From a virus: a stretch of DNA of 38,658 bases. Location: positions 1-38,658 of IMG/VR virus record IMGVR_UViG_3300034101_001080; one strand, given 5' to 3'. A program made the position numbers and the translations under genes. The notes below the pieces were generated by a model. That model searched no databases. It worked only from the letters and a program-made list of their open reading frames with translations, and was not told where the DNA came from. This document shows, piece by piece, positions 1 to 38,658 of the stretch. The stretch's first letter is position 1; each line of letters opens with the position of its first letter.

Positions 1-127
1 AAAAATGCTCTTGACGAAGAATCATACAACGACTTCATGGAAGCAATGAAGAATCCTGGGATAACAGCAGCAGCTATCTGTCGTGCACTAAAAGATCTTG
101 GTGTCGAAGTATCTGTAATGAGCATAC
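1..127. repeat. Terminal direct repeat, left copy
   Basis: These 127 bases are identical to 38532-38658. The repeat lies inside a reading frame that is whole only when the two ends are joined, so the contig closes on itself. A length of exactly 127 equals the largest k-mer commonly used by de Bruijn graph assemblers, so this is more likely an assembly overlap of a circular or circularly permuted molecule than a true terminal repeat. A short-tailed phage could have a real direct terminal repeat of similar size, but one falling inside a gene would be unusual. Confidence 0.95.
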
Positions 128-147
128 AAAGATGGAGGCAGAAGTGA
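1..147 (+). CDS. Small helix-turn-helix protein, C-terminal part (continues from 38472)
   Basis: This is the 3' part of the gene that starts at ATG 38472. When the ends are joined the product is 68 residues. The segment from ITAAAICRAL to SIQRWRQK has the spacing of a helix-turn-helix: an alanine-rich first helix, a turn at DLGVEVS, and a basic recognition helix. A small DNA-binding role is inferred, perhaps regulation or a start function for the early genes. The frame begins exactly at base 1 and stops with TGA at 145-147. It overlaps the next gene by four bases if that gene starts at GTG 144. The family was not identified. Confidence 0.75.
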   Translation, partial: KNALDEESYNDFMEAMKNPGITAAAICRALKDLGVEVSVMSIQRWRQK

Positions 148-1160
148 GTAGTAAGTTCCAAGAGTCTGTAGAGTTGCAGAATGAAATTGCAGAACTTAGG
201 CGTGCTCTTAAAACAAGCCAGCTTGCAGAGTCAAGATCAAAGATCAAGTCTCAAGGGATCATTGATGCGGTATATCGTGCTGCAAAGGATGCGTCTCTCG
301 CTACGGGCAATGCACGCAGAGCACCGGCGCTACCAAAGAAAGATGTACGCAAAGGTAAAACGGAGGTAGCACTTGTTCATGCCACTGATTGGCAATGTGG
401 AAAGAAGACTCAGTCTTACGACATCGCAACTCTCTCACAAAGAATGGAAGAGTTTGCAAACAAAGTACTTGAACTTACTGATATCCAGCGTGCGCATCAC
501 CCTGTAAAGGAATGCGTTCTTATGTTTGGTGGCGACATGGTGGAAGGTGTGTCAATCTTCCCCGGCCAAGCATACGAAATCGAAGCACACTTGTTTGAGC
601 AGTTGTTCGAAGTCAGCCGGATCATGGAGCAGATGGTGCGCACATTCTCTGCATACTTCGAGAAGGTTCATGTTGTGTGTGAATACGGAAACCATGGACG
701 CTTGGGTCGCAAGGGTGACATGCCAGGTGGAGACAACATTGACCGTGTTGCATACAAGATAACTAGCGAACGCACAAGCGATCTGAAGAATGTGACATGG
801 CAACAGTCTGGCGACTGGCACCAGATAGTCACAGTTGGAAAGTATCGCGCGTTACTTGTACACGGCGACGAGATCAACAGCTTTGGTGGCAACACACCAG
901 CGTTCGGTATCTTGCGTAAGTGCAACGCTTGGTCTACTGGTGTAGTAGATGAGTTCCAAGATGTGTACATGGGACACTTCCACACACCTATGACATTGAC
1001 CATGGCTAACGCCGGTCGTATCTTTGTGTCCGGATCACCGGAGTCACATAACGAATATGCCCGTGCGTTCATCGCAGCGGTAGGTCAGCCGTCCCAACGC
1101 CTTCACTTCGTTGACCCTGTAAAGGGCAGAGTGACAGCAGAATACACATGTTGGCTTTAA
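144..1160 (+). CDS. Calcineurin-like metallophosphoesterase
   Basis: The product is a probable metal-dependent phosphoesterase or nuclease of 338 residues. The family's motifs appear in order: ATDWQCG (in place of the usual DxH), GGDMVEG, GNHGR, VHGDE and MGHFHTP, the last being the typical GHxH metal ligand. About 80 N-terminal residues precede the domain and look helical and charged. An ATG at 132 is possible, but GTG 144 is preferred: it has GGAGG at 134-138 five bases upstream and gives a GTGA overlap with the stop of the preceding gene. Phage proteins of this fold include SbcD/Mre11-like nucleases, and the recombination genes just downstream fit DNA processing. The exact substrate cannot be read. 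Gln in place of His in the first motif is a deviation worth noting. Confidence 0.85.
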   Translation: MSSKFQESVELQNEIAELRRALKTSQLAESRSKIKSQGIIDAVYRAAKDASLATGNARRAPALPKKDVRKGKTEVALVHATDWQCGKKTQSYDIATLSQRMEEFANKVLELTDIQRAHHPVKECVLMFGGDMVEGVSIFPGQAYEIEAHLFEQLFEVSRIMEQMVRTFSAYFEKVHVVCEYGNHGRLGRKGDMPGGDNIDRVAYKITSERTSDLKNVTWQQSGDWHQIVTVGKYRALLVHGDEINSFGGNTPAFGILRKCNAWSTGVVDEFQDVYMGHFHTPMTLTMANAGRIFVSGSPESHNEYARAFIAAVGQPSQRLHFVDPVKGRVTAEYTCWL

Positions 1161-1232
1161 TCACGCGTGTGTGCGCGTGCGTATATGATGGGGTGATCCC
1201 GCGATCCCCCGTTTGTGGGGAGAAACTAGACG

Positions 1233-1529
1233 ATGCCGATGAATGAACCGCTCACCTATATATACGTGACGTGGAGAGACGCGCACTCCGGCACCGTCAC
1301 ATGGACACAGCCATCGGAGATTGATCCGGAGCCGTGCATTGTGAGAACGTCTGGCTTTCTTCTGGCTGAATCAGAAGGTGGGAAACCAGAGCACATCACC
1401 GTGTTCCAATCAATCACACCAGATGGTGATGTTGACCATGTACTTCACATCCCGGTCAAGATGGTGGTGGATTTCAAGTGCATCCAAGTTGACTTTGACG
1501 CCGGGGTTGTCATAACTAGGAACAGCTAG
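1233..1529 (+). CDS. Hypothetical protein, 98 residues
   Basis: I do not recognise this family. The sequence is mixed polar with beta-prone stretches and no membrane segment or metal motif. ATG 1233 is preceded by GTGGGGAG at 1215-1222. A second ATG at 1239 in the same frame is an alternative start. The 72-base gap upstream holds a TATATGAT stretch at about 1182-1189 that could be a -10 box, without a convincing -35, and a CCCC/GGGG stem whose right arm overlaps the ribosome binding site. Position in the early strand between the phosphoesterase and the recombination pair suggests an early accessory role, which is inference only. Confidence 0.7.
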   Translation: MPMNEPLTYIYVTWRDAHSGTVTWTQPSEIDPEPCIVRTSGFLLAESEGGKPEHITVFQSITPDGDVDHVLHIPVKMVVDFKCIQVDFDAGVVITRNS

Positions 1530-1558
1530 TAGCGTGATCCCACCCACAAGGAGGGAAC

Positions 1559-2503
1559 ATGGAAGAGAACAGATATCAAATTACAAAGCCGACGCACGGT
1601 AGCCAAGAATGGTTGCTTGCTCGCTGGCAAGATGACAAGGGTCGCAAGCGCATTGCCGCTTCTACCGCAGCAGCAGTACATGGTGAACATAAGTACATGA
1701 CACCCGGCGATCTTGCTACCGAACTGTTGGCAAGTGAACCACCAATGCCAAAGCCACCGACCCAAGCAATGGAGCGTGGCAACCGCATGGAACCAATGAT
1801 CATTGAATGGGTTGCAGACGAAGAACGTATTGAGTTGTTCACACCCAATGAGTTGTATTGCTACGACGATGGTCGTGCCCGCATGGTCGCCACCCTTGAC
1901 GCACAAGACGGAACAGGAACACCATTTGAAATCAAGACGATCAACAAGAAGTGGGACGGCAAACTCCCACCACATTGGTACTGGCAGGGAGTGCAGCAGT
2001 CCATCTGTTCAGGCATGCGCGACATTGAATGGCGTGTCTTTGACAGCGACATGGTTATCCACCGCTATAAGCAAACCGTTTCGTCTGACGAGCGCCAAGT
2101 ACATATCGAGGCAGTTGCAAAGTTTCTTGAGGCGATTGACCTAGGTGATGTACCTGATACGGCAATCATGTCGTACGAAAACATGAGCGAACTGTATGCC
2201 AAGTCACTACCAATGCAGGTGGAACTTCCAAGTGAGGCATCACTAATGATCGCTGACTTGGATAAGGTGAAGCAAGGTATCAAGGCGCTGGAAGAAAGAG
2301 AAAGTATTCTCAAGGCGGAACTTGGGAAGCTACTGCAGGAAGCAGAAGAAGGTGTGATCGACGGGGAGGTCGTGATCACCTGGAAGGAACAGAAGCGTAC
2401 ATCGTTTGACTCAACCCGATTTGACAGAGAGCGTCCGGAGTTGGCAAAGTTGTATAAGAAGGACACGAAGTTTCGTGTAATGAAAACCAAAGGAAGGAAA
2501 TAA
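1559..2503 (+). CDS. YqaJ-like (lambda-exonuclease-type) recombination nuclease
   Basis: This is a probable 5'-3' double-strand exonuclease that makes 3' single-stranded tails for annealing. The 314 residues carry the YqaJ pattern: GSQEWLLARW near residue 14, IAASTAAAVHG near 32, RGNRMEP with acidic residue E78, ATLDAQ with D114, EIKT with the E-x-K pair at 124/126, and WQGVQQ around 142-147. This is a PD-(D/E)XK core. A coiled-coil-like region (about 235-265) precedes a basic C-terminus. The start is set by AAGGAGGG directly upstream of ATG 1559. The next gene begins two bases after the stop and encodes the likely annealing partner, so the two probably act as a SynExo-type recombination pair. 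Confidence 0.88.
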   Translation: MEENRYQITKPTHGSQEWLLARWQDDKGRKRIAASTAAAVHGEHKYMTPGDLATELLASEPPMPKPPTQAMERGNRMEPMIIEWVADEERIELFTPNELYCYDDGRARMVATLDAQDGTGTPFEIKTINKKWDGKLPPHWYWQGVQQSICSGMRDIEWRVFDSDMVIHRYKQTVSSDERQVHIEAVAKFLEAIDLGDVPDTAIMSYENMSELYAKSLPMQVELPSEASLMIADLDKVKQGIKALEERESILKAELGKLLQEAEEGVIDGEVVITWKEQKRTSFDSTRFDRERPELAKLYKKDTKFRVMKTKGRK

Positions 2504-2505
2504 CA

Positions 2506-3135
2506 ATGGCATCATTCAACCTAGATAACTACGAGACCGTAGAAGATCGACTCGTTAAGTTTTGGAACGAACATCAGGATGGAAGAATCCTTACGTCTGT
2601 CCACTACTACGACGACAACCGTATTCTTGTGCGTGCAGAGATCTACTTCAACCGTGAAGATGATCGTCCTGTATCAACCGGATACGCAGAAGAACTTCGT
2701 GGTGCATCTCCAGTCAACCGGACAAGTCATGCCGAGAACGCAGAGACCAGCGCAATTGGGCGCGGACTGGCCAACTGTGGCTACGCAGCTAAGGGTTCAC
2801 GCCCTAGTCGTGAGGAGATGGAGAAGGTACAGCGCATGGGTTCCACACCTGCACCATCAAAGCCAGTTGACAATCGTTCAACAGATGAGATCATCAATGG
2901 ACTCATGGATACCTTTGGTGCTGAGAAGGTTGACAAGCCAGCACCAGTTATCAAGAACCCAGGTGACTCTGCATCGGATAAGCAGATCAACATGATCCGT
3001 GCAATCCTGTCAGGTCAGGGCATTAAGGGTCAGGAAGTATTGGAACTGTGTGGCGCAACCATCGGTCGTGAGTTGGATAGCTTTGACACCTTGACCAAGG
3101 GCGAAGCATCAATACTTATCACCAAGTTCAAATGA
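2506..3135 (+). CDS. Probable single-strand annealing protein (ERF/Sak-like)
   Basis: The product is 209 residues. The central motif HAENAETSAIGRGLANCG (about residues 75-92) matches the ETSAxGRxLA signature of ERF/Rad52-like phage annealing proteins. These coat 3' tails made by an exonuclease and pair them with homologous strands. A Pro/Ala linker (about 110-150) leads to a C-terminal helical domain (SDKQINMIRAIL and following, about 155-209) of the kind seen in such proteins. ATG 2506 follows AAGGAAATAAC and lies two bases after the YqaJ nuclease stop, which strongly supports a functional pair. The N-terminal half is beta-rich. The subfamily is not certain from sequence alone. Confidence 0.75.
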   Translation: MASFNLDNYETVEDRLVKFWNEHQDGRILTSVHYYDDNRILVRAEIYFNREDDRPVSTGYAEELRGASPVNRTSHAENAETSAIGRGLANCGYAAKGSRPSREEMEKVQRMGSTPAPSKPVDNRSTDEIINGLMDTFGAEKVDKPAPVIKNPGDSASDKQINMIRAILSGQGIKGQEVLELCGATIGRELDSFDTLTKGEASILITKFK

Positions 3136-3347
3136 CATTCGACGAATGGATGAGGGTCGGCCTGGACAATGGCTGGGCTGGCCCTCCCGTTTGTTACACG
3201 CATGACGGATTGCCTTGCTCGCTTGAAGAGGAAGAACTAGACGATCATTGCATGCATGTCATCCGGTTATACGAAAGCAACGAACACAAGCTGAAGGTTG
3301 AGGACAACCACAGTCCTTCAGTATGGAGGAACAGCTATGACAGATGA
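3132..3347 (+). CDS. Conserved small acidic protein, 71 residues
   Basis: This is a small acidic protein beginning MTFDEWMRVGLDNGWAGPP, followed by CYTHDGLPC and an acidic run. The pattern of Trp, Gly and a C-x-x-H-D cluster recurs in small phage proteins that I recognise only as uncharacterised. It starts with an ATGA overlap on the stop of the annealing protein, so it is probably translated by coupling. Its 3' end overlaps the start of the next gene by 11 bases. The Cys/His residues could bind a metal, but there is no full zinc-finger pattern. Confidence 0.75.
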   Translation: MTFDEWMRVGLDNGWAGPPVCYTHDGLPCSLEEEELDDHCMHVIRLYESNEHKLKVEDNHSPSVWRNSYDR

Positions 3348-3783
3348 AAGGAAAGGATACTGTGAAGGCAACAAAGACAAGTGCAACTCTGTGGGATGCC
3401 CCCTATTCGGGACGCTCGGACGACCGGGTCGTGACGGTGCGCGTCGGATTAGAAACTGTGGTGACCCTGCAGCTAGGGGTAAAAGGAACCGCACTAAAGG
3501 CGATTCGAAAGCGCGTCGAGCCCGTAAGAAACTTGGGTTGGGCGGTCACCTTACCCGTCACGAGGAGAACTGGGGTGGTGCTTTTCGTTGCGAGATCAAG
3601 GCAGGCGCTCAGGTTGGTCCGATTTGGACGAGGTTCAGGGATGCTAAAGCCCAGAGTGACACGGCTAAATCGTTGGGCGATAATCGTCCGTTTGTAATGG
3701 TGGCTATGCCTGACGGTACGACCGAGGGTGTGGTGCTCATGACACTAACAGAATTCACGGAAGTTGTAAGCCTTATTCCATAA
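3337..3783 (+). CDS. Possible PD-(D/E)XK nuclease / resolvase-like protein
   Basis: ATG 3337 is chosen because GGAGGA at 3325-3330 sits six bases before it. An upstream start at 3298 has no such site. The product is 148 residues. The N-terminal third is Cys- and Arg-rich (C9, C16, C21, C41) and very basic around residues 47-70. The C-terminal half contains RHEENWGG, then CEIKAGAQVGP with an E-x-K pair at residues 86/88, then a conserved-looking DNRPFVMVAMPDGT strand. The E...ExK arrangement with a following Gln is the outline of a restriction-endonuclease fold, and the place next to recombination genes fits a Holliday-junction or recombination nuclease. That assignment is inference. The gene itself is well supported. 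Confidence 0.6.
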   Translation: MTDERKGYCEGNKDKCNSVGCPLFGTLGRPGRDGARRIRNCGDPAARGKRNRTKGDSKARRARKKLGLGGHLTRHEENWGGAFRCEIKAGAQVGPIWTRFRDAKAQSDTAKSLGDNRPFVMVAMPDGTTEGVVLMTLTEFTEVVSLIP

Positions 3784-3800
3784 GGGTTAGAGAAGGAAAC

Positions 3801-3817
3801 TATAATGGGAGGGAACG
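3801..3817 (+). promoter_or_regulatory. Possible promoter before the transglycosylase gene
   Basis: A perfect TATAAT lies at 3801-3806 in the 34-base gap before ATG 3818. No convincing -35 hexamer lies 16-18 bases upstream. Transcription from it would start very near the ribosome binding site (GGGAGGG at 3807-3813). It may simply be chance in an AT-rich gap. Confidence 0.25.
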
Positions 3818-4339
3818 ATGAAAAGAATTGCTCGGTGCTGCATTGCACCACTCTTACTACTCGGAGCTATGACAGCGGAAGCAAAAGCAGCTGGAGCTCC
3901 GGAGCCCCTAAGCTCACCTGCACCTGTCGGGACGCGTGCGGATGTGAGGTCATTGACGACCCCGATCCAATTCCGACATGGGGATATCTCATGGTTGAGG
4001 GATCTAGCCTTGGCCGCTGGGTGGAAGGAACATCAGCTCAAGAGACTGGGTCACATAATCCTGAGGGAGTCTGGAGGGTGCCCCAATCGTAGGGGCGGTG
4101 ACGTGGTTGACAAGAACTGCAACGTGACCAGCGTGGCTAGATGGAACCACAGGTCTGACACCGGGTTGTTGCAGATCAACGGCGTTCACTGGAAGCAAGA
4201 CCATGCTCAGTATCACGGCCTAGTCTGCAAGCAGATGAAGGTATGCGATCAGGATAAACTACTTGACCCACTAACAAACTTAAAAGCTGGGCGACTCCTG
4301 TTCGAAGTAGCTGGATGGAGTCCCTGGTTCACGAACTGA
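3818..4339 (+). CDS. Secreted lytic transglycosylase (SLT-like)
   Basis: This is a probable peptidoglycan-cleaving enzyme exported by the Sec system. Residues 1-25 form a signal peptide: KR at the start, a hydrophobic core CCIAPLLLLGAMTA, and an AKA/AG cleavage-like site. The catalytic domain covers about residues 55-173. The likely catalytic glutamate is E84 in ILRESGG, followed by the family motif SDTGLLQIN (113-121) and a helical NLKAGRLLFEVAGWSPW ending. Two extra Cys pairs could form disulfides outside the membrane. ATG 3818 has GGGAGGG four bases upstream. It is unusual that this gene lies among early genes next to WhiB, far from the holin and peptidase. It may serve entry, wall remodelling or exclusion rather than final lysis. 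Confidence 0.85.
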   Translation: MKRIARCCIAPLLLLGAMTAEAKAAGAPEPLSSPAPVGTRADVRSLTTPIQFRHGDISWLRDLALAAGWKEHQLKRLGHIILRESGGCPNRRGGDVVDKNCNVTSVARWNHRSDTGLLQINGVHWKQDHAQYHGLVCKQMKVCDQDKLLDPLTNLKAGRLLFEVAGWSPWFTN

Positions 4340-4345
4340 GGACAG

Positions 4346-4648
4346 ATGACAAGTCAGAAACGAAGGGAACTTATGGCTGAGATACTCGACGAGTGGAAGC
4401 TAGTAAATAAAAAGTTTGAGTGGACAGACAAGGCTGCATGCAAAGGCATGACAGAGATGTTCTTTCCGGAGAAGGGTGATGCCGACGGTACTGTCAACAA
4501 AGCAAAAGCTGTATGTGCTACATGCTCAGTCAAGGATGACTGTTTGGAATTTGCGTTAGACAACTCGTTCGCCTATGGTGTGTGGGGTGGCATGAGTGCA
4601 CGCCAACGAAAGACTTACAAAGCAGAACTAAGAAGGGCAAAGCGATGA
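4346..4648 (+). CDS. WhiB-family iron-sulfur transcription regulator
   Basis: This is a DNA-binding regulator of the actinobacteria-specific WhiB family. The 100 residues have the four cluster-binding cysteines in the standard spacing (C32, C57-x2-C60-x5-C66), the GVWGG turn at 78-82, and a basic C-terminal tail RRAKR. The family binds a 4Fe-4S cluster and contacts the housekeeping sigma factor. Phage-borne WhiB proteins such as that of mycobacteriophage TM4 are known to interfere with host WhiB2, giving septation defects and superinfection exclusion. This gene is the strongest evidence for an actinobacterial host. It follows the transglycosylase by six bases and overlaps the next gene by ATGA. 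Confidence 0.95.
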   Translation: MTSQKRRELMAEILDEWKLVNKKFEWTDKAACKGMTEMFFPEKGDADGTVNKAKAVCATCSVKDDCLEFALDNSFAYGVWGGMSARQRKTYKAELRRAKR

Positions 4649-4815
4649 TCAACACACATGCGCTGCTTAATGCATCAAAGTTTCTACGACGTGTGTATGT
4701 TGGAAGAACAGAAGAGCAGGCACTACACGATACGCTCGAAGCAATCGACACAGAGATACACAGACAGCTAAGGGAGAAAGCTAATGAAGCCAGAAAACAT
4801 AGATCTATTCATTGA
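4645..4815 (+). CDS. Small hypothetical protein, 56 residues
   Basis: The frame starts with ATG 4645, which overlaps the WhiB stop TGA (ATGA), and ends at 4815. The start is chosen for that coupling and because upstream in-frame codons lie inside whiB. The product is helical and charged (LNASKFLRRVY, then TEEQALHDTLEAIDTEI), with no membrane or metal motif. Its last 32 bases overlap the next gene, whose ribosome binding site (AAGGGAGAAA) lies inside this frame. I do not recognise it. Confidence 0.6.
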   Translation: MINTHALLNASKFLRRVYVGRTEEQALHDTLEAIDTEIHRQLREKANEARKHRSIH

Positions 4816-5230
4816 TCGTTTGTGCGGTGTGTTCCCAAAGGACAACGTCGCACGCAACACAGTCAAGCGAGCATGGGGTGCAGATGAGTTCTTGCTCCGT
4901 GCATCGATAGAGGACGGCAGGAAATGCCTGTCAATACTAGAGAAAGACAAAGGGTTTCCGTCACTCAATAGGGTGAAGGAAGTACTGCGCGGTCTAGCTC
5001 CGGTCAAAGAACACTCAAGGTACTGCAACAAGTGTGAAGGTACAGGGTGGGACACAGGCATGCGCCTTAAGCGTGACTACTCCAAAGAAGATGAGACATG
5101 GATCATGGTGCGTGAGCCATACCAAACAGAAGAGATGAACCACATGTACACAGCAGTACTGCAATGCTCATGCAAGAAGGAGGAGATCGAAGCTTATGAC
5201 GCAGAGACAATGGAAATGTCCTATCTGTGA
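4784..5230 (+). CDS. Zinc-finger-containing protein, possible replication accessory
   Basis: The product is 148 residues. The N-terminal 70 residues are helical (DLFIDRLCGVFPKDN, WGADEFLLRASIEDG, FPSLNRVKEVLRGL), and the C-terminal half has YCNKCEGTGWDTG (C81/C84, DnaJ-like CxxCxGxG) and a second QCSC pair at 128/130, making a probable zinc site. Phage helicase loaders and replication organisers have a comparable helical domain ending in a conserved Phe-Pro-containing segment, so a replication role is possible but not shown. No other replication gene is recognised in the genome, which makes this one a candidate. ATG 4784 follows AAGGGAGAAAGCTA. Confidence 0.65.
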   Translation: MKPENIDLFIDRLCGVFPKDNVARNTVKRAWGADEFLLRASIEDGRKCLSILEKDKGFPSLNRVKEVLRGLAPVKEHSRYCNKCEGTGWDTGMRLKRDYSKEDETWIMVREPYQTEEMNHMYTAVLQCSCKKEEIEAYDAETMEMSYL

Positions 5231-5363
5231 GATGACTCTCACTACATACATTGAACCAAAGGGTTCCCCGATATGCTTCAACAAGAACAAACATTCATCT
5301 GTAGCAATAGAGATGGTAAGCAATGAGAAGGAGAAGAAACATGGTCGCTCTTACAGAGACTGA
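5196..5363 (+). CDS. Small zinc-ribbon protein, 55 residues
   Basis: This short frame runs from ATG 5196 to TGA 5361-5363 and overlaps both neighbours. It begins MTQRQWKCPICEMTLTTYIE, with C8/C11, and continues to a SPICFNKNKH segment (C27, H33). This is a plausible single zinc ribbon with a charged basic tail. An AAGGAGGAG sequence lies at 5177-5185, somewhat distant from the start. It covers the gap between 5231 and 5340 that would otherwise be empty. Function is unknown. A nucleic-acid-binding role is only suggested by the ribbon. Confidence 0.55.
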   Translation: MTQRQWKCPICEMTLTTYIEPKGSPICFNKNKHSSVAIEMVSNEKEKKHGRSYRD

Positions 5364-5547
5364 CAAAGATCAGGTAGAGAATCTACTTACAGAAATACTT
5401 ACGCTTGCATTACTTGCAGCACCACACATCCGGCCGTTGATAACAGACATAGCTATTGGTGTTGCTGATCTGTTACCGGAAGAAGCTGTTGAACGTAGCA
5501 AAGACTACGCACAGTACAGAGCTAAAGAGATGAGTGAAATCTGGTAG
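5341..5547 (+). CDS. Small hypothetical protein, 68 residues
   Basis: ATG 5341 is preferred over ATG 5323 because AAGGAG at 5328-5333 lies seven bases before it. The protein is acidic and helical. It has a moderately hydrophobic central stretch (ILTLALLAAPHIRPLITDIAIGVADLL) that could be an amphipathic or weak membrane helix. It ends in a charged tail and is the last gene before the cassette promoter region. I do not recognise it. Confidence 0.6.
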   Translation: MVALTETDKDQVENLLTEILTLALLAAPHIRPLITDIAIGVADLLPEEAVERSKDYAQYRAKEMSEIW

Positions 5548-5549
5548 AC

Positions 5550-5714
5550 CTACCGCTACCGCTACCACTACCGAAGTAGTCGTGTAGGAAACCGCCCTCC
5601 CCCGTCGTCGGGGTGGGGTGGGGCGGTATTTGGCGGCGAGTTGCGAGATCGGCGGGGCGGTGCTATCGTGGATCGGGCGAGGCAGTCCGCTTCGCAATTA
5701 GCAAAGGAGTTATT
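5550..5714 (+). promoter_or_regulatory. Duplicated promoter region, upstream copy
   Basis: This is a 165-base non-coding region related to 9894-10078. Shared blocks in the same order are: a 16-base CTACCG tandem run (5550-5565), a GC-rich block at 5609-5630 (22 bases, 3 mismatches to 9950-9971), a 14-base identical block at 5633-5646, and GAGATCGG just after it. A strong GC stem-loop covers about 5591-5627 (ACCGCCC pairs with GGGCGGT, extended by C-G pairs with one bulge) and may stop transcription from upstream. A promoter at 5641-5669 and AAAGGAG at 5703-5709 follow. Confidence 0.65.
5641..5669 (+). promoter_or_regulatory. Candidate sigma-70-type promoter with extended -10
   Basis: The -35 is TTGCGA (5641-5646), followed by a 17-base spacer and the -10 TATCGT (5664-5669), preceded by TGC to give an extended -10. 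The same arrangement with the same spacing occurs at 9992-10020, which makes chance less likely. Transcription would begin near 5676 and cover the small zinc-ribbon gene, the structured leader and the AAA+/VWA genes. Confidence 0.5.
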
Positions 5715-5933
5715 ATGTCTAGTGCTTTTAGTGATGTCGTTGGTCTCAATGACATTTCGTACAACCTCTACTTGGAAAGCCGTGCCATTGGTCGTGACCA
5801 TGAGTGGTCTTTCCGTTATGCTACGAACCCTGAAGCAATGTGTGTTTATTGCGAAAGTTTCCGTAGTGACGAGGAAGTTATGAACCGTACTTGCTATGAA
5901 TGCACTTACGGTTGGATGAGTAAAAAGATGTAG
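5715..5933 (+). CDS. Small zinc-ribbon protein, 72 residues
   Basis: ATG 5715 has AAAGGAG five bases upstream. The only longer in-frame start lies inside the GC-rich promoter region and is rejected. The C-terminal half has two CxxC knuckles (MCVYCESF with C43/C46 and TCYECTYGW with C60/C63), forming one treble-cleft or ribbon-like zinc site. The N-terminal half is polar with aromatic residues. It is the first gene after the cassette promoter, so it is probably made early and at high level. The specific role is unknown. Candidates are host RNA polymerase or nucleic-acid binding. Confidence 0.7.
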   Translation: MSSAFSDVVGLNDISYNLYLESRAIGRDHEWSFRYATNPEAMCVYCESFRSDEEVMNRTCYECTYGWMSKKM

Positions 5934-5936
5934 TTC

Positions 5937-6132
5937 TCTACTGGGTCTTACCCCTTTCTACCCCAGTAGATGAAAGTCCGCTAACACTTACGGACTATAT
6001 GGCTGACATACCCATACAAGTTAGCGAGTATGTCACTCATTGCTTCTATGCCATGAGTACCTAGGGTTGGTATCCCCAAACCGCAACCCTCTGACCCTAG
6101 GTATTCACGGGATACAAGCGACCCTTGTGTCC
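5937..6132 (+). ncRNA. Candidate structured RNA: six consecutive stem-loops
   Basis: The 235 bases between 5933 and 6169 hold no gene but a chain of inverted repeats. They are: 5937-5945/5962-5970 (9 bp); 5975-5980/5991-5996 (6 bp, extended by 3 bp past a bulged C); 6004-6011/6028-6035 (8 bp); 6035-6040/6053-6058 (6 bp); 6058-6067/6094-6103 (10 bp, perfect); and 6110-6118/6124-6132 (9 bp with one G-T). Helices 3 and 4 share base 6035, and helices 4 and 5 share base 6058. None is followed by a T run, so a simple terminator is unlikely. The region looks like an intercistronic leader or stand-alone RNA for the AAA+ gene. I do not recognise a known riboswitch or ribozyme core. Confidence 0.55.
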
Positions 6133-6159
6133 TTACCAAAAACCAATACAACAAGGGAG
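6110..6159 (+). promoter_or_regulatory. Candidate ribosome-binding-site switch before the AAA+ gene
   Basis: CCCTTGT at 6122-6128 can pair in two exclusive ways. It can form the right arm of the 6110-6132 hairpin, or pair with ACAAGGG at 6151-6157, which contains the ribosome binding site AAGGGAG of the gene starting at 6169. One fold would leave the site open and the other would cover it. This is what a translational switch would look like. The 7-bp pairing could also be chance. Confidence 0.35.
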
Positions 6160-6168
6160 AAAAAGAAA

Positions 6169-6912
6169 ATGGAAGAAATCACTAATGCGTTTACCCCACT
6201 TGATCCATTGGGTCAATGGGAACAAGCAGACTTTGCTCTAGCCAATGGGCTTGGGAGAGTTCTGTTCTATGGTGCGCCAGGAACTGGTAAGACATTCTAC
6301 GCAATGAATTACCACCTCAACGGCAAGCCTTCTTACCGTCTCATCTGCAACGACGAGATGACTGAAGCACATATCCTTGGTATGTGGAAGCCAACACTTA
6401 GCGACAATGGTCATTTGACCCATACATTCCAAGAAGGTGTAGCAGTAAAGGCTTGGAGAACTGGTGGTCGTTTGGTCATTGACGAGATCAACCACGCTAA
6501 CAGCGCTGTGACTAGCGTTCTTATGGCAATGATCGACACTAGCCATAGTTCCTCTTGGCAAAACCCAGAGACTGGTGAGATCGTCAAGCCACATGAGGAC
6601 TTCTCAGTCGTTGCCACTATGAACGGTGAGCCTGAGGATCTTACTCGTGCTATCCAAGACCGCTTGGTAGTTCAGTTAGAGATCAACCAGCCACACCCTG
6701 ACGGTGTTGCTTCTTTGCCTGAATACCTACGAGACATTGCGCTTTCGTTCGGTAGTCGTACTGGCAAGGATCGTTACTCGTTGCGTAACTTCGTAGAGTT
6801 CGCTGACCTTTACGGCAAGACGGGTAACCTTCAGCACTCTGCCCAAGTGTGCTTGCCTCGTATCCAAGAAACACTTGTAGACACCATTGCTCTTGCAAAG
6901 GTAGGTGCGTAA
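6169..6912 (+). CDS. MoxR/CobS-like AAA+ ATPase
   Basis: This 247-residue ATPase has the full AAA+ set: Walker A GAPGTGKT (35-42), Walker B LVIDEIN (102-108), sensor-1 ATMNG with N152, and the arginine-finger segment DLTRAIQDRL (158-167). The helical insert between Walker B and sensor 1 and the short C-terminal lid resemble MoxR-type chaperones and the CobS subunit of cobaltochelatase. Such ATPases usually act with a VWA-domain partner, and one is encoded two genes downstream (7381-8709). ATG 6169 has AAGGGAG nine bases upstream. An upstream in-frame start at 6040 lies within the hairpin chain and is rejected. Whether it serves metal chelation, protein remodelling or defence cannot be told. 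Confidence 0.88.
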   Translation: MEEITNAFTPLDPLGQWEQADFALANGLGRVLFYGAPGTGKTFYAMNYHLNGKPSYRLICNDEMTEAHILGMWKPTLSDNGHLTHTFQEGVAVKAWRTGGRLVIDEINHANSAVTSVLMAMIDTSHSSSWQNPETGEIVKPHEDFSVVATMNGEPEDLTRAIQDRLVVQLEINQPHPDGVASLPEYLRDIALSFGSRTGKDRYSLRNFVEFADLYGKTGNLQHSAQVCLPRIQETLVDTIALAKVGA

Positions 6913-7388
6913 TGACTACGACCCTAGAACTTGCTAAGAGCGTTGAGCAAAACCTCAACGACTACAAGAAGCTTGGCTTTGACATGGATAAGGCTTGCCT
7001 TTATGGCGTTGATGGTGAAGGGCTTATCGTTCTTTGCGATAAGAACGGTGATGTCTATGAACTTCTTGAGGACGGTTGTATTCCTGACTACCTCACGGTT
7101 TACAGCCACATCGCAGTAGCCACTACTGGTTGGGCTTCACCGATCACAGAGGGAGAGGACAATGACCTACCGCCATCACAGCATAAAGACCGTAGGCGTG
7201 TACGCCTTGTGGTTCTTGCCGACAAGGACAGCATGGCTAGTGTCTTGCGCTTTAGCGATGAGCCTGATCGTGTTATCACCGATGAGGGCAAGGCTCTTGG
7301 CGCATTGGCTGACGCTATCAACGAAGCAACCAACAGAGCACCTAGTGCTAAGCCTTGGGACTTCTTGGTAGGTGATGACAATGACTAA
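6912..7388 (+). CDS. Hypothetical partner of the AAA+/VWA pair, 158 residues
   Basis: This gene lies between the AAA+ ATPase and the VWA protein. It is joined to the first by a TAATG overlap and to the second by an eight-base overlap, so the three are probably translated together. The protein is acidic and mixed alpha/beta. It begins with a helical segment (TLELAKSVEQNLNDYKKLG), then short strands GLIVLCDKNGDVYELL, an inner RRRVRLVVLADKDS strand, and an Asp-rich end. No catalytic motif was recognised. In known MoxR/VWA systems a third protein often supplies the substrate adaptor, and that role is an inference from gene order. Confidence 0.65.
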   Translation: MTTTLELAKSVEQNLNDYKKLGFDMDKACLYGVDGEGLIVLCDKNGDVYELLEDGCIPDYLTVYSHIAVATTGWASPITEGEDNDLPPSQHKDRRRVRLVVLADKDSMASVLRFSDEPDRVITDEGKALGALADAINEATNRAPSAKPWDFLVGDDND

Positions 7389-8709
7389 CAGCCAGCACAC
7401 ACTTGTCCCTGAAGCGTTGCGTCAGAGACCTGATCTACCTCATAACCGATATCAAGCAGGCTCTACGCCTATGGATATCTCAGGGGTATCAGTCACCTTT
7501 GGCACACCGACTAAGGCTCACACATACTCTGCCCCTACTGGTGAAGGTGATGTAAGTCGTAGGCTTAGGCGCTTTGCCCTTACGCTTACTCGCTTTCAGT
7601 TACCCAAAGCCAAGGCTCTAGCAAAGCGTTGGGGTGTAACCGATAGCGCATTATCAGCAACGACCAACATCATTACGGCTAAGGCTTTCGCAGAAGCCTT
7701 TAGTGATGATCCTACTAACGGCACTATCAACCCTGATGTGTTGATCTCGTTGCTCAATGAGCCAAACCCCAAGCCCGAAGTATTTATGAAGGCTTATTCC
7801 TTCATAGATACTGGTGTCTATCAGCAAATACTCAATGGCATTACCGACCCAGAGCAAATGATCTATATGCGTAGTGTCAAAGATGATGTGATTAGTCACT
7901 TCATAACTGGTTGGCGTTGGTTATACATGAAGGACATCAACTCAACTTCCGCATACCGTAGGAAAGAAGGCAAGAGGTGGTATAAACACTTGGCTTCTTA
8001 CCTAGATCACAAAGCCAATGACGGTGCTAGCGAGTTCTCTGAAGCACAGAAGTCTGAGCGCAAAGGTGACAAGCAAGACGGTGAAGCACGTAGGGGTAAA
8101 GCCCAAGTGGCAGAGGGTGACGGTTGGTATCCGCTCTTTGTTTCTAAGCCTGACTTGCCCCTAAACCATACGGGCAAACTCGGTAGGCGAGAGATCGCTT
8201 GTGACGAAGGCTCTGTGCCTAAGTACCTAACTCGTTGGGTTACTGACCCTGAGCGTAGGGTTTACAGTCGCAAGACCAAGTCTCTTGGTGCTGTTGTAGT
8301 CATGGACTGTTCAGGATCTATGTCTCTTAGTGAGCGTGACCTTCAGCAACTCATGGACAATACGGCAGGGGCTACTGTGCTTTGCTACTCAACTGGTAGT
8401 AGAGCAGACGAGGAAAACCCAAACGCTTGGATCGTTGCCCGTAAGAACAGGCAGGTTAGGCGTTTGCCTTCATTCCCTGGGGGTAATGGCTGTGACGCAC
8501 CAGCGTTGCGATATGCCCTTACGCTTAGGGATACAACCAAGCAACCTATCGTTTGGGTTACTGACTATGGCGTTACTGGCAAAGGCGATTACAGCAATGA
8601 CGATCTGATCAACGAGTGTAAGGCTTTGGTCAAGCGTCACGGCATTATCGTTCAGCCTGATATCAGATCAGCAATAAAGAAACTTACTCAACTACAAGGA
8701 AAGGCATAG
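7381..8709 (+). CDS. VWA (MIDAS) protein, CobT-like
   Basis: The product is 442 residues. The C-terminal third is a von Willebrand A domain: VVVMDCSGSMS gives the MIDAS signature D309-x-S311-G-S313, and IVWVTDYG supplies a later aspartate (D395). The N-terminal and middle parts are helical, with a charged, Lys/Glu/Asp-rich stretch (about 215-245) that resembles the acidic middle region of CobT. Together with the AAA+ protein it forms the MoxR-VWA pairing found in cobaltochelatase CobS/CobT and in NorQ/NorD. ATG 7381 is preferred over codons at 7372 and 7375 because GGTAGG lies at a suitable distance. A nearby CobN-like chelatase subunit is absent, so the target is open. Confidence 0.85.
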   Translation: MTNSQHTLVPEALRQRPDLPHNRYQAGSTPMDISGVSVTFGTPTKAHTYSAPTGEGDVSRRLRRFALTLTRFQLPKAKALAKRWGVTDSALSATTNIITAKAFAEAFSDDPTNGTINPDVLISLLNEPNPKPEVFMKAYSFIDTGVYQQILNGITDPEQMIYMRSVKDDVISHFITGWRWLYMKDINSTSAYRRKEGKRWYKHLASYLDHKANDGASEFSEAQKSERKGDKQDGEARRGKAQVAEGDGWYPLFVSKPDLPLNHTGKLGRREIACDEGSVPKYLTRWVTDPERRVYSRKTKSLGAVVVMDCSGSMSLSERDLQQLMDNTAGATVLCYSTGSRADEENPNAWIVARKNRQVRRLPSFPGGNGCDAPALRYALTLRDTTKQPIVWVTDYGVTGKGDYSNDDLINECKALVKRHGIIVQPDIRSAIKKLTQLQGKA

Positions 8710-8713
8710 GCTA

Positions 8714-8884
8714 ATGGGTAAGAAATCAAAGAAGGCAAAGTTCCCAATAAAGGGTAAAGACTTTAGGAAGTGGTTGTACGACTACCTTCCTACTGCCGAT
8801 ATCTACCACGACAACGAAGGTCAAGTGCTTATTTACACAGGTCTCATAGAGACCAACGGAGACAACTACAAGGAGATGGACTAA
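8714..8884 (+). CDS. Small basic protein, 56 residues
   Basis: This short frame, from ATG 8714 to TAA 8882-8884, fills the gap after the VWA gene. It starts MGKKSKKAKFPIKGKDF, a strongly basic N-terminus, followed by an aromatic KWLYDYLPTADIYHD segment and short strands. It joins the next gene with a TAATG overlap, which supports that both are real. No strong ribosome binding site precedes it, and coupling from the VWA gene is likely. Function is unknown. Confidence 0.6.
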   Translation: MGKKSKKAKFPIKGKDFRKWLYDYLPTADIYHDNEGQVLIYTGLIETNGDNYKEMD

Positions 8885-9603
8885 TGGATAACAACGAGAA
8901 AGACCTAATGGCAGAACTAGAGGGCATTATCAACAATGCAGGTAGTGACTATCTAGACAAAGCAGAACAAGAGGCTAAGCATGTCTTTAGCGAGATGTGT
9001 AAAGCCTTTGACGCTGATCTACCCAAAGACCTAGAGACAATTCTCTTGGGTATTCAGAGGGTTGATGATGAAGAGGAGATAGCCGAAGCCAAAGCAGGTA
9101 TGCGCCCTTCGGTCAAGTCTCAATTCCTAGAGGGTCTTGACGATCCTGAAGCCCAATGTATGAGGGTCAAACCCATTATTGGAGAGATAGAGCCTGACAA
9201 CTTTATCGACATGCTTCATGACACCGAGACAGCAATGCTTCTTAGTGCTTGGTTTGAGCCAACCTCGTTGGTCTCTAGGGTCAAGCGCAACGGAGTTACC
9301 CTTCATGTAATGGCTTTGCCTAACTCTATTTGCTACATCAAGACCCTGCCTACTGGCGACAAGATCACCAAGTATTGGGGTAGTAAGCGTAATGCTGACG
9401 GCAAGATCGTTTACCCTGAGCCTTCAGACTTTGATGAGAAGTACGAGTTTGACCTTGTGCGAGGCACTTACAAGTACTTGGCTATGCCAATGGAGATGAA
9501 GCAAGATAGCCCAAAGGCTTACGAGACCTTGCTAGAAGCCATTAGCGAGAAGGTACAGCGTCAAGTCCGCAACTCTTTCGGTGATGATGACGATGAGGCT
9601 TAG
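8884..9603 (+). CDS. Hypothetical acidic protein, 239 residues
   Basis: ATG 8884 overlaps the stop of the previous gene as TAATG and has AAGGAG at 8870-8875. A longer in-frame start inside that gene is rejected. The protein is strongly acidic, with a helical N-terminal third (DLMAELEGIINNAGSDYL, EEEIAEAKAG). A central alpha/beta part contains a SLVSRVKRNGVTLHVMALP strand pair, and the protein ends with DDDDEA. No recognisable catalytic motif, membrane segment or metal site is seen. It belongs to the cassette by orientation and tight spacing. A regulator or substrate of the AAA+/VWA machine is possible, but that rests on position only. Confidence 0.7.
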   Translation: MDNNEKDLMAELEGIINNAGSDYLDKAEQEAKHVFSEMCKAFDADLPKDLETILLGIQRVDDEEEIAEAKAGMRPSVKSQFLEGLDDPEAQCMRVKPIIGEIEPDNFIDMLHDTETAMLLSAWFEPTSLVSRVKRNGVTLHVMALPNSICYIKTLPTGDKITKYWGSKRNADGKIVYPEPSDFDEKYEFDLVRGTYKYLAMPMEMKQDSPKAYETLLEAISEKVQRQVRNSFGDDDDEA

Positions 9604-9766
9604 CCTTACTAGCCGAGAGGTAATCGGGTTGATCATTGGCTTGCTGAACCAAGACGGTGAGGACAAGACCGATGGAGAAGTGTTAGACGAGATATGGCTA
9701 ACGCTTGAGTACCACGGTTACGATGTCAAGATGTCCAGCCACAATGGGGAAGGGAGAACGGTATAG
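9593..9766 (+). CDS. Small hypothetical protein, 57 residues
   Basis: The frame overlaps the end of the previous gene. ATG 9593 gives MRLSLTSREVIGLIIGLL, and in-frame starts up to 12 bases earlier are also possible. The first 20 residues are partly hydrophobic but too short and polar to call a membrane helix with confidence. The rest is acidic with a helix (DGEVLDEIWLTLEYHGYDV). The ribosome binding site is weak (GGTGATG). It is probably translationally coupled to the gene before it. Confidence 0.5.
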   Translation: MRLSLTSREVIGLIIGLLNQDGEDKTDGEVLDEIWLTLEYHGYDVKMSSHNGEGRTV

Positions 9767-9774
9767 AACATTAG

Positions 9775-9837
9775 ATGAGTAATGCTCTAGCTGTATTGGT
9801 ATTAGTCATAGTGATTACACTCGTGGCTAATAGGTAA
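9775..9837 (+). CDS. Possible 20-residue membrane peptide
   Basis: A short frame from ATG 9775 to TAA 9835-9837 encodes a peptide of 20 residues starting MSNALAVLVLVIVITLVANR, a single uninterrupted hydrophobic helix with an Arg at the end. The nearest ribosome binding site (AGGGAG, near 9750) is too far away for a standard start. It may be a small toxin-like or regulatory membrane peptide, or a chance frame. Confidence 0.3.
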   Translation: MSNALAVLVLVIVITLVANR

Positions 9838-9847
9838 AGTGGCTAGA

Positions 9848-9893
9848 CCCTAGTGCTAAGTGCTTACCCTGATCGGAGTGCTTGGCACTAGGG
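9848..9893 (+). terminator. Stem-loop at the end of the cassette
   Basis: CCCTAGTGC (9848-9856) pairs perfectly with GCACTAGGG (9885-9893) across a 28-base loop that contains AGTGCTT twice (9859-9865 and 9877-9883). There is no T run after it. It marks the end of the AAA+/VWA transcription unit and lies directly before the second promoter region. A weak terminator or processing site is likely. Confidence 0.4.
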
Positions 9894-10078
9894 CTACCGC
9901 TACCGCTACGACTATGAGTTATGCGTAAAGGTTCTGCCACTTCCCCGTTCGGAGTGGGGTAGGGCTGTATTGGTGGTGGAATTGCGGCGAGTTGCGAAGT
10001 GTTGAGATCGGTGGTAGCGTTGATGTCGTGGCAAGTCCGCCACAATGACCTAAGGGTCACTAAGTAAAGGAGAATAAA
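9894..10078 (+). promoter_or_regulatory. Duplicated promoter region, downstream copy
   Basis: This is homologous to 5550-5714. It has the identical 16-base CTACCG run (9894-9909), the GC-rich block (9950-9971), the identical 14-base block (9984-9997), then GAGATCGG and GTCCGC in the same order. A stem at 9937-9943/9951-9957 occupies the place of the GC hairpin in the first copy. AAAGGAG at 10066-10072 ends the region six bases before the TTG start of the next gene. The two copies bracket the cassette in direct orientation. Confidence 0.65.
9992..10020 (+). promoter_or_regulatory. Candidate promoter, second copy
   Basis: TTGCGA (9992-9997), a 17-base spacer ending in TGG, and TAGCGT (10015-10020) repeat the layout of the promoter at 5641-5669. 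The -10 is weaker, since its third base is G rather than T. It would drive the 85-residue gene at 10079. Confidence 0.45.
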
Positions 10079-10336
10079 TTGGCAACTAAGCAAGAAGCCA
10101 AGAAGGCTGTCGGGGCGTTCGGTATCCTGACAGGGTCTAAGAAAACCAATGACGCTGTGTACTGTGCGAAAATGTGGCACGGTCAGAAGGTGTCAGAAGG
10201 TGACATAGTAGTCCTTCTAAATTGGAAGGGTCACCAGACATTGGTGGAGTTAGGCAAGAAGGTGGACAGTGTCCAAGCCGACCCAAGCAAGGGTCAAATG
10301 GGCTACGACCGTTACGAATTGGTACTGAATAAGTAG
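10079..10336 (+). CDS. Small protein with TTG start, 85 residues
   Basis: The start codon is TTG 10079, fixed by AAAGGAG at 10066-10072 six bases before it. The protein begins MATKQEAKKAVGAFGILTG, is basic at the N-terminus, and has beta-prone segments DIVVLLNWKGHQTLVELG and YDRYELVLNK. It may be a small beta-barrel or SH3-like fold. It is transcribed alone, from its own promoter to the 18-bp hairpin at 10359-10398, which suggests a separately controlled product. I do not recognise the family. Confidence 0.7.
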   Translation: MATKQEAKKAVGAFGILTGSKKTNDAVYCAKMWHGQKVSEGDIVVLLNWKGHQTLVELGKKVDSVQADPSKGQMGYDRYELVLNK

Positions 10337-10358
10337 TACCCAATAAGTAATGCCCAAC

Positions 10359-10398
10359 GGGCAGGTAGGTCTCTAGGAAACTAGGGGTCTGCCTGCCC
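10359..10398 (+). terminator. 18-bp hairpin with GAAA tetraloop
   Basis: The left arm 10359-10376 pairs along its whole length with 10381-10398 (four of the 18 pairs are G-T) and is closed by the stable GNRA loop GAAA at 10377-10380. It lies 23 bases after the stop of the preceding gene. It is followed by a C-rich tract rather than T residues. Terminators without a T run are common in actinobacteria. A role in stabilising the transcript end is the alternative. Confidence 0.65.
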
Positions 10399-10762
10399 AC
10401 CCCCACCCCCCCTAGGGGGTAATACCCATCCTGTATATGTGTGTATTTGTTTTACAAACCACCGTGATATATGTGAACGCAAATACTAAACCACCTGTGT
10501 ATGTGTGTGGCCGCTTCGAGGCGGCTTGAGGGATGTCTTGTTAGCTCCCCCCACGGTTCGCTCCTTCTAGAGCAGGTCGCCGTAGCCAAGTATTTAGCCG
10601 ACACCAAGTTTGAGATTACGTTTCTCACGCCGCTCCTCTACATGACATAGAGGTCTACCCGCGTTCCCGCGTGTTCTTGACCCGCCCCGAGCGAATGGGG
10701 TACGTCCGTGCTACTTGCCAGTTGTGGGATAGATACTACACCCATGGTGTACAGTTGACAAC
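10399..10762 (+). other. Structured non-coding region between early and packaging genes
   Basis: No gene is seen in these 364 bases. They hold a C-run/G-run palindrome (10408-10419), a 15-base repeat with one mismatch (10430-10444 and 10494-10508), and an inverted repeat GTATTTG/CAAATAC (10443-10449/10480-10486). There are also stem-loops GCCGC/GCGGC (10510-10514/10521-10525) and CCTCTA/TAGAGG (10635-10640/10648-10653). An origin, a packaging site or a regulatory RNA would all fit such a place. The sequence does not decide between them. Confidence 0.4.
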
Positions 10763-11053
10763 ATGCGCAATATAAATTTTTTTGGTAGCTTGGGAGACTT
10801 CAAAGACTCCATTGGTATGAAGCAACCACGCCGTGGAAAGAATGCCGACGCTCAACGCAAGACAGCAGAAGCTATGCCTCTTGTAATGCAGGACTTGGCC
10901 GAGATAAGGATCATTGAAGACAGCCTTCCACCAGATGCATTTCTTGGTCAGAGCATGAGGAACCGTAAAGCACAAGGTAAGAAGTTTGTATACGAGAACC
11001 GCTTGTACAAAACACAACCTAAGGGTGTTAAAGGAAACAAGCCAGGTAAGTAA
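10763..11053 (+). CDS. Hypothetical protein, 96 residues
   Basis: This is the first gene of the packaging and head block. The protein is basic, with Arg/Lys-rich segments (KQPRRGKNADAQRKT, RNRKAQGKKF, PKGVKGNKPGK) around a more acidic helix in the middle. No ribosome binding site is visible before ATG 10763, so initiation may be leaderless or the true start may lie further in (for example ATG 10817). TAA overlaps the next ATG (TAATG). Its position and charge would allow a DNA-binding packaging role. That is inference, and no family was recognised. Confidence 0.6.
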   Translation: MRNINFFGSLGDFKDSIGMKQPRRGKNADAQRKTAEAMPLVMQDLAEIRIIEDSLPPDAFLGQSMRNRKAQGKKFVYENRLYKTQPKGVKGNKPGK

Positions 11054-11997
11054 TGGCTAAGCCCAAGGACGTCTGGGGTTTACCAATCCCTAGTGCTAGC
11101 GATGTTGTCAGTTTTCTGAACAACGCCGTTAACGTTGGACGTCTTGCTTCTGGGGACAAACAAGCTGTCACCCCTGGAGATGCCGGGGTCCGCACTTTGG
11201 GCATGGGTATCTCAAAGACCAATGATTACCTAAACCCATATGCCAATACCACCAAGCAACTGCTGGGTATGGCCGCCGGGAATGAGGGGGCACAGGCCAA
11301 GTTCGCCAAGTCACTAGCTCGCGACGTTGCTATTACCGGAGCAGCTGTTGGGGCTGGCAAAGTTGCTGGCAAAGCAATTGCTGCAGTAGCAAATACTGGT
11401 GCTCCAGCAAGACTAAAGAACGCAATCACGGGTGATGCCATCCTTGTCCATGGTTCACCAGTTCAAAACCTAAAGGCAATTGAACCACGCGCTGGATCTG
11501 CTCGCTTCCCTGATAAAACAGTTGCGTTTGGTTGGAATCCTAAAGAGTATTTGCCAAACAATCCAACTCAAATGACAACTAATGCAATGAAACACACCGG
11601 GACTTTGTCTACGGCTCAGGCTGCTGGTTTTAGTAAAATTCGTGGAACAATGCCAGCAGCATCCCCGGGCGGAAGTGTCTATGTTGTTAAAGGAAAAACT
11701 TCACAGAACATAGTTACCAATAAAGACGAAAACTTTATGATGGCAATCAAAGATAAGATGCCAGTATTGCAAGAGTTTAAACTTAAAAACTATATAGTTT
11801 CTGAACCTAGTGCAATACGTGGAAACCCAAGCAACAATTATTTTGATGAACAGAAATTAAGGCAAGATATTATTGCATCTATAAAAGCAAGTGGTGGCAA
11901 AACTCAAAAGAATCCTGTTCAAAAAATGCTTGACAAACGTGAAGCAAAGAAGTTAGCTGAACGACAAAGAATTGCAAATCAAAACTCCGTAGTTTAA
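11053..11997 (+). CDS. Hypothetical protein with possible ADP-ribosyltransferase-like fold
   Basis: The product is 314 residues. The first 125 residues are small, Ala/Gly-rich and amphipathic (VAITGAAVGAGKVAGKAIAAVA), like virion proteins that contact membranes. From about residue 130 the text ILVHGSPVQNLKAIEPR, then VAFGWNPKEY and a later GGSVYVVKG strand, resembles the opening of ADP-ribosyltransferase-type folds (H-G-S, then a strand around a Phe/Trp). The final catalytic Glu motif is not clear, so the assignment is tentative. The C-terminus is basic and helical. A virion-injected effector would be consistent with its place before the terminase. The end of the gene is richer in A and T than its neighbours. 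Confidence 0.6.
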   Translation: MAKPKDVWGLPIPSASDVVSFLNNAVNVGRLASGDKQAVTPGDAGVRTLGMGISKTNDYLNPYANTTKQLLGMAAGNEGAQAKFAKSLARDVAITGAAVGAGKVAGKAIAAVANTGAPARLKNAITGDAILVHGSPVQNLKAIEPRAGSARFPDKTVAFGWNPKEYLPNNPTQMTTNAMKHTGTLSTAQAAGFSKIRGTMPAASPGGSVYVVKGKTSQNIVTNKDENFMMAIKDKMPVLQEFKLKNYIVSEPSAIRGNPSNNYFDEQKLRQDIIASIKASGGKTQKNPVQKMLDKREAKKLAERQRIANQNSVV

Positions 11998-12004
11998 GGA
12001 ACCA

Positions 12005-13954
12005 ATGTCAAAAGGTAGACGGGCGATCTCGCCCGAGGATAGGGCTCTGTTTTGGCAATCCCTACAATCAGGTGTCTCAACTAAAGAAGCTGCACGTATT
12101 GCTGGCATCTCGTACAACGCTGCTGTTAAGTGGCGGGCTAAAGCCAAAGAGACTGAAGCTCGTATTGAAATGGAGAACCTCACCCTTGCCAAGCCAGGTG
12201 GTGGTCGTGGAAAGGTAGAGAAGGATCGCGTCGAGATGGTCTCGATGCCACCAGTTATCCCAGCTGGTCGTTTATCCGAACGTGCACAGCGTGGTCTAGA
12301 AGACTTCGACTATTTCCGTCGTGTGTATCTTGGACGTGTTCCGGCACCATGGCAGGTAGATGCTGCATACAAGATTGTTGCCATGCTTGAACATCCAGAG
12401 AAACAGTTCATGGTTCTTAACTGCCCTCCGGGTGCTGGCAAGTCAACCCTCTTCCACGACGTAGCTGTGTGGTGTATCGTACGCAACAGAGCAATCCGTG
12501 TGATGATTGGATCTATCAGTCAGACTCTGGCAAAGATGTACTCGCGCCGTATTCGTGAAACCTTGGAGCGTACGCAACCTTTACAACCGGATCCTGAAAT
12601 GGTGGCTCGTGGTCTAGCATTGAATGCAGAAGCATGTCTATCAACTGACTACGGGCGGTTCCGTCCTAACCACGTTGGAGCATTATGGCGAGCAGAGGAG
12701 TTTGTAGTTGAACAACTGGGTACGGGTGGTCTGGACAATAAAGAGCCAACGGTTTCTGCTTACGGTATCGAATCTGAGTTTATTGGTCATCGTGCTGATC
12801 TGTGCCTTTTTGACGACGTAGCCTCACCAGAGAACGCAAAGGAATCAGTAGCTCGTGACAAACTCATCGAACGATGGGACTCCATGGCAGAGGCCCGCGT
12901 CGACCCGGGCGGCATGCTGGCTGTTATCGGACAAAGACTTGGACCTGGAGATCTTTACGCTCATTGCTTGGCTAAGGTCTCGTACGAGGTGGATGACTAT
13001 GACGGAACAGACGTTACGGACATATCAGAAGAAGTCGAGCCAGTCAAAACCCACAAGTACCACCACCTCATCTACAAAGCGTATTACGAAGAACTAGACA
13101 GCGGCCCAGCTTCGCGCAAGCAGACAGCCCCGGCATGGCCAGATGGTCCATTACTGGAGCCGTTCCGTCTTTCGTGGAAGGACTTGTCGTACATTAAGCA
13201 CAGCTCCCCATCTAAGTTTGAGGTGGTCTACCAGCAAAAGGACATGGCTGAGGATCACTACCTAATCAACCGAGTATGGGCAACTGGTGGTCTTGGCCCA
13301 GACGGAGTTGACTACCCGGGATGTATCGACAACGATAGACAGCCAGGCTGGGTGCCGGAAGGTTTGACCCCACCGATCATTTCTATTGCCAGCGTCGACC
13401 CGTCACCAACAATGTTCTGGGCTATCCAATGGTGGCTATACCAACCAGAAACTAACCTTCGTTATCTCATTGACGTAGAACGAATCAAACTGACAGCCGA
13501 GGATCTTCTCGGATACGACACCGGCAGCAGAACCTTCGGTGGAATCATGGAGGAGTGGCAGAACAGGTCCTGGGAATACGGCTATCCAATTTCCCATTGG
13601 GTCGTAGAAATTAACGCGGCTCAACGATTCCTCCTAGCTCATGACTTCGTGCGCAAGTGGCAGGCACTACACGGCGTAAACGTGGTTCCACACACTACAG
13701 CACGTAACAAGTTCGACGAGAACCTTGGTGTTGAAGCTTTGCTGCCTCCGTTGTGGAGAACCGGACAGGTTCGAATCCCCACTATGCGTGGCAACTGGAA
13801 GACTCTTGCCTTTGTGGACGAGATGTGTTCATGGACACGAGACAAGAAGAATGGAACCGACTTGGTTATGGCGCATTGGTTCGCAGAACTGCACGTTCCG
13901 CAGTTGCGTCCGACCAAAGAACCCCCTAGACTTTGGAGACCGTCTTGGATTTAG
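12005..13954 (+). CDS. terL: Terminase large subunit with N-terminal helix-turn-helix
   Basis: This is the packaging motor and nuclease, 649 residues. Residues 5-48 form a helix-turn-helix (LQSGVSTKEAARIAGISYN, then AAVKWRAKAKE), a DNA-recognition part that usually lies in the separate small subunit. The ATPase follows: Walker A CPPGAGKST (140-148) and a Walker B-like LCLFDDVASPENA with D270/D271. The C-terminal nuclease region has ISIASVDPSPTMF with D465, a likely metal ligand, and further acidic residues downstream. No separate small terminase was found nearby, so the function may be fused here or carried by the small basic protein at 10763. The start follows AAGGA at a normal distance. Confidence 0.93.
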   Translation: MSKGRRAISPEDRALFWQSLQSGVSTKEAARIAGISYNAAVKWRAKAKETEARIEMENLTLAKPGGGRGKVEKDRVEMVSMPPVIPAGRLSERAQRGLEDFDYFRRVYLGRVPAPWQVDAAYKIVAMLEHPEKQFMVLNCPPGAGKSTLFHDVAVWCIVRNRAIRVMIGSISQTLAKMYSRRIRETLERTQPLQPDPEMVARGLALNAEACLSTDYGRFRPNHVGALWRAEEFVVEQLGTGGLDNKEPTVSAYGIESEFIGHRADLCLFDDVASPENAKESVARDKLIERWDSMAEARVDPGGMLAVIGQRLGPGDLYAHCLAKVSYEVDDYDGTDVTDISEEVEPVKTHKYHHLIYKAYYEELDSGPASRKQTAPAWPDGPLLEPFRLSWKDLSYIKHSSPSKFEVVYQQKDMAEDHYLINRVWATGGLGPDGVDYPGCIDNDRQPGWVPEGLTPPIISIASVDPSPTMFWAIQWWLYQPETNLRYLIDVERIKLTAEDLLGYDTGSRTFGGIMEEWQNRSWEYGYPISHWVVEINAAQRFLLAHDFVRKWQALHGVNVVPHTTARNKFDENLGVEALLPPLWRTGQVRIPTMRGNWKTLAFVDEMCSWTRDKKNGTDLVMAHWFAELHVPQLRPTKEPPRLWRPSWI

Positions 13955-13993
13955 CTTGTGGTACTTTAGATGTAGCGCAAACACGGAGACAAG

Positions 13994-15931
13994 ATGGCAT
14001 CTTCTAAGAAAAATAAAACACCACAGGACCAGGCTATTGCCGCTAAGCGTGTTGAATTTGTTAAAGCTAATCCAAACCTAGACCCAGCAGAAGCTCGCAA
14101 ACGTTTTTTCGTGCAGACTCGCGCAGCAGAACTGCAAGCAAAGGGTGTTGAGGTAACCAAGCAGAAGCGTCAAGAGCTTCGTCAGAAGTTTGCGTCTGGT
14201 GGTGTGCAGCGTCAGGGCTTCTATACTCCAGGTGACTTGCAGCGCATTGCTGCAGCTAAAGCAAATACTGGATCAACTGGTGGATCAACTGGTGGATCAA
14301 GCAATGTACCATCCGGAACATCTTCAGTTCGACCACAAGATCTTGCTGATTACAAGAACACGGTGTACAGCAACCTAGCAAAAGAAAACACGGCTCGTCG
14401 TCCCGTAGCACCAAAGGCTACAACCAGTAACAAGTTTGATGAACAGTCTTTTAACCCTAAAGAGTTTCTAAAGAGTCCATTGGCCAAAGGTATTGCTGGT
14501 TTTGCAAAGGGAGCATACAAAGCAGTTGAGGGTAGCGCAGAATCTTTTAATGCCACGTTCATTAACCCAACAGTAAACCTTGTTGGTGGAGCTATTGGCA
14601 AAAACCCGAACCTTCGTCAAGCTGGCAAAATGGAAGCTGCTGTAAATACTTTGGGTGTAGTTGCCGACATAGCCACACTTGGAGCCAGCAGGGTGTATAC
14701 CACCACAGCACTTACTGGCAGTAAGACAAGATTGCTCCAGGTTGATCCTTCGGTTCGACTTGGACCAACCTCGGTCAAGCTTCCTAAGCCTACTGCTTCT
14801 GCAACAAGCAAGGGGCCATCAGCTGCTCCTATTGGTGCAAGAATGAAAGCTGCTACACCAGTAAAGTCTTCTACCCCTAAAGCTGGAGTTAAAACTGTTA
14901 AGTCAGCAGATGGTGTTCCAGCATTCTTGAAGACAGCTGATGCACCTAAGCCTGCTGCCGCAGCAAAAGCAAAGCCTAAAGCAACTCCAAAGCCTAAAGC
15001 TAGTGCTGCTCCAAAGAACGCAGCTGGAAAGCCTTATCAAAGAATGAGGGACATTGACTTTGACGCAAAGTTTGGAACACCAGCAGAACAGAATGCTGCG
15101 CGTAGGGCCGCAGGAGCTGATCAAGTAGCTGATGCAATGAACAAGATGGGCCCATCAAATGTGATTGATCTTGGTAATTCCAAGAAAGTTTCAGTATTTG
15201 AAGATGGTGCAAGCGATGTTCCATCCGCCTTAAGGGATTTGATGTCTGGTCCAAAGGCAGCACCAAAACCTAAAGCAGCACCAAAACCAAAAGCAGCTTC
15301 AAAACCAAAAGCTTCCGCAGCTAAACCAGCCGCAGCACCAAAGTCTGCTAAAAAAGAAATCGATCGTTTTGCTGATGCGTGGGATGATTCTCCTATCGAC
15401 ATGAGCAAGGTTGATTTTAGCGAGTTTGGCATGGAAAGTTCAAAGCCATACTCAACAGCTCGTCGTGCAGCAAAGAAGACTGACGATGCAACCCCTGCAC
15501 CAGCTCCAAAGCCAGCAGCTAAAAAAGCTGCGCCAAAGAAGTCGGCACCAAAAACAACAAAACCAAAGGCTAATGCAAAAGCTGCGTTTGACAAATCTGT
15601 GGCACCACTTAAAACCGGATCACAAACCAAATTGACATTTAAGACTCAAGCTGATTACAACCAGTTTCTAAAGACTGGCGGTAAAGAACGTCTGCGTCAG
15701 ATGTCACCAGATGTTCGTGCATCATTTGAAAGAGTAAATGAAAAGTGGATGAAGGGCGCAACAGAAGCAAGACAGGCTGCTGAAGAAGCTCAAAAGAATA
15801 ATGCAGCTAGGGCTCTTGCGCGTAAGGGTCGCTATGACAGGGCTCGTCCTGCACTTAAAGCCAAGTTCAATGAGGCACTTATTAAAAAGCAAGAGCGAGA
15901 ACTGCTAGCTAAAGTAACAAAGAAGAAGTAA
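13994..15931 (+). CDS. Histone-H1-like Lys/Ala/Pro-rich virion protein
   Basis: The product is 645 residues, strongly basic. The first 85 residues are helical and charged, followed by a Gly/Ser/Thr repeat (tandem 12-base repeats at about 14271-14300). Residues about 155-240 are an Ala/Gly-rich segment with possible amphipathic helices (LAKGIAGFAKGAYKAVEG). The rest is low-complexity, rich in KPKA and PKPKAA units like the tail of histone H1. The C-terminus is helical and charged. It sits between terminase and portal, so it is probably a head-internal or DNA-associated protein. Long alanine/lysine repeats also produce a spurious reading frame on the other strand. Confidence 0.7.
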   Translation: MASSKKNKTPQDQAIAAKRVEFVKANPNLDPAEARKRFFVQTRAAELQAKGVEVTKQKRQELRQKFASGGVQRQGFYTPGDLQRIAAAKANTGSTGGSTGGSSNVPSGTSSVRPQDLADYKNTVYSNLAKENTARRPVAPKATTSNKFDEQSFNPKEFLKSPLAKGIAGFAKGAYKAVEGSAESFNATFINPTVNLVGGAIGKNPNLRQAGKMEAAVNTLGVVADIATLGASRVYTTTALTGSKTRLLQVDPSVRLGPTSVKLPKPTASATSKGPSAAPIGARMKAATPVKSSTPKAGVKTVKSADGVPAFLKTADAPKPAAAAKAKPKATPKPKASAAPKNAAGKPYQRMRDIDFDAKFGTPAEQNAARRAAGADQVADAMNKMGPSNVIDLGNSKKVSVFEDGASDVPSALRDLMSGPKAAPKPKAAPKPKAASKPKASAAKPAAAPKSAKKEIDRFADAWDDSPIDMSKVDFSEFGMESSKPYSTARRAAKKTDDATPAPAPKPAAKKAAPKKSAPKTTKPKANAKAAFDKSVAPLKTGSQTKLTFKTQADYNQFLKTGGKERLRQMSPDVRASFERVNEKWMKGATEARQAAEEAQKNNAARALARKGRYDRARPALKAKFNEALIKKQERELLAKVTKKK

Positions 15932-17700
15932 TGCTTTCTGCTGAACAGATTGTAGAACTCTACAACCAGAGAAAGAAGGCTGCTGGTCCAGTAAGAGAGC
16001 AGATGCGCCGTATTCGTGACCTTGCGAACGGCGACATTGTGCTTCCACTTAATGAACTAGACCGTAACGCACGCAGTTCTGTAGCCAACTTGTTTGTTCA
16101 GGGCCTTGAGCAGATGTCGATGCGTGTTGCATCCACGATGCCATCGCCGTACTTCCCTCCAATCAAGGAGGGATCAGAGCGCAGCAAAAACAACGCCAAG
16201 CAAAAGAAGCAGGCGATGCTTGCTATCTGGGACAACAACCGTATGCCAATGAAGATGCGCCGTCGTGCGCGTCACTTGTTTGCGTATGCCAACTCTCCGG
16301 TAATCATCAAGCCAGACTTCCGTAAGCTAACTCCTACTTGGCAGGTGCGCAACCCGCTTAACACGTTTGCTGCACCAGTAGAAGATCTTGATGACCCAGT
16401 TCCATACGACTGTATCTTTACCTATCAGGTAACTGCTTCATTCTTGATCCGTACATACGGTGAAAAGGTTGTGCAGCAGCTGCGCATGGGCAAGGTGGAC
16501 AACGATCAGAAGTTCACAATGCTTGAATATGTTTCACCTGAAGCAATTCAAATGTGCGTTCTGGGTGCAACACCAGACTACGAGGAATCAGAAACACCTG
16601 AGTATGGTGGTTTCCCGGCAGTAATGCTTGAGCAGATCCCTAACCGCACAGGACTTCCTCTTGTTGTTAACCCTGGACGTATTACCCTTGACAAGCCACG
16701 CGGTCAGTTCGACGGAATCCTTGGTATGTACTACACGCGCGCACGCTTGCAGGCTCTGACCGAAATTGCTATTGAGCGCGGTATCTTCCCAGAAGAATAC
16801 CTTGTTGCACGTTCTGGGGAAAACCCAGAGATCATCCAGATTGCTGACGGCAAGACTGGACAGCTTGGTGTTGTTAAGGGCGGAGACATTCAGCAGTTGC
16901 AGGTAAACCCTGGCTACAAGACCGACACAGCACTTGACCGTCTTGAGCGCCAAGAGCGTCTTGAGGGGGCTATCCCAGCAGAGTTCGGTGGAGAGTCAAG
17001 CAGTAACATCCGTACCGGTCGTCGTGGTGACGCAGTTCTTTCTGCAACAGTTGACTATCGAGTACAGGAAGCGCAAACCATCTTTGAATCTTCAATGATC
17101 GAGGAGGACAAAATTGCTATCGCTATCGAAAAGGCTTACTGGGGTACGTTCCAGAAGTCGTTCTATGTTCCGGGCCGTGCAGCAGCGGGTATATCTCTGT
17201 ATGTTCCTGCTCAGCTATGGGATAATGATTTCCATTACGTGTCTTATTCGGCGGCTGGATCGGATGTCAACGGCCTCGTTGTCGGACTCGGTCAAAGACT
17301 TGGAACGGGACTTATGTCAAAGGAATCTGCGCGTGAAGCAGACCCATTGATCTCTGACCCAGATCTAGAACACGACAGAATTATCCAAGAAGGAATCGAA
17401 GCTGCATTGCTTGCATCTATACAGCAGCAGGCAGTCGATCCTAACGGTCCTTACCAACCAGAAGATCTTGCATACCTCACACGTTTAGTGGTAGAAAATG
17501 ATGTGACACTTTATGAGGCAGTCAAGCGCACAGATCAACGGGCACGAGACAGGCAGGCCGCAATGGTTCCTCCTGGCTCTCCGGAGATGATGCCTGGACT
17601 TGCAGCACCAGGAATGGGAGCAGAGGCACAAGCAGCGCCAGCTCCTGGACCTGCAGGTGGCGGAGGACTAGAAGCATTACTCTCACAACTAGGAGGCTGA
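15931..17700 (+). CDS. Portal protein
   Basis: The 589-residue product is called as the portal (head-tail connector through which DNA enters and leaves). Support comes from its place after the terminase, its length, and the layout: a helical, basic N-terminus, a region with Pro-rich loops (MPSPYFPPIKEGSERS) and a beta-rich wing, then a long helical stretch (about 360-400), and a Pro/Gly/Ala-rich C-terminal tail. ATG 15931 overlaps the stop of the previous gene (TAATG). No catalytic motif is expected in this family. Direct sequence identity with a named portal family cannot be checked here. Confidence 0.75.
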   Translation: MLSAEQIVELYNQRKKAAGPVREQMRRIRDLANGDIVLPLNELDRNARSSVANLFVQGLEQMSMRVASTMPSPYFPPIKEGSERSKNNAKQKKQAMLAIWDNNRMPMKMRRRARHLFAYANSPVIIKPDFRKLTPTWQVRNPLNTFAAPVEDLDDPVPYDCIFTYQVTASFLIRTYGEKVVQQLRMGKVDNDQKFTMLEYVSPEAIQMCVLGATPDYEESETPEYGGFPAVMLEQIPNRTGLPLVVNPGRITLDKPRGQFDGILGMYYTRARLQALTEIAIERGIFPEEYLVARSGENPEIIQIADGKTGQLGVVKGGDIQQLQVNPGYKTDTALDRLERQERLEGAIPAEFGGESSSNIRTGRRGDAVLSATVDYRVQEAQTIFESSMIEEDKIAIAIEKAYWGTFQKSFYVPGRAAAGISLYVPAQLWDNDFHYVSYSAAGSDVNGLVVGLGQRLGTGLMSKESAREADPLISDPDLEHDRIIQEGIEAALLASIQQQAVDPNGPYQPEDLAYLTRLVVENDVTLYEAVKRTDQRARDRQAAMVPPGSPEMMPGLAAPGMGAEAQAAPAPGPAGGGGLEALLSQLGG

Positions 17701-17701
17701 A

Positions 17702-18088
17702 ATGGCAATTCGTAGCGATCTTCAAAATCCGGCAGCAAAAATTGGTAGCACCATGACACCAAAAGTTGCTCCATCAAACCAGTACGGAGAATCAGCAAAG
17801 CTAATGCGTGGACTGAAGGACGTACCGGCTAGTGCTCCTCCAACAGAACAGGTACAGCAGCAGCCACAGGGTCCACGACCAGGAGCTGTTGTTGATTTGC
17901 TTGCACCAACTGGGTCACCAATGGAGCCAATTACTTCTGGTGCTGACTTTGGCCCAGGCATGTCTTCGTTTCAAGCTGGAATACCTATGCCTAATCCAAA
18001 CAATGACGCAATTGTAGAACTGCGAAACATCTCACGCATGTTCCCTGAAAGCGGTATTGCCGACCTTCTTGATAAGTATGGAGCGTAA
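17702..18088 (+). CDS. Hypothetical Pro/Gly-rich virion protein, 128 residues
   Basis: This is a small protein directly after the portal, with GGAGG just before ATG 17702. Most of it is disordered and rich in Pro, Gln and Gly (PPTEQVQQQPQGPRPG), and the last 35 residues form an amphipathic helix (DAIVELRNISRMFPESGIADLLDKY). A short C-terminal helix after a disordered arm is a common layout for scaffold, head-assembly or adaptor proteins that bind the portal or capsid by their end. The function is inferred only from place and shape. TAATG couples it to the giant gene that follows. Confidence 0.6.
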   Translation: MAIRSDLQNPAAKIGSTMTPKVAPSNQYGESAKLMRGLKDVPASAPPTEQVQQQPQGPRPGAVVDLLAPTGSPMEPITSGADFGPGMSSFQAGIPMPNPNNDAIVELRNISRMFPESGIADLLDKYGA

Positions 18089-21000
18089 TGTTTCGTTGGG
18101 AAGATCATTTAGATCTAGCGTCGCGTGAGGCCGTATCCAAAAGTGCGCTTAACTACGCAAACGAAAAGGCTCGACCAGCAATCATAGATCCTCTCGTCAC
18201 TGAGAGAATTTCCTACATCAATAACCGTGCTCCGTGGCTAGCACCAAAGACACAGGTTGCATTGGCCAAGTCGTACGCAAGTGACTTTGCTGTTGATCAC
18301 ATTGCAGGTTTATCTAGCCGTGAACTGGTCAACAATCCACAGCAGGCTTACGCTCAGCTCAAAGCAGAACCTCGCCGGTACTTGGTCAGCCCATCTGCTG
18401 TTCAAGCACGCATCAATGTTGGCCAAGGAAAGAAAGATCAAGATGTGGACTTTCTTGACCGCATCTATGGTGGTCTAAAACAGACATCTCGTGTTGCTAC
18501 AGCTATTGGCATCGGTGCTGGTGAGCTATTGAGCAATACAGCGGCATTGGAGTTTGAATCTCTTGGGCCATTAAACTCCGTAATCAATCCATTTTATACA
18601 CTTGGAAGAGAAGCAGAAGGAAAGAATCAGAACTTAAAGACTGCTCTTGAGTCTTTGAGTTTGTGGCAGCTACTTACAGACTGGGAGAATCAGGGTGAAG
18701 GTTTCTTTATCTCCGAAGATCAAATGTCTCGTCAGGCTGAGGCAGCAAGACAGTTCCGTGGAACTATAAATGGTGCCGCATTTACTATTGGTCGTGGTGC
18801 TGCAGCTACAACCGGACTTGATGGCGACAAGTGGTACAACAACATCTCTGGATTTATTGACTTTGGTATAGCTCTTGCAATCCCGGATCCAAACAAGTAC
18901 ATAGTAAAAGGTGCTAAGGGGGCTATTGCCGGTGTAAAAGCAGCTCAGGTTGCCAGTAAGGGTGGAGATTTTGCCGAAGCGTTTACCGCTGCTAAAGGCA
19001 TAGTTCCCCTTGTCAGCCAGACTGATGCAACAGCATTTGCAAAAGCGCTACAGGCTGAAGCAGGCATAACAAAAACTCTTGAAGGAAGTTCTATTGATGT
19101 TGTCAAGTGGAACAACTTCATGGATAATAATAACGTCGCTGTAAGCGCAGTAAAGAGCATTATCAAGACAACTAGGCCAGAGGAAATCCTTGAGCGATTC
19201 AAGGGTAGAATCACCATAGAAGACGCTAAAGCTTTTGCAAAGGCAAAGAACGCAGATGAGGTTAAGCAGGTTCTAATCAAGCAGTATGCAATTGGTCCGC
19301 GTACTTTGTCGAATAGCATCTACGACATTAACCCAACCATTACTTCTCGACCTGGAGCATTCCTTGTTCAGAGAACACCATTGAAGCGCTCTCGTTTGCT
19401 TATGCACTTGCCTGAGCGCGACATTGTTATTAATGGCGACGACCAGCAGCGTAGTGCTTCTGTACTTAACATGATCAAATCCATCAGAAATGCCGGTGGA
19501 ACAGATGATGATGTTCGTAAGTTTAGCGAAAATGCATTCAAAAACTTTGGTGCAAAGTCAAGTGCTGACGACCAACGAGATGCATACAAGGTATACGAAA
19601 ACGCAGTTCGTGTGATCCTTGAGCGCAACGGTGTCGGCAAAGAGGTTAGCGATCTTGTATTTGAGCGTCCACGCTACGACATGCAGAGATTGCGTAAGTA
19701 CATGTCTGACCGCATGGGCGTTGAGACCGACAACGGGATGATGAAGGTTTATGCATCTCAGCTTCGCAAGCATTTTCCGGACACCGTGTACAACGACATG
19801 CTTGAAAAGATTGCGGAAACAGGGTACGAAGGATTTGGATTTACCCGACCAATGCAATTGTCAGAATTGTTTGACAGGGTTCAAACACTCCCGGATATCA
19901 GGGAACTGCGACGACTAACCAGCAACCCACTTATAGCCGAGGCAATGAGTAAAGTTGGTGTTGACTTTAAGCCAACAAAAGTTCTTACTTCAAAGGTTAG
20001 AAGACTTGATGTTCGTGAGTATCTTGACGAAGAACGTGCAGCTCAAATCAATCAAGAGTTGCAAGGTCTTTACGGAAAGACAAGAAGCAATGAGAACAAC
20101 CTGAAGATAGGTCAACTCAAAGATGAACTTGATTCTATTACCACAGAGAAAAAAGCTTTTAGATATACGGGTGAAGCAAACATGGGTATTGCTTTCCTTG
20201 ACACATTGCAGAACTCAATCTGGAAACCATTGCAATTAGCTACGGTTGGTTACGTAGTTCGTAACGCAATCGACGCCCAGATTCGTATGGCATTTGGCGG
20301 AGCTTCAGGATTCTTAAACCACCCAGGCGAGTACATCACTCTGATGATAGGTGAAACAAAGTCTGCAAGCAAGTTGATGAAGATGGCTAAGAAAGCCGGT
20401 CTGGATACCATGGAGAAATCAATCCTTGGTGAAACATTGACTGCTAGTTCAAAGAATTTAGTTGGCGATCTACGCAGGGAGCATGCAGAGCTTCTGGGTC
20501 TTGACCTGCGCAAACAGGGTCTTGGTGCATCAACTGGTGGAACTCATCTTCACAGAACAAACAACTGGATAAGTGTTTCCAAGTTTGATAACGAGAACTA
20601 CACAAGAGGCGTGATCACCCAGATCAGACTTGCACACGAAGATGAATTAAGAAGTTTTGTTGCTCGCGGTCGCATCCTGGGTATGGACGACGAAGAGATA
20701 ATGCAAGGACTTTTGTCAATTGCAAAACAAGAACAAAACTTCAAAAACATAGATGGCATCTACCGTCATGGCGTTTCGTTCAAAGACATTAAGGGCCAAG
20801 AAGTGTTTGGTCCACTTGTCACATTGCGTGGTTTGGATAAAGATGCGCTAGATGACTGGCTCAGGAATGTGCATTTAAAGCCTGTGGTTGTTGATGATGT
20901 CGACAATCTTGCTGGTGGATTGCAAGAGATGAACTTTATGATTGCATTCGATAGGGTGCCGGAGTTCGATAAGGCATTTACAAAACAGATTGACGAATTG

Positions 21001-23118
21001 ATTCCTAAGTTCCCAAATGAAGATCTAAAAGCTGGATCATTTATAAAGAACGCAGACGGAACAGAAGGTGTTATTACGCGACTTGCTGATAACGGTGAGG
21101 CAACGGTGATCCCTGTTCTTGCTGGTTCAGCGAGTAAGGGGTTTGCTGGACACAAGGCAGCTCAAAAGTTTGTCCGCAACTCACCAGTTACATCTGGTGT
21201 GGCTGGAGACATTGGTCTTCCTCAGCGAGTTGAAATGGAGATCATCCACGCAGGTCGCAAAGAAAGAGACGTTTGGTTTGGGGATGTTCAGGACAAACTT
21301 GACACATTCACGGACAAACTGTTTAATGAAATGTACGGACAGAAATGGGTTAAGACAACTGAGCGTAGCCCTGTGTTCCGCAAGTTTTACTACGAAACAG
21401 TACTTGAACAGATTGGCCGACTGAGCAAAGAAGAAGCCGAAGGTCTAATAGCCAAGTTAAAGCGAAATGCTCAAGAAGCTGGATTTGGTGACGACATCGG
21501 TAAGTACATTGGCAATGCTGAAGCAGCAAAACGATTGATGACCGTCAAGGGGACCGGAAACGTTACGGCTGCACAGCTTGACGATTACGCACGCATAGCT
21601 GCTATCGAAAAGACAAAGGGTCTTCTTTATGATGCCAGCGAAAAGAACAACCTAGAAGACATTCTTCGCATCATTACTCCGTTTGTTTCTGCATGGAGAG
21701 AAGTTCTTGGAACGTACATCGGACTCATGATCGAAGACCCAACCGTGGCTACACGCTTTGGTCGTTTTGCCGGACAGCTAATGAACAGCGACCCGGACAA
21801 AGATGGTCGTGGTTTCTGGTACCGAGATCCACAGACAGATCAGATGTACTTCAAGTTCCCTGCTATTCCTGGGATGCCATCGTGGGTTCTTGACAAGATT
21901 ACCGGAGGATCCGCATTCTTCGAAGCACCGGTATCACAACTTAGTCAAGGTCTTTCGTGGGTCCCTGGACTTGGTCCTATTGCGCAGATCCCTGCATCAT
22001 TCCTACTTCGCAACAGACCAGACACAGACAAGATTGTCCAAGTGTTGATGCCGTACGGAAAGGTTTCTAAATCAGAAACTCTAAGTTCGCTAAACCCTGC
22101 TCCACCGGTTGCAACAAAACTGTACGGTGTTCTTACTAGCTACTTTACGAATAGTGAAGACCAAATGAACACCACGGTGGCTGGTGCGTATATCGAAGTC
22201 TTGCGAGCTAAATACTCGACTGGAGAGTACGACATCAATACAGAGGAGGGGCTCAGGAAACTAAAGAGCGATACTAAGCGTGATGCGCAGAACATAACCA
22301 TCCTTCGCGCTGCACAACAGTTTCTTGGACCAACCTCACCTCAAGTTGGAATGAAGGTCAAGGCTCAGGGAATCGACATCTATGTTGACGAAATGACAAA
22401 AGTATTCCAGAAGATGCAAGAAGAAAACTACGACACAGCTGTTCAAAGATTCCTCAGCGTATTTGGAAACGAAATGGCTTTGTATGTTGGATCAAAGACT
22501 AGGTCTCAGGTTCCAGGTCTTGAGGCATCACGCGAGTTCGGTGAGTGGGAGTTCGAAAACAAAGACCTACTGTCGGGAACTTATAAAGATGTTGCGGCTT
22601 ACTTTGCGCCTGCTGGATCTGAGCTCAACTTTGACGTGTTTAATCGCCAAGTCCAAGAGGGCAAACGAGTAAAGCTCACGGATGATGAGTTGATAGAAAA
22701 CGCACAGAACCGAATTGGATCATCGAAGTTTCGTGCTGCCCGCAAGATGTTCGGACCATTCCCTAACGAAGCACAGAGAGCAAGGCTGGATGCTTATCGC
22801 GCCTCACTCAATGAGCAGTACCCTGGATTCCCTAGGTATGCACAGTTCGAGGTTGGTCAATTCCCCAACCAGATTAAGAAGCTTGGAGATCTTGTTGAAG
22901 ACTCACGCCTTCAGGACAACCCACTAACCCCTGTGTTGCGGGAATACTTGAACACGCGAGAAATCTATTTGGCTCAAGCTGGTGGTAAATCGTTTGAGTC
23001 AAAGAAAGCAACTCCTTCGAGAATGTACATGTACAACTACGGAAACAGGCTTGCTCAGGAAAACCCACAATTTGATAGAATCTGGCAACGATTGCTTATC
23101 CAAGAGGTTGAGGACTAA
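18088..23118 (+). CDS. Giant virion-associated protein, 1676 residues
   Basis: This is the largest gene, about 13 percent of the genome. The protein is mainly helical and soluble, with several Ala/Gly-rich hydrophobic segments: TAIGIGAGELLSN (about 137-150), a FIDFGIALAIPDP segment (about 255-270), WKPLQLATVGYVVRN (about 712-726), ITPFVSAWREVLGTYIG (about 1195-1215), and WVLDKITGG with following Pro/Gly loops (about 1270-1310). Such segments fit a protein that is packed inside the head and injected, or forms a channel through the envelope. It lies between portal and scaffold, joined by TAATG overlaps to the genes around it. Internal core protein of podovirus type is the best guess. A tape measure is less likely because no tail-tube genes follow. 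No enzymatic motif was recognised. Confidence 0.65.
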   Translation: MFRWEDHLDLASREAVSKSALNYANEKARPAIIDPLVTERISYINNRAPWLAPKTQVALAKSYASDFAVDHIAGLSSRELVNNPQQAYAQLKAEPRRYLVSPSAVQARINVGQGKKDQDVDFLDRIYGGLKQTSRVATAIGIGAGELLSNTAALEFESLGPLNSVINPFYTLGREAEGKNQNLKTALESLSLWQLLTDWENQGEGFFISEDQMSRQAEAARQFRGTINGAAFTIGRGAAATTGLDGDKWYNNISGFIDFGIALAIPDPNKYIVKGAKGAIAGVKAAQVASKGGDFAEAFTAAKGIVPLVSQTDATAFAKALQAEAGITKTLEGSSIDVVKWNNFMDNNNVAVSAVKSIIKTTRPEEILERFKGRITIEDAKAFAKAKNADEVKQVLIKQYAIGPRTLSNSIYDINPTITSRPGAFLVQRTPLKRSRLLMHLPERDIVINGDDQQRSASVLNMIKSIRNAGGTDDDVRKFSENAFKNFGAKSSADDQRDAYKVYENAVRVILERNGVGKEVSDLVFERPRYDMQRLRKYMSDRMGVETDNGMMKVYASQLRKHFPDTVYNDMLEKIAETGYEGFGFTRPMQLSELFDRVQTLPDIRELRRLTSNPLIAEAMSKVGVDFKPTKVLTSKVRRLDVREYLDEERAAQINQELQGLYGKTRSNENNLKIGQLKDELDSITTEKKAFRYTGEANMGIAFLDTLQNSIWKPLQLATVGYVVRNAIDAQIRMAFGGASGFLNHPGEYITLMIGETKSASKLMKMAKKAGLDTMEKSILGETLTASSKNLVGDLRREHAELLGLDLRKQGLGASTGGTHLHRTNNWISVSKFDNENYTRGVITQIRLAHEDELRSFVARGRILGMDDEEIMQGLLSIAKQEQNFKNIDGIYRHGVSFKDIKGQEVFGPLVTLRGLDKDALDDWLRNVHLKPVVVDDVDNLAGGLQEMNFMIAFDRVPEFDKAFTKQIDELIPKFPNEDLKAGSFIKNADGTEGVITRLADNGEATVIPVLAGSASKGFAGHKAAQKFVRNSPVTSGVAGDIGLPQRVEMEIIHAGRKERDVWFGDVQDKLDTFTDKLFNEMYGQKWVKTTERSPVFRKFYYETVLEQIGRLSKEEAEGLIAKLKRNAQEAGFGDDIGKYIGNAEAAKRLMTVKGTGNVTAAQLDDYARIAAIEKTKGLLYDASEKNNLEDILRIITPFVSAWREVLGTYIGLMIEDPTVATRFGRFAGQLMNSDPDKDGRGFWYRDPQTDQMYFKFPAIPGMPSWVLDKITGGSAFFEAPVSQLSQGLSWVPGLGPIAQIPASFLLRNRPDTDKIVQVLMPYGKVSKSETLSSLNPAPPVATKLYGVLTSYFTNSEDQMNTTVAGAYIEVLRAKYSTGEYDINTEEGLRKLKSDTKRDAQNITILRAAQQFLGPTSPQVGMKVKAQGIDIYVDEMTKVFQKMQEENYDTAVQRFLSVFGNEMALYVGSKTRSQVPGLEASREFGEWEFENKDLLSGTYKDVAAYFAPAGSELNFDVFNRQVQEGKRVKLTDDELIENAQNRIGSSKFRAARKMFGPFPNEAQRARLDAYRASLNEQYPGFPRYAQFEVGQFPNQIKKLGDLVEDSRLQDNPLTPVLREYLNTREIYLAQAGGKSFESKKATPSRMYMYNYGNRLAQENPQFDRIWQRLLIQEVED

Positions 23119-23999
23119 TGCCTAGGTACACAAATGAAACTAAAGAGGATCAGGGCTCGGGCAAATCATCTTCTGAAATGCTTAAAGATAAAGGTCTTGT
23201 CGAGCAACCAGATGACGGTCTTGGAACCGGCGGCGTAATTCCGAAGACAACTGCAACTACTGGAACAAAGATAGCTCCACCAGTTCCTATTATTCCAGAC
23301 AAGAATGACTTCAATAACGCATCACTAGATGAGCTGATTGATCCATCCTTCAAGGGGCAGAACACCCTGATACGAACCGGGCAGAACACCTGGACTTATT
23401 ATGGACCACAGCTAGTCACAGAAGACGGACACCTGTCTGGTGGAACATACAGCTCAGATGGTTCTGATATTGCGTCTGAGTTCTTTGGCGTTAAGACTGC
23501 AGCAGAACGTCAGACCATGATCGCTACAGCACAGAAACTTGGATTGTTCTACGGTTCAAAGCCAAGTGCAGCAATGCTTGCTGGCACCGGATTGGATGCT
23601 AGCGATCAGCGGGCTGTGCAGGGACTTCTTGACTTTTCTGTTCGACAAAAACGTACATGGCGTGCTGTCGCAGCGGGCATTGCATCTGGTCAAATATCTG
23701 TAGCAGGTGGTGGGGGTGGTCCTAGCTATAGCGTTGTGTCCACAGAAGATGCAATGGATGCAGTACGTGAAGAGTTCTTTAGGGTTCTCAAGCGCCCTCC
23801 GACTCCGGCGGAAGCTCGGCAGGCAGCTCTGAGTATTCAGCAGGCAGAACGCTCTCGTGCTTCTGGTGGTTCAATGGACCCAACGTCTCTTGGTGTTGCA
23901 GCTAGGTCACAGGCAGAGAAGGCGGCCCCTGGTGAGTTTGCAGCCAATGCTGCTGGAAGCGCTATGACAAGAATCTTCGCACTACTTGGTGGTCAATAA
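23118..23999 (+). CDS. Virion-associated hypothetical protein, 293 residues
   Basis: This gene starts with a TAATG overlap on the stop of the giant gene. The first 60 residues are polar and disordered. The central part is helical with a SEFFGVKTAAERQTMIATAQKLG segment, and the C-terminal part has a helical repeat (DAMDAVREEFFRVLKRPPTPAEARQAALSIQ) of the type seen in structural proteins. This type of segment recurs in the next two genes, so the three may be distant relatives or a functional set acting with the giant protein. No catalytic motif was found. Function is inferred from position only. Confidence 0.6.
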   Translation: MPRYTNETKEDQGSGKSSSEMLKDKGLVEQPDDGLGTGGVIPKTTATTGTKIAPPVPIIPDKNDFNNASLDELIDPSFKGQNTLIRTGQNTWTYYGPQLVTEDGHLSGGTYSSDGSDIASEFFGVKTAAERQTMIATAQKLGLFYGSKPSAAMLAGTGLDASDQRAVQGLLDFSVRQKRTWRAVAAGIASGQISVAGGGGGPSYSVVSTEDAMDAVREEFFRVLKRPPTPAEARQAALSIQQAERSRASGGSMDPTSLGVAARSQAEKAAPGEFAANAAGSAMTRIFALLGGQ

Positions 24000-24943
24000 T
24001 GGCACCTAAACAAAAACCAGAAACAAAATCAAAGCAAGACTGGAAGGCGACATTCATTGCCAAGTATCCGCAGTTTGCAAAGATACTTGATGGTGGTGCC
24101 GGAGAAGCAGAGGCCCGCAACGTATTTGGAGACGACATCATTGACTTGATTCTTGATGTTGCAAACAACCCAAAGCAATATGACTTCACAACCCAAGCTG
24201 GTATCGAGGCGTTTGACGCAAAGGTATATGCGACCAAGTACTACAATGAAACATCAAACGCAGCAAAGTTATTTGATGCACTCACCGAGGGTGAGCGGAT
24301 GGATAGGGTTCAGACGAACCGTGTCAAGATTGCATCTGAATACGGAGATCTTGGTCTAACAAAGACTGAACTTGACAGTATTGCTGCAACTGTTAGCCGT
24401 CGTGGTCTTGCTGGTATTGCTGCATCTCAATACATCAACACGGTTGTGGGTTCTCGTGGTCGCGGCAAGCAAGATCTATTGGAAAGCGCCGATGCTGCTG
24501 CGTTAAAAAAAGTTGCAGATGCTTATGGATACAAGCCAGCCGATCTTGACGACCAGATCCTTGCAGCAATTCAGGGCAAAGAGTACGACGGGGAGTTGCT
24601 CACGGCTGACAGTTTCAAGAAAAAAGGAATTGCTTTAGCCAAGGCCGCGCACTTCCAGCTTTCTCCACAGCTCGATGCAGGACTAACCCTACAGGAAATC
24701 TTTTCTCCATACCGAGACCTAGCCTCACGAGTACTTGAAGTTGCGCCAGATTCAATTGACTTCAATGACCCAAAGTACAGCATTGCATTTGGTACAAAAG
24801 ACAAGCCGTCCATGAGCCTGAACGAGTGGATGGAAACTCTTAAGTCAGATCCTAAGTACGGTTACGACAAGACATCTCAAGCAAAGAACGACGCTAGGGC
24901 AATGGTTATGTCCATGGCCAAAGCATTCGGGAAGGTTCAGTAA
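23999..24943 (+). CDS. Virion-associated hypothetical protein, 314 residues
   Basis: This protein starts with a basic stretch (KQKPETKSKQDWKATFIAKYP) and is helical throughout. Helical pieces such as YPQFAKILDGGAGEAEARNVFG and an AAALKKVADAYGYKP segment alternate with short loops. A conserved-looking FGTKDKPSMSLNEWMETLKS stretch lies near the C-terminus. It is joined to its neighbours by TAATG overlaps, so all three genes from 23118 to 26013 are likely made in fixed ratio with the 1676-residue protein. No membrane segment or enzyme motif was seen. An internal or core component of the virion is the best inference. Confidence 0.6.
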   Translation: MAPKQKPETKSKQDWKATFIAKYPQFAKILDGGAGEAEARNVFGDDIIDLILDVANNPKQYDFTTQAGIEAFDAKVYATKYYNETSNAAKLFDALTEGERMDRVQTNRVKIASEYGDLGLTKTELDSIAATVSRRGLAGIAASQYINTVVGSRGRGKQDLLESADAAALKKVADAYGYKPADLDDQILAAIQGKEYDGELLTADSFKKKGIALAKAAHFQLSPQLDAGLTLQEIFSPYRDLASRVLEVAPDSIDFNDPKYSIAFGTKDKPSMSLNEWMETLKSDPKYGYDKTSQAKNDARAMVMSMAKAFGKVQ

Positions 24944-26013
24944 TGGCAACGCCTGAAGAAATTAGCAATCTTTATTCACAAGTTGGATCACGTATTACTG
25001 GAGCTGGCCAGACCTACATTGATGGCATTTACTCCAGCTTTCAAGCTGGAACAATTACATCGCAGCAGGCTGCCGATGCTCTCAACAACATGCTTCGTCA
25101 AGCCAATTACGGATACACCGGAATGGAGGGAAGCAGCATTGAGTTTGATCCATCCGGAGTCCCAAACGCGGGGTCGGCTAAAGAAATACTTCGCACGGGT
25201 TTGGCTTCATACGGGTTAGATAGTTTGTATGACGCAATCTGGACCAAGTACACCCGTGGTGAGGTTGATCCAAGCAACTCTGATGCATTCATCTATTCTC
25301 TGAAAGAAGAGCCTGCATACAAACAGCGCTTCGCAGCTAACGAGATCCGTAGGGCTAAAGGTTTGCCGGAACTATTGCCATCCACCTACCTGTCAATGGA
25401 GCAGGAATACAAGAACGTAATGTCGTTCAATGGTTTGCCTCAAGGTTTCTACTCAGACCGTGATCAGCTGGACAAGCTGATCGGTGGAGACGTGTCGGTT
25501 AACGAACTTAACAACAGGCTTCGTGACGCTTACCGTGTAGTCAAGGACGCTCCGGCTGACGTGACTGAAAAGCTAAAGACAATGTACGGACTAAGCGATG
25601 GCGACATCCTTGCTTACTTTATTGACCCAGAGAAGGCTCGTCCGATGATGACTTCTGGTGAATACAAGATCCAGGCACAGGCAGCATTGACTGCAGCTCA
25701 GGCCGAGCGTCAGGCTGGCCTTACAGTTGGTAGACAGTTCTCTGAGGATGTTGCCCGTCGTGGCTTAACACAAGCACAGCAGACAGCAGGATTTGAAAGC
25801 GTTGCTGGAATGCGCGAACTTCGTCGTGCAGCAGAAACAGAAGCAGGTCTAACCCAGGAACAAATAGCTGGCGCCGCACTTAACACAGATGCTGAAGCAA
25901 AGCGCAGACTCGATGAACTCAAGCGACAAAAAGTTGCTGGACTTTCCGGTGGTGGATCATTCACACAACGTCAAGTTGGTGGAGCAATTCAGTCCGGTTT
26001 AGGAAGCGTGTGA
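24943..26013 (+). CDS. Virion-associated hypothetical protein, 356 residues
   Basis: This is the last of the set that follows the giant gene. The N-terminal part is helical (EEISNLYSQVGSRITGAGQTY). The middle has FIYSLKEEPAYKQRFAANEI, and a long charged helix covers about residues 240-335 (alanine/glutamate/arginine-rich, ending RRLDELKRQKVAGLSGGG), suggesting a coiled coil. The C-terminus is Gly/Gln-rich. It ends with TGA at 26011-26013, which overlaps a candidate promoter for the scaffold and capsid genes. Likely a core protein or assembly factor. No family was recognised. Confidence 0.6.
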   Translation: MATPEEISNLYSQVGSRITGAGQTYIDGIYSSFQAGTITSQQAADALNNMLRQANYGYTGMEGSSIEFDPSGVPNAGSAKEILRTGLASYGLDSLYDAIWTKYTRGEVDPSNSDAFIYSLKEEPAYKQRFAANEIRRAKGLPELLPSTYLSMEQEYKNVMSFNGLPQGFYSDRDQLDKLIGGDVSVNELNNRLRDAYRVVKDAPADVTEKLKTMYGLSDGDILAYFIDPEKARPMMTSGEYKIQAQAALTAAQAERQAGLTVGRQFSEDVARRGLTQAQQTAGFESVAGMRELRRAAETEAGLTQEQIAGAALNTDAEAKRRLDELKRQKVAGLSGGGSFTQRQVGGAIQSGLGSV

Positions 26014-26123
26014 TATAGTTTTAACAGTTCCACTAGGAACTAACCATTGGAAAATCCCCCGGTTTCAATGTGCACTTAGGGGTGAATTAAGTTAAGCAGC
26101 CGTTTGGTTCCTCCAACCAAGCG
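26011..26123 (+). promoter_or_regulatory. Candidate capsid-operon promoter and two stem-loops
   Basis: An extended -10, TGATATAGT (26011-26019), overlaps the stop of the preceding gene. There is no clear -35, but extended -10 promoters do not need one. A stem-loop AGTTCC/GGAACT (26026-26031/26036-26041) and a second one, CGTTTGGTT/AACCAAGCG (26101-26109/26115-26123, 9 bp with one G-T), lie in the leader. The second ends about ten bases before AAGGAG of the scaffold gene and may regulate translation. Confidence 0.4.
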
Positions 26124-26142
26124 TGGGCAGAAGGAGTGGGTC

Positions 26143-26613
26143 ATGTCAGAACAAGGCTTCTACGAAGAAGAGGACGTTCAAGACCAAGTGCAGCAACCTC
26201 GAGATCCAGTCAGGTCACACCTGAAGAAACTGGAACAAGAGAACAAAGAACTTCGACAGCTGAAAGCAGATGCTGAAGCAGCCAAGAGGAAGTTAGCTTT
26301 CGTGGAAGCAGGCGTAGACCTGTCAAGCCCGGTAGCTGAATACTTCGTCAAAGGCTACGACGGTGAAATCTCTGCTGAAGCCATCAAGTCTGCAGCTTCC
26401 AAACTTAATCTCACACCGCAAAGTGCACCAGCACCTCAGCAGGTAGCGCCAGCAGAACAGCAGGCGTGGAGCCGAATGGGGAACGCAGCCCGAGTAGGTG
26501 ATGCAGGTGAGCCAGAAGTTGATTTTGCTTCACGAATCTCAAACGCCAAATCTGAACGAGAAGTGATGGAATTACTGGCCCAGGCGCGAGCCAACCAAAC
26601 CAACATCATCTAA
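26143..26613 (+). CDS. Capsid scaffold protein
   Basis: The product is a 156-residue, highly charged protein directly upstream of the major capsid gene, the classic place and type of a scaffold. Residues about 20-70 form a coiled coil (HLKKLEQENKELRQLKADAE), followed by a helix at about 65-90, a Pro/Gln/Ala-rich linker, and a short C-terminal helix (SEREVMELLAQARANQ). Scaffold C-termini usually bind the capsid protein. ATG 26143 is fixed by AAGGAG seven bases upstream. A longer in-frame start at 26104 lies within a stem-loop and is rejected. Confidence 0.8.
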   Translation: MSEQGFYEEEDVQDQVQQPRDPVRSHLKKLEQENKELRQLKADAEAAKRKLAFVEAGVDLSSPVAEYFVKGYDGEISAEAIKSAASKLNLTPQSAPAPQQVAPAEQQAWSRMGNAARVGDAGEPEVDFASRISNAKSEREVMELLAQARANQTNII

Positions 26614-26634
26614 CTCAATTAAGGAACTAATAAC

Positions 26635-27606
26635 ATGGCAGGCGAAACAACAACCTCGTCACTGTCCGTAGATCAAATTGCGTTTGACCGTCTTGCATAC
26701 TTCGCATTGCGTTCAGAGCTTTTGTTCGATCAGGCAGCTGACGTACAACCAGTAGCACAGGCAATGCCTGGAAGCGCTGTAACCTTCACTATCTTCAACG
26801 ACATCGCAGCAGCGACCAGCACGTTGAACGAAGTGACCGACGTAACTCCTACTGCCCTTTCGGACAGCCAGAAGACCGTCACCCTTGCAGAATACGGCAA
26901 CGCCGTAGTGACCACAGCTAAGCTCCGTGGCACCGCGTTCTTGGACGTAGACGCTGCAGCAGCAAACGTAATCGGCTACAACGCCGGTGACTCAATGGAC
27001 AAAGTTGTGTCGGCAGTTCTTGCTGCAGGCGACAACGTAGCTTACGCAACTGGTGGTGCTTCGGCTCCTTCATCACGCGTTGGCATGGCTGTTGACGACT
27101 TGCTGGTAGCAAACGACATTCGCAAGCAGGTAGCTGCATTGCGTAAGGCCAACGTTCCAACCTTCAATGGTTCGTACATCGGCTTCATCCACCCAGACGT
27201 TTCGTACGACTTCCGTTCGGCAACCGACGCATCAGCATGGCGTACGCCAGCTAACTACGTTGACCCAACCGGGATCTACAACGGCGAAATCGGCCTCTTC
27301 GAATCAGTACGATTCATTGAGACCCCACGCGCACCAATCTTCGAAAACGCTTTCAACGGCGCTGGAGCAACTGGTACGGGTGACTCGTATGCAACTCTTA
27401 TCATGGGTCGTCAGGCTCTTGCTAAGGCGTTCAGCACACAGGATGGAAACGGCGCAATGCCAAAGGTTGTTCGCGGCAACGTGACCGACTTGCTCATGCG
27501 CTTGATGCCAATTGGTTGGTACTGGCTCGGTGGCTACGGCCGCTTCCGCGAAGCATCATTGCGTCGCATTGAGTCAGCATCGTCAATCGGTGTAAACGCA
27601 AGCTAA
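26635..27606 (+). CDS. Major capsid protein (N4-gp56 type)
   Basis: The 323-residue product has the order and feel of the N4-gp56 family of HK97-fold capsid proteins: an N-terminal region up to about residue 45, a beta strand with AMPGSAVTFTIFNDI, a helical spine around residues 110-135 (AAAANVIGYNAGDSMDKVVS), a GSYIGFIHPDVSYDFR segment near residue 180, and a C-terminal stretch with MPIGWYWLGGYGRFRE. ATG 26635 follows AAGGAACTAATAAC. The gene appears richer in GAC, AAC and GCA codons than its neighbours, as expected for an abundant protein, judged by eye. A terminator (27634-27666) ends the transcript. Confidence 0.9.
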   Translation: MAGETTTSSLSVDQIAFDRLAYFALRSELLFDQAADVQPVAQAMPGSAVTFTIFNDIAAATSTLNEVTDVTPTALSDSQKTVTLAEYGNAVVTTAKLRGTAFLDVDAAAANVIGYNAGDSMDKVVSAVLAAGDNVAYATGGASAPSSRVGMAVDDLLVANDIRKQVAALRKANVPTFNGSYIGFIHPDVSYDFRSATDASAWRTPANYVDPTGIYNGEIGLFESVRFIETPRAPIFENAFNGAGATGTGDSYATLIMGRQALAKAFSTQDGNGAMPKVVRGNVTDLLMRLMPIGWYWLGGYGRFREASLRRIESASSIGVNAS

Positions 27607-27633
27607 GCAGCTAACTACATAGCTGTAAGCAGC

Positions 27634-27666
27634 AAGCCCCTCCGACCTGAAAAGCGGGGGGGCTTT
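27634..27666 (+). terminator. Intrinsic terminator after the major capsid gene
   Basis: AAGCCCCTCCG (27634-27644) pairs with CGGGGGGGCTT (27655-27665), 11 bp with one G-T, across a 10-base loop. The right arm runs into a short T run (27664-27666). It lies 28 bases after the capsid stop. The stem is GC-rich and stable, the clearest terminator in the window. Confidence 0.85.
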
Positions 27667-27674
27667 GCTATACT
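27666..27674 (+). promoter_or_regulatory. Candidate promoter for tail genes
   Basis: TGCTATACT is an extended -10 (TGC followed by TATACT) directly downstream of the capsid terminator. No -35 is seen. It would restart transcription for the tail genes, with the next ATG at 27695 and AGGAG at 27687-27691. It is the counterpart of the element at 26011. Confidence 0.4.
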
Positions 27675-27694
27675 AATTAAGAACTAGGAGTCAT

Positions 27695-28063
27695 ATGTCA
27701 ATTTCAAACTACGCAGAACTTAAGTTGCTTGAGCATGTCACAGGCAAAACTTCATTTACCATGCCATCGAATGTGTACTTAAAATTGCACACTGGTGACC
27801 CAGGTGAAGACTGCACATCAAACGCAGCAACAGAAGCTACACGCAAGATCACAGCTTGGGCTACTGCATCAGCTGGTGCGATTGCAACTAGCGCAACTGT
27901 TGAGTGGACGAACGTTTCAACAACCGAGACCTACACTCATTGGTCAATGTGGGATGCATCAACATCGGGCAACCCATTGTGGAATGGTGCACTGTCTGCA
28001 TCTGCTGCTGTGACCGCTGGTGACACTTTCCAAATCACATCACTTACGCTGTCTCTCGACTAG
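27695..28063 (+). CDS. Small virion protein (head fibre or minor tail type), 122 residues
   Basis: The sequence contains VYLKLHTGDPGEDCTSNAAT near residue 27, then WATASAGAIATSATVEW and THWSMWDASTSGNPLWNG. This is a recurring pattern of small beta-rich phage virion proteins (strand, TGDPGE turn, then a strand with a W-x-x-W-D-A-S turn) often annotated as head-fibre or minor tail protein. It is the first gene after the capsid terminator. AGGAG precedes the start. Whether it decorates the capsid or belongs to the tail cannot be decided. A beta-sandwich is expected. Confidence 0.75.
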   Translation: MSISNYAELKLLEHVTGKTSFTMPSNVYLKLHTGDPGEDCTSNAATEATRKITAWATASAGAIATSATVEWTNVSTTETYTHWSMWDASTSGNPLWNGALSASAAVTAGDTFQITSLTLSLD

Positions 28064-28081
28064 TAGGTAGGGGAATCCCCT

Positions 28082-29173
28082 ATGGCTGCTTTTCAGAGCA
28101 CGCTCACAGATTTTTCATCTGCATATAGACCAGCAACTGGTCTTTACTTTGGCGCACCAATCTGGCAGTTAACTGCTAGTGGATCTGGTGTTGGATCAGC
28201 AACATCAGTTTCGTTTGCAACTAAAGCAAAGCAAGGAACTGGATCTGGTGCCGGATCTGCTGTTGCTATTGGTGTACGAATTGTTGGAAGAACAGCTACT
28301 GGATCCGCAATAGGTGCACAAGTTGCCGTAATCTCTGGCCCAACGCAGTTAAGGCTTGGTGCTGTAACAGACTTCTCATTCCCATTCCTTAACGGTGGAC
28401 GCTTCTACCTTGGACCTGCTTACTATCTGAGAACAGCCTCTGGAAGTGGAGTAGGATCTCAATCAGCAACCTCAATACATGTTGTTGTTCGTTCTGCAAC
28501 TGGATCCGGATCTGCCGGGGCATCAACAAGCACGGATCTTGAAATACTCTTTAGGTCCGCAACTGGATCCGGAACATCATCCAGTGAAGCCGACCCATTC
28601 TTGTTTGTTATTCGACAGGCTAATGGATCTGGTGCCGGAACATCTTCTGCAGTATTCAGGCGTGAACGACTGCGCGCAGCTACCGGTACAGGAACTGGAG
28701 CAGCAACCGCTACAAGGCTTGTAAAGAATCTTAGGTCGGCAACTGGATCCGGAGTTGGCTCAGCTGTTGCCATACGACTCGTTCGTACAATTAGAACCGC
28801 TACTGCTTCTGGAGTTGGAACTGCCTCATCTGTATCCATCGAGCTACTCCCAAGAACTGCTAGCGCATCTGGGACTGGATCAACTGTTGGAAATGCAACA
28901 TGGTCAAAGTCGAGAATCTTCCGTGTTCCAAACACAACTAATTATTCGTGGGCAGAACTTTATGGTGACAATCAGGCAGACAGATTGTTTGCGCATGTTC
29001 CACCAGGGGTTCGTGCGGAGAACCTGTACCGTTTGCCAGATGGATCGTATACAATCAATGACCCTGGACATGGACGTTCAACAAGGGCTTACCTTGGTGG
29101 ACACAACATATTCCTTGATGACACAGAAGTGGCAGAGCTGACTGCAGCTGGATACGGAGCGTACATATCGTGA
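28082..29173 (+). CDS. Repeat-rich fibre protein with conserved C-terminal domain
   Basis: The product is 363 residues. From residue 30 to about 275 it carries about ten copies of a 20-residue unit of the form ATGSGxGSAxAxxLxxxxR. The N-terminal opening (LTDFSSAYRPATGLYFGAPIW) is repeated in the middle as VTDFSFPFLNGGRFYLGPAYY, so the repeat block consists of two modules. The C-terminal 80 residues form a distinct domain starting SRIFRVPNTTNYSWAELYG. The repeats should form an elongated beta structure, as expected of a fibre or spike stalk. The DNA repeats would favour length variation by recombination. Confidence 0.75.
   Translation: MAAFQSTLTDFSSAYRPATGLYFGAPIWQLTASGSGVGSATSVSFATKAKQGTGSGAGSAVAIGVRIVGRTATGSAIGAQVAVISGPTQLRLGAVTDFSFPFLNGGRFYLGPAYYLRTASGSGVGSQSATSIHVVVRSATGSGSAGASTSTDLEILFRSATGSGTSSSEADPFLFVIRQANGSGAGTSSAVFRRERLRAATGTGTGAATATRLVKNLRSATGSGVGSAVAIRLVRTIRTATASGVGTASSVSIELLPRTASASGTGSTVGNATWSKSRIFRVPNTTNYSWAELYGDNQADRLFAHVPPGVRAENLYRLPDGSYTINDPGHGRSTRAYLGGHNIFLDDTEVAELTAAGYGAYIS
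28172..28901 (+). repeat. Imperfect tandem repeats in the fibre gene
   Basis: A unit of about 60 bases recurs with a nearly fixed core, GCAACTGGATCCGGA (for example at about 28497, 28559 and 28739) and variants such as GCTACTGGATCCGCA. Copies vary in the second half. Two copies are separated by the inserted 90-base module start around 28345-28440. Confidence 0.8.
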
Positions 29174-29439
29174 TTCACCAACAGACACACCCAACCCTAG
29201 ATGTCGAGGGCTGCTTTGCTTGCCGTGTTTCCGGTATTCGCATGGGCATGAACACAACCACAACTCGTGGGCAGAATGTAGAAAGCATCAACAAGACTGA
29301 GCGCAACTGGCAGAAAGACATGCCAGCCTATAAGCGTTTACGCAAAGAGGGTTTGCAGCCAAAGAGCATTGATGGCGCTGCTGCAATTGAGAAAAAAGCT
29401 GAGCACAAGTGGCAGGTTGAAACGGGCATTGGTATCTGA
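29170..29439 (+). CDS. Conserved small protein with CxxC motif, 89 residues
   Basis: The start is GTG 29170, giving a GTGA overlap with the stop of the fibre gene. The N-terminal part contains HPTLDVEGCFACRVSGIRM, with one CxxC pair and a preceding His that may form a zinc site. The rest is Arg/Lys-rich and helical. The pattern is familiar from short uncharacterised proteins near the tail genes of actinobacterial phages. Function unknown. Its overlap with the next gene by ATGG at 29439 suggests a coupled set with the basic proteins that follow. Confidence 0.7.
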   Translation: MIHQQTHPTLDVEGCFACRVSGIRMGMNTTTTRGQNVESINKTERNWQKDMPAYKRLRKEGLQPKSIDGAAAIEKKAEHKWQVETGIGI

Positions 29440-29834
29440 TGGCTTACACAAAACCTGAACTCCGGGAGCGAATCAAGAACAGGGTTATGGCTGGATCAAA
29501 GGGTGGCAAGCCCGGACAATGGTCAGCTAGAAAAGCTCAGATACTCGCGCAAGAATATGAGAAGGCTGGCGGCGGGTACTCCGGGGCAAAGACTGAAAAG
29601 CAAAAGAGTCTTTCCAAGTGGACAAAAGAAAAGTGGCAGACATCTGACAAGAAGCCAGCCGACAGGCCAGGTGGAACAACCAGGTACCTTCCAAAGAAAG
29701 CATGGGACAAGTTGTCTCCTGCTGAGAAGGCTGCAACGAATAAGAAGAAGCAAGCTGGCTCAAAGGCTGGAAAGCAATTTGTACCAAACACTCCGGCCGC
29801 CAAGAGGGCTGGCAAACAAGCAAGAGGAAACTAA
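29439..29834 (+). CDS. Basic protein with DUF5872-like domain, 131 residues
   Basis: The first 90 residues (KPELRERIKNRVMAGSKGGK, then QWSARKAQILAQEYEKAGGG and KSLSKWTKEKW) fit my recollection of the DUF5872 pattern found in phages and large viruses. The middle ends with RYLPKKAWDKLS, and the tail is lysine-rich. The protein is strongly basic, so it probably binds DNA or another acidic partner and may be packaged in the virion. It overlaps the previous stop by one base and is followed by two other basic proteins, a set that tends to travel together in phage genomes. Confidence 0.75.
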   Translation: MAYTKPELRERIKNRVMAGSKGGKPGQWSARKAQILAQEYEKAGGGYSGAKTEKQKSLSKWTKEKWQTSDKKPADRPGGTTRYLPKKAWDKLSPAEKAATNKKKQAGSKAGKQFVPNTPAAKRAGKQARGN

Positions 29835-30106
29835 TGGCTATTGAATACAGAGGCGAAAAGTTTGCTGGCTACAACAAACCAAAGCGCACCCCTGGAGCAA
29901 AAAAGTCTCACGCTGTATTGGCTAAATCTGGAGAACAGGTAAAGCTGATTCGCTTTGGGCAGCAGGGTGTTCAGGGTTCGCCAAAGAAAGCTGGTGAGTC
30001 AGCTTCCTACAGGAAACGACGTGAATCATTTAAGGCTCGCCATGCAAAGAACATTGCAAAAGGCAAGATGTCTGCAGCTTATTGGGCAGACAAGGTCAAA
30101 TGGTAA
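29834..30106 (+). CDS. Basic protein with DUF6321-like domain, 90 residues
   Basis: The protein begins MAIEYRGEKFAGYNKPKRTP and continues KKSHAVLAKSGEQVKLIRFG, then a segment RKRRESFKARHAKNI and AAYWADKVKW. This order (a Tyr-Asn-Lys-Pro start, a KLIRFG strand, FKARH, then a Trp-ended helix) fits my memory of the DUF6321 family, short proteins of phages and large viruses. It follows the DUF5872-like gene by TAATG. Basic and probably DNA-associated. Function unknown. Confidence 0.75.
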   Translation: MAIEYRGEKFAGYNKPKRTPGAKKSHAVLAKSGEQVKLIRFGQQGVQGSPKKAGESASYRKRRESFKARHAKNIAKGKMSAAYWADKVKW

Positions 30107-30131
30107 GATCGTTTAGTCGATAGGAGACAAT

Positions 30132-30263
30132 ATGCCAAAGGTTGGAAACAAGAAGTTCGGTTACGGTGCTAAAGGAATGGCGGCAGCAAAGAAAGAATCT
30201 GCCAAGTCCGGCAAGCCAATGAAGATGGACAAGTCCAAGATGAAGGACAAGAAAAAGAAGTAA
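30132..30263 (+). CDS. Small lysine-rich protein, 43 residues
   Basis: The frame, from ATG 30132 to TAA 30261-30263, has TAGGAGA as ribosome binding site. It starts MPKVGNKKFGYGAKGMAAAK and ends in a run of KDKKKKK type. About one third of the residues are Lys. It directly precedes the tail adaptor gene (ATG 30264, immediately after the stop). Short proteins of this kind occur next to structural genes in many phages. It is the third basic gene in a row. Confidence 0.7.
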   Translation: MPKVGNKKFGYGAKGMAAAKKESAKSGKPMKMDKSKMKDKKKK

Positions 30264-31151
30264 ATGACAACAGCTGCAACCGTCATCGACAGGACGTTGC
30301 GCCAGCTACTATCGGGAACAGTAGAGGCACGCAACAAGCTTGCTTCGACTATCAACTCATCTGCTACTAGTGTTACAACTACGTACGCACTTGAGTCCCT
30401 TCGTGCTGGACAGGTATTTGAAATTGAGTCAGAGATGTTCTACATCTGGGAAGCTGACCCTGCTACCAAAACACTTACAGTACAACGAGGATATAACGGC
30501 ACAACCGCAGCTGCCCACACGGCCGGGGCAATAGTTACATCAAGCCCAAGGTTTCCAAGAGCTCAAGTGCTTGAGGCGATCAATGACGAGATCATGGATC
30601 TTTCTTCACCTATGCACGGCTTGTTCAAGGTTGAAACCCTAAACATCACATACAACGGTTCAGACAGAATGATCAACCTGACAGGCGCAACTAACGTTAT
30701 TGACCTGCTTGGTGTGTCTGTCCGGTACCAAAATGACGACTACCCAGTTACAAGAAAGGTGAAGCTCGTTCGGGATCTCCCTACGGACGACTTTGCTTCT
30801 GGTTATGCTCTCAAGTTCGACCAAAACGTTTATCCCGGCAGACTGAGGATTGTTTACAAAACTACATATAGTGGCGTAACCAGCGAATCCACCGACATAA
30901 ACACAACATGTGGTATCCAGGAATCTATCACCGACATTGTTACTATCGGCACTCAGATCCGCTTGATAGCCCCACGAGAAATAAAGCGCAACTTCACAGA
31001 GTCTCAGGGTGATACACGTCGTGCAGAAGAAGTTGGTGCTGGTGCGGTGACAGCTTCCATCTCAAACATGAAGCAACTTCGCAGGGACCGAATCACAGCG
31101 GAGGCAGCAAAACTAGCTAGAGCATACCCAACGTTCTTGACCCGGGAGTAA
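30264..31151 (+). CDS. Probable tail adaptor (tail tubular A / gp11-like)
   Basis: The product is 295 residues. The N-terminal part, TAATVIDRTLRQLLSGTVEA, leads into a beta-rich stretch with LTVQRGYNGTTAAAHTAGA, then a helical segment around ARPQVLEAINDEIMDL-like residues (100-115), strands, and a C-terminal helical tail. The QRGYNGTTAAAH turn is recurrent in phage adaptor and baseplate proteins. It is followed by a long beta-propeller-like protein, the same order as the adaptor and nozzle genes of short-tailed phages. The role is inferred from order, size and this turn. Confidence 0.65.
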   Translation: MTTAATVIDRTLRQLLSGTVEARNKLASTINSSATSVTTTYALESLRAGQVFEIESEMFYIWEADPATKTLTVQRGYNGTTAAAHTAGAIVTSSPRFPRAQVLEAINDEIMDLSSPMHGLFKVETLNITYNGSDRMINLTGATNVIDLLGVSVRYQNDDYPVTRKVKLVRDLPTDDFASGYALKFDQNVYPGRLRIVYKTTYSGVTSESTDINTTCGIQESITDIVTIGTQIRLIAPREIKRNFTESQGDTRRAEEVGAGAVTASISNMKQLRRDRITAEAAKLARAYPTFLTRE

Positions 31152-31154
31152 GCC

Positions 31155-33014
31155 ATGGCTGGCTTGCTCACGTTTGCAGAACCATTTGTAAACACACACC
31201 CATTCTTTACAGGAAGACCATCCAACAACTTGGTACCAGACATTTTCCCGATAGCGATTGACGGTCGACCATACTTGGTTGATCAAAAGTCAAGTCAGTT
31301 CATGCGTGGATTTGAGGCGCGTGTCCGCGACTCTGTTGACCAGTCGACATCTCCTGGTGAAGCTGCTATCAACCCACAGGGATTGTGGCGTCGTGGTGAA
31401 ACCTCTTGGCATTTGGGTGCAGGACAGCTGTATGCAGATACCGCGGAGGCACAGGACTACAGGTTTTATTCCAGCAAGGGTATCAACCCGTGGACCAAAG
31501 GCCAGCTTAAGCTTCTTAATAAAGTTAAAGAATCACTTAGCTCAGGCAACACAAACCTGCATCTTCATGTTGCTGACGGGAAACTGTATGTAGCAGATGG
31601 TGCTACGGTCAAATACTCATCCAACCCCTTTGCCTCTAGCCCAACCTGGACTTCTGTTACTGGACTTCCTAATGCTGTACCTCGCGACATGTCATCTGAC
31701 GGAAGCAACATCTACCTGACCTATGCGGGTCTTAGCAGCAGCTATGGACTGTGGAAGATTGATGACAGTCAGGTTGCTTCAAACGTGGCGTATGGTCACG
31801 AGCTTTATTATGTTGACTATGTAAAGGGATACGTAATGGTTGCCGGTAACTCGGCATCCGGAAACTCTAACGATCTTTACTACAGTCCAAGCGGAAACAT
31901 TGGAGCTGACGACTACAGTCACCCTCTGTCAACATGGAACTGGACAAGCTTTGCATCTGGCCAAAACGCAATCTATGTAGCTGGCCACTCTGGTGACAAG
32001 GGGGCTATCTACAAAATAACTATTGCAAGTACTGGTGTTCTTGACACACCTGTTGTTGCGCTTGAGTTTCCAACTGGTGAAATCCCTTATACTGTTTACG
32101 GCTACCTTGGTGGGATCTTTATCGGTACCAGCAAGGGAGTTCGCTATGCAACGTCGGACAATGACTCAAACCTTGTGTCCGGTTCGTTGATCCCAACATC
32201 TGGAAGCGTGACTACATTTACCGCTGATGACAAGTACGTGTGGTTCAACTGGTCCAACTATGACGGCGTGTCTACCGGGCTTGGCAGGATCGACCTATCG
32301 TCGTTTACAAGCGCAAACACTCCGGCGTATTCAACGGACTTAATGCACACCTCCACGGCCAGTGTGCTGCATGTAGTGACCTACGACAATAAGCGTGTGT
32401 TCTCAATATCTGGTGATGGCGTGTATGTCGAAGATGCAGCCAACCTGGTTGAGACTGGCGAAATAGTCACCGGAACATACCGTTGGGGCATACCTGACCG
32501 GAAGTTCGTGGCCAAGTTTGATGTCCGAACGACACCGCTTGAAGGAGTCGTTACGCCGTATATTTCAATCGACTCAGCCGCGTATGTATCGTTGTCTCCG
32601 CACTCGCAGCAGTCTGCAACAGAGAAGGTGTCAAACGGTCCTCAGTCAAAGTTTATTGAAGCCAAGTTCAAGCTTGAATTAGCAAGAGCTACTGCCACAA
32701 CTGGACCAACCGTAACACGCTGGATGGCTCGTGCTTACGCCTCGCCAGCCAGGAGCCAGGTGTTCCGCGTGCCAATCCTCATGCACCATAAAATTGTGGA
32801 CAACCGAGGGTCAGAACACTACTTCGATGTTGAGGTAGAGCTTGAAGCATTAAGGGCATTAGTTACAAACCCTGTAGTGGTAAACTATCAGGAAAATACT
32901 GAGACATTTTCGGTGGTTGTTGAAGACCTGGAGTTCCAGGTAATTGATGGCTACTATCAAAACTGGGACCTAGAAGGAACCTGTATTGTTACAATGAGAT
33001 CAGTACAAGATTAG
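31155..33014 (+). CDS. Probable tail nozzle protein (tail tubular B / gp12-like)
   Basis: The product is 619 residues and beta-rich. The opening has FPIAIDGRPYLVDQKSSQF, and a long central part repeats blades with the pattern aromatic, Gly, short strand (for example DGKLYVADGATVKYSSN, then DGSNIYLTYAGLSSSYG, QNAIYVAGHSGDKG, DDKYVWFNWSNYDG), which reads as a beta propeller. The C-terminal 150 residues form a separate beta domain. Size and order after the adaptor match the nozzle of podoviruses such as T7. It could also be another baseplate-like protein, but the absence of tube and tape-measure genes favours a short tail. Confidence 0.65.
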   Translation: MAGLLTFAEPFVNTHPFFTGRPSNNLVPDIFPIAIDGRPYLVDQKSSQFMRGFEARVRDSVDQSTSPGEAAINPQGLWRRGETSWHLGAGQLYADTAEAQDYRFYSSKGINPWTKGQLKLLNKVKESLSSGNTNLHLHVADGKLYVADGATVKYSSNPFASSPTWTSVTGLPNAVPRDMSSDGSNIYLTYAGLSSSYGLWKIDDSQVASNVAYGHELYYVDYVKGYVMVAGNSASGNSNDLYYSPSGNIGADDYSHPLSTWNWTSFASGQNAIYVAGHSGDKGAIYKITIASTGVLDTPVVALEFPTGEIPYTVYGYLGGIFIGTSKGVRYATSDNDSNLVSGSLIPTSGSVTTFTADDKYVWFNWSNYDGVSTGLGRIDLSSFTSANTPAYSTDLMHTSTASVLHVVTYDNKRVFSISGDGVYVEDAANLVETGEIVTGTYRWGIPDRKFVAKFDVRTTPLEGVVTPYISIDSAAYVSLSPHSQQSATEKVSNGPQSKFIEAKFKLELARATATTGPTVTRWMARAYASPARSQVFRVPILMHHKIVDNRGSEHYFDVEVELEALRALVTNPVVVNYQENTETFSVVVEDLEFQVIDGYYQNWDLEGTCIVTMRSVQD

Positions 33015-33022
33015 GAGAGTAA

Positions 33023-33787
33023 ATGCCATACGCAACTAGGAGATCGTATTCGGGAGCATCAGCTGCATGCACCCTTGCGTCTACAATCACGTCTGGTGAC
33101 ACCACCGCATCTTTGACCGGCACGACTAGTGCATGGCCAGACACGGCTGGTGGCGCGTTCTACATGGTAATCGATCCGGGTCTAAGCACAGAAGAAAAAG
33201 TTCTTGTTGGTGCGCGCTCTGGTGGATCTCTGTCGAGCATTACACGCGGAGTTGATGGAACTACTGCTGCCTCGCACTCAGCTGGAGCAACTTGCTATCC
33301 GGTGTTTACAGCTGTAGATGCCGACCAAGCAAATAAAATTGCTTCTACTCTGACCACAAAGGGTGACATCTTTGTAACTGATGGCTCAACAATAACTCGA
33401 TACCCAATTGGATCTGATCGAAAAGTTCTTACGGCTGACTCTGCTCAGACTTATGGATTTGACTGGGAGTATCCATCAGACCTAACGCTAAATGCTCAGA
33501 CTGGAACTTCTTATACTCTTGTCGCAGCTGACACGGGGAAATTTGTAACACTAAGCAATGCTTCTGCGATAACGGTTACCGTCCCAACCAATGCTGCTGT
33601 GCCATTTCTTATTGGCACACAGGTGAACTTGGTTCAATTGGGTGCTGGTCAGGTAACTGTTGGTGGTGCTGGGGTTACTTTGCGAAGCAACGGAAGCAAG
33701 CTTAAGTTGTTTGGTCAATATGCTGCAGCAACCCTAGTGAAGATAGGGACAGACGAATGGGTTCTTGTTGGTAATACGGCAGCGTAG
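33023..33787 (+). CDS. Tail fibre or minor tail protein, 254 residues
   Basis: The N-terminal 90 residues are beta-rich with a second copy of the turn SITRGVDGTTAASHSAGA seen in the adaptor (QRGYNGTTAAAHTAGA), so the two proteins share a domain. Then comes TTKGDIFVTDGSTITRYPIG, the widely seen start of fibre and baseplate modules in phages, followed by a region with strands typical of a carbohydrate-binding or trimeric fold (TGKFVTLSNASAITVTVPTN). The start follows GGAGAGTAA. It most likely forms part of the fibre next to the glycine-rich protein. Confidence 0.75.
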   Translation: MPYATRRSYSGASAACTLASTITSGDTTASLTGTTSAWPDTAGGAFYMVIDPGLSTEEKVLVGARSGGSLSSITRGVDGTTAASHSAGATCYPVFTAVDADQANKIASTLTTKGDIFVTDGSTITRYPIGSDRKVLTADSAQTYGFDWEYPSDLTLNAQTGTSYTLVAADTGKFVTLSNASAITVTVPTNAAVPFLIGTQVNLVQLGAGQVTVGGAGVTLRSNGSKLKLFGQYAAATLVKIGTDEWVLVGNTAA

Positions 33788-33789
33788 TT

Positions 33790-35085
33790 ATGCAAATACT
33801 TGGCATTTCTAACTTCTACCCAACTGCACCCACTACTGCTCCAACGTCTTTAAGCGCTATACCAACGAACACAAACGTTGCAATTTCGTTTACTGCGCCA
33901 ACTAATGATGGTGGGCTTTCCATCACGAACTACGAGTATTCGTTTAATAACTCTAGTTGGACTGCTCTATCTCCTGCTGATGCAACAAGCCCTGTAACAA
34001 TTAGCGGTTTAACACAAAATACTGCATACACAATCTACTTGCGTGCGGTCAACGGTGTTGGTTCTGGTCCTGGATCTACCGGAGTTTCTTTTACGACCGA
34101 AGGTGTGCCAACTGGAACGCCAACAATTACGTCTATACCGGTTGGAACAACAACAGCTACAGTTAACTTCACATATCCAGGTGGTGGTGGTGCTGTGACA
34201 GGGTACGACCTTTATGTTGCAAACCAAACAAACTCCTGGAACAACACAACATCGAGTCCTATATCTGTTACTGGTTTAACAGCAAACAGCTATTACGTTT
34301 TCTACGTAAGAGCAAAAAATGCATACGGGGTTGGACCACAGTCGGCTGGTGTTGGCGCTACAACAAACCCAATCTTTATGTCGGCAACTGGTGGTTCAAC
34401 ATTTGATTATGCAAGCGGTGGATTTACATACAGGTCTCACACGTTTACCAGCAGCGGAACATTTACTGTAAGCACGGTTGGTTCTTTTGGAACAGTTGAT
34501 GCTGTAATTGTTGCTGGTGGTGGCGGCGGCGGAACAGACCGTGGCGGTGGTGGTGGTGCTGGTGGTATGCAAACAACATCTCCGACTCTTGCCGCAACTT
34601 CTTATGGCGTTACGGTTGGAGGTGGCGGCGGCTTTAACGGTGGTCAGGGCGGCAACTCTTCATTCAATGGCGTAACTAGCAGCGGTGGTGGATACGCAGG
34701 ATTTTGTTGTTATGCAAACCCAACTAGCGGTGGCTCAGGCGGTGGTTGTTCTGCTAACGGTGGTTGCGTTGGTGGTGCGGGAACTGCTGGTCAGGGCAAT
34801 GCTGGAGGCAACGCCCCTGGAACCGGATGGATGGGTTCTGGTGGTGGAGGAAAAGGAGCTGCGGGTGTAACTGCTGACGGTTCTGGACCTGCCGCTGGTG
34901 GAACGAATGCGTTCCGTACAGGAAGCAACGAAACATATTCTTATGGTGGCCAGGGTCGTGGTGGTGCTCCATTTAACGACCAACAAAGATACACGGTTGC
35001 CGCTTATGGTTCTGGTGGCGCTGGTGGAGCATCTGGTCAAAATGGTTATCAAGGTGTTGTGATTATCAGATACAGGATTGCATAA
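33790..35085 (+). CDS. Fibronectin-III and glycine-rich tail fibre, 431 residues
   Basis: Residues about 12-105 and 106-200 are two fibronectin type III domains (first with TAYTIYLRAVNGVGSG, second with NSYYVFYVRAKNAYGVG). After a short linker, residues about 215-431 form a glycine-rich domain: a SHTFTSSGTFTVST opening, VDAVIVAGGGGGG, many Gly-rich loops with scattered Cys, and a closing GVVIIRY strand. This open-and-close pattern marks a glycine-rich adhesin domain of phage fibres, where the loops determine binding. This is the best candidate for host recognition. A small gene follows in an ATGG overlap. Confidence 0.88.
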   Translation: MQILGISNFYPTAPTTAPTSLSAIPTNTNVAISFTAPTNDGGLSITNYEYSFNNSSWTALSPADATSPVTISGLTQNTAYTIYLRAVNGVGSGPGSTGVSFTTEGVPTGTPTITSIPVGTTTATVNFTYPGGGGAVTGYDLYVANQTNSWNNTTSSPISVTGLTANSYYVFYVRAKNAYGVGPQSAGVGATTNPIFMSATGGSTFDYASGGFTYRSHTFTSSGTFTVSTVGSFGTVDAVIVAGGGGGGTDRGGGGGAGGMQTTSPTLAATSYGVTVGGGGGFNGGQGGNSSFNGVTSSGGGYAGFCCYANPTSGGSGGGCSANGGCVGGAGTAGQGNAGGNAPGTGWMGSGGGGKGAAGVTADGSGPAAGGTNAFRTGSNETYSYGGQGRGGAPFNDQQRYTVAAYGSGGAGGASGQNGYQGVVIIRYRIA

Positions 35086-35384
35086 TGGCAAATTACGCTC
35101 AAGTTAAAAATGGAGTGGTTGTAGACATTGTTGTAGCCGACCAAGAGTGGATTGGTATACAAGAAGATCCTTCTGAGTGGGTGGAATACACGGATGAGGC
35201 TCCGGCAAGAATTGGTGGAGACTACATAGACGGATTGTTCTACACACCAAGTCCTTACCCATCGTGGACTAGGGATGAAGATGGCGACTGGATGCCGCCA
35301 ACACCTTACCCAACAGAGGTTTACCATGATTGGCAATGGAACGAGGAGACGCTCTCTTGGATAGCAGCGCAAACACAACAGTAA
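35085..35384 (+). CDS. Probable tail fibre assembly protein, 99 residues
   Basis: This small acidic protein lies directly after the fibre gene (TAATG overlap). It is rich in Trp, Tyr and Pro, with WTRDEDGDWMPPTPYPTE and a second YHDWQWNEETLSW. The pattern of W-x-P-P-x-P-Y-P followed by a W-x-W-x-E segment is known in short phage proteins encoded next to fibres, likely acting as fibre assembly chaperones or tip parts. No catalytic motif. The N-terminal part (AQVKNGVVVDIVVADQEW) looks like two strands. Confidence 0.7.
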   Translation: MANYAQVKNGVVVDIVVADQEWIGIQEDPSEWVEYTDEAPARIGGDYIDGLFYTPSPYPSWTRDEDGDWMPPTPYPTEVYHDWQWNEETLSWIAAQTQQ

Positions 35385-35545
35385 TTAGTGAAGAAGAAAT
35401 AGACAGTTACGCTTCTGCACGCATGGCCATTTGCCGTTCATGCGATCAGCTTAAAATCAAGCTTCCATTATGCAAACAATGTAAGTGTTTTATGCCTGTA
35501 AAAACAAGGTTAAAATTTGCTCACTGCCCACTTGATAAGTGGTGA
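35357..35545 (+). CDS. Small zinc-ribbon protein (TTG start), 62 residues
   Basis: TTG 35357 is chosen because CGAGGAGA (35342-35349) lies a proper distance before it. It overlaps the previous gene by 28 bases. The product carries AICRSCDQLK (C26/C29), LCKQCKCFMPVKT (C39/C42/C44) and HCPLDKW (C57), a zinc ribbon of the kind found in many phage proteins with unknown role (CxxC, CxxCxCFM, CP). It ends in an overlap with the next gene. A probable DNA- or protein-binding accessory. Confidence 0.7.
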   Translation: MDSSANTTVISEEEIDSYASARMAICRSCDQLKIKLPLCKQCKCFMPVKTRLKFAHCPLDKW

Positions 35546-37026
35546 ACTCTCGCTGGCTGATATTCATTCCTGTTGCTTTATTTGCATTTATAGCAAAGCC
35601 AGCAAAAGCAGATGTACTTGGAGAATGGACATACAGCCAGTCATGCCCAACATCTGGATCGGTAGAAGTAGTTGACGACACAATCATCTTGCATGGCCCA
35701 GACCAAGGCGGATGTTCGGGTGCTGCCCACTGGGTAAAGATTGAGACCACAATCCCAGCAGATGTAGACACAATAGATTTTGAATGGTCATACCAGACGA
35801 CTGATGGTTGGGTGTACGACCCACCACAGTACGGCATCAACGGCACATACACATTGATTACACAACAGAACAATGCGACAGGCGAGCTGTCAGTACCAGT
35901 TAATGAGGGTGACATCTTCACGTTCCGACAGTATTCGATTGACACCTGTTGTGCCCCTGGTCACTTAACTATTGCTAACCTATCTTTATGGGCATCTATA
36001 ACCACATCCACGACGTCGACGACGACAAGTACTACTACTGTTCCGCCAACGACTGTCCCTGCCACGGTCCCGACTACTACGACAGTTCCAGAAACCTCAA
36101 CCTCGTCTACATCGACGACTATAAGTACGACGAGTACAACATCGTCGACGACAAGTACTACAACGACAAGTACAACAAGTACGACAGTTTTACCGGTTAC
36201 CTCAACTAGTTCTTCGACTACGTCTACTACTACGACTAGTTCAACTACGACTAGTTCAACTACGACTTCTTCCGTACCGCAAACAACATCATCAGTATTA
36301 GTGCCGACCACGACACTACCGCCAGAGCCGTCAACATCTATACCCCCTCAAATATCTGAGCCAGAACCCGTTGAGCCTTCCGTTCCTGAAGAGATTGTTG
36401 AAGTGCCGACAGGCACCACAACGACAGTAGTAGAGGACCCCATTCAAGAGGAGACGCCTCTAGAAGAAACAACCACGACAACTGAAGCAAGTCCAGAAAC
36501 ATACCCTGATACTACAGAGGAAACTGTTGATTCCACAATCGCTCCAGATTTAGAGCCAAATTTAGAGCCAGATGCCCCGTTGACTGACGAGCAGGTCACA
36601 TCCATAATCGAGGAAGCTGAGAGTGTTGAGGCTTTAGTTGAGGCTTTGTCCGAGTTGGAACCAGAACAGGTGGCTCAGGTTCTTGAAGAGATCTTGTCTG
36701 AAGAACCAACACAGGAACAGGCTGCAGCGCTTGCAAGCACTCCCGAAGTGCTTGCTGTTGTTAGCGCAGAGCAGGCAGCAGAGATCTTCGCAGCCCTGGA
36801 TGTGGATGAGCTGACGGACGAGCAGACAGAGCAGCTTGTAGAAGCCGTCCAGAACGCTCCAGAGGCCGTTAGAGAGGAGTTCGAGGACAAGGTGGACATC
36901 TTCAAGTCTGGCCTGGATGACTACGTTCCTACGGGCTCCAACATCCCGGTCGGTGAGCGACGCACTCTTGTGGCTATCACGGCGGGGGTAACCCTCGCAG
37001 CAGCTGGTACTAGAATTAGACGATAA
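35539..37026 (+). CDS. Secreted, membrane-anchored surface protein with Thr/Ser stalk
   Basis: The 495-residue product (GTG start) has a signal peptide (residues 1-24, hydrophobic core LIFIPVALFAFIA, cleavage near AKA/D) and a beta-sandwich-like domain to about residue 150 with several Cys. A stalk (about 154-262) is made almost only of Thr, Ser, Val and Pro. An acidic segment follows, then a helical domain with LEPEQVAQVLEEILSEEPTQ and DELTDEQTEQLVEAV repeats. The C-terminus ends in a hydrophobic LVAITAGVTLAAAG segment and basic residues. This is the design of a host cell-wall or membrane protein, not a usual phage protein. Acidimicrobiia have similar Thr/Val/Pro-rich proteins. A superinfection or envelope role is inferred. 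Confidence 0.75.
   Translation: MVNSRWLIFIPVALFAFIAKPAKADVLGEWTYSQSCPTSGSVEVVDDTIILHGPDQGGCSGAAHWVKIETTIPADVDTIDFEWSYQTTDGWVYDPPQYGINGTYTLITQQNNATGELSVPVNEGDIFTFRQYSIDTCCAPGHLTIANLSLWASITTSTTSTTTSTTTVPPTTVPATVPTTTTVPETSTSSTSTTISTTSTTSSTTSTTTTSTTSTTVLPVTSTSSSTTSTTTTSSTTTSSTTTSSVPQTTSSVLVPTTTLPPEPSTSIPPQISEPEPVEPSVPEEIVEVPTGTTTTVVEDPIQEETPLEETTTTTEASPETYPDTTEETVDSTIAPDLEPNLEPDAPLTDEQVTSIIEEAESVEALVEALSELEPEQVAQVLEEILSEEPTQEQAAALASTPEVLAVVSAEQAAEIFAALDVDELTDEQTEQLVEAVQNAPEAVREEFEDKVDIFKSGLDDYVPTGSNIPVGERRTLVAITAGVTLAAAGTRIRR
35995..36285 (+). repeat. Low-complexity Thr/Ser-coding tract
   Basis: Short alternating codons for Thr and Ser (ACG, ACT, ACA, AGT, TCG) repeat over about 290 bases, with interspersed Val and Pro codons. 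A Val-rich reading frame appears on the other strand as a shadow. Slippage and recombination could change the length. Confidence 0.75.
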
Positions 37027-37187
37027 TGAGAAAGATCTTTGACCACCTAGCTGATAACTCCTGGACTTACGCTGGTACCGGCATGGTCTTGATTACCCTG
37101 TCTGGCCCTACTTTACGCCAGGCCCTATGGATTACTGGTGTAACATTGATATTGCATTCGGTATTAACACTTAGTAAGAAAGACTAA
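37026..37187 (+). CDS. Small two-helix membrane protein, holin-like
   Basis: The frame starts with a TAATG overlap on the surface protein stop and ends at TAA 37185-37187. The 53-residue product has a polar opening (MRKIFDHLADNSWTYAG), a hydrophobic TGMVLITLSGP segment and a second hydrophobic WITGVTLILHSVLTL segment, with a basic end. Size, two membrane segments and position directly upstream of a holin-like gene and the endolysin fit a lysis accessory, holin or antiholin. Sequence alone does not tell which. It is separate from the surface protein by sequence type. Confidence 0.65.
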   Translation: MRKIFDHLADNSWTYAGTGMVLITLSGPTLRQALWITGVTLILHSVLTLSKKD

Positions 37188-37189
37188 TC

Positions 37190-37441
37190 ATGGCTAAACT
37201 TCAGAACATCGCGTTCCGTATCTTCGCACTATTTGGCTCGTCAGCTCTTGCAGCTGTGGCTGGTGGTGCCCTTATCGGCGTTCAGTTGTGGAAGTCTGCA
37301 GCACTTGCAGGAATCATGGCATGTGCACAAGTGATTGAAAAGCTCTTGCGCTTCAGCGTTGACGGCAGCCTCACCAAAGAGGAGATTGAACTTGCATTCA
37401 CTGGTGCAGTCAAGCCTAAGCCTGAAGCAGCAGCTGAGTAA
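37190..37441 (+). CDS. Holin
   Basis: The 83-residue product has two membrane helices, one about residues 12-32 (FALFGSSALAAVAGGALIGV) and one about 34-50 (SAALAGIMACAQVIEKLL), and an acidic C-terminal tail (DGSLTKEEIELAFTGAVKP). This arrangement, with its position directly before the peptidase, matches small holins of actinobacterial phages that form pores and trigger lysis. Two bases separate it from the previous stop, and it overlaps the peptidase gene by TAATG. A strong assignment by context. The second small membrane protein could be its regulator. Confidence 0.8.
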   Translation: MAKLQNIAFRIFALFGSSALAAVAGGALIGVQLWKSAALAGIMACAQVIEKLLRFSVDGSLTKEEIELAFTGAVKPKPEAAAE

Positions 37442-37992
37442 TGTCGCTACCGATCGTACCGATCAAGTTCTGCGAACACATCAAGGGAAAAAAGCCGAGC
37501 GAAATTACCCCGGCAATGCTTCGAAAGTTATCCACAGGTGGACAGATGCACCATTGTGCTGCTCGTGCATTCGAAGCAATGGTTGCAAAAGCAAAGGCAG
37601 ATGGGGTGGTTATCAAACCCACTTCAAGCGGTGACACATTCCGCAGTATCGACCAACAACTCAAAGGATTTCTGCAACGCTACAGCGAGACCGATACTGG
37701 TACAGGAAAGACACGCACATACAAGGGTAAGAAGTGGTTCCTCAAGCCAGGCAATGCACCTCTTGCAGCTCCTGAAGATGATCCGAAGAAATGCTCGCGT
37801 CACATGCTTGGCATTGCTGTCGACATTGCTAACGCTAATGGCAAGATTCTTGAGTGGATGAAGAACAACATTGCTGCATTTGGATTCTCGTGGGAAGTTG
37901 TGCCTGAAGAACCATGGCACATCCGCTGGGTAGATAGCACCCCATCACAGGCTGTCCTCGATTACGAGGCAACACTGGCGCCTAAGGCATAA
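37441..37992 (+). CDS. Endolysin: M15-type peptidase (VanY/D-Ala-D-Ala carboxypeptidase-like)
   Basis: The 183-residue product is a zinc peptidase of the M15 family. The motifs are TSSGDTFRS (residues 61-69), SRHMLGIAVD with ligands H121 and D128, and EPWHIRW with E157 and H160, completing the zinc site. The N-terminal part (about 1-58) has an ITPAMLRKLSTGGQMHHCAA helix pair, seen in actinobacterial phage endolysins of this type. It lacks a signal peptide and therefore needs the holin to reach the wall. It would cut peptide bonds of peptidoglycan. The enzyme complements the secreted transglycosylase at 3818. Confidence 0.9.
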   Translation: MSLPIVPIKFCEHIKGKKPSEITPAMLRKLSTGGQMHHCAARAFEAMVAKAKADGVVIKPTSSGDTFRSIDQQLKGFLQRYSETDTGTGKTRTYKGKKWFLKPGNAPLAAPEDDPKKCSRHMLGIAVDIANANGKILEWMKNNIAAFGFSWEVVPEEPWHIRWVDSTPSQAVLDYEATLAPKA

Positions 37993-37996
37993 CCTT

Positions 37997-38200
37997 GTGG
38001 ATGGTGGCGTCGCTATCGTACTTGCTGCTGCTGTTACTGGTTCTTTTAGTTTGCTAACTGTGCTTGTGCAGAAGTTCCGCAAAGAGAACGCCCGTGATCA
38101 CGACGTGGTTATGGGGATGCTCAAGTACATGCACAAGTCTGTAATCCGTACAGAGGGCAAGTTAGACAAGCACATCGAGGATCACAACAGAAAGATCTGA
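37997..38200 (+). CDS. Small membrane protein of the lysis cassette, 67 residues
   Basis: The start GTG 37997 gives MDGGVAIVLAAAVTGSFSLL as the N-terminus, one membrane helix (about 4-24), followed by a charged helical tail (QKFRKENARDHDVVMGMLKY, then KLDKHIEDHN). A single helix with a cytoplasmic coiled-coil-like tail resembles small accessory lysis or antiholin proteins. The ribosome binding site is weak (AAGG about nine bases upstream). It is the last gene before the terminator. Function inferred from position. Confidence 0.6.
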   Translation: MDGGVAIVLAAAVTGSFSLLTVLVQKFRKENARDHDVVMGMLKYMHKSVIRTEGKLDKHIEDHNRKI

Positions 38201-38397
38201 GTGCCCCCCGTCGGGTTGCCACAGTCCGACTCCCTAAACAAATTCACAGCGCCCAGCCACACGACATGGCTGACTACCCAGGTTCCCCTGTTTACTGCCC
38301 ACCCCCTGCGACAAGGGCACACACATGCGACTAGCCAGTTGTTGATCGAACACGATATACCCCTACCCAAACTTTTGCAACCTGTGTGTTAATGTTT
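38201..38397 (+). other. Gap after the lysis cassette
   Basis: No gene seen in 197 bases. One stem-loop CAGCCA/TGGCTG at 38254-38259/38267-38272 is present, and a GTCGG/CCGAC pair near 38210. No repeats shared with the promoter regions at 5550 and 9894 were found. Confidence 0.5.
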
Positions 38398-38425
38398 CCT
38401 CCGTCACTCGGGGGCTTTGGTTTTT
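38398..38425 (+). terminator. Intrinsic terminator after the lysis genes
   Basis: CCTCCG (38398-38403) pairs with CGGGGG (38409-38414) across a five-base loop (one G-T pair), followed by CTTTGGTTTTT, a T-rich stretch. An overlapping alternative pairing of GTCACTCGG (38403-38411) with CCGGGTGAC (38441-38449) is also possible. It ends the late transcript before the helix-turn-helix gene. Confidence 0.65.
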
Positions 38426-38471
38426 CCCTTCCTTGGGCCTCCGGGTGACACCTACATACGGAAGGAAACCA

Positions 38472-38658
38472 ATGAGTAAATTCACAGAAGTACTGTCAAC
38501 TAGACAGCATGTTCCAGCTCAAGACAAAATTAAAAATGCTCTTGACGAAGAATCATACAACGACTTCATGGAAGCAATGAAGAATCCTGGGATAACAGCA
38601 GCAGCTATCTGTCGTGCACTAAAAGATCTTGGTGTCGAAGTATCTGTAATGAGCATAC
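38472..38658 (+). CDS. Small helix-turn-helix protein, N-terminal part (continues at 1)
   Basis: ATG 38472 follows GGAAGGAAACC. The frame stays open to the end and continues at base 128 of the window after the 127-base repeat, giving a 68-residue product that ends at 147. The first 20 residues are polar (MSKFTEVLSTRQHVPAQDKI), the rest is the helix-turn-helix described at the start. It lies just after the terminator, so it is the first gene of the early transcript, which suggests a regulatory role. Transcription would need a promoter within 38201-38471 that was not recognised clearly. Confidence 0.75.
   Translation, partial: MSKFTEVLSTRQHVPAQDKIKNALDEESYNDFMEAMKNPGITAAAICRALKDLGVEVSVMSI
38532..38658. 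repeat. Terminal direct repeat, right copy
   Basis: Identical to 1-127. See the left copy. Removing one copy gives a circle of about 38,531 bases in which the helix-turn-helix gene is whole. Confidence 0.95.

Follow-up and report, generated by a model that had tools for sequence, protein, structure and literature searches.

The final steps of lysis and progeny release are poorly understood for phages of Gram-positive-type actinobacteria, and the locus described here raises the matter in a concrete form: what could a predicted surface protein with a long stalk be doing directly in front of the lysis genes of a virus? We analysed the IMG/VR record IMGVR_UViG_3300034101_001080 from position 1 to 38,658, and this whole stretch of 38,658 nucleotides is referred to as the window.

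Architecture of the surface protein

The first 127 bases of the window (1-127) were repeated exactly at 38532-38658, and this direct terminal repeat points to a probably complete genome of 38,531 bp that was assembled as a circle. Terminase and portal genes were present. A WhiB-type gene within 4346-4648 (WhiB at 4421-4612; PF02467, E 3.1e-22) indicates an actinobacterial host. The preliminary description of this DNA had pointed to Acidimicrobiia; the WhiB gene supports Actinobacteria as a whole, Acidimicrobiia and Nanopelagicales alike. A tail protein at 31155-33014 shared 25-30% identity with proteins that came mostly from Streptomyces phages. An ATPase at 6040-6912 matched phrog_16448 (E 2.8e-54) and also hit a PHROG whose label is porphyrin biosynthesis (E 2e-19). 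The features of the locus are as follows.

35539-37026, + strand: gene of the exported stalk protein, whole (GTG start, 495 aa; full-length relatives aligned)
35539-35610, + strand: predicted signal peptide, residues 1-24, cleaved between AKA and D (sequence; site kept in relatives)
35611-35994, + strand: head, residues 25-152, a swappable beta-sandwich with a jelly-roll CBM/MAM-like fold (AlphaFold2, Foldseek)
35995-36324, + strand: mucin-like Thr/Ser stalk, residues 153-262 (composition; disordered in the AlphaFold2 model)
36325-36582, + strand: acidic Pro-rich linker, residues 263-348 (composition)
36583-36948, + strand: acidic helical domain, residues 349-470, with the conserved motif FExxI[DN][IV][FY]..YVPxGS (AlphaFold2, relatives)
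36949-37023, + strand: predicted C-terminal membrane anchor, RR-(hydrophobic)-RIRR, residues 471-495 (AlphaFold2 helix; basic ends in the sequence)
37026-37187, + strand: 53-aa partner, tm53, with two hydrophobic helices (phrog_29041), its ATG overlapping the stop codon of the surface gene (TAATG)
37190-37441, + strand: holin-like membrane protein of 83 aa (hydrophobicity and place; phrog_26427)
37441-37992, + strand: M15/VanY-type peptidase, probable endolysin (Pfam VanY, E 7.6e-11)
37997-38200, + strand: 67-aa protein of the same cassette with one N-terminal hydrophobic segment (phrog_32850, synteny)

The N-terminus of the surface protein reads RWLIFIPVALFAFIAKPAKA followed by D, with a maximum 15-residue Kyte-Doolittle mean of 2.2. 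An A-x-A-type cleavage site followed by D, E or Q was kept in 109 relatives, with AKA before D in 76, and the site in the window carries no lipobox Cys. Thr accounts for 50% and Ser for 25% of the 110 stalk residues (T+S 75%), and D+E make up 27% of the linker. In the AlphaFold2 model, which was based on a 39-row alignment, residues 25-152 formed the beta-sandwich (pLDDT mostly about 85-95), residues 153-341 were disordered, helices occupied 350-470 (pLDDT about 80-90), and a further helix ran from 471 to 490, its outer half at low confidence. This last helix, with RR on both flanks, would fit a transmembrane domain, but its hydrophobicity was only moderate (17-residue mean 1.56). The protein ends YVPTGSNIPVGERRTLVAITAGVTLAAAGTRIRR, and no LPXTG-type sortase motif precedes the C-terminal helix. 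Taken from these features, the protein is predicted to be exported and held in the membrane at its C-terminus, with the head outside at the N-terminal end.

The preliminary description of this DNA had proposed a complete ORF with a signal peptide, a beta domain, a stalk of about 110 residues, an acidic helical domain and a C-terminal anchor, and both sequence and AlphaFold2 bore this out; a predicted signal peptide and a candidate anchor were both seen, by hydrophobicity, the conserved cleavage site and the AlphaFold2 helix. No family in Pfam, PHROG or NCBIfam spans the protein. At least 198 stretches in IMG/VR were found to encode relatives, and most of the 80 kept for study had the whole architecture. 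Since it is kept across dozens of relatives, this architecture is not due to chance. The constant minimum was the signal peptide, the stalk and an anchor of roughly 60 residues, the helical domain being absent from the L254 type. Median dN/dS was 0.10 for the head and 0.15 for the anchor, indicating purifying selection.

Among GenBank and isolate phages, the sole match to the anchor was in DSL-LC01 (39.6% identity over residues 382-484), a phage from Dishui Lake with a predicted Actinomycetia host (PMC10611076). BFVD holds unnamed proteins of uncultured Caudovirales that are up to 46% identical to the surface protein, so such sequences are not new, but we found no account describing them. Plasmid searches returned no match.

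The overlapping partner gene and the lysis genes

In the partner encoded by the overlapping ORF, two stretches are hydrophobic and the motif GTGMVLITLSG is present; the protein matched phrog_29041 over 53/55 positions (E 6.8e-32). The stop-start overlap recurred in 61 of 68 loci checked. Anchor and partner occurred together in all 200 checkable loci (those whose C-terminus was intact and whose sequence extended far enough; a redundant set with 115 distinct anchor sequences among the separate loci and 9 among the fused ones, 80 of the pair loci having been found using the partner itself and the remainder independently of it): the partner was separate in 179, fused in 21 and missing from none. 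A strict motif identified 175 of the separate cases, and the other 4 had a TLTG variant, seen directly in L254 and L256 and through partner matches in two loci. No slippery heptamer was seen at the TAATG junction, so re-initiation appears preferable to a programmed frameshift.

In DSL-LC01 and its relatives, which are large phages, the partner is fused to the anchor protein in one ORF. Because these phages encode anchor and partner as one protein, the separate partner probably forms a complex with the weakly hydrophobic anchor. The structure model of the fused C-terminus had a mean pLDDT of 51, with low confidence beyond the helical part. Window queries with the partner and the holin-like protein gave no match in the isolate phage collection. 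The most distant cassettes (L110:870-1468 and L108:538-1136) consisted of an anchor gene, an overlapping partner and membrane ORFs of 70 aa and 65 aa in tight succession, and their anchor lacked the helical domain. At the other end of the surface gene, a small Cys-rich (zinc-ribbon-like) ORF at 35330-35545 overlaps the start by 7 bases, and relatives of this ORF occur in some related loci.

The pair is followed directly by the holin-like and M15 genes, as expected from the earlier placement of the protein beside lysis genes. The label 'nuclease' of phrog_26427 looks wrong for the holin-like protein, given its sequence and place. A segment of a tape-measure PHROG (phrog_16823, E 2.1e-32) was also matched by the M15 peptidase; tail proteins and lysis proteins alike contain this domain. 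Across relatives, the holin-like gene was kept next to the surface gene and its partner. In a survey anchored on an unrelated tail protein and covering 75 contigs, all 31 contigs that reached the lysis genes carried the pair directly before the holin-like and M15 genes, and none had lysis genes without the pair; lysis genes were likewise absent from the 42 contigs in which the module had no match, most of which ended soon after the tail gene. Together with the IMG/VR relatives, this does not support the earlier remark that phages rarely encode such a protein.

The retention of the surface gene and its partner beside the lysis genes suggests that they act when lysis is completed or virus is released. 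Assistance to lysis is the one we favour among three roles suggested in the preliminary description. We propose, as a tentative reading that falls a little short of being probable, that the two genes encode a membrane device tied to the actinophage lysis genes, a glycan binder that would work in the manner of LysZ or a unimolecular spanin and aid envelope rupture or progeny release. The surface protein would be exported by its signal peptide and kept in the cytoplasmic membrane by the C-terminal helix, with the partner translated by stop-start coupling and probably bound to the anchor. The stalk and linker, roughly 195 residues together, could carry the carbohydrate-binding-type head through the cell wall, a reach estimated from residue count. 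At the end of infection, after the holin and endolysin had acted, the membrane-tethered heads would grip envelope glycans, so that wall or glycan material and the membrane would be pulled apart or disrupted together and progeny would escape.

Several observations weigh against this lysis role. Clustering of late genes could by itself bring a surface protein of unrelated function next to the lysis genes. No M15 gene adjoins the fused gene in DSL-LC01 or in the large phages of the L094/L099 type, and the only match near the module in the L094/L099 type is an oppositely oriented holin-like one; homologues of the holin-like, M15 or 67-aa proteins do, however, also occur near the module in unrelated, larger phages. 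Zeigle, a sister-type Streptomyces phage that shares the tail protein, has no such gene at the corresponding place. Moreover, carbohydrate binding is deduced from the fold, and in a monoderm host a true spanin would find no outer membrane to fuse.

Head swapping and alternative roles

The head of the window protein has the jelly-roll beta-sandwich typical of CBMs and lectins, and by Foldseek and structural alignment of the AlphaFold2 model it resembled carbohydrate-binding modules and MAM domains, which suggests that it may bind sugars. It aligned with the C-terminal domain of Vibrio VesC (6bqm) with Z 12.3 and rmsd 2.1 over 111 residues; the two share this fold but only 9% identity, and the VesC domain belongs to a secreted protease. 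Relatives carried other heads, including an L-type lectin (E 5.7e-43), a SUEL rhamnose-binding lectin (E 1.5e-7), PA14 (E 7.4e-8) and further types. In L190 and L182 the head regions largely failed to match, yet the flanking DNA on either side was 95-96% identical, and anchors were 99% identical in pairs whose heads were of different types. The anchor is therefore constant and the heads are swapped among relatives. Neither this swapping nor the overlapping partner ORF and its fusion in other phages had appeared in the preliminary description.

That description had also called the protein host-like. This holds for the head fold alone, which resembles bacterial and animal CBMs. No bacterial or archaeal relative emerged from two scans of 84,980 genomes, one by full-length and one by C-terminal alignment (23 and 363 pattern matches), each of which used no more than one or two short peptide patterns; this does not prove that bacterial relatives are absent.

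Blocking of other phages, another of the roles proposed earlier, is a serious rival. The lectin-like head might cover envelope glycans late in infection, excluding superinfecting phages and stopping progeny from sticking to debris. Exchangeable lectin-like heads, a stalk long enough to cross the wall and the late placement beside tail and lysis genes would all suit such a shield, and T5 Llp, a superinfection-exclusion lipoprotein, has a comparable role (PMC9586334). Co-variation of head and tail fibre was sought as support for receptor masking and was not found: across 1326 pairs, head identity did not follow that of the tail-fibre protein next to it (Spearman rho -0.02), an argument that counts weakly against receptor matching. 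Nor did it follow two other upstream proteins (rho 0.12 and 0.16), whereas the head tracked the anchor (rho 0.63) and the holin-like protein (rho 0.54). On balance, we consider the shield less likely than the lysis role.

It is improbable that the protein serves neither lysis nor exclusion but modifies the host surface so that infected cells adhere, aggregate or are grazed differently: the adhesin-like architecture and varied lectin heads would fit, but strict pairing with the partner and the position with lysis genes would not be expected. A tail-associated receptor binder within the virion, which the place directly downstream of tail-fibre genes and the likeness of the head fold to a phage K2-2 tailspike domain might suggest, is very hard to reconcile with the signal peptide, the C-terminal membrane anchor, the membrane partner and the lack of any match to a PHROG or Pfam structural family. 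Best matches to virion structural proteins alone had been named beforehand as an outcome that would refute the surface-protein reading, and this outcome did not arise.

Comparison with known systems

The lysis role that we favour would cover hundreds of unannotated lake-phage genes. The gene pair is compact, widespread and clearly bounded, and its swappable glycan-binding-type heads would allow their specificities to be compared with the glycans of the hosts.

Like T5 Llp, the surface protein is a phage-made envelope protein that may act on adsorption; it differs from T5 Llp in having no lipobox, and in its stalk, lectin-like heads and position with lysis genes. The DSL-LC01 protein WJZ48438.1 (OQ999401) shares a homologous anchor domain and carries the partner homologue fused at its C-terminus. 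It differs in its length (944 aa), its other heads and its origin in a 129-kb phage, and is an unannotated hypothetical protein.

LysZ of the Corynebacterium phages CL31 and Cog (McKitterick, Lyerly, Bernhardt; PNAS 2026, as cited in PMC13056207) provides a precedent for glycan-directed lysis proteins of actinophages, and suggests that glycopolymers matter. As LysZ is described in PMC13056207, both are actinophage proteins located with lysis genes and, by prediction for the surface protein, membrane-anchored, with an extracellular part that is proposed to engage lipid-anchored glycans. LysZ, however, is a 177-aa protein with a single helix in N-in/C-out orientation, and the 495-aa surface protein has a different topology, with a predicted cleaved signal peptide and a C-terminal anchor; it also carries exchangeable heads on a mucin-like stalk and has a partner encoded by an overlapping gene.

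Unimolecular spanins such as T1 gp11 (PMC6139136) offer a topological precedent, being members of the lysis cassette with outside attachment at the N-terminal end and a C-terminal helix in the cytoplasmic membrane. Spanins use a lipoprotein signal in the outer membrane, whereas the surface protein combines a predicted Sec-type signal with a head of glycan-binding type, and its host appears to be actinobacterial. It is possible, and we suggest it with considerable reserve, that phages of the abundant freshwater Actinobacteria possess in this wall-spanning, membrane-anchored lectin, with its exchangeable heads and two-helix partner, a monoderm counterpart of spanins. If the protein is indeed a lysis lectin, it would do for the glycan envelope of a monoderm what spanins do for the outer membrane.
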